Of a DNA stretch of 64,000 bases, positions 1-64,000 are shown one piece after another (position 1 is the stretch's first letter; each line of letters opens with the position of its first letter). The notes beneath the pieces were generated by a model. It made no database searches, was not told where the DNA came from, and saw only the letters and a list, made by a program, of their open reading frames with translations. Both the position numbers and the translations under genes were made by a program. Location of the stretch: NCBI RefSeq assembly GCF_036785885.1, contig NC_092323.1, forward strand, positions 12,036,501 through 12,100,500, in the 5' to 3' direction. Source of the DNA: Coffea arabica (taxonomy: Eukaryota; Streptophyta; Magnoliopsida; Gentianales; Rubiaceae).

Positions 1-1286
1 GCAAAACTAAAGAGAAAGTGACTGACATTTTTTTATCAAGGTATTAAAAACTGAGACTCTTGTCAAGTTCAAAAAGATGTTGGGCATGTTCAGATTAGAG
101 GAGTTTGGTTTAAGAGAGGCAACGTAGAAAATTAAACCAAGCAAATATTAATTGGTAAGTTTTATTTAGCCACGTGTGGTCAGTTTATTTGTTAGTAATG
201 TTGATTTCATTGTTAGGTCGTAGATGTGATCACATCGGATAAAATCCCATATTCGTAGTGCTAATAAGTTGGGGCAAGTCCGTTGGATAAAAAAGAAGAA
301 GTGTGAATTGGTAGCCTCTGCGTCATTGGGGTTTTTTTGTTTTGCAAGTCATTTGTACCAAAACAAAGGCGGCAGCCTCTTTAATCAATAGTAGAAGAAA
401 ATTTCCTTTACCTCATATATCAAATTCTTGACATTGTCCTTGTGGGTTCATGTGTGATTATCAATTTGGTTCCTTCAAAAATAAAGATGAAAAAAAAAAT
501 CAACCTAAGGCCACCAAATTACAATCATGATCCTGGACTACGGAGTTAATGGAACATCCAGCTGGGTTGTGGACTTGTGGTGGCATTGGTGAAAAGGCAT
601 ACCGAGAATTGTAAAAGAAAGTATTGGTGTAGAAGTACCAAGGACCGGTGTAAAAGAAAGTTGAGTTACTTTGGATCGAAAATGAAAATGAAAATTTAAC
701 TAGTTCGTCAGGTACTCATTTTGCTCAAAATACTTTGGACGGTAATGATTAATCCGTGATTCCTCTCAGAATTACGAACCATCATGTATGTATTTTCCAA
801 ACATTGAAACAAATATTTTTTGGGCTGAGCTTACAATTTGGTGTTGACGACTTGCCATAATTTCACAATTGCAGGATGACAGTAGTGTATACTTCGAAGG
901 TGCATATATAGCAAAGAGCCCTCAAATCTCCTTTAAGATAAGAGCTGGAAAAAAATTGAAGTTGACCCCCAATTGTCTTCTAGTCAAAGGAACTGATATT
1001 GAGCAAGAATTAATACAAACTAGATGAAATACAAAAATGGCGGCTAGCCTACTCGAGCAGTTGCCTACTGGTCCTCTCATTCAACTCAATCTTAATGGAG
1101 TAAAAAGCTAGCACTCCATAAACTGACCAAAGTTTTTTTTTTTTTTTTTTTAAACAAAACTAATACAAAAAAGTTGACTACCTGTGCATCAACTTGAAGA
1201 AAAGTCTCTGCGTAAATTCTCCAAAAAGGGGGTGGAAAAAAAAATAGAAACCCAAAACATCTCACGTTGAAAATGTAGGACAATGT

Positions 1287-1575
1287 CTTTGACGGCACTA
1301 CTTTCTACACGTAGAAAATTATTCCTCAAGCTACTTTGGATGAGGATGCTGCATTTTCTTCAATAAAACAAAATTAAATCCTCATATTCTTCGATGGCAC
1401 GATTTTCTACATGGACAAAAGTATTCCCACGGCTACTTTGGGTGAAAATATTGCATTTTCTTTCATAAAAAAAAAAAATCAAATATTAAATCCTCATATC
1501 CTTGGATGGGAAAATTTTCTACAGGTGCGGAAGTATTCCTGTAGCTACATCTGGTGAAAATCCTGGCACGATTTT
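1287..1575. repeat. Three-copy diverged tandem repeat, about 102-112 bp unit
   Basis: Units start at about 1287, 1389 and 1501. Each opens with a CTTyGATGG-like motif, followed by a TTTTCTAC block, a TATTCC block, a GCTACwTyTGG block, TGCATTTTCTT (first two units) and an AAATCCTCATAT tail. Units are visibly diverged, and the third is incomplete. Function unknown. Confidence 0.7.
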
Positions 1576-3921
1576 CATCTATTTTTATCACTTTTTTTTC
1601 CTCGTGGGACTCAACATAAGATTCCAATCTCTCCACAATAATTAAATGTGGCAGGACACTGAAGCGGTTAAGAGCTGCTATTGAAATATATCGATGAATA
1701 ATTAACTACAAATTAAGACTGAAAATTCAACCAATTACTTGTCCAACGAGACCTGCCTTTTTTTCTTTTTTATGGTTGGTAGATATACTTGGTGTTTGCT
1801 GGCCAAGTTTGACTGCACGTGAAAAGATGAGTGGACTTACGGGGCCATGCAGAAGAAGACAATTCTTGGAACTTTGGAGATCCTACTCGTTTGCTTCGGT
1901 CTCGCGCGAAGCGCGAGGGTGCCCAGAATCAATATTTCGAGTCCGTTCTTGTATAATATTTACATTCATTCATCAAGGATATTTACATGTGGCCTTCGTT
2001 AAGTCGCATTGGAAGGCTATCAAAAGTTACGAGTCTCATTTGGCCTCAAAAAACAAAAGGGATGTCGTTAGGTAGTATAACATGGCTCATTGAGCATGAA
2101 TGTATTTTCCGCTCATTGACCTGACTGTTTCATGATCTGCTCCAATTCGTCACCACACGCATGGGGAAAGAACAAGACTCCACCGCAGTGACCGCACCGC
2201 TAAGTGCTTGAATCGGAACCGGAGCCATGTGATACTACAGTAGGTGTCTGAAAATCTTGGATGGATGGAACCAAAAGACGCCCTATCAAGCCAAGCCTAC
2301 TTCTGCTGACCTGACCAATTACTTCTTCAAGGGTAAAAGTGAGATCCAAGGGCACAATAGTCACAAAAAATTGACCAAGAAATTGCAGCCAGAAATGTGA
2401 GCAACGGTGAAATACGGGCGAAACGATGAAAGAATCCACACAGTAAAGGTGTCAATGAGGGACCAAATTCACACACTTGTATTGTCAGGAAGTAATCGGT
2501 ATCGAATAGGCGGATGCCGGCACTTTGATGCTGCTCTGCTCGGCGACACGTTCATCTGATCAACTAATAATACTATATATAATACTCTACTAGTTTCGTG
2601 TAACAGTAGTGTCTATTTTAATGTCTCTCGTTGTCAGGTTCCATTTCGTCTTCCAACACATCAATTAGCATTTGGCAGGGGGGATGTTGTTTTCAACTTC
2701 TCGGTGCCATGAAGTAAGAGAAATGTATGAATTTCATGATACGCAATAATGTATAAAAATATGTAGCCACCGTTATCCTGACGGAAACTATATGGTAAGA
2801 TTTTCTAGCTTAGGAAGAAGAGTTTTAACTTTTAAGACGTAGTTAGGATGACATGATTGAATTCGAATGTTTGATAATCATCTGACAAACGAAAACCATC
2901 CTCTTCCATCGAGCAGCGGAAACTCTTTCTTTTCATCAAAATTGAATTCACTTGAACCGTGTATTGTTAATGTCACACTTTGTAATTAATATGTGGTAAG
3001 ATTCTTAATTTGAGGGGAAAAAAATAGCAAAAAAGAAGTAGGGAGAGGAGTTTTGGGTTTGAAATTGGGAAAGGTTATTAAAAAAAAAATGCGAAAAGAA
3101 AAGATTTAAGGTCGGTAGACATCATGGTTGGTTAGGACAACTAAATTGAATATGGGCGTTTGGTAATGGAATAATTAGTACTTTTATACGAGTCAAACAT
3201 ATAGGTTCACGGGAGAATCAAGGGAGGCTATGTAGAGAGCATCCAAGTACTCTAATTAGCCGAGCTAAATTAATAATCTATCACAAAGTAATGGATTCAA
3301 AAAACATGCACTAGCACTTTTTTTTTTTTGAAGTAGAATCTAGCATTATAAAACCCCCGTGTGATAAATATTATACTTCAATTTCTTAGGCACAATAAAT
3401 TTGACTGTCCAACCAGAGAAAAATCCATGCATTAATTTTTCCAAAGTATTAAGACAGCGCCAGCATCAGCTTTCTAAAGAGAGGGAGAAGATTGGATGTT
3501 ATACTACTACTATTTTCTAAAACAGAGCCAAGCCATGAAGACACCACCCCGCCATTGGTTTTACGTACCATATCAATTCACCATATTGAGCCTGTTGACG
3601 TGCGAATTCCTATGGCTTCACCTTTTTTCTTGCCTTTCACAGATGTCCGTCCATAAATGAGTTCTTATCCAGTGTTCGGACAGATAATTGAAATTTTTGT
3701 CCCATACAATGCATCGATGTTGGGGATTCAAAGTTAGTGAGTTGGCCACAATGGGAGATTCAGAATTCTTTATTCTTTAAATGTAAACAGTATTTCAACG
3801 TGTAAATATAATTAAAAGAATTTGTGTAATCTGCATGAATTATCTTCCTTTATGCCGTTATATAGTCCAATTAATTGAGTTCTTTCTTCACATTAGAGTG
3901 AGATTCATAAAGATGTTGCTC

Positions 3922-3937
3922 TGTGTGTGTGTGTGTG
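3922..3937. repeat. (TG)8 microsatellite
   Basis: An uninterrupted run of eight TG dinucleotides. Confidence 0.9.
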
Positions 3938-4177
3938 CTCAAGTCCTCGGAAAGTTTGTCACATGCTCAGAATAGTCTCATCCATTGGTGCTAATTTCCA
4001 ATTGATGAGTGGAACTTCGGGATGTTTAATACTATATTTCAGTATTTCAGGATGACGGCTTTTGTTTCTCATTTGGCGTGGAACTTCAATTCTCATCATC
4101 CTCCTTCTCTTTATTTAAAAGGTTTATACACTTCTATATTTGTCCTCTCTTATAAAGACCATGCAAATGTAAACAAT

Positions 4178-4197
4178 ACACACACACGCACACACAC
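4178..4197. repeat. (CA)n microsatellite with one interruption
   Basis: CA dinucleotides with a single G interruption, about 240 bp downstream of the TG run. Confidence 0.9.
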
Positions 4198-4294
4198 AAA
4201 AAAGGGCTCGCAGTTTACACAATAAGTGACAAAAGCAAAAAAGGAAAAAAAAAAAATCAACAACCGTACACCATATTATACTTTAACATGCATG

Positions 4295-4589
4295 ATACTT
4301 TAATCCCTTGTGATTTTATTTTTTACTATATAAACCACTTATAATTTAGTACTTTATCACATAACCCCTTATGATTTTTAAAATATATACATAACTCCCC
4401 TATGATTAATTAATAATTTTCAACTTTATAAATGAGTACTTTTGACATTTTAGTTGACTCTGTCATGGAATATTGCAAATCCAGTGACTTTGACACTTTA
4501 GTTCAAATTATAAAAAAAATATGTATAATTTTTAAAACTACAGGGAGGGGTTCTATGAAAAATTACTAAATCATAGAGGGGTAAAGTAT
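4295..4589. mobile_element. Possible MITE with imperfect inverted ends
   Basis: The left end (ATACTTTAATCCCTTGTGAT) and the reverse complement of the right end (ATACTTTACCCCTCTATGAT) match at most positions. The interior is A+T-rich and non-coding. No target duplication could be fixed, so ends and class are uncertain. Confidence 0.4.
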
Positions 4590-5866
4590 ATTTTACCTAA
4601 ATGGTCACCATAAGAGTTCTGCTCTATTGTTTGGAAAAGAGAAATTAAAACCAGCTCCAAAGTTTTAAACGATGAGTGTTACTTTGTTAACATTAGTTTT
4701 ACTCGACTGAAAGTATTTTTTTCCCCATCTTAATAAGTCCATGATTCGAACTGCATGGAATATATTCTTGGACTATCAGAACAATAATTCATAAATGTCT
4801 CTGTCCAGATCCAAAGCTTGAGAATTTTCAAAACATGTGTATATGTACACATCACGACAATGAACATAAAACATTAATATCTAACCACTAGTTTCTGACT
4901 TTTAGACTGCAATTTTTTTTTTTTTTTTCTGAATTCATGTGCTTCTGTCATTAAGAAAAAAAGAAAAAGAGTGTCACCAACAGAAATAGAAAATACTTCC
5001 GACTCTTTCCTCTACCTCAACTTCTTTGGATGCTTTGCACTATGAGAATGTGATGGAAATTAGTAATATTTTCAGTTTTAATGTATTCCATAACATCAGC
5101 CTATGTAACAAAGAGATGCTTAGTTGCGTGATTAGAATCGTATGTGTCTTATATTAATCTGTCTTATTATCTCATCTTCTCTTTTTTCTTTTTGATCTCT
5201 AATCTCACAAGAGAACAATTTTTTTTTTTCTGCAAGCAAGGAATTTGATCTACAGTAGAAGGCTCAGCACTGATTTTGTCAGCTATCTTAAAAAAAAAAA
5301 AATTATTTTCTCATTCTCATTTTTTTAATTTATGAATTCATTCTTCCTTTTGTTTTAATTATTTTTTACTTCAGATATAGCTTTTCATACGGTGGGAAAT
5401 CATTAAATAGAACGATAGATGATAATGTGATGGCTATGCTGTCGAATCAGTTAATTTCAAAGAATTTGTTCTTGCTTGCATCTTATATGCGTGTTATTTA
5501 TTTACGAACCAATCATGCATTATTTTGGGGCCTATGAAATTTGAACAAAAGGGAATCAAAATTCTCCAACTTCTTCTGCCAGATAAAATGATTCCTTTCC
5601 AGGCGGTTTTGTTACATTTGAAAAATATCTTCCTGCTTGGAAAATTCCATCTCAACTATGATTAGTCTTGCTTTATTCTCTCAGTCAAATTGGAAGATTA
5701 ATGCTGCTGCCCACGTACACTAATTAGACTTGTCAAACTGGATTTGGTTGCCATATTTACCAATTCTCCTGAGAGATATTTTTAATAAATAGAAACCTAG
5801 CAATAAAAATATCTTTGATTGGTACAGCCAACTTATTATGACTTGGGCCAACTGACTATTGGACCC

Positions 5867-6133
5867 GGACCCTCGCAATTTGTGTTTCGTACAATTTCGT
5901 ATAAGTTGACATCGGGTGTAAACCAGTAAGATTTCGATGTAAATTAAATCTAGTTTAATGTAAATCAGGTGCAGTTTAGTGCAAGTTAATTTGTTATTGT
6001 ATGGTGTAAATCAAATACACTTTGTTATAAATTGATTATTATCATTTAGTATAAGCTAAGAGCAATTTGACGTTGATTGAGAATAAATTGTTAATTTACA
6101 TCAACTTGTGCGAAATGTAACTTGTGAGGCCCC
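5867..6133. mobile_element. Possible MITE with imperfect inverted ends
   Basis: The left end contains CCTCGCAATTTGTGTTTCGT. The reverse complement of the right end contains CCTCACAAGTTACATTTCGC, followed on both sides by AAGTTGA. The interior carries several GTAAATyAA-like short repeats. The target duplication is not clear. Confidence 0.4.
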
Positions 6134-6896
6134 ATTTCACTATTTTGACATGCAAGAACTACAGTTAACAAAATGTCTCTGTAACATTTTGGCAAAAGTT
6201 TGATGTCAAAAAATCCTATGGAATTCTTTTGAGGACTTGAAAAATAGGGATGATTAGCAGTACAAACGGTTGCCCTTTTCTGTAAATTTTCCTTGGGTCA
6301 TAAAGGTTATCAGGTTGGATACAGAGAATCTACGAGAAATGTAACTATTGGTCTGATTCCTGCACCAAAGTGACAAAAGTGCATTAATTAATATAATTAA
6401 TATGAGCAATCTTGTGGTCGGATGGTAAAAGGTCTATGCCTTCCAAACGGGACCTATATATATTTTCCAACAGGAGACCATAATGATTAGCCATAGATGG
6501 AGTGTCACGTGCTTATTTATTTTTGACTTGCCATACGAATAATAATTTTTGGATCGTGGTAGTGGAAATGAATAATATCCAACATATAAATTTACAAAAA
6601 TGTTATTTGAACTTAATTTTTAGTTATTTATATTTTCATTATTTGTTTTATTATAGAGTCTAACACATGAAAATTATATATAATTAAAGTGATAATAGAA
6701 GTGTTGTTAATAAAAATGAGAGCGACCCTAAAAAAAAAAAAGAGTGTGCAAATAACATATCCCATAAATTGTTAATAACAGATATGAAGTGGCAAGAAAA
6801 TTTTGTCGTGTGCTGAGTGTATGACTCAGATGGTCCAATTGGAAATTGCTTTTTATATAATAATTTGATGAGGCGAGCGGAGCCAAACCAAGGCGT

Positions 6897-6904
6897 TATA
6901 TAAA
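6897..6904 (+). promoter_or_regulatory. TATA box of the DXS gene
   Basis: TATATAAA about 93 bp upstream of the DXS start codon, on the coding strand. This places the transcription start near 6930 and gives a short 5' leader. Confidence 0.6.
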
Positions 6905-6996
6905 TCTTTGTCCTCGTTGCCACTTTCTACAGCCTCCTCCTTTGTAACCAAACTTCTTAGCCTTCTCTCTTGACTGAACAAATTTGATCATCAGAA

Positions 6997-9900
6997 ATGG
7001 CGATTTCAGGTGCTGCCATTGGACTGAACAAACATATGTCGCCATGTTTGGCTGCTCCAAGACTTCATCCCTGTGGAAGAAAACAGGTAACTGCAAGCCA
7101 AATTTCAATCCTCTACTGAATTTGTTGTAGTAACCAACATTAGCCCATTTTTTTCTGATGCCTGTTCTTTTGATGTTGTTTGTCCTCCAGTTCTTCTTGA
7201 AAGCATCTGCAAGTAGTGGTACATCAGATGGTACTGAGGATGGGAAGATGACGATAAAGAAGGGCAAAGATGGTTGGAAGATTGATTTCTCTGGAGAAAA
7301 GCCCGCTACTCCAGTGCTGGACACAATCAACTATCCAGCCCACATGAAAAACCTCTCGATACATGTATATCATCCTGAATTTCTATGCAATGACATTCAA
7401 AGAGCTGTTGTGTTTCTCTTTTGACATATTTCTCTTGCACTGAAGATGATTGATAGAGTTTGATCGCGCTTTTCTCTTCAGGATCTTGAACAATTAGCTG
7501 CAGAACTTAGAGCAGAGATTGTGCATACTGTAGCCAAGATAGGAGGACATCTGAGTGCAAGCTTAGGAGTTGTAGAGTTAACTGTGGCCCTGCATCATGT
7601 TTTCAATACTCCTGAGGACAGAATCATATGGGATGTAGGCCATCAGGTGAGAAATTACAATGGCTCTATCAATTGATGTCAGGAGAACATTTACTTACGA
7701 TTGTTTTAGAATCTGTTTAGGACCATGTTTTCTGATTAGAGCATCTAAATTTCAGGCGTACCCCCATAAGATTCTGACAGGAAGAAGGTCTAAAATGCAT
7801 ACCATTCGGCAAACTTCTGGACTTGCAGGCTTTCCGAAAAGAGATGAGAGTGTCTATGATGCTTTTGGGGCAGGGCATAGTTCAACAAGCATTTCTGCTG
7901 GTCTAGGTATGCTTGGATTTACGTGATAACTTTATGTACCTCTTCTCATTGTTGGAACGTCCATTTCATGTTGGAAGAGACAATGATACTTTTCAAAGCC
8001 TATAAATTTATTGTATCGAAAACATTGACAGGTATGGCGGTAGGAAGAGATCTTCTAGGAAAGAACAACAATGTCATATCCGTCATTGGAGATGGTGCTA
8101 TGACGGCAGGACAAGCATATGAGGCGTTGAATAATGCAGGATTTCTTGATTCTAACCTGATTGTGATATTGAACGATAATAAGCAAGTTTCTCTACCCAC
8201 TGCTACACTTGATGGTCCTGCAACACCTGTTGGAGCACTTAGCAGTTGTTTAAGCAAGCTCCAAGCCAGCCCCAAATTCAGACAACTACGAGAAGCAGCA
8301 AAAGTAAATGGCTAGTCCTTGCTTGAATGACTTTTCATTCTGTCTTTTCAATTTATAAGAGAACTAAAGAAAAGTTCATCTGTTTAATAGAGTATAACAA
8401 AACAAATTGGACCACAAGCACATGAAGTTGCTGCTAAAATGGATGAATATGCTAGAGGTATGGTAAATGCTCCTGGATCAACCCTCTTCGAGGAGCTTGG
8501 ATTGTACTATATTGGACCAGTGGATGGGCATAACGTTGAAGATTTAGTCACCATTTTCCAAAAAGTGAAACGTATGCCAGCACCTGGGCCAGTTTTAATC
8601 CATCTTGTGACGGAAAAAGGAAAAGGCTATCCCCCAGCAGAGGCAGCAGCAGATAAAATGCATGGTGAGTCAGAAACTCATAAACGCAATAATGAAATTA
8701 TTCATCGAAGTTTCTGCTAAAAGTTAAATTTGCATATTTATGATTCCATTTCTTTCAGGCGTAGTGAAGTTTGATCCAGAAACAGGGAAGCAGTTTAAGT
8801 CAAAATCCCCTACTCTTACATATACACAGTACTTCGCTGAATCCCTGATAAAGGAAGCTGAATTCGACAAGAAGATTGTAGCTATCCATGCGGCAATGGG
8901 TGGTGGAACTGGTCTTAACTATTTCCAGAAGATATTTCCGGATCGCTGTTTTGATGTTGGCATTGCTGAGCAGCATGCTGTTACATTTGCAGCTGGTTTA
9001 GCCACTGAAGGCCTCAAGCCATTCTGTGCTATTTATTCGTCATTCCTGCAAAGAGGATATGACCAGGTTGGCTACATTAAATCAGATTTACTGGCATCTG
9101 AATTATTAAACCATTGAAAGTCATGATCTTGATTTCTGATTCTGGTTGATTTGCAATGGATGTATAGGTTGTGCATGATGTAGATCTTCAGAAGTTGCCG
9201 GTGAGATTTGCAATGGATCGAGCAGGCCTTGTTGGTGCAGATGGACCTACACACTGTGGTGCATTTGATGTTGCATACATGGCTTGCTTGCCTAACATGG
9301 TGGTCATGGCTCCTTCTGATGAAGCAGAGCTAATGCATATGGTTGCAACAGCAGCAGCAATAGATGATAGACCATCCTGCTTGAGGTTTCCAAGGGGCAA
9401 CGGAGTTGGTGCAATTCTTCCTCCCAACAATAAAGGAACTCCCATTGAGGTTAGCCTTAAATCTTTGTAAATCGTTATACACTGAAAGTGTCCCATCAAA
9501 TAACAAAAACAAGGGAGCTCATTCCTTTTATTCTGTGATTATATGCAGCTTGGGAAGGGAAGGATTCTAAAAGAAGGCGACAGAGTGGCAATTTTAGGAT
9601 ACGGTTCTATAGTCCAAGAATGTCTGGGAGCAGCAGAAATTCTGAAATCCCATAACATATTACCAACAGTGGCTGATGCTAGATTCTGTAAACCATTGGA
9701 TGGTGATCTTATAAAAAGGTTGGCAAAAGAGCATGAAATCTTGGTCACTGTAGAGGAGGGTTCAATCGGAGGTTTTGGATCCCATGTAGCTCATTTCCTA
9801 AGCTTAACTGGTATATTGGATGGACCCATCAAGGTAGTTAACTTCGTTCATCACCAACTAAAATCTTTTACAGTTTTATTACTATGATTTTTGCCTTTTT

Positions 9901-10140
9901 TTAAACATCTTTATTTGTTAAATGCTTTTTTAGCTTCCTTTTGCAAGTAATTGTTAACTGATTCTGACGATTTTGGGAACCGATTAATTGCAGTTGAGGT
10001 CGATGGTGCTTCCTGACAGATACATTGACCATGGATCACCAAAGGATCAACTTGAAGAAGCTGGTCTTTCTGCAAAGCATATTTGTGGCACAGTTTTATC
10101 ACTACTAGGGAGGCCTCAAGAAGCTCTACAACTCCAATGA
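6997..10140 (+). CDS. DXS2: 1-deoxy-D-xylulose-5-phosphate synthase, plastid (DXS, type-2-like)
   Basis: DXS condenses pyruvate with glyceraldehyde 3-phosphate, using thiamine diphosphate (TPP), in the first step of the plastid MEP pathway to isoprenoids. Ten exons join in frame with GT..AG borders: 6997-7086, 7191-7364, 7482-7646, 7756-7906, 8032-8303, 8391-8664, 8759-9066, 9168-9449, 9549-9833 and 9994-10140, giving 715 aa, normal for plant DXS. Landmarks in order: [17 protein letters not shown] with an active-site His; [13 protein letters not shown] plus NLIVILNDN (TPP/Mg site); [15 protein letters not shown] with the conserved Glu; [13 protein letters not shown] (pyrimidine-binding domain); and the C-terminal transketolase domain ending REALQL-like. 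The first roughly 60 residues are Ser/Lys-rich and unconserved, fitting a transit peptide. Wording such as [17 protein letters not shown] and [15 protein letters not shown]-like text matches the clade-2 DXS I recall better than clade 1. The clade call is inference; the enzyme call is firm. No break is seen. Confidence 0.95.
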
Positions 10141-10264
10141 AGCATCACAGTAACCAAATACCTAAATTTGTTTGGGTTGGGAGGACTTTATGCCTACCAA
10201 TGGTAAAAGTCAAATTCTGGACGGTCGCTCGGTCAAGGAGAGGTGGTGGCTTCTTGGGTAGTTG

Positions 10265-10572
10265 GGATCCTCCGCGCCATTATTCGATGTCAAATTCAGT
10301 GTCAAGTGAGGATAGAAAAAATTTAAATAAATAGCACATCACAAGTTAAATAAATAGAACACGTGGCATAAATATAGAAGTGACACTGAGTTGTTCATGA
10401 AAAAGTGACACTCAGGATCCCATATGGATCAAATTCAGTGTCAATTCCATTTATCACGTGAGGGTAGAAAAAAATTAAATAAACAGCATATGACAGATTA
10501 AATAAATAAAATATTTGACATAAATATAAAAGTTACATTGAGTTCTCATCGAAGAAGTGACACTGAGGATCT
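10265..10572. repeat. Two-copy tandem repeat, about 139-bp unit, 3' of DXS
   Basis: CAAATTCAGTGTCAA recurs at 10291 and 10430. Each copy continues with a GAGG(A/G)TAGAAAAAA block, AAATAAA boxes, a (G/T)GACATAAATATA-like segment and ends in GTGACACT(C/G)AGGATC. Copies are visibly diverged. Function unknown; it could overlap the DXS 3' processing region. Confidence 0.7.
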
Positions 10573-12400
10573 TACGTGAGCTTTTGGATATTGATAAAAA
10601 TATGAGAGGGATGACAATTTCTTTGTTGTTTAGTGCATGTATTCATTACCTTGTTTGAAAGTCTATTCTGACCTCAACTTTTGTGAATATAAAAATAATG
10701 CAATTGTTTTTTTCACTTCTTTTCCTATTTGCTTCCTGTAAAGGCAAAAGGGTGTTTTCCACAGGTTTTTCTACACTAGGGAAAAGAATGCAAATAATTA
10801 ACAGTTATACTGCCCCTACAAATCCCCACGTTCCCAAAAACACAAACTCCCCAAACAGGGAAAGAAAAATACAAAAAGAACCTCCAAAAATAAAAATTTG
10901 TGGCATTCCTGGTTCGGTTAAAGAATAATTCTATACCTAGCAAACCACCATAAATGACCACTTTGTTTTTTTTTTTTTTTTTTTTTGAAAAAAATAGCCA
11001 TAACTAAGCTTGTCATTCCTCATTTTTAAGACACCTGTTCCTACCCTAAGATGAGGCCTTTTTAATCAATCATGGTTCCATCTTCTCCATTTTGGTTGAT
11101 GCGTTTTGTCCTTTATGTTGATAGAGAATGCTTGCCGCCTCATGAACCACAAAACTAACTAACTTGCAAAAGAAATCATACCATTCATTACATTATCATC
11201 ATGCAACATTATTATATATATTCTTAGTGCCGAATTCCAAAAGAGTTGGACAGAGATGAATCTTACCTTTTCTTTGTTGGGAAGTGCGGCAATATTCTCA
11301 GTTGTTTCTTTCTCGTTTGAAGAAAGTAAACAGCTAAGGTGAGTGATTTAAATGTTCTTTTACCTCATTGTCAGTACTTGAAAGGAATCCAAAGCTCAAA
11401 CGGGGTTTTGATTGTTCCTTCAGGACGACTGACTGCCATCTGGATACCAATAGACAATCACAGATTTAATCTCCTTTCGTCTCTATGTTTGCACCTACAT
11501 ATTTTTTTTTTAGTGTTAAAGTTTGGGTAAATCTTATATATACTGGCAGTGCATACACTATTATGATTAGATATTTATCACATTTACAAAATTTAAATTT
11601 CAAATTCAAATTCGAATTATGTATTATGCATGCAATGATGAAAGTGTATATACTTTCAGTGTGTATAGAAGATTATTCAGACAAACAAATCTACAAGTCT
11701 GTCAATTTTTATGGTTTCCTATCAAAATCTTGTTACACTAATCACCTCCATAATATGAATCTCATTTCATTCGGACCCTAATGTCTTCCTCATTTCTGAG
11801 GCAATTGGGTCCATAATGTCAACACAATTTCTTTAGGACAAAATGTTTTCCAACGAACACCACTTTCCAAATGCTAATGCTGATGCGTATTAAGGATAAA
11901 CTTAAAAGAGTCATATTCAGTTGAGAACATAGTAGAGAGCTCTGCTGTATCCTCCAAATCATAATTTGGGAAAAATAGATGACTTGAGAAAGCAGTTTGT
12001 AACATTTTACTCTCTAAAACTGAAAATGCCAAAGTGATAAATGATTACACGCCAAATGTACAGTAGAAAGTTGTACATGTTTTTATTCATTCATCATCCT
12101 ACATTGTCAGTGTAAATAAAATAAAAGAGAAAGAAGAACAGGTATTAGTTACAAAATTGGTAATTTCTGCAGGCCTTATGAAAATGCATGTTGATGTGTA
12201 CCGGCTCATCTTCAACAAATTGGGAGTTATCAATGAAAGATGTTTGACTAATTGGAGGCTGCTCAGTTGAATAAGACTACAAGGAGCATATACAGTGGCA
12301 TATAGGGCTGAAGAACTGGATTGACTGATACCCGGGAGGAGCTACCATCTCAATAGTTTGACACTTTTGACAGCTGGAAATGCTGATCAAAAGAACATGC
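10573..12400. other. Intergenic region between convergent DXS and KH genes
   Basis: No coding signal seen. It should contain both 3' untranslated regions, a long T tract near 10965-10986 and a small palindromic MITE (11535-11668). Confidence 0.6.
11535..11668. mobile_element. Short foldback MITE
   Basis: The left arm (11538-11559) and the reverse complement of the right arm (11643-11665) share ACTGrmAGTryATACACT, 14 of 18 bases. The interior is A+T-rich with repeated AAATT motifs. The target duplication is not resolved. Confidence 0.55.
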
Positions 12401-15400
12401 TCAAGCTAGCATAAATGCTTGAAGTAAACTTTGTGCTATCTGAATTCGCTCAGGTGTGCCAGATATAATCACCTTTCCATCACATTGTCCAGGAGAAGGA
12501 CCTTCCAGTAAAATGGTTGCACCTGATATCTGATCCACACCATGGAGCAATGAATGATGTCAACAGAAACCATGCATAGAAAATACTATTGGGAGATTCG
12601 GAGAGAACAAAATACTATTGGGAGCTTTAATATTTTTGGGTAGTCATGGGAGAACAGAATTCGTTCCATGAATTAGATGATTGATTAGACAAAAAAGTTC
12701 TCATTCCCAAATGTGGAGGCATATGAAATTCTTCTCCATAAACAGTTTAAAAATAAAACAGATCAATTCTTCGCTCATTTCTTGCTAAACTGCCAGACAA
12801 ATGAGAACTATAATCAAGTTCTCTCTTCCATTATCTTTTACTCTTTTCTTCCCGAAACTCTCAAATTAGGGCATTTGAATTCATCAAATTAGTACAATTA
12901 AGTTATAAAAGTTCATTAACATTGTGGTATATGATTAAGCTATTTAAATAACTAAGATCGTGCATTTCTCCATTTTTATCTTATTGACATCAGTTGCAAA
13001 AGAAGTGAATGATTTTGTGATTCTCTTACTGTCCTTTTAACTCTTTCCTTAAACAATTTTTGGATCTTCAGTTCTTTATGTTTGCTAGGGGAGGATAAAC
13101 TGGGGAACAAAGTGAGCTGCATCAGAGCAGGGCTTTTACCTCTTTGAGGCGAGCCAGATTGCTGCCATTCTCACCATAGACCGATCCAAAATCTTTTTCT
13201 GGAACTAAAACTTCAATAGTCTTATAAGTAACAGCTTCCGCATCCAAACTGCATGAAAATTGTCTAAAAGCTCAAGGCAAGTAAACTGATTCTCAACATA
13301 CATGACAATAATACACCTTTGAAGGACTCGAGGTTTACCCACAGAATGGAGCAAAAGATTGGGAAAAATAATTTCTAGCTTATTAGACATTCAACACCAT
13401 AATTTCAATTACTTGTAAATTCTGGCAGTTCTTAGTTTTGTTTCAATGTGAACGATAAAAACCATTCAAGAGTTTTTCCATAGCTATAAATAAGATCCTT
13501 GAAATTACATTAATCTCACACAATTATATTTTCTTTTAAGATAAAATTCTAACAAAATCATCACCTTCTTTTGATCACAATAGTCTGTCCTCTCTATGGT
13601 CCTCGCAAGGTTAATTTTAGAATTGTATAGCAGTATGAAGTTAAAACCACATCAGATACAACCAAATCTCTGAACATCATAGTCTTGGAAAACTGAGAGA
13701 AGGTCCTTGGCGATGACAAAAACCAAGATCAGGTCTGTGTCATTTACCCTTCTGCTCACAGGGACAGTAGAATCTGGAGCTAGAGGGAGAGAAAGAGAGC
13801 AACTTGGGACTTCCAAGATAGTTTGTTCCCTATTTTTTATCTCTACTGCTTTCCATTTATCTCCACCAAAGGAAGGAACTAGGGGTGAGGTTGGGAGGAG
13901 ACACCAGAAATTGAAAGTTTTCAAAAACCCTCTCTATAAGCTCAAAACTTTTACCCCTACAAGAACTTCGAGAAAATTTTACATTTAGCTCCAAACTTTA
14001 AGTGTATGAAATTCTCCCCCTCAATGTAATATATTATGTCAGTTTATGTCTCCACAAGCATATCTATACAACTGAATTGCTTAACACTCATAGCATGCTC
14101 ACACCCAGAATACCAGTATCACCACAAGATACCAAGAGATCAATTATCATTTTGAAGAACCAATGGCACAAAATTTGGAATCAGCAAGTTATTGCATTCT
14201 GTTTAACCTAGGAGGAACAAACTTCTTAAGTACAATTAACTAGAGTTAACAATCACAAGAAATATAACCCTTATCCACAAAAAAAAAGGAATAGATACTG
14301 TAAACAGATTTGAAGTACAAAGAAGAAGGAAGGAATCAATAATCTCATACTCTCAAAATCCAACACAAATAGAAGAAATTGAAAAATCACATACTTTTCC
14401 ACACGCGAGAATTAAAAAAAACATTCCATGCAAAAAAATCCATATGCTTCATTTCACATCATGTGAAAGCCTGATTATCATCTACGGAAGAGGTTTCTGT
14501 CTACTAGTGAAATCGCTTTTTGCAAAGTTTGGACCCTTTGTCAACCACATATCTAAGAGAATGTGCATAAGGAAACCAACAGCCAACAGCCTAATGCAAG
14601 GACTTAAGAAAAACTTGGATCAAGAACTAACGAGTAAACCATAAATAGTTCTGCTTTCCTACTGAACAATCTTAGCTTATTAACATGTTCAGACCCTTCA
14701 AAAACAAAGACAAAAATCAGTTCATGGGTCAAAACTAACCTTTGCTGTCCAGGTGCCCCTCCAGACAAACCCCATTCACTATCCCCCAGAGTTCTTGTTT
14801 TTCTCATGTCCTTAAACTGCATTCAACATTTAAACTTATATCACAAGTCTATGGTGTCAAAATTACACATTTAAAAAAAAGTTACTACAAATGAAAGGAA
14901 AGAACAAAACAGAGGGCAGAAACAAAGATGGAACAAGCATTACCTGCTTGCCTTGCAAGCTAGGTTTATGAGGACCACCAACTTTACGCCTAAACCCAGG
15001 GCGATTAAATTCATCAGCAGAATAAGGGTTTGAAGAATTTCTTGGGCCTGCTTCTTCAGGTGTAGTACTAAAAAAGAAGTGGTCCCTCAGTCTACCAGTA
15101 ATTTGAAAGAGGGCTCTCTCCACATTTTCATACTCACCAGCAATCTGTGAACAGCAACTTCTTGTTTTCAGTATATAACAGCTAATAGACTGACAAGTTA
15201 ATGCAATTCTTATTCTTATGTCACCACCATTGCTGTCATTCTTTTGCTGCAGTGACAACAGTAGCTGAAAGTTGCAAGATTTTAGTTTCTTCACACATAA
15301 AGAAGTCTAAGGCTTGATAGTTAGCGCTGCAGACCAAAAGTGACGCAATTATGCCTACTCTGGTTCCAAATTGAATTAAAGTGAAAAACATATTCTTTAA

Positions 15401-18400
15401 ACATTTCTAGCAAATAAAGTTCCGCAAATTCTGCACCTTGACAAACAGGAGCTTCAATCAAGTCTAAAATATAGACAAGTGCAAAAGTAAAATTTGCTCA
15501 TATGGAGAAAGTCTATCAAACATTTTCAACAGAATAGCTAATATGCATAAGCCCGCTTTCTGTCATCCAATTTTCTACACCTTTTATAAATGGGACTCAT
15601 CATCTACTATGGAATTTTGGTTAAATGGTTACTAGAAGCTTCAGAAGCAAAAACTAAATGATAGCTTGTCAGATGACGTAAAAAGCATATCAGCACACCA
15701 AGCAAAGACAATATTGATCTTAAGAACAGCAGCACCACTAATGATTGCAGTGATTTGGTGAGTTTTTGTTACTAAAAGCTTCAGAAGCAAAAACTAAATG
15801 ATAGCTTGTCAGATGATGTAAAAAGCATATCGGCACACCAAGCAAAGACAATATTGATCTTAAGAACAGCAGCACCACTAATGATTGCAATGATTTGATG
15901 AGTTTTTGTTCAACACACTCAGTCATAAATGAGTACCGGTGATGGTCACACCTGGACTACTTCATCGTTTTCTGCACCGCTATTTGGAACACAGTTTGTA
16001 CCCAATAGCTGTATTTCAACACCGGATGCGGCACTTATATCTGAAGCAATTCTTCCTTCACTGTCAATCAGGCAATTCATTTGATCTGGAGCAACTAGAA
16101 TTTTGGCAGTTACAGTTTCGCCCTCACCCCAACCAGCTATGAAACCCTGGTCAACACCAACCTCCACTGATCTAGCAAAAACCCGAGCGATGGCAAGTTG
16201 GGCAGATGAGTACAAAGGATTTTGGCTCTGTGAAAATTCATAACATCAACCACGAAGAAAATGAGAGAATGGATCGGCAAGCACATCTTTGTCAAAAAGA
16301 GGAGCAAGACAGGTATTGAAGCAGCAATAAGAAAGTGGAAGAATTTCAAGTATAGCATAACAAACCTCAAACGAAGAAATGGTGACAACTCGCTCCCTTG
16401 ATCCAGCTACTGGAGATGAAAATTTGATGGAAGCACCAGTTTCTTTCTCCAATGCTTTCACAATAATTGCACCTTTCCCAATGATACCCCCAGCAGAACC
16501 ATGAGAGCAAAGCAATCTAAACACCACTCGTCTTTCAGCATTTTCTTCATGAAGGTTCATAATTTTGTCAATGTCCTCAGACAAGGAAAGGCCAACTGAA
16601 TTATTATCACTTCCAGGAAAAGATGGAGGAGTATGATTATCTTTTGGAGGAATATCTGAATGTGCATCTTGTAATGCCCCTTGAGGAGATGAATTTGATC
16701 TTTCCCCAGTTATGCAAGCTTGAAGACAATGGGAAACAGCAACTAGTGCTTTCTTTACTGCCATAACATCACCCATTATCTGCCATGATATTATTACATC
16801 CTTAAATATAAAGTAACTAATAAAGATAGTTTAACTAGAGACAATCATTTTATACGATGCATAACAAATGGATTTTTTGCCTTAAGGAATCTAAGACATA
16901 TGAAGACTAATTCATTCTAAAAGAATTTCTTGGTTTTTTTATCTCCAACTTATCCACAAAAACTAAAAAGAAAAAGCAAAAGAGAAAAACATAAATAAGA
17001 GTTTAACTTCATCTCTTGTTTATATGACATTGTTAGGTTTCCGTTCACGCACAAACGAATCAAATGCCTCATTTGAGTTTCAGTATGATATGTAGGACAT
17101 GTACAGTATTGTTGGCAGCGCCTGCAAGCAAATCAGTCCACTTACAACCCAGCTATGGGACTATGGCACACCAGTGGAACAACCGCTTCTGTTTTGATTC
17201 CACTCCATGCTCAATTCTCATTTCAGTTGCATTGGGGCTGTGGTTCCTAATGTGTATAGCAGTTTTTGGGATCTTTTGCTGAACGAAGAAACAGTGCACA
17301 GGCTCAGTTCTCTACCTTACATTAATTAGCAAACAATTTTTTTTTTTTTTTAGCTCCAACCTTACTCACCATTAACTATCCACAATTCTTAAAGTTCAAC
17401 TTAAATTAATGAAGCAACGACACCTTCTATTACAAAGCAAAAGTAAATAATACTCATTACAGATAAAAATTAATTCCAAACCACTAGCATCCCATATTCC
17501 TGAGGCAGGGAAGGGGAAGAAGGTAGGACAAAATGGGTCATAGACAACCAAAAGAAACCTGGAACAAATTTATTATATTGTTCATGTAAAATCAGGTCTA
17601 ACTTGCACCTCCATTTTTCTCCTATTTAAGTATATACAGAAGTTTGTCAACAAAATCACATGAATTAACTGCCGACATTAGCCTTCCAGCAGAAATATCA
17701 TCATCATCATCATACAATAAAGTAATTAGCTACTTAAATGTATCGCCTAATAGTTAAGGGTCTCTGATCCTCACTTTAGAATAAAGCTTCAACTTTTTAA
17801 CAGACTATTAATCTAGAATTAGACGAACAAGAAAATTACTTCATTTCAAGGAAAAAAAAACCCAGAACAAATATATTCCAAAAAGTGACCTGAATCAACT
17901 CCTCCTCAGGTGTGGCACAAGCTGGAATCTGCTCCCTCTTCAAGACCCGAATCCTGGCCCCGGAATTCCTCCGAATCCCATCAACAATACTGCCTCCTCT
18001 GCCCATAACCCCTCCAATTTGGCCATTAGCAGCCAGCAATCTGCACCCAACCACCCCATTTCCATTCCCTTCAACTTCCAAAACCCTCTCGAAAACCCTC
18101 ATTAAACCTTCCTGCGCTGCAGAAACCTCAACCTCATAATCCAACTCCTCTTCGGACCCCAATTCTTCAAATTTCAGCGTGATTTTCTTATCAATAGCTG
18201 CCTCCCCAGTAATGTTAATCACGCGCTCGTGGCACTTGGGCAGCGACTCCTCGAACCGGATTTTGCAACCCGTCTGGTTTTCGAGCTGTTTGACGAGGCT
18301 GCCGGAGTTTCCTATAACCCCTCCAGCTGTATTCACGTGGCAGAGCATGCGGAATACTACTGAGCCCGGCTCCAGCGTAACCTTTCCATCTCCGCCGCGA

Positions 18401-18501
18401 ATGGTGCCGCTGCGATTGTAGTTCTGGTGGCGCTGCCGCTGGTGCTGGTGGTGGTTGTTGGTTTCTGGAGCTGTGGGTCTGCTAGGTTGAGGTTCCGCCA
18501 T
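12401..18501 (-). CDS. KH domain-containing RNA-binding protein, five KH domains (At4g18375-like)
   Basis: Probable nuclear RNA-binding protein of the plant multi-KH family that includes HEN4 and At4g18375, acting in pre-mRNA processing or regulation. Seven minus-strand exons join in frame: 18501-17890, 16779-16366, 16227-15952, 15144-14944, 14816-14740, 13248-13140 and 12529-12401, giving 605 aa, close to the length I recall for At4g18375. A His/Gln-rich head precedes KH1 (VVFRMLCH.., loop GNSG), KH2 (VGCRLLAA.., loop GRGG), KH3 (VVFRLLCS.., loop GKGA), KH4 (VTAKILVA.., loop degenerate, DSEG) and KH5 (KTIEVLVP.., loop GENG), which ends in a QSLLQAFMLA tail typical of the family. Every junction keeps phase; exon 6 begins at TTTGGATGCGG because the nearer AG at ..TATAAG would shift the frame. 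The start is the only ATG before KH1. RNA targets cannot be read from sequence. KH4 has probably lost normal RNA contact. Confidence 0.9.
15629..15908. repeat. 140-bp tandem duplication inside a KH-gene intron
   Basis: Copies at about 15629-15768 and 15769-15908 differ at only a handful of positions. Both lie between exon 3 (ending 15952) and exon 4 (starting 15144) of the KH gene, so they do not alter the protein. The high identity implies a recent duplication. Confidence 0.9.
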
Positions 18502-20325
18502 GTGAAATCTGACCGTTGGATAAGTTATCTGTCACATCATTTGAGCAGTGGGCAAGGCGGAGGCGGCCGGCGGATAGTGGAGGCTCTAACTTCTATCTAA
18601 ACCACAAGGGACGGACAGAGATAGATAAGTAAATAGTAATGGTAACGCGGTGGAAAGGCTGCTTCGGACAATAACGAGGTATAGGGATTTGACTGCCGAG
18701 TGTTAGGGATCTTTGTCTTTTCTTGTTAGAACTTAGGATAGGACTTGACTTTAGTGACATAGTGAATATGTTTCTAATCCATACATATATATATATATAA
18801 TTAACTATTTTAATTTATTTTAATTAGAGTGTTTCTCATTCATATGTAGCATGTTTAATTGAAAAGAATTAACAGATTATAAATTATTTGAATTTTATCC
18901 ATATTAAATATTATATTATATATTTAAAAATTATTTCTACTTTTAAAATAAATTTAAAAAATAACTAAACTGATCTTAATTATATCTAAAATAACTTTTA
19001 AAAAATAACTAATATTATTTTAATGATATCTACTTTCTACCAAATTAGTACATAGAACTATATCAAAGCTTGTTTCAAATTACAATTATTAAAATCTTAC
19101 ATATTCTATAAATTACTTTATTTTATCACCATATCGCTAGTTAGTATTCAAATTGTTCATCATCTCTTTCCTTAATTTTGAAATAACTTAGTGTAACAAA
19201 GAGAATTAATTGTTACACCGACAGAATTACCAATATTGTTGAAAACTAAATATTTATTGATGAAAAAAATGGATTGCTGAATCTTTTCTACTTAGTTAAA
19301 TGTGAATATATAGTTTTAGATTTATGGTCATTATAAAAATTTAAATTATCTAAAAGAATATTATAAAAAAGAATATCTACCAATTTTTTGATATGGGATA
19401 CAATTATTTGATGTATACTATCATATTATAGTGAAAGTATGTAAACAAATTTTTAAAAATTAGTAAATAATTGAACAATTAGGATACATTAATTTTTTAA
19501 AATTAATATGAATGGACATGTAGAATTGTTGTTAATTTTCATATTTAAATTATTCATATTTGTATATATTCACAATAAATAAAAAAAGACTGTGTTAAGG
19601 CAAGGGCAAAATTCTAGTTTTTCATGAATATGTTTTTAAAGATTAAAATGGTACAAACGCATAAAATATTAATATTGATGTCATTATTGATTTATTAGAA
19701 AATACAATAGTACAAAACAAGCATTCGAAGTGTATCTGGTCAAAAAAAAAAAAATTACTGGTCAAATAGTTTAGCTATCAAAAGAACAAATATTTGAGAA
19801 AGCACGAGATGGTTATGTGATGGAAAAATTACGAGTTTAGCGACCAAAAGTCTACATTTTTTTTTATGGCATAGAGTTGTGTAGTCTTTTACTTTGTTTT
19901 TGTTGAGTTATGTATGGTATAGAATATCTCATCTCCTATTTGTCATATATATATATATATATATTGTGTAATTGATTCTAAGTACGATGAATTGAGCACT
20001 TTTTCTGGGTCAATGTATGATCTATAGACGTCGGCAGCAGGTTCCATGGGTAACAACCAGAATTATTTGGTAGATTTTGACAATGTTGGGGGTTTCTTGT
20101 GCGTTATCCGAAATTACATTCACCAAATGTCCAATTTTAGGCTGAAATATGAAAAATATGCAGATCTTTCACTCCTACCATATGATAAAGGAAGTTATGT
20201 TCACTCCAACCACATGCACCAAATATTGAAGTTATGTTCTTCTGATATTGAACTTGAGATATAAAAGGATAAAGCAAAATGATATATTGGGGAAACTAAA
20301 AAAGAAAATAAGCATTGCAGATTAA
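18502..20325. other. KH-gene promoter and A+T-rich intergenic block
   Basis: The first 150 bp are more G+C-rich and should hold the KH gene's 5' leader and promoter. From about 18720 the sequence is extremely A+T-rich, with AT microsatellites near 18785-18799 and 19946-19966. No gene recognised. Confidence 0.6.
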
Positions 20326-20471
20326 TCCCTTGTTTGGATTGCGGTTTTCCGTCGGAAAATTACGTCGTTTTCCGTGATCACATTTCCCTATTACCTTTTT
20401 CCCTCACATACATCAAATTGTTACAGTAATTTTTCCGTGAAAAATCATGAAAAATGCAATCCAAACACAAA
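20326..20471. mobile_element. MITE of the TTTGGATTGC-ended family
   Basis: The left end reads TTGTTTGGATTGC and the right end GCAATCCAAACACAA, an inverted pair. The interior has TTTTCCGT and GTTACAGTAATTTT motifs shared with the relatives at 28148 and 28899. About 150 bp, non-coding. Confidence 0.7.
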
Positions 20472-20701
20472 CATTTTTAAAGGATAAAAATGTGATAACT
20501 CTATGGTGAATCCATTTGTATGAGTTCTTGATACTAGCCTAGCACGGAGGCTTAAAGCATGCCAATGCCTAGAAAAGAAGCATGTGATTGTGAGCTCCGG
20601 CCGATTGCCAAGGAATAATGAATTCATTTGCCATTGTCCACCAATACCAAGTAAGAGAAGCTGATAAAAGTAGTAGAGTAATAAGAATAAGCGTTAATGA
20701 G

Positions 20702-21551
20702 GCTTTGCCCCCCTAAAAGTGGGGGTAATAACACTTCCGCCCGTGCCTCCCCCTCAATGAAAACAATAGGCACTTTACCCATTTGAAAACATTTTATTTG
20801 GTATCTGAGGCAAGTATTTCATTGGAAAATGTAGAAAAATGGATTGTTTAAATATGTTGACAATTCTACCATTATCTTGTAATTTTATCTTTAGTCAAAT
20901 TTATTCTATGGAATCATAGGTTATAACTTATAACACCGTTTATACAATAGTTTAATCCATGATATATAAATGTATTAGTAGGTAATACACATATTATCTA
21001 TATCAACATATAAAATTTGATAATTTGACTTGTAATTAGGAATTCGATAATCGAATTTTAATATCCATTCTCAAACTATTTTATCAAATTTTAATCTTGG
21101 ATTTAGTAGTCGAATTTGAATGTCTATTTCCAAACTATTTTGCCAAACTTTAAAGTTTGGATGTCAGTCGATTTCATTAATTTCCTTTTGACCGATATCC
21201 AATACTTGATTTATACTTTAGATTAGTTCTTTCCCTTTTTCAAATTTTTTTCAAATTTGAACACCCCTAAATGTGTGTTGCTTCCAAATAAAACCTCTAG
21301 TGCTAAATACGGCTTCTATTCTACAATAAATGTCCGTTATAAATTACCATTATTTATAAATAGTTTAAGAGTACATTATTTATCAATAACATAAGGGTAG
21401 AATTGTTAACATATTTAAGCAGCCATTTTTCTACATTTTAAAATGAAATACTTGTCACAAATACCAAATAAAATATTCTTGAATGGGTAACTACCTATTG
21501 TTTTCATTGACGGGAGCAAAGTGTTATTACCCCCACTTTCAGGGGGGCAAA
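20702..21551. mobile_element. Non-autonomous DNA transposon with about 170-190-bp inverted ends
   Basis: The sequence from about 20702 to 20885 recurs in reverse complement from about 21551 back to 21375. It opens with TTTGCCCCCCT(A/G)AAAGTGGGGG, then CAATGAAAACAATAGG, GTATTTCATT and AAATGTAGAAAAATGG. The 500-bp centre has no open frame. Long ends suggest a Mutator-type or foldback element; exact ends and target duplication were not resolved. Confidence 0.75.
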
Positions 21552-22316
21552 ATGTTATTATACAAGTGATTCTTTTCTTCGCTCAGTCAAAAGAGCAAAG
21601 ACGGCAGCTCATTACTTGCAAATTGCGCCATACACCTCTGATTTTCAAATTATTCTTTGATTTAGAGGACAAATATTCTGTCTAAAGATGATCAAATACA
21701 TTTTTAATTACAGGAAAATAACATAATAACATTAACTGTGGAAAGCTGATTTTCCTTGTAAATTACTGTATGGGAGAGGCACAAAAGATTTAAAGAAAAA
21801 AAAAAGGGATTCGAGAGGCATGTTGTCTTACTAACGTTTAAGTGGTACCAAATGCTCTTGTATAAGGTCGAGGATTTAAAGTTTGTCATAACGATGCCCA
21901 TATATATTATCATACTCATTCTAGTAGAAACTATTAGGAACAAACACTTTGTTTAATCACTCTCTTTATTGAGTAACTCCTCACATTGAATCAAAGTTTA
22001 CGGGTTCTATTTCGAATAAATTTTTTAATACTAAATACAAGTCTATCTTAACATCCAAAATCATCTTTTCTCAACTCATGAATGCACTATTCTTCAACAT
22101 CTAAATTGGATCTTGAACCCCTATCAACCCTTGACTATTTGGTTTAACACCAATTGGACCTCCTGTCAAATTTTTGGCACACTTGTCCAATACCAACCAA
22201 ATTCCTTAGCACTTTAGTCTATCACCAAAAAGAGAAATTTCATTGGCTTTACTTTGAGAAGAATTCACTTGCCCATGAATAACTCAGACATGTGATCAAA
22301 AGCTCTAATACCATTT

Positions 22317-22906
22317 GTTAGGGAGAAACACCTTTGAAAGAATTTACCAAAGACTCCTAATATGTAAGTTAGGAATCTTACTTGATCCAATTATGGAACA
22401 AACAATTATTGAAACATCAAGAATACAATAATTTAATGAAAAATATGTCACAAGAATGAAAAATAAACAACACACAACATTTAGTGTGATTCGATTTCAT
22501 TATTGTGCCTACATCTATGGAGAGAAACTCATTTTTTATTATGAGAGGAAAACTCTATATAAAATTTCAATTTGAATCCAATTTCAACCCTTATATACTA
22601 TTTCTCTCATCTGTCAAGAAGTCTCTCTCACCTCATATAAAGATTATATGGCTCCTCTTGTCTATCACTTTGTAGTTTGTAAATCCCCACCTATTTATAA
22701 ATATTACTTAATCACACCGAAATAATAACAAGAATTAATTCCTAATTTCTAATCTTATACAGAATAGGAATAATTTCTAATTTCTAAACTCATACAAATA
22801 AGAAATTTCTTGGCTACTATTTTAAGTAACTAAAATAAAAGGAAAACTAGTTATTTCCATACAAAATAAGAACCTGACTAAAAGAAAGTAAGCGAATTTT
22901 CTAACA
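22317..22906 (-). mobile_element. Fossil LTR retrotransposon remnant: one LTR plus leader, minus orientation
   Basis: On the plus strand the block starts TGTTAGGG and ends TTCTAACA, as an LTR does. Just outside its low-coordinate end, read on the minus strand, is TGGTATTAGAGC, a primer-binding site of the initiator-Met tRNA type. A few hundred bases of leader-like sequence continue down to about 21950. No coding region or partner LTR is seen, so it is a broken relic, possibly Copia-type. Confidence 0.5.
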
Positions 22907-25900
22907 GAAACTCTTATATTGATTGAGAATTTTCTTATAACAATGTCATAGAATGCAATATGCTGATTTTTTCTGTAAAATGTAGAACAACCTACTTGCC
23001 TTCTCATTTTCTAGCCAAAATAAAATTAAAAAGAAATTGAACAGATAGAATAGTATACTAATTTCATGCGGAATACAGCCCATTCATTAAAGACTAAAAG
23101 TTGTGTCTAGTTATTCCCACCCAAAGAAAAAGAAACAAAAGATAACAGAAACATGAGCCTTTAAGTTTCTGATGTTCTGCCTGATACATCATTTGGATAG
23201 GATTTCCAAAAAAAAAAAAAAAAAAATCACTTGGTAGGAGATTATATAGAAATTTTTTTTTGGAAATAAATGTATTATTTTCCCTTACGGTTCAAGAATA
23301 TGCTGGTTTGCAAGTTAGACTTGATTCATTTCCCTTTGTTAAAGAGTTTCGCATTGCTCCACTGATATTCCAATTATAATTCAACTCACGCCTTTGGCAA
23401 TTTTAATTTCATTTAAAATTAGGCCAATTACTCCTTCAAATTATTAGTTCTCCATTCAAGAAGCTTTATTCTTATGTCTAGTTTTAAGTTTAACAATCCA
23501 TCTTAAATTATTTATGTATGTGATCAACAGTGGAATATCAGTGGAATTATAATTGATTCATCTTAATATAGTATTAAGTTGATCAACAGTGGAATTATTT
23601 ATGTATGTGAGAAGCGGCCAATCCATCTTAAATATCATACGTAACTGTCTTTTGCTTGACAGGTATACTCTCATATAAGTAATTTTATTTAAATTCACTG
23701 CGGGGCTATAACATTTCTAGGGGCTGTTTGATAACCTCATTAAATACTGAAAATTAATACATTAAGTACTTTTTCTATTAGGTTTATTTGATAACTAAAC
23801 TTATTGTTTTACCATAACATTGTTGTCCTGATGTCTTTATCGCCTTCTGTTCTTAGTTATTATTAGTTATCTTAGTTTTGCTTGCTAATACTATTTTGCA
23901 TGTGCTGTGTTGTTCCCTCAGTTTTGCTGCAGTAATTTTCTATCCACCTGTGTTGTCTGAAATCTTGTCAAATTCAGACGCCTCTTTTTTAGGATGAGAA
24001 ACAAGCTTCTTCCCTTGGTAGATTCCGTAAAACATGACTTATATAGAAATGCTAGCTTACAAGCTTATGCGTCTGGTTTGAGAAGGTAACTTCTTGATGT
24101 TGGAGAAACCATAATGACGTTACAAAATTTCCTTTCTGCTTGTCCTTCCTTTTGATTTGCTTTCTCACTTGGAAATTGCAATATTATCCACTCCTACGGA
24201 AATCTGACAATACAACATGCTCTTCACAATTTCCAGAGCGTTTCTATCTTTCTTCCTGCAGCTAATTTTTGTATTAGTTATGACGTTTATATTGCACGGC
24301 ATAGTATTTTGAAAATTCAGTTGTTTGGTCTGTCGTCAGCTATACATCCTCCTGAGATAATGAAGGAAATAAGAAAAATGTAGTAGTTCTTCCTCTTTGA
24401 TAAGACTAGGAAGAATCTAATTTTTAAGACTAGGATAGGGGATTGTTTGGAAAAAAATTATTTGGAAGAACACCGTGGCACTTTTTGTAATATGATGTAT
24501 ACGAGATAAAAAATTAATTGAAAATTGTGTTTATGATACAAACAGAATAAAATTTGAAAATTTTATTTGCAAATTTTGGTAACCAAACAAACGTGTTCTG
24601 AATTCCTACATTGTGTAATTATGGATTAAGTTATAGTCGCTTTGGTATTTGAGTTCTGGCGATGGTTCGCCAAATGTGAGTTTACTATTTATTGATCTGT
24701 GTTAGAGCCATTTAATCTCACAACCATCTAAATTTGTATTATCTTGGCTACTTAATACTTATCATAGAAAAAGAGCAAACAAAGATTCTCAATTTAGCTA
24801 ACCATGATTATCTGAAGTTGGGGTAACATGATTATTTTAAGAGTCAAGCAGGGTGGATGTCGTTGTATCTTATATATCTGAGTATCATCGTTTGGCACTA
24901 ATGGGAAATGTGTCGTGACTGATGAAGTAAATACGGTATTATCTACGTAACGTCTCTAGTATCAAAGGACCAGTAGCTAAATTATTTTAGAGGAATCTAA
25001 AACATATATTTGGAAGATTTGTTTGAGAGTCAATGGAAATTTTGCAAGTTCTGAAAGTGGATCTAATTGCATCAATAGTAGGTAAAGAATTGACTAGGAC
25101 TTCAAAGTAGCAGCCTGGGCTAGAAACTAACTATTATTTAGAGAATTATTTGAAGCTATCACTCTCATCTGACTGTTGGTTTTTATTGTTACAGTAGACG
25201 ATATTGGTATCTCAGAAGGGATGCCTCTTTTGTCCCGTAATGATATGCAAAGAGGTCAACAGGGATACAAGAGCTTATTTTGCTTCAGAATCCAAAGACC
25301 AGCTTTTAAAGTATCAACTCAATGCAAATTTTACAAGGTACAAGCTATATCTTTCTGTCAATAAGCGTCTGTTTATGTAAAATTTGTCTAGATGAATGTA
25401 TAAATTAACCATCATGTGGTGAATGAATGATGTATATTTCAGTTAGTTGGCAACAACCATTTTCAGCTTTATATTCCTCCAATTAATTGATAGTATGATA
25501 TACAGTGTATTGAGCTTTCCACAATCCTTTTTGCTTGGGTGACTAACTGGGTATACATTCTTAATGAGGCCTGATGAGAGTGATAAATGGATTATCACAT
25601 TGTGGAAGCTTTGTATGCGCATGCCTCCATGAATCCAAGAACTATTCAAAGACTGAAGGGCAGGGCCCTCAGGATTTCGAAAAGATAAGAGTGCATTCTG
25701 AAAATTACCATACAGAAACACGGAAAAGAAGCAACCGATTTTGGAGATCTACTTTTGAAAAATACTTATGGAGCACATTAATTTCTACATGACCTCTTGC
25801 CTTCAGTATACACTACTTGCTGAATGAGACTGATAGTTCTTTGTCTGCTATTTTTATTTGGTAAACTTCTTAGACTGGAAAATATCTTGAAAAGTTTCCA

Positions 25901-27163
25901 ATGTTGAAATCTATTCCTTTCTATGTAATACTATGTTCTTGATTTTGTTGCTCGGACATTTTATCTCAGCACTATTTATTTCTGCTTATTAAGTCTGATT
26001 GCTGCATTTCGCTTTATTCTTGATGATTTTGTTATTCATGTTTTAAACAAAGGCATTTAATCTTTCTTTGATAGTTTGTCAGAGTGTTCATCCAACAGAA
26101 CAGTTTCGAGAAGGCTTTCATCTGAGCGTGCTGTCTTAACTCATTATACATCGAGCGAATTGCATGAAAGAAGGTACAATGGGAAAAGTTTCTTTTGTTT
26201 GCCGAGCTTTGCATCATCTGAATGGAAAGACAAACTAAAACTGCTAGCTTATAGAATCTACCGATGGTAGATCATAGGATCTTGAGCTTGTGAAGCTTTG
26301 AATGCATATGAGAATCCCATTGCAGTGTCAAAATATGCATGCAAGAGATGCTTAACTGGATAGCTCAATAACAGGAAGGGCAGACCTGATGAGTTTCTGT
26401 TGTTTCACAGTGACGCACTAAGTATATGATTCTGTACTGATGCATTGTGCGCAAAATGAAATCAGTGTACAGAGCTAGGTTCTTTTCAAGGGCGATTAAT
26501 AGACAGCATCGAATATTTGATGTTAATATTGAAAGTTAATTGTGGAAAATTAAGGTCCCTTTGCAATAAACTTGAAAGTTGTGTCATATATTTAGTTATC
26601 TATGTGTTGGTTTATCTATTAAACAACAAAATGAAGATTTGTTTTGCAAAGTCCAAAAGTGAAGAATTACCTTCCATTTATTTCTCAGAATGTTTGCGCC
26701 GGGTGAAATCAGAAATTCCTAGTAAAAAAGTACAGGCACGTTAGCAAGACCTAATCAATGGCCTAAAGTTGTGAAGGCTAAAGGTGAAGTGACTTTTAGT
26801 AGGGTTTGCCTACACTAGTGTAAACTGCAGTCAGAACAGAAGCTATCGATGTTCTTGCTATTCTTGATTTTTCGTTGATATTTGTACTGGGGATGCACTC
26901 AAAATAATTGCATTTCATTTACCCCTGCAAATTTAGTTGCATGCATGTTTTCATTCATATCATTAGAGCACGACTTCTGGTCATCCGGATTCTTAAGTTG
27001 CATAGTCTGAATGCCTGCATAGCAATAGTCAAAAAGGAGAAGGCTAATATTGCTCATAGGAGTGAATCTTCTGGTTTTGATACCGTTGATTTTCATTTTT
27101 CTGTCTCCCTACTGACTAATATACACAGCAAGGGGCTCTAGATATTTATCCACCAACTTTTAC
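22907..27163. other. Intergenic region, no certain gene
   Basis: Mostly A+T-rich with no recognised domain. Some exon-like stretches exist (see 23993-25338, and open segments near 25620-25790 and 26080-26270), but I could not link them into a known protein. Confidence 0.5.
23993..25338 (+). other. Possible small spliced gene or relic, unrecognised
   Basis: An ATG at 23994 opens 31 codons (MRNKLLPLVDSVKHDLY..) ending at a plausible donor (AGAAG|GTAAC, 24085). A plausible acceptor (TTACAG|TAGACG) lies at 25194. The second segment is open in one frame to TTTTACAAG|GTACAAG at 25338, but the phase of the first segment gives only 16 more codons and a stop. The family is not recognised; it may be a short gene, a non-coding transcript or chance. 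Confidence 0.2.
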
Positions 27164-27435
27164 TTTCCATAGCTAGCATTGGGCCATATGATGATCCCCT
27201 TTTCTAGAGCTTGCCGAAAGCACATCCCTAAGAAGGTTCATAAATTTTTCCTTGTTTCACTGCTAGAAATAGCTAGTAACTGCCTCCCTATACCACATCC
27301 AACTCTGGCTGATTCTTTTTTGAGCTTTGTGAAACTTTTTTCGCCCAATCTTGATTTTCAGCTTGAAAATGCAGAGGCAAAATTTCATGCTTTCTTATAA
27401 GAAAATAATGTACCTCAAGTTAGCCTATGATGGTC
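27164..27435 (+). pseudogene. UGT91-type glycosyltransferase relic, N-terminal third only
   Basis: The DNA aligns by eye with the first roughly 110 codons of the intact UGT genes downstream. It carries a TTTCCATAGCTAGCATTGGG version of the FPWLAFGH start motif, a decayed VSFVSTPRNIDRLP segment, a SFVKL.. segment, ENAEA, and MYLKLAYDGL at about 27409-27435. The Trp codon of FPW reads TAG, and several small shifts and insertions break the frame. No catalytic C-terminal half or PSPG box follows. This is the most distal and oldest-looking member of the UGT cluster. Confidence 0.8.
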
Positions 27436-28147
27436 TTTCTTAAAACTTAAAAGGTCTACATCCAATTGAGTACTGTGTGAATTTGCTTCTTTACTGGCTA
27501 CCTCTGTTGTATATCTGTACTTGTTATCTTAACTGCCTACTCCAGAATGGACCTGTGGGAGTGCTGAAGCGTGCCGAACAGGGCAGAAAATCTGTGGCAG
27601 ATTTCTGTGTCCACAAAAACAAGTGCATTTGAAACGGGAAATTTTCTATAAGCTCTTTAGATTCTGGAGTCGTGGGTACTTGGGAGAAAAAGTGACAAGT
27701 GGAAGAAGGCATTCAATAACCTTGAATACTGACTCCATCAATCTGCGTGAATATAAATAAGGTCAGACCTAAACGTGTATACATTTGTTGTGCACAAGAC
27801 AAACATCTTATCACAGAATACTACAATAGAATAAGGGACAAGTCTTTTTAGTTGGAAAGTAAAAAGTTCTTAGTGTTAGATCCAGACTAATCTTGCATAG
27901 ATTACTAGGGTGCTTCAAATTCTAATTGCTACTAGCAGTTTCTTTATGCACTGTCAATAGAAGCAGTGGGAGCTGTTTCAGTTGGTTTATGGCAATCAAA
28001 TGATGCGACTTGATGGAAAAGTTTGCTAGATGTTTAGCAAAAGTTTTTTTTTTTTTTTTTTTTTGGAAAAAATCATATTCATATTGAGGCCATTTACAAG
28101 AGACTTGCCTAATCATATTACTCACAAGTGCTTGTAGCAATTCCTAA
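27436..28147. other. Intergenic, nothing recognised
   Basis: No gene or clear element. A poly-T tract lies near 28046-28063. Confidence 0.6.
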
Positions 28148-28286
28148 GGCTTTGTTTGGATTGCATTTTTCTAGATTTTTTGTAGAAAATTACTGTAACA
28201 ATTTGATATTTATGAGGTAAAATAGGTGAATAAAAAATATATCCACGAAAACGTAGAAAAATAAAAATTGCAATCTAAACACACCC
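28148..28286. mobile_element. Tourist-like MITE with TAA target duplication
   Basis: The ends GGCTTTGTTTGGATTGC and GCAATCTAAACACACCC are an imperfect inverted pair flanked by TAA on both sides, as for PIF/Harbinger-derived MITEs. The interior has TTTTTCTAG, TTACTGTAACAATTTGATAT and GTAGAAAAAT motifs. Confidence 0.75.
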
Positions 28287-28898
28287 TAAATATACAGTCA
28301 TCAAATGCATTCCATTAATTGGAGAATTTGGTTTATGTAACCCCTCATATTTCAGTTCCATAATTTGATTATTTGCACAATCAAAAAGTGGCAAATAGAA
28401 ATCTGCCGCATGAGTCGTTCCTTTAAGAAAAACCAACAGTGGAGCTCAATTGAAACCCAAAAAAAAAAAAAAAAGAAGACTTCGTTGGCTGATGCCTGGT
28501 GAAATAGCAGGCCATATATACATTCGAGGAGCATCCTACTCGTTAAACACACAAGTATTTACCTCGAGCATTAAAGAAAAGCTAAATTATCTACTGAGTT
28601 AGCACTTATTTATTATTTATTTATTGTTCTTAAGTTTTTTTTTTTAAATTTTCAAAGACATTTTTATACAAAATACTAAATTTGCCCTTTCTCGAGTTCA
28701 AGTACAATTTATACTTAGAAAGAGATGGTTCTATCATTTCAACAAACTTTGCTGTGGATCGTGACACCATCGTGTGGCGAATGTAATGCATGAGCACCTA
28801 ATGAGATTGAATTTATCGTGCCACAAAACCAAAGACACACGTAAGAAGGTATAATAAATTTTATGGAGAAAATCAGTGGAGCAACGGATACTGCACAA

Positions 28899-29072
28899 CT
28901 GTTTGGATTGTGAATTATTTTACTTTATTTATACCTTATTTACGCACATTAATTTGCTTGCATTATCAACATATTTTTCAATCACCTTTTTATCTCACGT
29001 ACATCATATTAAAAAAGTGTTACAATACTTTTTCACAAAATTATTTCAAATAATTTACAATCCAAACACTAC
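28899..29072. mobile_element. MITE of the TTTGGATTG-ended family
   Basis: The left end GTTTGGATTGTGAATTATTT and the right end AATAATTTACAATCCAAAC are inverted repeats with one or two mismatches. The interior is A+T-rich with GTTACAATACTTTTTC. It is a third family member in this 9-kb stretch. Confidence 0.75.
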
Positions 29073-29199
29073 GAATTGTTGTGAAAACGACTTGATGCAT
29101 TTATGTTGGTCAATGTCTACATCTCTGCTTTCAATCATAAAAAAGTATTGGGAAAGGGATACTAGTGCAAACACATAATATCAAAGTTAGCTTAGGACA

Positions 29200-29935
29200 A
29201 ATTTCTCTTTTTCCAAATACCAGTTAAATTAGGAATAAATCGAATCACCAAATAGCAATGCCAATAATAATAATAAAATGCAAGAAAAGTAAATGGCACA
29301 GGACAACAAGATTTTTACGTGAAAAATCCAAATTGGGAAAAATTATGGGACCTAATCTAGTCAAAAAAATCTCCACTATCATAATAATGGGAATACACAG
29401 GTCTACCCGAAATATTCAGATGACAATAATATCACCAATATCAACCAAACGAAATTGCTATAAAATCACCCCTAAAAAACTACAACTGTCGAATAAGTGA
29501 ATTCAGAAAAGTATTACCAAACAAAAAGAAAATTTGAAATTTGAATGAATAGATGAGGTGAGTCCGACGAGAAGATCACGTGAATAAAATTTCATTTCAA
29601 TCGAATTTCAAATCATCCTCCAATCAAGAATTCGACGTTTCTCTCTCTCACCTTTTTTCTCTTTCTCTCTTGTCGTTTTTCCTCCAAGCCAGCAAAAAGT
29701 GCGGCTGACTTTTTTCTCACACCAAGAAGAAAGCTACTGGCGGCTGCTACTTGTTTTTTCTCTCTTTTCGTTTTTCTCCAAAAACTCCTCTCTTTTTCCT
29801 TTCTCTCTCTTCGATTTTCACGCACCAAGAAGAAAGCTACTGGCGGCTGCTACTTGTTTTCCCACTTAAAAACCCTCAGTCTTGTTAGCTTGTGTTATAG
29901 ATTGGCGCACAAATAGGCTGGCTCACACAAGTCCA
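29200..29935. other. UGT upstream region, possibly a decayed solo LTR
   Basis: A CAAGATTTTTACGTGAAAAA block followed by a CTCCACTATCATAATAATGG block resembles the middle of Copia-type LTRs. The right side ends near GTCCAACA, which would be an LTR start on the minus strand, but a matching other end was not found. A pyrimidine-rich stretch (29636-29820) contains a 38-bp direct repeat at 29721 and 29824 (103-bp spacing). No gene. Confidence 0.3.
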
Positions 29936-30029
29936 ACAAAAAAAAACATATATCACCTTAGCAAATACTGTTCATTGTATTCAATTGATTTTTTCAAGGT
30001 TTGAACAGTTAAATGCTTGCGAATTCTGC

Positions 30030-30036
30030 TATAAAA
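30030..30036 (+). promoter_or_regulatory. TATA box of UGT copy 1
   Basis: TATAAAA 45-51 bp before the chosen ATG at 30081. Because it lies downstream of the earlier in-frame ATG at 29985, it argues against that longer start. Confidence 0.6.
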
Positions 30037-30080
30037 TCACCAACGCCGAATCAACTTTAACCAGTAAAAGTTTCCCATTC

Positions 30081-31499
30081 ATGGCGGACGAAAGAAAGGT
30101 GCACATAGTAATGTTTCCATGGCTAGCATTTGGCCATATAATCCCATATTTAGAGCTCTCCAAGCTTATAGCTAAAAAGGGTCACAAAGTTTCCTTTGTT
30201 TCCACCCCAAGAAACATCGATCGTCTCCCAAAACAACCTCCAAATCTAGCCCATCATCTAAAATTTGTCAAAATTCCCTTACCCCTTATTGAAAATCTCC
30301 CTGAAAATGCAGAAGCCACAATTGATCTACCCTACAATAAAGTCAAGTACCTCAAACTAGCCTGTGACGCCCTCCAACAGCCCATAACTGAATTTCTTCA
30401 ACGAACTTGTCCTGATTGGATTCTCTACGATTTTCCTTCTTATTGGATACCCTCTATTGCATCTAAGCTGAATATCCATACAGCCTATTTCAGTATCTTT
30501 ACGGCAGCGTTTTTGGGATTCTTGGGGCCGACGGAAGTTTTGAAGGGCGATGAAGATGGCAGAAAAACGGCCGAAGACTTCATTGTCAAACCAAAATGGG
30601 TTCCTTTTGAGACGAACGTTGCTTTCAAGTTGTTTGAGATTCTTCGAATATTTGATAGCATAGAAGGCGATGAAGAGAATATTTCTGACATTTGGCGTGT
30701 GGGAGCTGCAATTGAAAATTGTGATGTATTGGCTGTAAGAAGTTGTTCCGAATTTGAACCAAAATGGTTAAAAGTTTTGGAGGAAATTTACCAAAAGCCA
30801 GTAGTTCCAGTAGGTCAATTGCCCACTACTGGAAATAATGATGATGGAGATGAGGAGAAAGATGAAGCATGGAGGTTTATGAAAGAGTGGCTCGACAAGC
30901 AAGCAAAAGGCTCAGTTGTTTATGTAGCTTTCGGGAGCGAGGCGAAACCAAGTCAAGCTGAACTCAATGAGATTTCCCTGGGTTTGGAGTTGTCTGGCTT
31001 GCCATTTTTCTGGGTTTTAAGGAAGAAACGTGGAGGTGAAGATACTGAAGTGATTTTGCTGCCTGAAGGGTTTGAGAATCGGACTAAGGATCGTGGGGTG
31101 GTTTGCACAAGTTGGGCACCTCAGCTGAAGATATTGAGTCACGAGTCGGTGGGCGGGTTCTTGACTCACTCAGGTTGGAGTTCTGTTGTGGAGGCTGTAC
31201 AGTTTGAGAAGCCTCTTATTTTGCTGACCTTTCTTGCTGATCAAGGGATAAATGCGAGGGTTTTGGAGGAGAAAAAGGTGGGGTATCCCATTCCTAGAGA
31301 TGACTCGGACGGGTCGTTTACGAGAGACTCGGTGGCCGAGTCACTAAAGTTGGTGATGTTTGAGGAGGGGGGGAAAATTTATAGAGACAAAATTAAGGAA
31401 ATGAAGGGCATGTTTTGTGATGAGGGTAGACAAGATAGGTATGTGGAGAATTTGTTGACCTTTCTTCAAAGCTATAGAAGTGTAAAAGATGACAAATAA
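30081..31499 (+). CDS. UDP-glycosyltransferase, UGT91-like (copy 1)
   Basis: Family-1 glycosyltransferase, probably cytosolic, moving a sugar from UDP-sugar to a small molecule. UGT91-type enzymes often lengthen the sugar chain of flavonoid or terpenoid glycosides, and the closest annotated relatives I recall are called UDP-rhamnose:rhamnosyltransferase 1; donor and acceptor here are inference. It is a single exon of 472 aa, normal length. Visible: N-terminal FPWLAFGH with catalytic His19, partner Asp near 117 in WILYDF, FVSTPRNIDRLP, ENLPENAEAT, VVYVAFGSEA, and the 44-residue PSPG box at 345-388 ending ADQ. Odd: the box reads THSGWSS where the family has THCGWSS, a change shared with the copy at 35.3 kb. 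An in-frame ATG at 29985 would add 32 residues but lies upstream of the TATA box and outside the conserved start. Confidence 0.93.
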   Translation: MADERKVHIVMFPWLAFGHIIPYLELSKLIAKKGHKVSFVSTPRNIDRLPKQPPNLAHHLKFVKIPLPLIENLPENAEATIDLPYNKVKYLKLACDALQQPITEFLQRTCPDWILYDFPSYWIPSIASKLNIHTAYFSIFTAAFLGFLGPTEVLKGDEDGRKTAEDFIVKPKWVPFETNVAFKLFEILRIFDSIEGDEENISDIWRVGAAIENCDVLAVRSCSEFEPKWLKVLEEIYQKPVVPVGQLPTTGNNDDGDEEKDEAWRFMKEWLDKQAKGSVVYVAFGSEAKPSQAELNEISLGLELSGLPFFWVLRKKRGGEDTEVILLPEGFENRTKDRGVVCTSWAPQLKILSHESVGGFLTHSGWSSVVEAVQFEKPLILLTFLADQGINARVLEEKKVGYPIPRDDSDGSFTRDSVAESLKLVMFEEGGKIYRDKIKEMKGMFCDEGRQDRYVENLLTFLQSYRSVKDDK

Positions 31500-31907
31500 G
31501 GAATGTTCGAAGTGAGAAGAGGGGATGATTTGCTCTTGTATTTGCCATTTGGAAATTCGACTTCATTGAACTTTTGCAGAATCAACACTCCAGCCATGAT
31601 TGGATGCCTTGACGAAAATGATAAAGGAGTTAGAAAAGAAAATTGTTGTATCCATTGGGGTCAAATTGAGTTTTGTGGGGGAAATAAATGGTTGATATGG
31701 TAAGAAGTTAGATTGGATTTTTTTTTCCATCAGAAATAAAATTCATTTTTCTGTCATAGATCATTTAAATTCTTTGATGTCATTGTCAAGGCTTCCAGCA
31801 TAAGTGAAATGACAAATTTTCAAACTCGAGGTGCCAGAGAATAAAACAAAACGCGATCAATTTGACAAGGCAGATGCCTCCGTTTGGAAATTTGACTAAT
31901 CAGAAAC
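31500..31907. other. 3' region of UGT copy 1
   Basis: Probable 3' untranslated sequence. A 66-codon open frame from 31503 has no recognisable domain and is not called a gene. Confidence 0.6.
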
Positions 31908-32125
31908 GGAAATTTGCCAAATTGGTCTCTAACATTTACCAAAAATACTTTTTTAGTCCCTAACATATAAAATCAGCCAAAATTATCCTTCATATTTAAA
32001 TTGTGATCCAATTTGATCCTAATGCTTGTTTTTGCTCATTTCTCCGGCTAAAAATAACACGTCTCCCTCACGTGGTCATATTTTTAGGAGCAAAATTGAA
32101 AAACCCATTTCATTACCGGTTGAAA
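31908..32125 (+). repeat. Left terminal inverted repeat of the Pack-MULE
   Basis: It matches the reverse complement of 32893-33111 over its whole length with scattered substitutions, up to an ACCGGTTGAAA motif at the inner edge. It contains CTCACGTGGTCATATTTTTA. Confidence 0.85.
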
Positions 32126-32205
32126 GTAAAAGGATAAGGGACCACCACCCCCTTTTCATATTTCTTCCTCAAATTACAGTTTCAAGAAACCCTAAATTGC
32201 ATCCC

Positions 32206-32757
32206 CTAATTAACAAGCATAACTTGGAAGTGTAATTTTGCCATAATGAACTTGAGCACTTTGACCAGATGAAAAAGTGCAAGATCTGTTTCCTTGGCCA
32301 AATCTTCTTTCATTTCTATTGCTGAAAGGGATAAAATCACAATTCCTGCATCACATGCCACAAATCCAATCAGATCCTTCATTTGATCATGTAGCTCGTC
32401 GAATTTCTCTTGCTGTTGCCTGAAGAGAACTCTCAGGAACCTTACTCCCTCGTGGAGTATTAGCATTTGATCCTTCACCAGAACTGAGAAACTTAGAAAA
32501 TGTTCTTGTAGCTCCACAACATTATACAGGAGACAATAAATAAATTTGGCCAATAGATGCTTATTCTTCTCCAGCGCTAAAGTGTGTGAGGATCTTGATA
32601 ACTTTGAAGCTATCAGGACATGGATATAAGTTTCTCGGACTTGAGGATCAACAAGATCAATCTCCCTGTGTATCAGTTGAGAAATTTGAGATTCCATTTC
32701 CTTGAACACTTGTTCCCTCTTGCACCCTTCCAAGGAGATTTCCTTGCACCCTTCCAA
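32206..32757 (-). pseudogene. Captured fragment resembling the N-terminal region of R1A-type NLR resistance proteins
   Basis: Open for 183 codons. The sequence HREIDLVDPQVRETYIHVL.., LLYNVVELQEHFLSF.., GVRFLRVLFRQQQEKFDELH.., DLIGFVACDAGIVILSL and TDLALFHLVKVLKFIMA looks, from memory, like the helical segment ahead of the NB-ARC domain in late-blight R1A/R1B-like proteins of asterids. No P-loop, NB-ARC or LRR is present, so it cannot be a working receptor. It ends at a stop just inside the left terminal repeat. A short duplication near its start gives a repeated EGCK motif. It lies wholly inside the Pack-MULE. The long open frame means capture is recent or the frame is retained; the family call is recognition only. 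Confidence 0.55.
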
Positions 32758-32892
32758 AGAATAAATTTCCTTGCACCTCCTCCATTTTACTCTTCAAAGG
32801 TTAGCTTCTTTATCCCAATTTCTTACTACTGTGTTTTCCTTCTTCAATTTCAATGGGTTAGTGAGGCAATTAGATGAAGGAAAGATGGCTTT

Positions 32893-33111
32893 TTTCAACC
32901 GGTAGTGAAATGTGTTTTCTAATTTTGCCTCTAAAAATATGACCACGTGAGAGAGACGTGCTATTTTTAGCCGGAGAAATGAGCAAAAACGAGCATTATG
33001 ACCAAATTGGATCACAATTTAAATGTGAGGAACAATTTTGGCTGATTTTATATGTTAGGGACTCAAAAAGTATTTTTGGTAAATGTTAGGGACCAATTTG
33101 GCAAATTTTCC
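32893..33111 (-). repeat. Right terminal inverted repeat of the Pack-MULE
   Basis: Inverted partner of 31908-32125, ending TTTGGCAAATTTTCC directly before the ATCAGAATA flank. Confidence 0.85.
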
Positions 33112-33144
33112 ATCAGAATAATTTTGTTTTGTTATTCCCCAAAC

Positions 33145-33552
33145 TAGGGGTGCAAGCCAAGTGCGCCACGAGACACAAGCTTCGAGAGCAACTCGAGCAA
33201 CTATTTAATTTAGGTTCGAATTTGTGAAGAAGAGATAGGTTGAGTGGTACAGAAAAAAAGAATGTAAGTGAGAAATTCAAATTCGAGTTGCGTTCGAACT
33301 ACTTTATTAACGGGTAATTCCAACCGAATTCGAGCATGAATAAGTGATACTAGATCTTCGATGAGCCTTAGTGAGTATACCCCTTCTTTAGAATTATATA
33401 AAATATTAATTTACATTACATGAACTCGATTGAGTTTGATTAAACTTAATAAAGCTTTCGAATTCGAGTTAGGTAAAATAAAGTGGAGCTCAAATTTAAA
33501 CTTAGCTTTTAAAAGTTTGACAAAAACTCAACTCGACTCAATTATACTCCTA
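33145..33552. mobile_element. Non-autonomous hAT-type element, diverged
   Basis: It starts TAGGGGTGCAAGCC, and the reverse complement of its end starts TAGGAGTATAATTGAG. The 8-bp flanks are CCCCAAAC and CTCTAAAT: 5 of 8 match and all three differences are C/T. The interior is rich in TCGAGTT/AACTCGA motifs. No open frame. It lies 33 bp after the Pack-MULE. Confidence 0.6.
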
Positions 33553-35328
33553 CTCTAAATAGGTTTTTTAATTAATATTTTTTATTTCATATATATCATA
33601 CTGCAAAATCGAAAAATGTAAATAGTAGAAAATTTTTCAGATAATCTGCAATATAAACGGACCATATGTTCAAACAAACTTTGTGGCTTCTTCAGCGTGA
33701 ACATAGTCCATCAGTAAATGTGTCTAGAAATACTGAAAATCAGTCACTAAATAATGGGATTTCCATGCAAATGCGGTATTACTTCTAGTAGTTTATCCCA
33801 TGCATGACATCTAGTTGTCTTATACCCTAACATATATGGTTAACTGGGATTGTACTTTTTGTACTTTGGTTCTTTGATACAGGGAAAAACGGAGGGAGAA
33901 ATGAAAGTACGAAAATTCGGATTACCAATTTGAGATAGATTCAAGGTTTACCCATAATTCACGAGACAAATTCTAATGGTTAAAGAATACTTCTAAAGTA
34001 CATATATTCATTGATAGTAGTATTTTTTAAGTGCAATTTTTGGTAATTTGGCACCCAGTACAATGGACATGAAATTTAATTTTTACCTTTTTGTCCTAAT
34101 TTTACTGTGCATAAAATCCTTAAATGCACAATCGTTTTCAGGTACGTGCCACGGTCAGCTGGCTAGTGTGGGCTGTGTAACTGGGTCGGGCTGCCTGATT
34201 ATCTAAATATTATTGAGAACTCCTTGCACTGATGAACCTTGGGCCTTCTTCCTGTCACAAGCTGGTCGACTTTGTATGGAAGACACAAGCTTTTCAACTT
34301 ATATGGAAGATTAGAGATTTTTTTTTTGGCAATTGAAAAAGTTTGGATGGATTGGATTCTGGCTACTGTCATGGATTAAGATATGCTTTCAAAATCATAG
34401 GTCAAATTTTTACGGATCATCGTCTACCAACACAGCTTGCATATTAACAGTGAGATTTGAACACGTGACTTATTTTTAATAAAAAAAATGATCCGTCTTT
34501 ATCAACTGAACCAACCAACTTGTATTTGAAAAAATTAGAGAGTTACACAACCAGAATTGACATTATACTTTTATTGGATGTGGGGGGGGGGGGGGGGGGA
34601 AGAAGGCAATAGTTGTTATTGATCTTTTAGCGAAAATGAGCTCGAACTTAAAATCAAGAATTCCTTCGAAAAAAAAACTTAAAATCAAGGATTACGTTAT
34701 TTCTTGATCCTCCTCATCCAGTTAAATCTGTTCTAGTTGCAAAATTGATGTGAGCATCCTATCATCGTTCAATTAATATGTAATGGCCGTTAGGCCTCCT
34801 TATGACCAAAAAAGAGAATCTCCACAACTATAACAACTATTGCAAAGGTCAATCAAATTGCAATTTTTAACACGAAAAACAAAAAGCAACATTGTTCTAG
34901 CAAATTAAGTTGTTTTGCTTTTGCTCAATGATCCACATCATGTCAGCTCATGTCTTATGTTGGAAAACTTACATGAACGTATGTGAATGGTAATTCTGAT
35001 CATCACAGATTGAATAAACACTCCAAAGAAAAAAAAAGAAGCCAGGAATTGACATTAACAGTTTACCACTATCAAATTTATTCATAGTACTCTTTTATAG
35101 CAATTTGTATAATTCAATTTCATTTCGCGTTGCAATCGAGTTAAAATTAGACTGTTCTTATTTTTAACATGATTAACCATTCTAAAAGGATACCAATAAA
35201 CATGAGAATGTGAACATTTCATTTTCGAAATTAAAATTCACTTTGATATAGGACAATTGCAAGAATTCATTCAACTCTTTCCCCTTCCAATCATAGTACT
35301 GCAAAGAAACTTTACAGATAGTCCAAAT
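33553..35328. other. Intergenic, no gene recognised
   Basis: A+T-rich, no coding signal. A G18 run is listed separately. The last hundred bases are probably the 3' region of the minus-strand UGT. Confidence 0.6.
34582..34599. repeat. Run of 18 guanines
   Basis: Uninterrupted G18 in an A+T-rich setting. It could form G-quadruplex structures, and its exact length is prone to sequencing error. Confidence 0.85.
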
Positions 35329-36753
35329 TTATTTCTCTTCTTTTGCACTTTTGTAGCTTTGAAGAAAGTTCAACAAAGTCTCAACGTAGCCATCTTGCCG
35401 ACTCTCATCACAAAATAATCTCCTCATCTCCTTACTTTTGTCCCTGTATATCTTTCCCTCATCCTCAATCATCACCAGCCTGAGTGACTCGGCCACCGAG
35501 TCCCTCGTAAATGACCCGTCCGAGTCATCTCTAGGAATCGGATACCCCATCTTTTTCTCCTCCAAGACCCTCGCATTTATTCCTTGGTCAGCCAACATTG
35601 TCAGCAAAATAAGAGCCTTCTCAAACTGAATAGCCTCCACAACCGAACTCCAACCCGAGTGAGTCAAGAACCCACCCACTGAGTCGTGACTCAGTATCTT
35701 CAACTGTGGCGCCCAACTGGCACAAACCACCCCCCGATCCTTGGTCCGGTCCTCAAATCCTTCAGGCAGCTCAATCACCTCAGTATCTTCACCACCCCGT
35801 TTCGTCCGCAAAACCCAGAAAAATGGCAAACCAGACAGCTCCAAACCTAGAGAAATTTCATTGAGTTCAGCTTGACTCGGTTTCGCCTCGCTCCCGAATG
35901 CTACATAAACAACTGACTCTCTTTCTTGTTTGTCAAGCCACTCTTTTATAGGTCTCCATGCTTCATCTTTTCCCTCATCTGCATCATTGTTGCCGGTGGT
36001 CGGCAGTTGACCGACCGGAATCACCGGCTTCTGATAAATCTCCTCCATAAGCTGTAACCATTCGGGTTCAAACTCAGAACAGCTCCTTATAGCCAAGAAA
36101 TCGCAGTTTTCAATCGAAGATCCGCCCCGGAATATGTCGGAGATGGGCTCTTCATCCCCGATCAAACTGTCAACGAGTCGCGAAATCTCAAACAACTTAA
36201 AAGCAATGTTCGTCTCAAAAGAAACCCATTTGGGTTTCACAGTGAAATCCTGGGGCGTTTTCCTGTCTTCTCCATTGCCCTTCATCACTTCGACGGGGCC
36301 GCAAAAGCCCAAAAATGGCGCAGTATAGATACTGAAAAAAGCTGTACGGATGTTCAGCTTAGATGCAACAGATGGTATCCAATAAGGAGCGAAATCGAAG
36401 AGGACCCAATCAGGACAAGTTTGTTGAAGAAATTCAGATATGGGTTGTTGAAGGCCGTCACAGGCTAGTTTGAGGTACTTGACTTTGTTGTAGGGTAGAT
36501 CAGTAGTGGCCTCTGCATTTTCAGGGAGATTTTCGATATGGGGTAAGGGAATTTTGACAAATTTCAGATGACGGGTTAGATTTGGAGGTGGTTTTGGGAG
36601 GCGATCGATGTTTCTTGGGGTGGAAAGGAAGGAAACCTTGTGACCCCTTTTAGCTATGAGCTTGGAGAGCTCTAAGTATGGGATCATGTGGCCGAAGGCC
36701 AGCCAAGGAAACATTACTATGTGTAATTTGCCGTCTTCAGCCATGGATGTCAA
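35329..36753 (-). CDS. UDP-glycosyltransferase, UGT91-like (copy 2)
   Basis: Intronless family-1 glycosyltransferase of 474 aa and the nearest relative of copy 1: the two are near-identical over long stretches in inverted orientation. Visible: FPWLAFGH with the catalytic His, WVLFDFAPYW with the partner Asp, FLSTPRNIDRLP, VVYVAFGSEA, and a PSPG box at about 347-390 ending ADQ. It shares with copy 1 the THSGWSS form of the box. The start could be either of two ATGs three codons apart (MTSMAED..); the second (36744) is nearer the family norm. A TATA box lies about 52 bp upstream of the first. Donor and acceptor sugars are not readable; a role in small-molecule glycoside biosynthesis is inferred from family. 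Confidence 0.93.
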   Translation of the reverse strand: MTSMAEDGKLHIVMFPWLAFGHMIPYLELSKLIAKRGHKVSFLSTPRNIDRLPKPPPNLTRHLKFVKIPLPHIENLPENAEATTDLPYNKVKYLKLACDGLQQPISEFLQQTCPDWVLFDFAPYWIPSVASKLNIRTAFFSIYTAPFLGFCGPVEVMKGNGEDRKTPQDFTVKPKWVSFETNIAFKLFEISRLVDSLIGDEEPISDIFRGGSSIENCDFLAIRSCSEFEPEWLQLMEEIYQKPVIPVGQLPTTGNNDADEGKDEAWRPIKEWLDKQERESVVYVAFGSEAKPSQAELNEISLGLELSGLPFFWVLRTKRGGEDTEVIELPEGFEDRTKDRGVVCASWAPQLKILSHDSVGGFLTHSGWSSVVEAIQFEKALILLTMLADQGINARVLEEKKMGYPIPRDDSDGSFTRDSVAESLRLVMIEDEGKIYRDKSKEMRRLFCDESRQDGYVETLLNFLQSYKSAKEEK

Positions 36754-36804
36754 GTTGTCTCAACTCTGATTCGTGGCTGAAATGTCTTTGATTTCTGGTG
36801 GTGT

Positions 36805-36811
36805 TTTTATA
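36805..36811 (-). promoter_or_regulatory. TATA box of UGT copy 2
   Basis: TATAAAA on the minus strand, about 52-58 bp before the ATG at 36753. Confidence 0.6.
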
Positions 36812-36984
36812 GTCTAAGCCTGCAGTGAAATTAGCAGTCTGTACAAAATGTGGAATATCTTTGAATTATGGATGATAGGCCAATTTATTCTAGGAGTGTC
36901 GATTGGGCTGGGCAAGTGAATAATTGGCATTTGTCAAACATCTAATCATAGTAGCGTAATTCTTCCCGCCACGAAACAAGGAAG

Positions 36985-37056
36985 CGCCCATGGCCTAATG
37001 GATAAGGCGTCTGACTTCTAATCAGGCGATTGTGGGTTCGAGTCCCACTGGGCGTG
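36985..37056 (+). tRNA. tRNA-Arg (anticodon TCT)
   Basis: Full cloverleaf: a 7-bp acceptor stem GCGCCCA with TGGGCGT (one G-U pair) and discriminator G; D arm GGCC..GGATAAGGC; anticodon stem with loop CTTCTAA (anticodon TCT); T arm GTGGGTTCGAGTCCCAC with the GGTTCGAGTCC B box. Intronless, decoding AGA. The hAT element begins 37 bp after its 3' end; a T run follows in the GCATTTTTACATG flank. Confidence 0.96.
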
Positions 37057-37448
37057 CATTTTTACATGCTTGGAAATTTTGAATGGTCATGGCTAGAGGT
37101 GGCAATATGGATAAATGGTTCATAATTGGTTTTGACTTAATGGATGGTGGATGAAATTTAATAAATGGATCTAAATGGATTATATAAAATCCAATTATTC
37201 ATTTATAATCCATTTATATATTTTGGTTACTTTTTTTTTTTTTTTTTGTATTACCAAGTAACTATACCCATTCCTGATCCTACCAAGTAAGAATTTCATG
37301 AAAATACTAAAGTATTTCCATGTAACTGTCATCTTATATGATCCAAGACAAAGAGGACAATCAAATGAACAATATTGCTGGTTGAACGATGTAATGTACA
37401 AGACTTATGCAGCAAGAGCCATTGTCCTTGAAGATTTCCATGCAAGCT

Positions 37449-38527
<1,079 letters not shown>

Positions 38528-40647
38528 CTAGATTTCCTCTTCGTAAACCTCCCTATTGGAGCCAAGAAGTTTTGTAACTAATGGAGCAAAATCTGTAATT
38601 AATGCAGCTTCTTTCTCGGCATTTTCTTGTGAAACTATATTAATATCATAAAACAGCAAATACGTCATTTCTAAATAAAGAAAAATAATAATTTAACTAC
38701 CGTAAATATTATGTGCAGTAAAAGAAATTTTTAACAAAATAAAGAATATATAAAATACTTACATTTTGCACCATATAACCAATCTTTAGTGCATATTAAA
38801 GCTTCTACATTCTCTGGCAAGATGGTACTACGATATTTGTTGATAATCCGACCGCCAACGCTGAAAGCGGACTCTGAAGCCACTGTAGTAATAGGAATAC
38901 TCAAAATGTCTTGTGCCATCAATGAAATCACTGGATATCGATTTCTATTTTCTTTCCAAAATTGAAGAACATCCAAATCTTCTTTTGCTGGAAGCCTATT
39001 CTCATTTAAATACAAATCCAACTGTGATGTATTCCTGTTCAAATTATAGTGTTCACTTTCATACATGGTAAACTCATCTATTTCATCAACAAGATTAGAA
39101 GAAACTCCCTCACTAAAAGATGCTACTTGTGATGAATCTGCCATAACTGAGGGATATAATTGCATATAATCATCAAACATCAAATGCAGTTTCTCACGAA
39201 TCTCCCTCACACGTGTAGAAAAAGTTCTCGGGTATATCTTTGTCAAACAAAATTCTACCCATTGCAACTTAAAACGTGGATCCAATATCACAGCAAAACT
39301 CAAAACAAAACTGTAACACTCCCAATATTTGTTAAATTTATCATGCATTTTCATAGCCATTTGCACAAAATCATCATCTTGACTATGCATTTCTTCACAA
39401 ATCAACTGCTGAATTTTCCAAACCCCATGAAAATATAAATTAGCAGTAGGATAATGAGATCCAGAAAACAATGTAGTGATATCATAAAACGGTTTTAAAA
39501 ACAGAGATATGCGATGAACCTTTTTCCACTCTTCATCTGTTGGAAACCATTTATAATTTGGATCAACTAACTGCAATTCTTGAAATGTTCCTCGATGCTC
39601 CAAAGCAGATTCACACATAAGATATGTTGAATTCCATCTTATTGAAATATCTTGTCGAACTTTCTTTTTACAATTGATAGAGACTCTAGCAATGCATTCA
39701 GCAACTTTGACTTTTCTTGCTTCACTTGACCGAACATACTTGACAGATTCCCGTATTTTTGAAAGAGGTTGCTCAACTATTTCTAAACCTGCTTTTACTA
39801 TCAAGTTTAGAATGTGTGCTCCACAACGTACATGAAAGAATTCTCCATCACACACCAACGGACCAGCAATCTTCAAATGACGCTTCAAAACATTCACCAA
39901 AACATCATTGTAGGCTGCATTATCCATAGTCAATGAGAAAATTTTCTTTTCAATTCCCCATTCTCTGAGTAAATCCATTACCCCTGTTGCCAAAGAGACA
40001 CCATTATGTGGTGGAGGAATATGACGGAAATTCAATATCCGTTTTTGGAGCACCCAATTTTCATCAATATAATGAGCCGTAAGTGCCAAGTAACCATCTG
40101 TAGTGGATGAACTCCATAGATCGAATGTCAAACATATTCTACTCTTCACATTCTCTAAGGCATGTTTAAGAGTTTCTTTTTCTCTCGAGTACATTCTCAC
40201 AACATCTGCTTTGATTGTGTTTCTTGATACAGGTTTTACCTCTTCACATAAGAAGTTATGCAGATCTTGAATGCCCTCATGTTCCACAAATTCAAAAGGG
40301 TAATTGTGTTTTATAATAGCAACTGCAATTTTTTCACGATACATATGTTGATCCAAAGGAGCCCCAAAGCTTGTATTCTTCAACTCTCTCCACTTGCAAG
40401 ATTCAAAATGCTTGAGCATATTAGATGTTCCAGAATTACCTTTTAATAAATATGTTTGTGCACACCATTTACACTTAATTTTTTTCCTTCCATCAGCAGT
40501 CACTGCTACAGTATCAAAACCATCCCAAGCAATTGATGTTTGCCTCCTAATTCGCTTGGCTGAACTTTCTCCGGTAGCCTCTCCACTTTCAGGTATAGAA
40601 TCTGTTGATGAAACTCGCTCAACATTGTGCTCTTCTTCTCCTTCCAT
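38528..40647 (-). CDS. hAT transposase with BED zinc finger (RICESLEEPER-like)
   Basis: Two minus-strand exons, 40647-38763 and 38634-38528, joined at AAAT|GTAAGT and ATATAG|TTTCAC, give 663 aa, normal for the family. The first exon read alone would end after a spurious KYFIYSLFC tail; the splice restores a family-like end (NAEKEAALITDFAPLVTKLL..). Domains: BED finger at about 38-85 (C59, C62, H80, C84); RNase-H-like core with candidate catalytic Asp in CLTFDLWSS, Asp in FSLTMDNAAYND and Glu in VASESAFSVGGR; C-terminal hAT dimerisation region (DVLQFWKENRNRYP.., ILPENVEALICTKDW). No stop or frameshift interrupts it. It cuts and pastes DNA ends like those of the host element. A domesticated role is unlikely because it sits between matching ends and a fresh target duplication. 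Confidence 0.9.
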
Positions 40648-41144
40648 TTGAACAAGTACCTAATATTCATTGCACCAAAGAATAGAAAAAAAATTCAGAT
40701 CTCATTAAGTGCAAAATGACAGCAAAAAAATACTAGTTAGAGGAAAGGATTAAGATAACATTAAGCATTTAGAAGTCCAGAAATCCCAAGCTTGCAATTT
40801 ATCATGCATTACTTACTCTAAAAACTAAATTTTGATCAGTTTGCCAGATTTCGATGCATGCAATCATATGTCATGTCTTCTAATTAATGTTAGACATAGC
40901 AACTCTACCTAAATTTCCTAATGTCCTCATCACAGTAATGAATTCAACTAGGAATAAGGACCTGGGAATTAGTTGTCTGCTATAACATGAATCATTCTAG
41001 AGAAAAATATTGTACAGAATCTCATTCCAGGTATCAGTGACTCCAGGGATTCTCTCGTTGAAGTATCCATTTTATCTTGTAGTGCCAATTGACAAGTCCC
41101 TTCCCAACTTAGTTGGGATTTCTGAACCACAAATTCTGTGGTGC

Positions 41145-41456
41145 TGTAATGATTCCGCAGGAAATAAGACCAAATAGTTAACCAAATTCTGTTAGCCAAA
41201 TACTACCTTGCGGAAATTGTTATAACAGCTACCACTTGCAGAAGTTGGTTATTGATTAGTTAGTGAGGAAGCTTTCTATTAATAGGCCAATGCTAATGTA
41301 AAGCGTTAAGCAATATTTGATCATTGAGAATACAACTTTCCCGCTTCTTCTATTCAGTCTGCTTCTCCCCTTTTTCTCTCAACCCTTCTCTCCATCTCCT
41401 TCTATACTTCAGTTCCTTAGCTGAGTCAACCAATCCCCCAATCCTCAACCATTACA
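41145..41456 (+). repeat. 5' LTR
   Basis: Identical by eye to the 3' LTR except about one base. It carries the TG..CA ends and a pyrimidine-rich stretch near its right side. Confidence 0.95.
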
Positions 41457-41458
41457 CT

Positions 41459-41470
41459 TGGTATCAGAGC
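41459..41470 (+). promoter_or_regulatory. Primer-binding site
   Basis: TGGTATCAGAGC, complementary to the 3' end of plant initiator-Met tRNA, two bases after the 5' LTR. Confidence 0.9.
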
Positions 41471-41509
41471 TTGCCTTCCTCGGAATTGCAAGCTCCAATT
41501 TAAGCAACA

Positions 41510-44500
41510 ATGGCGGAAGGCACCAGAATGAAGGGATTTGAGGAATCGCTAAAGAAGCAAGATGCGAAAATCCAAGCTATCCTCGAATCCAGTACAATCG
41601 AACGCCAAGCCTTGGAAGAAAAGATGGAATCTAACTACGTGGATATGAAGGCTCTGGTGGAAGCAAACAATGTTGAACTAAAGGAAGAAATGAAGAATTT
41701 CATGGTCACGATGAGTGCTCAGTTCAATAGCTTCATGCGGAACCTGCAGGGAGAAAAAGGAATTCTAGGCCAATCTCCTAATTCATCTGAGCGCCAACTT
41801 CATCAAACACTTAGGAAAGGTCCAGAAGGAAGCAATCCCTTGTTGGGAGAGAAGAGTCGTTTCGCAATCGGAGTTCCCAAATTGGAATTCCCCAGCTTTG
41901 GAGGCTCCAATCCTCGCGAATGGACCCGGAAATGTGCGAAGTTTTTTCAACTATACCAGATTCCAGAGGGTCAGCAATTGGATGTAGCTGAACTGCATCT
42001 GGAAGGCAAGGCTGACCTATGGTATCAAAGCTTTAAGAAGGATCGAGGAGTAGTGCAGTGGGAAGAGTTTGCCTCAGAACTTTGCAGACGATTCGGGGAT
42101 ATAGGAGGAGATGACGTGGTTGAGGAGTTCAACAAGTTGTACCAGGATTCATCATTGCTGGCATATCAGGAAAAATTTGAAGAATTAAGAGCTGCCGTCA
42201 TGGTGAAGCTCCCTCTCCTTTCTGAGTCCTATTATGTTTCTAGTTTTTTGAGTGGGCTAAAGGAGGAGATCAAGGCTGCTGTGAAGATGCACATGCCTCA
42301 GACTTTGCAGGCAGCATTCGAAAAGGCTAGGTGGCAAGAGCAGTATTTGAGTATCATCTTAAAGCAGAATAAAACACCAGTGAAGGTATCTCCACCAATT
42401 TCCTCTGGTAGCAGACAAACTCACCTTAATGATCTGAGCCACAAGAAACCTGCAGCTCAGGTGTTTGAAAACAATATTAAGAAGGATTCTCCTCAAGGCT
42501 ATAAGAGAATCTCTCCTACAGAATTTCAGTATAGGAAGGATCACAACCTCTGCTTCAGATGTGGGGAAAGATTTTTCCCTGGACATATCTGTAAGAATAG
42601 AGGTATACATTTAGTGCTCGCAGATGAAGAAGGATTGCTGGACACTGAAGTCAACGAAGAAGAAGGAGAAATTATTGAGTATCAAGGGAACAAGTCGGGC
42701 AGAGATGTAGCTTTCTCACTACACTCTGTCTCAGGACACATGTCTTCCAATACCATTAAGATGCTAGGACACTTTAAGGGGCATGATTTATCCGTTCTGT
42801 TAGATGGGGGAAGTACCAACTGTTTTATTAAACCAACCATTGCTCAACTACATCCGGATTGTGTGCAGAATCATAAGCCTTTCAGGGTAAGGATAGCTGA
42901 TGGAAAGGAGTTAACGTGCAATCAGTGGATTCCAAATATGAAATGGGATATGCAGGGTCACAACTTCACTAAGAATGTATATGTGTTAGACTTAGAGCCG
43001 TATGATTTAATCCTCGGGGTAGATTGGATGAAACATTACAGTCCAATGACTTTTGACTTTAAGGAGCTGACATTATCCTTTGATAAGGAAGGTGAAACTG
43101 TGTTGCTGCAAGGGGATGCACACACGGCCAAGGTGAGGATGAGGCAGGGGACAGCAGCACAAAAGTATATCAGGAACAAAATCAGGACTTCTTTGCAGCA
43201 CTCTTGCATGATCAGAGTACAGCACAGTCAGGTAACTCCTGTACCCAAATCTATTACTCAATTGCTTGACCAATACCAGGACATTTTTACGGAACCTACG
43301 TCTTTACCCCCTGTCAGAGAACTAGACCACCAAATACCCCTCATGCCTGATGCCAAACCCTTCAAAATTAATCCCTACAGATATCCTCACATGCAGAAAT
43401 CAGAAATAGAAAGGCAGGTCAAAGACCTGCTGCAATCTGGTATCATACAACCCAGCCACAGCCCCTTTGCATCTCCAGCTCTCCTAGTCAAAAAAAAGGA
43501 TGGAAGCTGGAGGTTGTGCATTGACTATAGGCAGCTCAAAAACCTTACCATCAAAGATAAATTTCCCATTCCTATCATCGATGACCTGCTTGATGAACTA
43601 CACAATGCAAGGATATTTTCTAAACTAGATTTACGGTCAGGTTACCATCAAATTCGTATGACTCCCTCTGATGTTCCTAAAACAGCTTTTAGAACTCACT
43701 CTGGCCTTTATGAATACCTAGTGATGCCTTTTGGCCTCACCAATGCTCCTGCAACATTTCAGGCTTTAATGAATTCCATATTCGAACCTTTCATCAGAAA
43801 ATTTGTGCTTGTATTTTTTGATGATATCCTTGTTTATAGTCCAGACCTGAATAGCCATCTTAAACACCTATCCCTTGTCCTTAAAACCTTGAGAACCCAT
43901 TTCTTATATGCTAAGATGTCTAAATGTTCTTTTGGTCAAGATAAAATTGAGTATTTGGGACATGTAGTTACGGCTGAGGGTGTTTCTGCTGATCCTACAA
44001 AAGTAGAGGCAATGTTGTCCTGGCCAGTTCCTGGTAACATTAAGGCTCTTAGAGGATTCCTTGGATTGACTGGTTACTACAGGAGGTTTGTTAAGGGCTA
44101 TGGAAAAATAGCAAAGCCCCTAACTGAGTTGCTTAAAAAGGATAGTTTCGTCTGGAATGAGGCAGCTACATCAGCTTTTGAGCAGCTCAAGGTGGCTATG
44201 ACACAGGCTCCTGTACTGGCTTTACCCAACTTCTCCTTGCCCTTTGTACTAGAAACGGATGCAAGTCAAACAGCCATGGGGGCAGTCCTGATGCAGCAAG
44301 GGAGACCACTAGCATTTATGAGTCAAGTTTTAGGAACAAAAAATCAGTCACTATCCATTTATGAAAAAGAATTGCTATCTCTAATCACTGCTGTGGGAAA
44401 ATGGAGGCATTACTTATTGGGATCTCATTTCATCATCAGAACCGACCATGAAAGTCTGAAATATTTGCTGGAACAAAAGATCACTACTTCCCTACAGCAG

Positions 44501-46090
44501 AAATGGCTTGCTAAATTGATGGGATTGGACTATGAAATCCAATACAAGAAAGGTAAGGATAATATAGTCGCAGATGCTCTTTCTAGAAGGCAAGGAGGTA
44601 CTACAGGAAGAAGCAAGCAGGAAGGTGACAAGGAAATTCACTCTATATCTGCAATCAAACCTCTATGGCTGTCCAAGGTATCAGAGAGTTACTCGGGAGA
44701 TGACAAGATCAAAGAAATATTAACAGCTCTCGCAATCGAAGGCTCTAGTACACCTGATTACTCCTACCTTCAGGGGATTATCAGGTACAAGGGGCGGGTA
44801 TACATTGGAGTTACCACTGATCTTAGGAAGCAACTTGTTAGTTGTATGCATGATTCTGCAATTGGAGGTCACTCGGGCATTCAGGGAACATACCAAAGGT
44901 TGAAGAGTTATTTCTTTTGGCCAGGGATGAAAAAGGAAGTAGAAGCATATGTTCAGGCTTGTGACATTTGCAAGAGAAGCAAAAATGAGCAAGTTAGTTA
45001 CCCAGGCTTACTACAGCCTCTCACAATACCAGAACAAGCTTGGCAACATATCTCAATGGATTTCATCGAAGGCTTGCCAAAATCCTTGGGACATGAGATC
45101 ATCATGGTGGTGGTGGATAGGTTTACCAAATATGCACATTTCATATCCATGGGGTCTCATTTCACAGCAAAGAGTGTCGCACTAGTGTTCTTCGAACAGA
45201 TCTATAAACTGCATGGATTGCCAGTGGATATTGTTTCTGATAGGGACAAGGTTTTCACCAGTTTGTTCTGGCAGGAGCTTTTTCATCAGGTGGGAACTAC
45301 CCTTAGTTTCTCATCTTCATATCATCCCCAATCTGATGGACAGACTGAGCGAGTAAATCGATGTCTGGAAACTTACTTGAGGGCTATGTGTTTACAACAG
45401 TCTGGCCACTGGAAGAGATGTTTGCCTGCAGCTGAGTGGTGGTACAACACCAATTTCCATTCTAGTTTACAGATGACACCCTTCCAAGCACTCTATGGTT
45501 ATAAACCAACACAGCTCTGCCTACAACCAGACAACACCCAAGTAGCTGCTGTGGAAGACTGGTTATCTGAGAGAGTGAATTGGAATTCCCTATTGAAGGA
45601 AAATCTGCTGCATGCTCAGAACCGTATGAAACAATTTGCAGACAGGCACAGGACCGAAAGGGCATTTGCCGAAGGGGATTGGGTTTACCTGAAGCTACAG
45701 CCTTATAGACAAACCACTGTGGCTGTTCGAAAGAATTTGAAGCTGGCAGCTAAGTATTATGGACCCTATCAAATTGAAAAAAAGGTTGGAGCAGTAGCCT
45801 ATAAACTCAAGCTGCCTCCCGGAGCTACAATTCACCCTGTATTTCATGTTTCGCTTTTAAAACCATCCACAAAGGGTGCTCCAGCGAGCACAATACTACC
45901 TCATCCAAATGAGGATGGCTCTTTTGCTATCATCCCTTCCTCTATACTGGATCGCAGATGGACTGATAGGGGTGGACACAAAGTGGAACAGATTCTGGTG
46001 CAATGGAAGGACTTACAGAAGGAGGATGCAACATGGGAAGACCTGTCAGTCATCAGGAGTCAATTTCCTGATTTCAATCCTAGAGACTAG
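41510..46090 (+). CDS. Fused gag-pol polyprotein of the Ty3/gypsy element
   Basis: 1526 codons in one frame. Parts in order: a coiled-coil-like head; gag (about 100-290); a zinc knuckle CFRC..GHIC near 348; aspartic protease ([10 protein letters not shown] near 430); reverse transcriptase ([16 protein letters not shown], then FFDDILVYS near 770); RNase H ([14 protein letters not shown]); integrase with an HHCC finger (about 1110-1165) and a D..D..E core (SDRDKVFTS.., [14 protein letters not shown]); and a C-terminal chromodomain-like segment ([18 protein letters not shown]). The order with the integrase last is Ty3/gypsy. The element looks whole. Confidence 0.95.
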
Positions 46091-46100
46091 GATTGTTTTT

Positions 46101-46112
46101 AGGGGAGGCAAA
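46101..46112 (+). promoter_or_regulatory. Polypurine tract
   Basis: AGGGGAGGCAAA directly before the 3' LTR, the usual plus-strand priming site. Confidence 0.85.
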
Positions 46113-46424
46113 TGTAATGATTCCGCAGGAAATAAGACCAAATAGTTAACCAAATTCTGTTAGCCAAATACTACCTTGCGGAAATTGTTATAACAGCTAC
46201 CACTTGCAGAAGTTGGTTATTGATTAGTTAGTGAGGAAGCTTTCTATTAATAGGCCAATGCTAATGTAAAGCGTTAAGCAATATTTGATCATTGAGAATA
46301 CAACTTTCCCGCTTCTTCTATTCAGTCTGCTTCTCCCCTTTTTCTCTCAACCCTTCTCTCCATCTCCTTCTATACTTCAGTTCCTTAGCTGAGTCAACCA
46401 ATCCCCCAATCCCCAACCATTACA
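46113..46424 (+). repeat. 3' LTR
   Basis: 312 bp, same ends and length as the 5' LTR, followed by the GGTGC target duplication. Confidence 0.95.
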
Positions 46425-46739
46425 GGTGCCAGGCTTGCACTCTAATCCTCCACAAGGAATCGTTGGGAAAAAGTAATGGGTTTGCTTCAAAGCCAACCGA
46501 ATCTCACTCGTTTTAGCATTACAACCAAAAGACCTACAACTCCTAGTCGTCACAGCAGCTAGCTACATGCAAATGAAATGCGATAACCCCAATAATTCAA
46601 GTTAATTAGCCAGCCCAAAAGCTTTGATTTAACAAATATTGATTGGAAACTCAACAACCTAGAACCAGAAACAGAGACAGACCCGTTCCCTCCTAATTAT
46701 CAAACAATTTAAGCGCAAACGGAAAACAAAGACGAAGAT

Positions 46740-46985
46740 ATTAGCAAGAAAAGGATGAAGATTTACCCCCGATCACTTGCCCGCAAAATTCATCCTCACT
46801 CGATCTGGGATCCTGGGTTGGGTAAAATTTTAGGAGGATGCAGACAGAGAGGATGGATTTAGTTAAGTAGTGATTAGAACAGAGGGGGAATGGGAGGCGA
46901 TGGCGGTGGCGGTGGCCGTGAAGGAGGGAACGAAACCGGTGAAAACGAGGGAGCACGGGGACAGCATTTTCACACCCCAACGTTC
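46740..46985 (-). promoter_or_regulatory. Probable leader exon or promoter of the hAT transposase
   Basis: This is the only G+C-rich stretch in the right arm of the hAT element. On the minus strand it ends at a good donor (CGGG|GTAAAT), and an acceptor (AATATTAG|GTACTT) lies 12 bp before the transposase ATG. This fits a non-coding first exon whose intron was later hit by the LTR element. A short open frame here (46741-46980) looks incidental. A captured host promoter is an alternative. Confidence 0.4.
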
Positions 46986-47300
46986 AATTTTAGGATAGCT
47001 CCTTTTTTAGTCATTTGCTGTCCATTTCTTTTATTTGGTTTTTAAGTAAATGGATATATGTGGTTTTTGTGGATAATTCATATAAATCCATTTAATTTAA
47101 TGGTTTTACTTTGATCATCCATTTAAAACCAATATTATAAATGGATAATCCAAATCCATTTAATTATGGTTTATATGGATGAATAAATGGATTTCAATCC
47201 AAATTGCCACCTCTAGTCATGGCCTTAATCATAAAGTTTTGATTGCAATGTTTTTCCTCCGTGGTAGGAGTAACTTGCAGTATTTAATCGTTTTTTCATA

Positions 47301-47456
47301 TGCATGGAAAGTTTGAATGGTCATGAAAGGTTTTCTGCATGGTCACGTTAAGCAAATATAAGCTTTAATCATAAGGGATTGCAATAGTTTTCCTCCATGG
47401 TGGGAGTAGTTTTCTCCTCCATAGGAGTGGTTTTCTCTGCTTGTAGTATTTAATTT
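47301..47456 (+). repeat. Second unit of a tandem duplication whose first unit was split by the hAT insertion
   Basis: This unit (TGCATGGAAAGTTTGAATGG..TTTAATCATAAGGG..TTTTCCTCCATGG..GTAGTATTTAAT) matches 37066-37093 joined to 47216-47290, the two sides of the hAT element. The unaffected copy therefore shows what the site looked like before insertion. Confidence 0.8.
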
Positions 47457-47876
47457 GCAGACAGTAAACTATTATAACAAGCCATTCCTGCACATAATCT
47501 GGCTTAATAAATTGAAGTCTCAGCTACTTCTCACAATATATTCTCATTCTTTAAATAGAAATAATATCCACACACATTCGTTATCTTAAATTGACCAAGG
47601 GTGTCACAAAAATTAAGGTTAGGTGTATGCATATTAAAAGGGACATACAGATATTTCTTCATTTTTTTTTTCACTTGAAATTTATTTCTCTTGAAATTGA
47701 CATTCCGTTGTTCTTAGAATGGTACAAATTGGGAGAGGGAATTCGAACCCCATAGCCACAGAGCAGCCTAATAGGAGCATTCTCGTCTTAGAATGGCATA
47801 CAATTGATGAAAGTATTGAACCTGAATTCCAAGCATTTGTGCTAATTTGTCTTGCTCTTGCCCAATCTTTTAGATA

Positions 47877-48527
47877 CGGGATAATTTCACAAACCTCACC
47901 CTGAAGTTTATGATAATTGCAGACAATATCCTTTAGGTTTAAATAATTATAGAAACCTGCCTTAGAAAATACTTTGAAGCTCACTTTGCTAATGTAAGCA
48001 AAAAATCTCCATTGAAAATCCTAAAATGCCCTTAGATGATTATCATCTAGAAAAATATAATTCCTTAGTAATGTTAAACTCAAAACATTAGTCGCATACT
48101 TTTATAAAGTTCACTAGTAAATTTGTTCCTATCCGCTAAAAAAATGTTGATACCTACGTGACCAACAAAACTAATTCAATAAGAATCTATGTGTTGAGGA
48201 AATTAAATTTTTTATTTACCCTAAAATCACTACCATATGGAGTAAGATTGGGTTTAGGTTTTGTGGGTGTCTATGACAAGATAGAAATTTATCACTCTTG
48301 TTATTGTTCTTGTTCTTTTTTTAAAAAAAAAAAAACTTTTTTCCAAAGGATTTACTAAATTTAATTTACAATACATTAGTTCTCTTCATGGAGGCTTTAA
48401 ATTCAACATTGGATGAAGGCTAATTTTGTCATTTTAGACAATGAAGGGAGGTATGTGCAATTTTTTAAACTTGGAGGGTACAGCCTGAAATTGTTATAAA
48501 CCTCAGGGTAGGTTTGTAAAATTATCC
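47877..48527. mobile_element. Non-autonomous Mutator-type element with about 60-bp inverted ends
   Basis: The left end GGGATAATTTCACAAACCT and the reverse complement of the right end GGATAATTTTACAAACCT continue matching over about 60 bp (CCCTGArGTTTAT, then AATTkCAG). The flanks TTTTAGATA (47868-47876) and TTTTAGAGA (48528-48536) look like a 9-bp target duplication, 8 of 9 matching. No open frame of note. Confidence 0.7.
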
Positions 48528-48536
48528 TTTTAGAGA

Positions 48537-49281
48537 CTATTATAGACTACTTTGGGCTTTATGCTTCTCGCTAGTACGAGTGATTCTGGATGGTGTTTCA
48601 AATATGGAACTAGTTAATTTTGGTTTTGGGGCAAGTCATCACACAGTCTAAGGCAAGGCAGAAGATGCATCAAATTCATATGTGTTATCATTTATCAATT
48701 AAATTCCAATCAATAAGACAGAGCAAAGATGCTTGTCGAATAGCAAATTTTTTTTGGGTGTCTTAGTATATATGCCATGCTTGCTATAATATCTACCAAT
48801 GGAAGACTAATTCATGTATCTTGTCTCTTCTATTTCTTTTATTATTGATAAACAAATTGGTTTACGTTTTAAAATTCATTCCAACTTTTCAATATTTATA
48901 CGTATTTACCAAGCAACTAAGTATTGTAGTAATTCCAGCCCTCTTAACCAAGCGGACCTTCAATAGTTACCTACTTCGGACAAGTCAACAGCAGCCAACG
49001 GATGTCTCTACTATCTTCTTATTCGTCTTTCTGTCACTTCATTAGTTTAGTAAAAATTTTATTTGTCTTAGTAGGTTAGAGAAAGCGAGGTATATTCTTT
49101 TTTAAGTAGACGGTAAGTTGCTAAACAGATGAATCAACAGAAAATAACGTTAAAGACAAATGAATGAAATGTACTACATATCAATATACAGTACTAGCAC
49201 AAAGAAATAAAGAACAAAGAAAGAGCCAAAGAGGAGCCCAATATATAGTACCTCCGGCCAATATCATCTAAACCAGGCGAC
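48537..49281. other. Upstream region of UGT copy 3
   Basis: No gene recognised. A TATATAG motif at 49242-49248 lies about 35 bp before the UGT start codon and may be its TATA box, though it would leave a very short leader. Confidence 0.5.
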
Positions 49282-50676
49282 ATGGCTGCTGAACCAAAGA
49301 AGCTTCACGTAGTAGTGTTCCCATGGCTGGCCTTTGGTCACATGATTCCATTTCTTGAGCTAGCCAAATCAATTGCTCAAAAGGGGCATAGAGTCACCTT
49401 TGTATCCACCCCACGAAACATCGATCGCCTCCCAAAAATCCCATCAACCTTAATCTCCCAACTCAATTACCTTAAACTTCCTCTACCTCAAATTGAAAAT
49501 CTGCCTGAAAATGCCGAGGCTACGACTGATTTGCCTATAACCAAGGTCCATTGCCTTAAGAAAGCCTATGATGGTCTCCAAATCGAGGTAGCTCAATTTC
49601 TTGAGACCACTCTACCTGATTGGTTGATTTACGATTTTGCCTCTCATTCGCTGCCATCGATGGTTGGTAAACTTGGTATTTCACTTGCCTTCTTCTCTTC
49701 CATGAATGCATGGTCCGCCACTTTCTTTGGATCAGCAAAAACCTTTCACACTCGAACTAAGCCCGAAGATTTCTTGGTCCCACCCAAGTGGGTCCCATTC
49801 CCGTCAAAGGTGGCGTTTCGTCGTCATGAGTTAATGCGGATGGCTGCTGGCAACGTAGAGAACGCCTCCGGCGTCTCGGACTGGGACCGTGTGGCGGAGG
49901 CTCTGATCCGTTGCGACGCGATTCTGGTCAGGAGTTGTAGAGAACTGGAAAGTGATTGGCTGGATCTAACGGAAAAGATGCATGAAAAGCCTGTGATAAC
50001 TGTGGGCTTAATGCCGCCGTCGGCCCGAGATAGAGAAGATGACGGGGATGACACGTGGCATACGATTAGTGGGTGGCTAAACCTGCATGGAAAAGAATCT
50101 GTAATCTACGTAGCACTGGGGACCGAGGTGGCGCCGAGTCGAGAAGAGCTAACCGAGTTAGCTACTGGGCTAGAGCTTTCCGGATTGCCCTTCTTCTGGG
50201 CTCTGAGGAAAAAGCAGGGTCCAAGTGAGTTTGAATCGCTTGAGTTGCCAGATGGGTTCGAGGAACGAGTTAAAGATAGAGGAATTGTGTGGACGAGTTG
50301 GACACCTCAACTCAGGGTCTTAGCCCATGACTCAGTGGGAGGCTTTTTAACTCATTGTGGATGGAGTTCAGTTATAGAGGGACTTCAAAATGGGAGGCCA
50401 CTAGTGATGCTGCCCTTCCAACTGGACCAAGGGTTGAATGCTAGAGCCTTAGAAGAGAAAATGGTGGGAATTGAAGTACCAAGAGATGAAGATGACGGCT
50501 CACTGAGTACAGACTCGGTAGCTGAGTCACTCAGGTTGATAATGACAGATCAAAAGGGGCAGATTTACAGGGACAAGGCTAAGGAAATGAAATTGATTTT
50601 CGGAGATAGGGACTTGCAAGAAAAATACGAAGACAACCTGATTGAGTATCTCGAAAAGATTAGAGGTCTGATTTAG
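49282..50676 (+). CDS. UDP-glycosyltransferase, UGT91-like (copy 3)
   Basis: Intronless, 464 aa. It starts MAAEPKKLHVV followed at once by FPWLAFGHMIPFLELAK with the catalytic His, the family's usual beginning, so the start is firm. Partner Asp is in WLIYDFASHS; VSTPRNIDRLP and ENLPENAEATTDLP are kept; the PSPG box at about 340-383 has the standard THCGWSS and ends LDQ. It is the parent or sister of the broken copy at 53.7 kb, with which it shares near-identical stretches including the C-terminus and part of the leader. It differs from copies 1 and 2 by the standard Cys in the box. Substrate unknown; sugar transfer to a phenolic or terpenoid glycoside is inferred from family. Confidence 0.93.
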   Translation: MAAEPKKLHVVVFPWLAFGHMIPFLELAKSIAQKGHRVTFVSTPRNIDRLPKIPSTLISQLNYLKLPLPQIENLPENAEATTDLPITKVHCLKKAYDGLQIEVAQFLETTLPDWLIYDFASHSLPSMVGKLGISLAFFSSMNAWSATFFGSAKTFHTRTKPEDFLVPPKWVPFPSKVAFRRHELMRMAAGNVENASGVSDWDRVAEALIRCDAILVRSCRELESDWLDLTEKMHEKPVITVGLMPPSARDREDDGDDTWHTISGWLNLHGKESVIYVALGTEVAPSREELTELATGLELSGLPFFWALRKKQGPSEFESLELPDGFEERVKDRGIVWTSWTPQLRVLAHDSVGGFLTHCGWSSVIEGLQNGRPLVMLPFQLDQGLNARALEEKMVGIEVPRDEDDGSLSTDSVAESLRLIMTDQKGQIYRDKAKEMKLIFGDRDLQEKYEDNLIEYLEKIRGLI

Positions 50677-52347
50677 ATTGATTTAGCGATTGTATAATGT
50701 AATATAATTTGCAGAGATTTGGTACGAGCTGCCTGGCATCTCTTTGGTTAATGATTGTCAAATAATTCGTACTTAGTTTGGTTTTTCTGATTGACTAGAA
50801 TAAGAATGGCTTGATTACAAAATTATATGCATTTTATGGGGCGGAAAGTTGATTTACTTGCGTTGGTGGTTGCAATATTGTAATACGTCGAATAAAATTT
50901 TCTTCGAGAATATACTTGCCAAAATAATTGGAGATTATTAGATTAATGCCGGCATTGCAAATAGAACAATCAACTAAAAAGAAAAATTACACTTCAAATT
51001 TTCCCCTATAAAGATTTTTTGCCACAAATATGAGATGCAGAAAATCGAAAAGAGTAAATTTTATAGGGAGCTTCTAAATTATTACCATTGTAAGTTTTTG
51101 GCCTTTGATCTACTTTTATTATCAGATTAGTATACTCCCTTACGATAAAAAAAAAAAAAATACATACTTTTGATAATTTGAGTCGATTGCACCTTTACTT
51201 GCCCAATATAATTACCAAATTAAGCATCCTTTGTCCCAACATGATTCTCTCACGAACACCACGTAGATAACAGTTGCACCAATAATTTACAGCAACCACT
51301 CAAAAGACATGAATGGAAGAGACAAGCCTGAAATTGATGAAATACGAGAGCTATTGAAAATTTGGATCCATGAGGTCAGAAGCACTTGGTAAAACCATTG
51401 AATAGGGGGGCTATTGAAAATTGGAAAAATTGACGCCATTCAGATGTAACTTACTAGTGATTTTCGTGAGTTGACATTTGCCTATCATCCTAACACAACT
51501 TCTTCATTCCCTTCATTCCTTTCAGCTCATTCAAGTCATTCCTTTCTTTTCAGCTCAATTTAGTTTGTTAATGAGCTATCGTCACACTTAATTGGTGGCC
51601 TAGCTATGATGCATCAGCATATACAGATGTTCTGAGATGGAAGGAGAGCATACTAGCTTCTTCTATACAATAAAAAATTTCTGTCTCGAGTCCTTTTTAA
51701 TGCCTTCTCTTATCCCCTGTGCACATTGCCACAAACTCAATTGAATTGCTCTTTGTGCTGTTTTGTTTTCTTTTTCTTGCAAGTGTGTAAATTTGTTGGT
51801 GTATCATTCCTTTTAATTCTGAGTTTCTGAGAATATTCAATATTTTGCTAATTAAATTGATTTTTATGAACGAGTTTATCAGTCTTGTTGGTTTCTTGAA
51901 GTTCGACAATTTTGTAGATTTTACTACCTTTAAGTTGCAGGTGCAAGGTTATGTTAGTTATATGGTAGTTTTACTCGTTTAAGCCACAAGGGGTAACTTC
52001 GTTTGCAGGGCACCAACCATAGCCTCGTATTTGCTCAGCGGTCCTCCAGTCTTGCACTGTTAATATATGGCATATCTGGATTATGCTTTGGTTTGCATTT
52101 TGTTGATTGTTGACCTGTCTGAGATGCAGCCTTTGGAATCATTTGCATTTTATTCTTTTTCCCTCCTTTGGCCACGCTGGTTCTGAATTTTCTAATAGAT
52201 TGGCTTGTTTTGTTTTGTTTTATCGTTTCTGCTGCAACTATGCATTTGACAACTTGTTATTTGCAGTAACACAACCAGTGGTTCTGAACCATGAGTTGTC
52301 CTTTGCCATGACAGCAGATTTAATGTCCTCGGGTAAACGTTTCATTT
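50677..52347. other. Intergenic region with exon-like relics
   Basis: Mostly unassigned. Two stretches look like old exons: 52009-52113, after a TTTGCAG acceptor, reads GTNHSLVFAQRSSSLALLIY and on to a stop; 52267-52332, after TTTGCAG, reads ..QPVVLNHELSFAMTADLMSS and ends before GGTAAAC. I do not recognise the protein. A SINE follows directly. Confidence 0.35.
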
Positions 52348-52540
52348 AACCACTAGCTTAGTGGCCACCAGGGAGGGACTTCCTTAGTGGCCACTAAGGA
52401 TAATATCATAGCACTTCTTTAGTCTAGTTGGGTCTGTATACCCATTAGTCCTTAACACACAATCCTCTTTAGGTTTCCCCTCCCCTAGATTAGGATATAA
52501 TAGGTTATATAATGTATCGTTGCTGGCGCAAAAAAAAAGA
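52348..52540 (+). mobile_element. SINE-type retroposon with poly-A tail
   Basis: 193 bp ending in an A-run (AAAAAAAAAGA). The flanking direct repeats GTAAACGTTTCATTT (52333-52347) and GTAAACGTTTTATTC (52541-52555) match at 13 of 15 bases. A TAGCTTAGTGG motif six bases from the start fits a pol-III A box; a B box is not obvious. The body has a short internal GTGGCCAC.. repeat. A tRNA-derived SINE is likely. Confidence 0.7.
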
Positions 52541-52556
52541 GTAAACGTTTTATTCC

Positions 52557-52630
52557 TTCTTGCTCAGATGTTATGCTCACTTTTAAAACTAGCTTCTTGC
52601 TCAGATGTTATGCTCACTTTTAAAACTAGC
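52557..52630. repeat. 37-bp tandem duplication
   Basis: CTTCTTGCTCAGATGTTATG and the following 17 bases occur twice in direct succession with at most one or two differences. Confidence 0.85.
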
Positions 52631-53035
52631 GTAGCAATCTTGTGCGCCCAAACATTTGCTTCTCTAAAGATTGTAATAAATCGAAAACTTGCAAGAGTTC
52701 TCAAAGGTTTAAGCATTTCAAAAAGTTTAACCAAATCATGACCTTCTACTTTGCATTTTTTTCACTGCTAGCGTTTATAATGCCTTCGCAATCTCCAACT
52801 ATAGCCAACCTATTGCCTGTCAACGTTTGATGATTTTCAACAATTTTCTTCATAGTAAAATTCAACCCCACAACACATATATAGCTGAAAACTCTGCGTC
52901 CTAGGAATCACTAGATTCCAATCTGCGATCCTTAAGAATGAAATAGTCTCGTTGGTCGTCATGAAAAAACACAACTACATGCTGAATTCATTTTGCTCAG
53001 AATGTTGTTGCATCAACCATGAGTACCTGATGGAA
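52631..53035 (-). pseudogene. Decayed RNase H-like (RVT_3-type) domain, probable LINE relic
   Basis: Read on the minus strand, pieces in order resemble an RNase H fold: VDATTF, CVFFHDDQ, DAEFSAIYV, NRLAIVGDCEGIINASS and FRFITIFREANVWAHKIA. This order (D..E..D then REAN..AH..A) is typical of RNase H domains in plant LINEs and related host proteins. It is broken and no reverse transcriptase is seen beside it. Confidence 0.5.
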
Positions 53036-53707
53036 AGGGGGCATGAATGAATATGGAACTCTATGAAAATTATGAACAACTGCTCTACGAAAGTAGTTGT
53101 TCAACATTCGGCCCTTTCTTTCATTTTCCAACCCTCATAGAGTGGATGATGAAGAATAAAATTCAAATTTATCATGAAGGTGAATCTACACGCAGTTTAT
53201 CTTCCCATAATTTTCAGACAGTTTCATATCCAATCACGTCCCCTTTCCATTTTGCTAGAATGCTATTGCCTGGGAATGAATTTTAATTGGTATTACTGCA
53301 TGGCTTTTCAAATAGTGTCATGAACAATTAAAAGGCAGCTTCGTTATAGTTTCTCTTCTACATTTTTAGCAGCTTCAAGTGCCCTACGATCGATATAAAA
53401 GGCAATAAAACGCAGTCCAACTTTACTTGTGACTTTTATGATTTTCATTACTGTATTGGTTTCTTAGAAATCAATAAATTGAAGTCCGACTTTGTGACTA
53501 TTAGGATAAATTAATGAACATTGAAGCATATGCTAGTTAGAGGCATTGAGAAAGAGATAGGCATTCTAATTATGGACTTTTTAAGACATTGGCCGGCTTT
53601 AATGTTACACATACCTAGGAGGATTTAATGTTGTTACACACAACACATATTAGAAATAGTTAAACTATCTTCAGTCAACTACATCGACCACTCCAATCTA
53701 AAACCAA
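53036..53707. other. Intergenic, nothing recognised
   Basis: No gene or clear repeat. It precedes the broken UGT copy, whose leader similarity to UGT copy 3 begins just before 53708. Confidence 0.5.
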
Positions 53708-54083
53708 TTGGCTGCTGAAATAGAGAAGCTTCATGCATTTGCCTGATCGAGTCTTCGGTATCTGATTGGTTGATTTACGTATTAGCTGGAATCAGCTCGA
53801 TTTGACCACTTGTGAAGTTGCCTTTCCAGTTAGATCAAAGGTTGAGTGCTAGAATCTTGGAAGAGGAAATGGTGGGAAATTGAAGATGACGGCTCACTGA
53901 GTAGGGACTGGGTAGCTGAGTCACTCAGGTTGATAATTATGACAGATCAAAAGTAAAGGGACAGAATCATAGGGACAAGGCTAAGGAAATGAAATTGATT
54001 TATTAAATTACGGCTTGCCAAAAAAAAAAAAAAAAAATTACCTGGTTGATGAGCATCTCGAAAAGATTAGAGATCTGATTTAG
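53708..54083 (+). pseudogene. Broken UGT91-like copy, internally deleted
   Basis: The start matches UGT copy 3 (TTGGCTGCTGAAATAGAGAA against ATGGCTGCTGAACCAAAGAA, including an AAACCA leader), but with TTG for the ATG and an in-frame stop. A short GATTGGTTGATTTACG piece follows, then the C-terminal quarter: GATGACGGCTCACTGAGTA, GTAGCTGAGTCACTCAGG, AAGGAAATGAAATTGATTT and CTCGAAAAGATTAGAG to the stop at 54083. Most of the centre, including nearly all of the PSPG box, is gone, and an A-run interrupts the end. A recent tandem copy of the gene at 49.3 kb that decayed by deletion. Confidence 0.88.
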
Positions 54084-55002
54084 ATCGATGCAACAATTAG
54101 TTAATGTAATGATTTGCATAGATTGTACAAGTTGGCCTTCCTTTAATGAATGATTGTCAATTGATTGATGTAACATTCGAGTTTTCTAAGCAACAATCCC
54201 ATTACAAGATTGTATGCATTTTATTCTTATTTGCAGCAAAGATCTTATGCATTCTTTTTGGGAAAATTTGATCGAATGATGTTGGTAGTAGCACGACTAT
54301 CTGTAAATTCACTGAAACATCTCCAAATTATTGACAATGTACTTCCAAAAAATTTGGGAAATACTAAGGCATTTTTTGAATTATTAACAGCATTGGAAAT
54401 ATGACACATGAGCCCCACCGCCCTTGTTTTCACTATTTAAGCTCTTAAACTTTATTGAAGAGTAATGGGGATAATTTCATTTAAGTGTGGGAACAAAACT
54501 ATATAATTCTACGCATAGATATGGAGATTTTGGTGGGGGGTTAGTGGGGGCAATTGCCATCCACTTCCCCCACAATGCCTCCATCACTGTTACTGCCTGT
54601 AATCAAAGTAGACGCAAGAACCTCTGCGGACGCTATCTCATTCTTCTCCTCAAAAATGTCCTAGAATACATTATGCTCCATTTTGTACACCAAGGGAAGC
54701 AAGTCCATCCCAATTATAGCCCTTTCATGCGGGTTTTTTTTTTTTGTTGATCTCATCAAAACCAACGTACATCATGGTGAACGTATAGCTATATAGCGGT
54801 GCTAATCACTAGCTAGAGGGTGATGAGTCATGTAGCATAAGCTAAAGGGCCAGCCTTGATAAATTTGAACAAAAAAAGACGTGGAAATACCAAATCGATA
54901 ATTTACGAAGTCATATACCGGTACAAAGTTCTTTGTTCAAACAATAGATCGTCACCATTAGCCTTTATTTGTTCAAACGTCTCGACTCCAACAAGTCCAT
55001 TC
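54084..55002. other. Intergenic, no gene recognised
   Basis: Includes the former 3' flank of the broken UGT copy and leader-like sequence for the fragment at 55003. Confidence 0.5.
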
Positions 55003-55074
55003 ATGGCAGATAACTCCAGCTTGCATGTAGTAACGTTCCCTTGGTTAGCCTTCGGACACATCATCCCATTCTTA
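55003..55074 (+). pseudogene. UGT91-like 5' fragment, first 24 codons
   Basis: ATG at 55003 opens MADNSSLHVVTFPWLAFGHI, continuing to IPFL, a perfect UGT start with the catalytic His, preceded by leader sequence. Similarity to the family stops abruptly at 55074; the following A+T-rich sequence is unrelated and no remaining part of the gene follows before the next complete copy. A truncated duplicate. Confidence 0.85.
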
Positions 55075-55687
55075 ATAATTCATCGTAAATTCTTTGTTAT
55101 TCCAAAATATATGTAGCTTGTATGGTAAAGTAAATTAATCTAGTAATTCAACAATTTAAGTATCTATAAATCAATTAGAGTTTACAATTACTCAACTATT
55201 TATAACAAAATTAACCTATTATATATCACGTAAGAAAAAAAAAGTTATATGTGTGGTGAAACAAAAGATAAGAATAAACAACAATAATAGTTTATTTTTT
55301 ATTTGTTTTTGGTACTAGTAATAATTAATTAATCAATGCCTCTATTTTTTTTTCTTATATATTTGAATACCTCAGCTAATGAGACGCGAGCTTCTCCTCG
55401 TGAGGATTCCTCCTTTTTGCTCCAATAATGACGAATTTGTCGTATTAAAGATAAAAATTGTCTTATTAAATTTTGACACAGTGACTAGTACATCAATCAT
55501 CTTCCTGGTACTATGAACTCACATTTCACGTGATCTGCCAACAACAAGCAATGCGGAAAAGGCAGTCAATCGAATCAATTGGTCCACGTCGTACCACCCA
55601 CCCAGCTTCTATATATCAGCACGTTGTGCACTCCGCAGGCAAGGCGGAAAAAACCATAATAGAGTTCTAAAGTTCCAATAATATTTC
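55075..55687. other. A+T-rich spacer and promoter of UGT copy 4
   Basis: No gene recognised. It ends with the promoter of the next UGT. Confidence 0.5.
55610..55616 (+). promoter_or_regulatory. TATA box of UGT copy 4
   Basis: TATATAT 72-78 bp before the ATG at 55688. Confidence 0.55.
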
Positions 55688-57076
55688 ATGGCAAACAAAT
55701 CCGGCAGCTTACATGTTGTCATGTTCCCATGGTTAGCCTTCGGCCATTTCGTCCCCTTTCTAGAGCTCTCCAAATTCATAGCTCAGAGGGGTCACAAAGT
55801 TAGCTTCATTTCCACCCCTAAAAACATCGATCGCCTCCCTAGAATCCCTCCAGAGTTTGCCTCTTCTATTACCTTTGTCAAAATCCCACTCCCCCCAGTC
55901 GATGGGCTTCCCGAAAATGTGGAGGCCACCGTAGACCTCGGCGGTCTTGATGTTGCCGTTCTCAAGAAAGCCTACGACGGACTTGAGCCCGAGTTGACTC
56001 GTTTCTTGGAATACTCAGCTCCGGACTGGATTATTTACGACTTTGCCCCATATTGGATACCTCACATCGCAGCTAAGCTCAACATATCTAAATCATTCTT
56101 TTGTATTTTTTGCGCTGCCAGTATGGCATTCTGTGCACCCTCTCTTGATGCGATGATCGCGGGAACTGGTCCCAGAACTAAGGTCGAGGATTTTACGGTT
56201 CCACCGAAGTGGATCCCATTCGAGAGTAAATTGGCTTTCAAGTTATACGAGAGTAGATGGGTGGTGCGAGGTCAGAACCTAGATGGATCGGGTGTATCGG
56301 ATACGTATCGGGTCGGATCGGCTATAAAGGGTGCAGATGTTACATTGATAAGATATTGCCCCGATTTTGAAGGCCAGTGGTTGAAGTTGCTTGAAGATTT
56401 GCTACAGCGGCATATAATACCGCTGGGATTAATGCCACCCCCGGTGGAAAAAAGCATCGTCGAGAACAATGAGTCCTGGATTGCAATCAAGGATTGGCTT
56501 GATGGTCAAGATAAAGGCTCAGTGGTTTATGTGGCACTTGGGAGTGAGGTATCACTCAATCAACTCCAACTCAGTGAGTTGGCTCTTGGGCTGGAGTTAT
56601 CCGGGGTACCATTTTTCTGGGCTCTAAGGAATCCATCTGGGCTGCCAGAGGGGTTCGAGGATAGAGTCAAGGGAAGGGGTATCGTTTGGAAGAATTGGGC
56701 ACCTCAGCTTAACGTGCTGAGTCATGACTCAGTGGGTGGATTCCTGACTCACTGCGGGTGGAGTTCGAGTATAGAGGGGCTCATGTTTGGTCATCCGCTC
56801 ATTATGCTGCCGTTTGTCGCAGATACGGGGTTGATTGCTAGGATGCTGGAGGAAAAACAGGTGGGGATAGAAATACCGAGAAATGATGTAGATGGATCGT
56901 ACGCGAGCCACTCGGTGGCCAACTCGGTAAGGTTGATTATGGTGGAAAACGAAGGTAAAATCTTCAAGGACAAAGCTAAAGAAATTAGTGCAATATTTGG
57001 AGATCAGGATTTGCATGACAGTTACCTACACAAGTGTGTAGATTACTTGGAAAATAAAAGACATGAATCCAAATAA
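55688..57076 (+). CDS. UDP-glycosyltransferase, UGT91-like (copy 4), altered PSPG end
   Basis: Intronless, 462 aa. It starts MANKSGSLHVV then FPWLAFGH with the catalytic His; WIIYDFAPYWIPHIAAK carries the partner Asp; FISTPKNIDRLP, VVYVALGSEV and a PSPG box at about 337-380 with THCGWSS follow. The last residue of the box is odd: FVADTG replaces the FxxDQG of the neighbours, so the conserved Gln that contacts the donor sugar is Thr. The next residues also differ (LIAR for LNAR). The protein is otherwise complete, so this may alter sugar-donor choice rather than kill the enzyme; that is inference. It groups with copy 5 in details such as KNIDRLP. Confidence 0.92.
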   Translation: MANKSGSLHVVMFPWLAFGHFVPFLELSKFIAQRGHKVSFISTPKNIDRLPRIPPEFASSITFVKIPLPPVDGLPENVEATVDLGGLDVAVLKKAYDGLEPELTRFLEYSAPDWIIYDFAPYWIPHIAAKLNISKSFFCIFCAASMAFCAPSLDAMIAGTGPRTKVEDFTVPPKWIPFESKLAFKLYESRWVVRGQNLDGSGVSDTYRVGSAIKGADVTLIRYCPDFEGQWLKLLEDLLQRHIIPLGLMPPPVEKSIVENNESWIAIKDWLDGQDKGSVVYVALGSEVSLNQLQLSELALGLELSGVPFFWALRNPSGLPEGFEDRVKGRGIVWKNWAPQLNVLSHDSVGGFLTHCGWSSSIEGLMFGHPLIMLPFVADTGLIARMLEEKQVGIEIPRNDVDGSYASHSVANSVRLIMVENEGKIFKDKAKEISAIFGDQDLHDSYLHKCVDYLENKRHESK

Positions 57077-57781
57077 GAACTGTCTTGGAAACTTTTGTGC
57101 CCATTCTGCCAAGACCACCATTAGTGTCAAATACATCCTATCTGATACACTTTATTTAGCATCTAGCTTTAGGAAAATCATCCTTATCAAAGTTGATAGA
57201 TTAGAATAATCTGTGGCACATGAGCTGGCCACTTGTACCAGACGTTTGTAATCTTGCTTCTTTTAATATATTTTGCGTTGCTTGATTTAAAAAATGTATC
57301 CATTGTGGATTTTCTTTTGTATTTTTAATTTAGTTGTTACTGAAATTACATCATTTCCTTCACTGAGAATGCCCATTACATCTTGTACAAACCGTCCAGA
57401 AAGGTTTATCATCATAATTTGGCAAAAAAAAATGTAAGGTTCAGATCATATCTTCTACATCGATTTTAATATCATATGTGAGATTCACAAAATTTTGTTC
57501 TATATTTACAATATATTGAAAATGAATTACATTCTAAACAAATAAAATTATGTCCTGTGAAATAGAACAAAAATCAATCCAAACAATTTTTCTGATGACC
57601 TTTTAAGTCCCCAGCTAGCCCCCACTTAAACCACCCCACCATTCGCTTAGTCAAAAGCAAGAACAAAGACAAGATGGCAGAATCCATCCATATGATTGTG
57701 TCTATTGTTCTCGAAATAGTCGATAATATATATATATATATAAAAATTTCTTCAATAAAATCCAGATTTATGTGTATTTGT
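57077..57781. other. 3' flank of UGT copy 4, no other gene
   Basis: A+T-rich, with a TA microsatellite near 57728-57742. Confidence 0.6.
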
Positions 57782-58275
57782 TAGGGGTGTTAATTAGGTT
57801 TTTTGAGTCGGATTTTAGCAAGTCCAAACTTGGTTCATAAATTATACAAATTTTTGGGTTTCGAACTTTCGGGCTCTGAGTTCATATTAAAAATCTCAAG
57901 TTTAGCTCAAGCTATTATATGAGTTTCAGGCTCAAATTGAATTCGGTACAAACTCATAATTAAATGGACAATTATATATAATATATATTTTATAATTATG
58001 AATTAATACAAATTCATATATAAGTCATTAACATTTTATGTCATAGTATGTATAATTATAAACTATAGATATTATTATACATATTTTACATATGTGATTA
58101 TACTCATATATGGATTGGACTTTAATTGAATTTGAGTCTAGTTTGATTCAAATTCAACCCAAATTTAGTTTGGCCCTAATATTTAAGTTCGAAATTTGTC
58201 CGACCGAATTAAAACTTAGGTTCAATGAACTTTTCGAGCCGAACTTGAGCTGATCGGACTTCATTGACAATGCTA
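57782..58275. mobile_element. Non-autonomous hAT-type element
   Basis: It starts TAGGGGTGTTAAT, and the reverse complement of its end starts TAGCATTGTCAAT. The flanks GTATTTGT (57774-57781) and GTATTTGG (58276-58283) are an 8-bp target duplication with one mismatch. No open frame; many AAGTTCGA/TTCGAAC-like motifs, as in the element at 33145. Confidence 0.75.
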
Positions 58276-58884
58276 GTATTTGGATAAGAGATTATTTTAA
58301 TAAGATAATATTTTGAAAAAATATTGTAATACATTTTATAATATAATTTATATGAGATAAAAAAGTGATTGAAGAGATAAAAAGATAATTAAAAGATATA
58401 ATTTCGATGCAATTAATTAAAAACTCGTTTGGATTGCTAATCAGTAGGTTCTATCTTTCCTTCAACACTGTGCGGCTACATGTTCACTGTGACTTGACGT
58501 TGATTTTGACGAGATCAACAACAATTTTCCGAAGGAAAGACATCTAAAAATGAACAATAGAGTGGATGCAGAAGATGATTTGGACTTTGGAGAGCATTCC
58601 TAAGAACGAGTAAATGGATAAAACACCTCACCACTGGACAAACAATTGTTGGACTTTGGACTTTGGAGAGCATTCCTAAGAAGACCAATAACTTAGTAGC
58701 CAAGCAATATCGAAAGAAGGCAATAAGCACATATCCTCCAACAAAATCCCATTTATTTCTAAAAAAGGAAAAGAAAAGTTCCATTTATTTATTCTAAACT
58801 AGGCTTCAACTCCTATGTAAGTAGTTGCATGGCTTTCTTATTCTTTTTTTTTTTTTTCTCTAGTTTTCGTACTGACATAAAAAC
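58276..58884. other. Spacer, 3' flank of UGT copy 5
   Basis: No gene recognised. GGACTTTGGAGAGCATTCCT occurs twice (58581 and 58658, 77 bp apart), a local duplication. Confidence 0.5.
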
Positions 58885-60351
58885 TCAAACAATAGAATTT
58901 TCCAAGTATGAATTATGTAATTCTCTGTCTCCAAAAATCAAACTTAATTCCTTTGCCTTTTCTCTGCGTCTCTTCCCATCATTTTCAACCATGATCAGCC
59001 TCACTGACTCGGCCACAGAGTCACTCGTGTACAACCCGGTTTCCTCATCTCTTGGAACTTCTATCCCAACTCCGTTATCTTCTAGAACCCTAGCATTAAG
59101 CCCTTGATCCACCAAGAAGGGCAGCATAACAAGAGGAAGCCCAAGCAGAATCCCCTCCACGCAGGAACTCCAACCACAGTGAGTCAAGAACCCTCCCACC
59201 GATTCATGACCCAGTATCCTCATCTGCGGTGCCCATCCTTTCCACACGAGCCCCCTTCCCTTGACTCGCTCTTCATACCCATCTGGCAACTCAAAGGGCT
59301 CGTTTGACCCGGCTGGTTTCCTTAAAGCCCAAAAGAATGGCAACCCCGATGACTCCAATCCGAGTGCCAACTGAGTCACATGGGATTGATTCAGTGCGAC
59401 CTCGCTCCCCAATGCAACGTAAATTACTGAGCCTCTTTCTTGAACTTCAAGCCATGAGCTAATGAAATCCCATGTTTCATTTTTCTCGTCTGAGCCGTTG
59501 ACGTGAGTCGGCGGTGGCATTAAGCCGAGTGGAATAAACGGCTTTTGATGAAGCTCTCCAAGCAAATTTAACCACGCGCCTTCGAACTCTTGGCAGTGCC
59601 TTATTAGAATCGAGTCAGAGCCGGCCACGACTTTGCCGGCGCGGTAAATATCGGAAACGCCGGAGACATTCCTTTCAGCGGAGCTCAACATCCAGTTCGC
59701 CTCAAACGGCTTGTAAGCCACTTTATTCTTAAACGGGACCCACTTAGGTGGGACCAAGAAATCCTCTGCCTTTTTCCTGGGATCTGGCCCGTCCACCATC
59801 ATATCGGTTGGCCCAAAAAATGCAAAAAACCAAGCGTTGAAGATACAAAAATAGACACGAGAAATCCCAAGCTTAGCAGCGGCTTCAGGCAGCCAATAAG
59901 GGGCGAAGTCGTAAATAATCATGTCAGGAACTGAGTCCTCCAAGAAACGAGTCAACTCGGGTTGGAGCCCGTCATAGGCTTTCTTGAGATGCTCAACATC
60001 TTCGGTGCGAACATCCATAGTGGCCTCCGCATTTTCAGGGAGCCCTTTAACTTTGGGTAGTGGAATTTTAACTAAGGTGATAGAAGTAGCTAGTTCTGGT
60101 GGGATTTTCGGGAGGCGGTCGATGTTTTTCGGGGTGGAAATGAAGGAAATTCTGTGACCCTTTTGGACTAAGAATTTGGCATATTCTAAAAATGGAATTA
60201 TGTGACCAAAGGCTAGCCATGGGAACATAGCTATGTGTAGCTTAGCTTCTTGAGCTTTGGCCATGGGGTTCCAAGAATCAGAAACCATGGTTGTGGAGCT
60301 AACGGCTTCTGTTTGGTTCTTGAAGTTAAAATCATGGATTAACGTCGCCAT
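58885..60351 (-). CDS. UDP-glycosyltransferase, UGT91-like (copy 5)
   Basis: Intronless. From 60351 the protein has 488 aa; the family core begins at MAKAQEAKLHIAM (ATG 60264, 459 aa). A TATA box at 60465-60472 puts transcription start near 60435, so an even earlier in-frame ATG at 60447 is probably outside the transcript. ATGs at 60351, 60288 (best start context, ACC before ATG) and 60264 are all possible. Catalytic His is in FPWLAFGHIIPFLEYAK; partner Asp in MIIYDFAPYWLPEAAAK; the PSPG box keeps THCGWSS and ends VDQ. The C-terminus stops at LENSIV, about ten residues short of its neighbours, probably harmless. Activity and substrate are inferred from family only. Confidence 0.9.
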   Translation of the reverse strand: MATLIHDFNFKNQTEAVSSTTMVSDSWNPMAKAQEAKLHIAMFPWLAFGHIIPFLEYAKFLVQKGHRISFISTPKNIDRLPKIPPELATSITLVKIPLPKVKGLPENAEATMDVRTEDVEHLKKAYDGLQPELTRFLEDSVPDMIIYDFAPYWLPEAAAKLGISRVYFCIFNAWFFAFFGPTDMMVDGPDPRKKAEDFLVPPKWVPFKNKVAYKPFEANWMLSSAERNVSGVSDIYRAGKVVAGSDSILIRHCQEFEGAWLNLLGELHQKPFIPLGLMPPPTHVNGSDEKNETWDFISSWLEVQERGSVIYVALGSEVALNQSHVTQLALGLESSGLPFFWALRKPAGSNEPFELPDGYEERVKGRGLVWKGWAPQMRILGHESVGGFLTHCGWSSCVEGILLGLPLVMLPFLVDQGLNARVLEDNGVGIEVPRDEETGLYTSDSVAESVRLIMVENDGKRRREKAKELSLIFGDRELHNSYLENSIV

Positions 60352-60464
60352 ATATGGCGGGGATGAGCTATGCAAAGTATTGCAGGATAGCCAATGGGAG
60401 TATCTGTTCGTTTTCAGATGTTGCTTTGTTCGATGCCTGCAAGCCAATTTGAACTTGTATATGC

Positions 60465-60472
60465 TATTTATA
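60465..60472 (-). promoter_or_regulatory. TATA box of UGT copy 5
   Basis: TATAAATA on the minus strand; it decides against the ATG at 60447 as the start. Confidence 0.55.
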
Positions 60473-60565
60473 ATGATAGCAGATGTTTTTTTTCCTGCAA
60501 ACTAGATTGCTGTTCATATTAGACTATTTGCAAAAGATTTTTGAAAGGGAATAAAACTCCCTCAC

Positions 60566-60662
60566 CTCTATTTGATATTCACACATTCTCACTACCTCAA
60601 CTTAAATTGGTCAAGATGCAATGCATGTTATGGTGATGAGAGTGCGTGAATTTCAAATAGAG
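60566..60662. mobile_element. 97-bp foldback MITE
   Basis: The left arm CTCTATTTGATATTCACACA and the reverse complement of the right arm CTCTATTTGAAATTCACGCA pair over 26 bp with four mismatches. The centre is short and non-coding. Confidence 0.65.
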
Positions 60663-61883
60663 ATGTGCGAGTATTATTGCCCATAAATTAGTTTTGGAAT
60701 GTATGTTTCGTACTTAACCAAAAACCATATCAATTGTTATTGTGAGTTTGTGATTGGTGTGTTTAATATAGTCAGCTTTCTCGATTTCGTTAAAAAAAAT
60801 GTAGATTTGATTACTACTTTTCCAAGCCAAGCAACATTATGCTTTGCCTAACTTTTGGGAATTTGAGACAGAACTATTACTTATTAATTCTTCTAGAACT
60901 CATTTTTGGAGAAAAATACTCGTGTAGGCTTGGTCTATAGTTTACTTATAAATCATGTGATATATGTAATAGCTATAACGTAAAAAAAAAAAAAAAAAGA
61001 TAGTGACTAACGTATACACGATGAGATAAGAAAATTCATGCCATCGACTATTACATCTCGCACATGGTCTGCAAATATTCCAGTCAACCAAGCCAGACAA
61101 GTATTTGTTTCTTCCTTGGACTACTTGTCAAAACAGCCAAACCGAAAAGTACAGACCAAAACATTGAATTACCAGCCACTCAAAATTTCACAACTGGGCG
61201 GAAAGACGTTGGCAAATGGAACTTTTCTTCTCAAAAACTGGGTAGATTTGAGAAGGTGAATCACTTGCCCGAGTGGAAATTGATATCACACGGCCTAGAG
61301 AAAACAAGTATATGTACTTTTGTTAATAAGAACTGCCTCACGCAATTATATATTCGAGCAATTTTTTTATTTTTTTTGGTTTAATAAGAACTGCTTCATG
61401 CAATTATGTGTTCCAGCACCACAGCATTAGGCGCCAGCCATTGTCGTAGCTAGACTAGTGCTAGTATGATTTTGCCCCAAACCAAACTACTGGCCCACGG
61501 AAATTTTGTTTCAAGACGATATCATTCTTAAATTCATTTCCCCGTCATGTTTTACGCTACCAAATTTCGAGTATTTGACTTGACATTGGCCTTTGAGTCG
61601 GTATTGTCTTTATAAACATAAAACACACGACTCTCTATGTAGGAACGTGATTCATGGGATCTGTGCAGTCAAAATCCAGCGGGGGTGAGAATCTTGCTTT
61701 TAAACAAGGAGCAGCAGAGGCGGGACCTGTCCACCGTTTCATCATCTTCTATACTTAAATTAGTAAGGTAGAGAGTGAGAGAGGCCGTTGCTTGTTACTT
61801 CACTTCAAACGGGAAAGAGTCAAGGGTACTTACAGTTTGGAGAACCGACTTTAATTGTATTTAGAAAAGTGTATTCGACATAA
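60663..61883. other. Intergenic, no gene recognised
   Basis: Open frames at 61038-61384 overlap each other in different frames and show no domain. A16-18 run near 60981-60998. Confidence 0.6.
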
Positions 61884-62023
61884 TTTTTTTTTTTTAGGTC
61901 TGGAGGCTAATACCTCAGAGCTTTGCCTCAAAAATACCCAACAATGATAGCACGTAAGGATCGAAGCTGGAACTTTACTATAATTATAGACGATCAGTCC
62001 CAACCGAGCTACCCACGAAAGGC
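61884..62023 (-). mobile_element. tRNA-derived SINE, minus strand
   Basis: Read on the minus strand it has a TAGCTCGGTTGG A box, a GCTTCGATCCTTA B-box-like motif about 40 bp on, and a poly-A end (T-run at 61884-61895 on plus). Flanking direct repeats TATTCGACATAA (61872-61883) and TATTCGACGTAA (62024-62035) match at 11 of 12 bases. Total 140 bp. Confidence 0.8.
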
Positions 62024-62694
62024 TATTCGACGTAACTACATGAGAGTTATCTGCAATGCCGTCTCCCTAACTCATCAGATGTCAAGGTGCTAATGCGAAT
62101 TAAATCAATCATATTCTTGGCCTCCTCGTCCGAGTAAAAGATCTAGATGACTTGGGAAAGGACATCTTGGAAACTAATCCGAACAACTAGTACGACGCTT
62201 CTTGGATCTAGGTCCAAAATCAAAATAGAGTCTGGTACTTGTTCGGTATTCCAATATCGGGAGTAGAAGTGTTGTTAATATTATTATTATTATTATTATT
62301 ATTATAGTAATGGTAGCAGTATACATATATGAGTGTGTCTACAGTTTTACGTAACAATTTCTGATACATGGTGCATTAATTCTGGCAATGAGAAATTAAA
62401 GAGAATTTGGAAACTTCCCAGATTTTATATCTTGAGCATTACCTAGCAGATCATCCATGATTCCAATTGCATGTGTTTGGGAGTTCAAGACAACTCATGG
62501 TGTATTAGGTTAAAGTATCTTCCTCGTTTATTTTAGCACTTTAAAATTTTTAAATTTCTATATGTTAGTTTTTTGTGTGAAGTATGATATGGTATGATCA
62601 TATATGAGAAAAGTTAAATAAATCAACATAAGTTATTGATACACAATGATTTCTGTTCAAAAAACAATTATAACTAATCGGTGACCAATTTACT
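62024..62694. other. Intergenic, no gene recognised
   Basis: Contains a (TTA)n microsatellite at 62278-62306. Confidence 0.6.
62278..62306. repeat. (TTA)n microsatellite
   Basis: About nine TTA/ATT triplets in a row. Confidence 0.9.
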
Positions 62695-63303
62695 TAGGGG
62701 TGACAATGGGGCGGGGTTGGGGCGGGAGAACCTTCCCCCACCCCCCACCCCGTTGTCAAACCCTTGTCCCGCCCCCGCTCCCGCCCCGTTTCCCCTACGG
62801 TCTCCTACGGAGAAGAAATCAACTTATCATAAATGTTCATTTACAATAATACAATTGTGAACAATGTTAAATAAGATTAAAAAACTGTCAATATGAAAAT
62901 AAAGTATAACAAGTCAAGTTACATTCAGTGCGGAGGAAGGGAACTGATCGAAATAAAAAAGGGTTAGGAGCAAAACAGGTTGGAATTGGATAGTTTAGTC
63001 TTGGGGGGGCGTTAGAAACAAATTAACAATAGTCCAAGAAATTTCTTCAGTTGTTGCGGCGGCCGTTGACATTGACTAGCATTGTACTTGTAAGTAAGGA
63101 TGCAACTTTTGAAAATTTAGGATTGTATTATATATATATATATATTTTAATTGTATGCGGGGAACGGGACGGGGGATGGGGCGGATGTATGTTTCCCCAC
63201 CCCCCGCCCCGTTTTAAGGCGGGGGGGAAATATTTTGACCCTGCCCCATTTCTACCCCCGCGGTGCGGGTTCCTACGGGCACCTACCCCCATTGCTATCC
63301 TTA
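62695..63303. mobile_element. Non-autonomous hAT element with G+C-rich ends
   Basis: It starts TAGGGGTGACAATGGGG, and the reverse complement of its end starts TAAGGATAGCAATGGGGG. The target duplication AATTTACT is perfect (62687-62694 and 63304-63311). The two outer zones of about 130 bp are strikingly rich in GGGGCGGGG/CCCCGCCCC and inverted to each other, while the centre is A+T-rich with a TA microsatellite (63128-63147). Short open frames here are by-products of the G/C runs. Confidence 0.85.
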
Positions 63304-64000
63304 AATTTACTAGGTGATAAATTACATCTTGTTATAAAATTTATGATTGTTTTCTCCTTGATTTTGACCAAATATTTCATTAATTAATAGATTCTACTTA
63401 TATTTGGTAATTGGTGTTGGTTGCAGGAATTCGAGCAAAAAGTAATAAAGATGTGATTTTTAACTGAATTTTTGTGCGATTCAGCATGATGCGTCAAGGT
63501 CCAAACCCTACATGTCCAGAAAGTTCGGGGATTTAGCACGTGATCTCCAATCTTAAATTGAAGTCCTGGAAGTTAGATTCTTCACCGAATGAATAGTCTC
63601 TTACTTTTGTTACAATAGTAGTCTAGGCTATTTTTAAGGACTCTTTAAAAAATTATTCGTTGGATTATTAGAATTAGGACTTTGTTTTTAAAGAGTAGTT
63701 TAGTCGGAATAGGAGACCAAGAAAAAGAGGATTGTCGTATATCTTTTCTTCTTTTTTTTTCTCACGAAGTCAGGACATCATGGGGACTTCTTTGCTTTTC
63801 CTCAAGAAATAAGAACGACGTCTTTTTCTTTTCTTTTCTTTTTGGCGTTCCATCCTATAATTGAAGAATGGTTTCGACAATTGATTCAACTATTTTGCGT
63901 GTGATTTCTTCAATGGAAATGAACTAAACTTCTCGTTTTCTAGTCAAGGGACGATGGAGGATTTGGTTCAACTAAAATTATAAGATCAAATTGATTATAT
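63304..64000. other. Intergenic to window end
   Basis: No gene recognised. Confidence 0.6.

Follow-up and report, generated by a model that had tools for sequence, protein, structure and literature searches.

A 64,000-nucleotide stretch of the Coffea arabica genome (the window, on contig C14) contains, at positions 31908–33111, a repeat-bounded element of 1,204 bp with a long open frame in its interior. A first-pass annotation regarded this element as a Pack-MULE with a resistance-gene fragment, and its location between UDP-glycosyltransferase (UGT) genes as unusual. It also hinted that a truncated NLR part might act as a decoy or regulator. The locus raises the questions of where the fragment came from and whether anything made from it is of use to the plant. 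We conclude with high confidence that the element is a Pack-MULE, from a line that captured R1-type CNL sequence once and then moved; it was probably silenced afterwards, and the fragment is most likely a decaying passenger that gives no useful protein.

Structure of the element

The classification as a non-autonomous MULE (Pack-MULE) was based on inverted arms, other full-length copies and an empty homeologous site. Arm comparison and genome matches placed the left terminal inverted repeat (TIR) at 31908–32126 on the plus strand and the right one at 32893–33111 on the minus strand. The inverted arms (31910–32125 and 32893–33108) were 216 nt each, 92% complementary and 767 nt apart, in agreement with the ends of about 218 bp originally described. 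Inside the TIRs lie a left (32127–32233) and a right (32781–32892) subterminal stretch, both common to the elements L019, L020 and L021, whose matches covered query positions 1–326 or 3–326 on the left and began from query position 874 on the right. The stretch between them at 32234–32714, on the minus strand, was recognized by paralogue matches and PF12061 as a captured exon fragment from the N-terminal extension of an R1-type CNL. It adjoins a 66-bp junction filler (32715–32780) of repeated units, near-repeats of TTTCCTTGCAC(C), which was present in all four copies with the capture junction. The first 7 filler bases were matched by some R1-type paralogues, and no source was found among the genome matches for the remaining bases. 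MULE-family ends and subterminal stretches were thereby shown to enclose 481 bp of R1-type CNL sequence where relatives hold transposase pieces.

A 9-bp target duplication had also been described. Compared at the borders given by the first-pass annotation, the left copy ATCAGAAAC (31899–31907, plus strand) and the right copy ATCAGAATA (33112–33120, plus strand) were equal at 7 of 9 bases, and a script search for repeats at the element's borders returned, at best, 8 bp with one mismatch. The duplication is imperfect; it is nevertheless real, though decayed, since the empty homeologous site on C13 has a single copy of the target.

The open frame and its domain

The minus-strand frame at 32206–32757 comprised 195 codons from stop to stop. 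The 183 codons reported earlier were recovered when counting from a TTG, and the first ATG, at 32697, leaves 163 residues. About nine residues at the end of the frame derive from MULE sequence. A protein search against NLR N-terminal domains confirmed the proposed resemblance to R1A-type proteins: the Pfam profile PF12061, 'Late blight resistance protein R1', was matched with an E value of 3.1e-12 (46.9 bits, cutoff 28.7) by frame residues 14–157, corresponding to profile positions 124–272 of 295. Pfam detected only this part of PF12061 in the frame, and no NB-ARC, winged helix, LRR or other NLR domain; the frame is thus short of the combination of R1 N-terminal domain, NB-ARC and LRR that defines an R1-type NLR gene. 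A search of solved structures with the frame product returned nothing useful (best E 0.3), and the 163 residues were modelled poorly, with a mean pLDDT of 57.6 from nine sequences.

Elements with the same ends

Searching the genome (1.198 Gb, 131 contigs) with the whole element gave 105 matches, from the best 40 of 725 candidates scored, so that the family counts given here are lower bounds. Three other full-length copies, with 91–93% identity, were found elsewhere in the genome. We examined 21 two-ended elements, plus L021, the second end of which lies within L046; elements with one end only (L023, L026, L027, L029, L033, L037, L038 and L041) were left out. The ends of the window element were found on the 20 other two-ended elements, and 4 of the 21 contained the NLR capture. 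With a tolerance of up to 8 bases in the border positions, 15 of the 21 had a perfect target duplication of at least 9 bp (two in A runs and one off the expected border), one had a perfect duplication of 8 bp, and five, including the window element, had a duplication with one mismatch.

Pieces of a MuDR-type transposase occurred between the same ends. L019 contained DBD_Tnp_Mut (PF03108), L020 contained MULE (PF10551) and SWIM (PF04434) in separate pieces, and L021 had transposase sequence in common with both. The transposase frames of these three elements were all interrupted, and current activity is thus only putative. Further frames in L020 (9.2 kb) and L021 (about 9.8 kb), which we take to resemble a retrotransposon gag and a hAT-like transposase, respectively, are probably nested insertions.

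The interior of L022 contained a RETICULATA-related fragment (PF11891, E 9e-42). Capture of this gene was seen in eight elements, L022, L024, L025, L028, L030, L036, L039 and L042, with the Pfam match obtained for L022; by BLAST, six others had the L022-type interior, and L030 had the same protein in reversed orientation. The possibility that the R1-like frame is the family's own coding content is ruled out by the transposase pieces and the RETICULATA-related fragment held by its relatives, and the initial assumption that these ends do not belong to a family normally coding this frame was upheld. A third group, consisting of seven elements of about 1.27 kb (L031, L032, L034, L035, L040, L043 and L044), had the same ends and an interior without an assigned origin; its members were 95–97% alike and looked younger. 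The single frame tested from this group, that of L031, had no match in Pfam.

Source of the captured fragment

The captured stretch was 88.5–91.3% identical to six close paralogue loci on C13 and C14 (L012–L017), which matched the whole or part of 32234–32721 (L017 over 430 bp only), and 80.7% identical to a seventh, L018. Stop-to-stop frames across the matched stretch extended over 1,300 codons in L012, 1,274 in L013, 1,268 in L015 and 1,271 in L018, and those in L014, L016 and L017 were shorter and interrupted. The three loci scanned with Pfam (L012, L013 and L015) had R1 N-terminal, NB-ARC, winged-helix and LRR domains, and the captured stretch corresponds to the region ahead of the NB-ARC domain. 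Besides the four copies and the six close loci, the best 40 of 163 candidates with an interior-only query included 30 places at 76–81% identity. An R1-type CNL, a host gene outside the transposon, supplied the interior, which is a copy of part of its N-terminal exon. The comparison with seven paralogue loci did not yield the exact donor: the highest identity to any copy was 93.2%, between L009 and L012. That the frame is open reflects its origin, an open exon having been copied with the reading frame preserved.

Insertion history

At the homeologous position on C13, the match to the left flank of the element stopped at window position 31905 and that to the right flank started at 33112, with 91–92% identity in the flanks. 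The left match ended at 10222213 and the right began at 10222207, an overlap of seven bases. This is an empty site: C13 has a single target copy there and lacks the element. For L009, an empty site was found on C7, where the two flank matches overlapped by 9 bp. The pairs C13/C14 and C7/C8 were taken as homeologous on the basis of these and other flank matches.

A 101-bp query spanning the capture junction was found in four places in the genome (4 of 4 candidates), and the four captures clustered together in a FastTree tree with a local support of 0.965. The same junction in four places, together with this grouping, indicates one capture followed by movement. L010 (C8) and L011 (C7) were 92.7% identical along 1.5 kb on the left and 93.4% identical in the 137 bp adjoining the element on the right, and the alignment was also obtained as one match of 2.87 kb. 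Judging by these flank matches, L010 and L011 represent one shared insertion, which was most likely already in place when the two chromosome sets separated. The right 600-bp flanks, at 58%, might suggest separate insertions; this was countered by the left 1.5 kb and the adjoining right 137 bp. Beyond 137 bp on the right-hand side, the loci on C8 and C7 (L003 and L004) no longer match, one side having been altered later.

Considering these results, the following sequence of events may be envisaged. A break inside a MULE would have been repaired by copying, leading to the capture, and the TTTCCTTGCAC-like units repeated at one junction suggest slippage during that copying. For animals, one study (PMC8277862) argues that such elements originate by gap filling with template switching. 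Transposase supplied by relatives may later have moved the element, and DNA methylation, strongest at the ends, may subsequently have silenced it, judging from the mutation spectrum. The captured fragment would be at most a source of small RNAs.

Mutation pattern in the four copies

Compared without correction, the four copies gave pairwise dN/dS values of 0.37–0.56. The frame was free of stops in three of the four, L011 having two, and the sole indel among them was of 9 bp and in frame. The capture had changed less than the ends, with 15, 9, 13 and 20 changes per copy against 24.5 predicted from the rates of the ends. We simulated neutral change by placing the observed number of changes randomly, 4,000 times, on the inferred ancestor of the four copies, using a mutation spectrum taken from the element's own ends. 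Observed counts of 22 synonymous, 33 nonsynonymous and 2 stop changes compared with simulated means of 19.0, 34.9 and 3.2, respectively. The probability of at least as many synonymous changes as observed was 0.24, that for the stops was 0.38, and that of at most one stop-bearing copy was 0.23; taken jointly, the synonymous count and the limit of one stop-bearing copy had a neutral probability of 0.07, which is low without being decisive. The nonsynonymous, synonymous and stop counts thus fit neutrality, and stops are still absent from most copies because too few changes have occurred so far to make them certain.

The difference between capture and ends was then divided by type of change, a split made post hoc, once the lower divergence of the capture had been seen, and restricted to columns in which at least three copies agreed (excluding 23 ambiguous columns, every gap column and the filler). 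C-to-T singletons occurred at 58 of 235 C/G sites in the ends vs 22 of 189 in the capture (P 0.0007), and other changes at 28 of 638 vs 23 of 466 sites (P 0.67). By context, C-to-T singletons in the ends were frequent throughout, affecting 7 of 20 CG, 5 of 20 CHG and 46 of 195 CHH sites; in the capture, CHH was low (11 of 139) and CHG stood at 9 of 38. C-to-T changes alone account for the lower divergence of the capture relative to the ends, which argues against selection on a protein, since such selection should reduce both kinds of change. Stronger methylation of the ends, as read from the mutation spectrum, explains the C-to-T pattern better than protein selection does. In rice and its relatives, methylation differs between the inner and the terminal parts of MULEs, according to an earlier study (PMC4858842).

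Possible products of the fragment

The capture might serve as a source of small RNAs that dampen the R1-type NLR cluster, with RNA supplied by read-through from the convergent UGT genes or by the TIRs. The UGT frames at 29985–31499 (plus strand, 408 bp from the element) and 35329–36753 (minus strand, 2,217 bp from it) are both directed at the element, and its inverted ends, judging from the arms, could form a hairpin. For every one of the six close paralogues, 37–77 exact 21-mers were found in common with the window capture (three for L018), which in principle would allow small RNAs derived from the capture to target these genes, and captured genes are described as siRNA reservoirs in maize in passages of a 2026 review (PMC13317346). 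However, the C-to-T excess peaked at the ends and was less marked in the capture, which suggests that the capture was less targeted. We regard such dampening as rather unlikely; it overlaps with the passenger reading we prefer, which permits small RNAs without effect.

Within the window, the two UGT frames (29985–36753) are facing near-copies, with 86% identity over 600 bp, and C13 has the same pairing. Further along, at 41510–46090 on the plus strand, a frame of 1,526 codons runs without interruption; as we presume it to resemble a Ty3-type retrotransposon polyprotein, it is perhaps a recent insertion.

A broader proposal, in which a fragment of about 163 residues from the R1 domain, or small RNAs, would tune the R1-type NLR clusters of C13 and C14, the window copy being a regulator for one chromosome set at a locus where the other lacks one, appears quite improbable. 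It is very improbable that the captured frame gives a functional truncated NLR product, a decoy or regulator of R1-type receptors, under selection. The frame open in three of four copies, the single in-frame indel, the uncorrected dN/dS values and the smaller number of changes in the capture all speak in its favour. However, purifying selection drawn from the raw dN/dS and the fewer capture changes was not upheld by the simulation, in which synonymous, nonsynonymous and stop changes were as expected neutrally under the spectrum of the ends, or by the C-to-T split. The two stops in L011, the partial PF12061 match as the sole NLR domain and the poor structure model also speak against it. The decoy or regulator hint is thus unsupported, the copies evolving approximately neutrally once the C-to-T bias is allowed for.

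An ordinary NLR pseudogene fragment lying between chance repeats and never transposed has virtually no probability: R1-type sequences are numerous (36 of the best 40 places lay outside the four copies), but the TIRs and the same junction in four places stand against it, and the empty sites of two insertions, the window copy and L009, rule it out.

Relation to known elements and meaning

The window element shares with the Pack-MULEs of rice and other plants the MULE-family TIRs, the absence of transposase, target duplications of about 9 bp, an interior derived from a host gene, several copies per capture and transposase-bearing relatives; it differs in that the captured gene is an R1-type CNL. 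No published Pack-MULE with an R1-type CNL capture was found by title and beginning of abstract in the open-access subset. MULEs are well known to capture gene fragments in plants, as the review cited above states (PMC13317346), and a second gene has been taken up within this family, so that 'unusual' was too strong a word. The RETICULATA-capturing elements (L022 and seven others) have the same family ends and sizes of 1.2–1.9 kb, and differ in the captured gene (PF11891, tested in L022) and in the inner breakpoint (L025). Compared with R1-type CNL genes (late blight resistance protein R1 or R1A-like), the window segment is alike in PF12061 and in the N-terminal region of L012, L013 and L015; unlike them, it has only about 160 residues of the N-terminal extension and no match to NB-ARC, winged helix or LRR.

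The window element is an ordinary Pack-MULE showing a known kind of gene capture. It offers a clean case, since a single genome contains the empty sites, homeologous insertions of both the shared and the unshared kind, transposase-bearing relatives and NLR relatives with long open frames. Furthermore, it illustrates that where the ends of a Pack-MULE mutate faster through C-to-T changes, neither an open frame nor low raw dN/dS inside it gives more than a weak indication of function.
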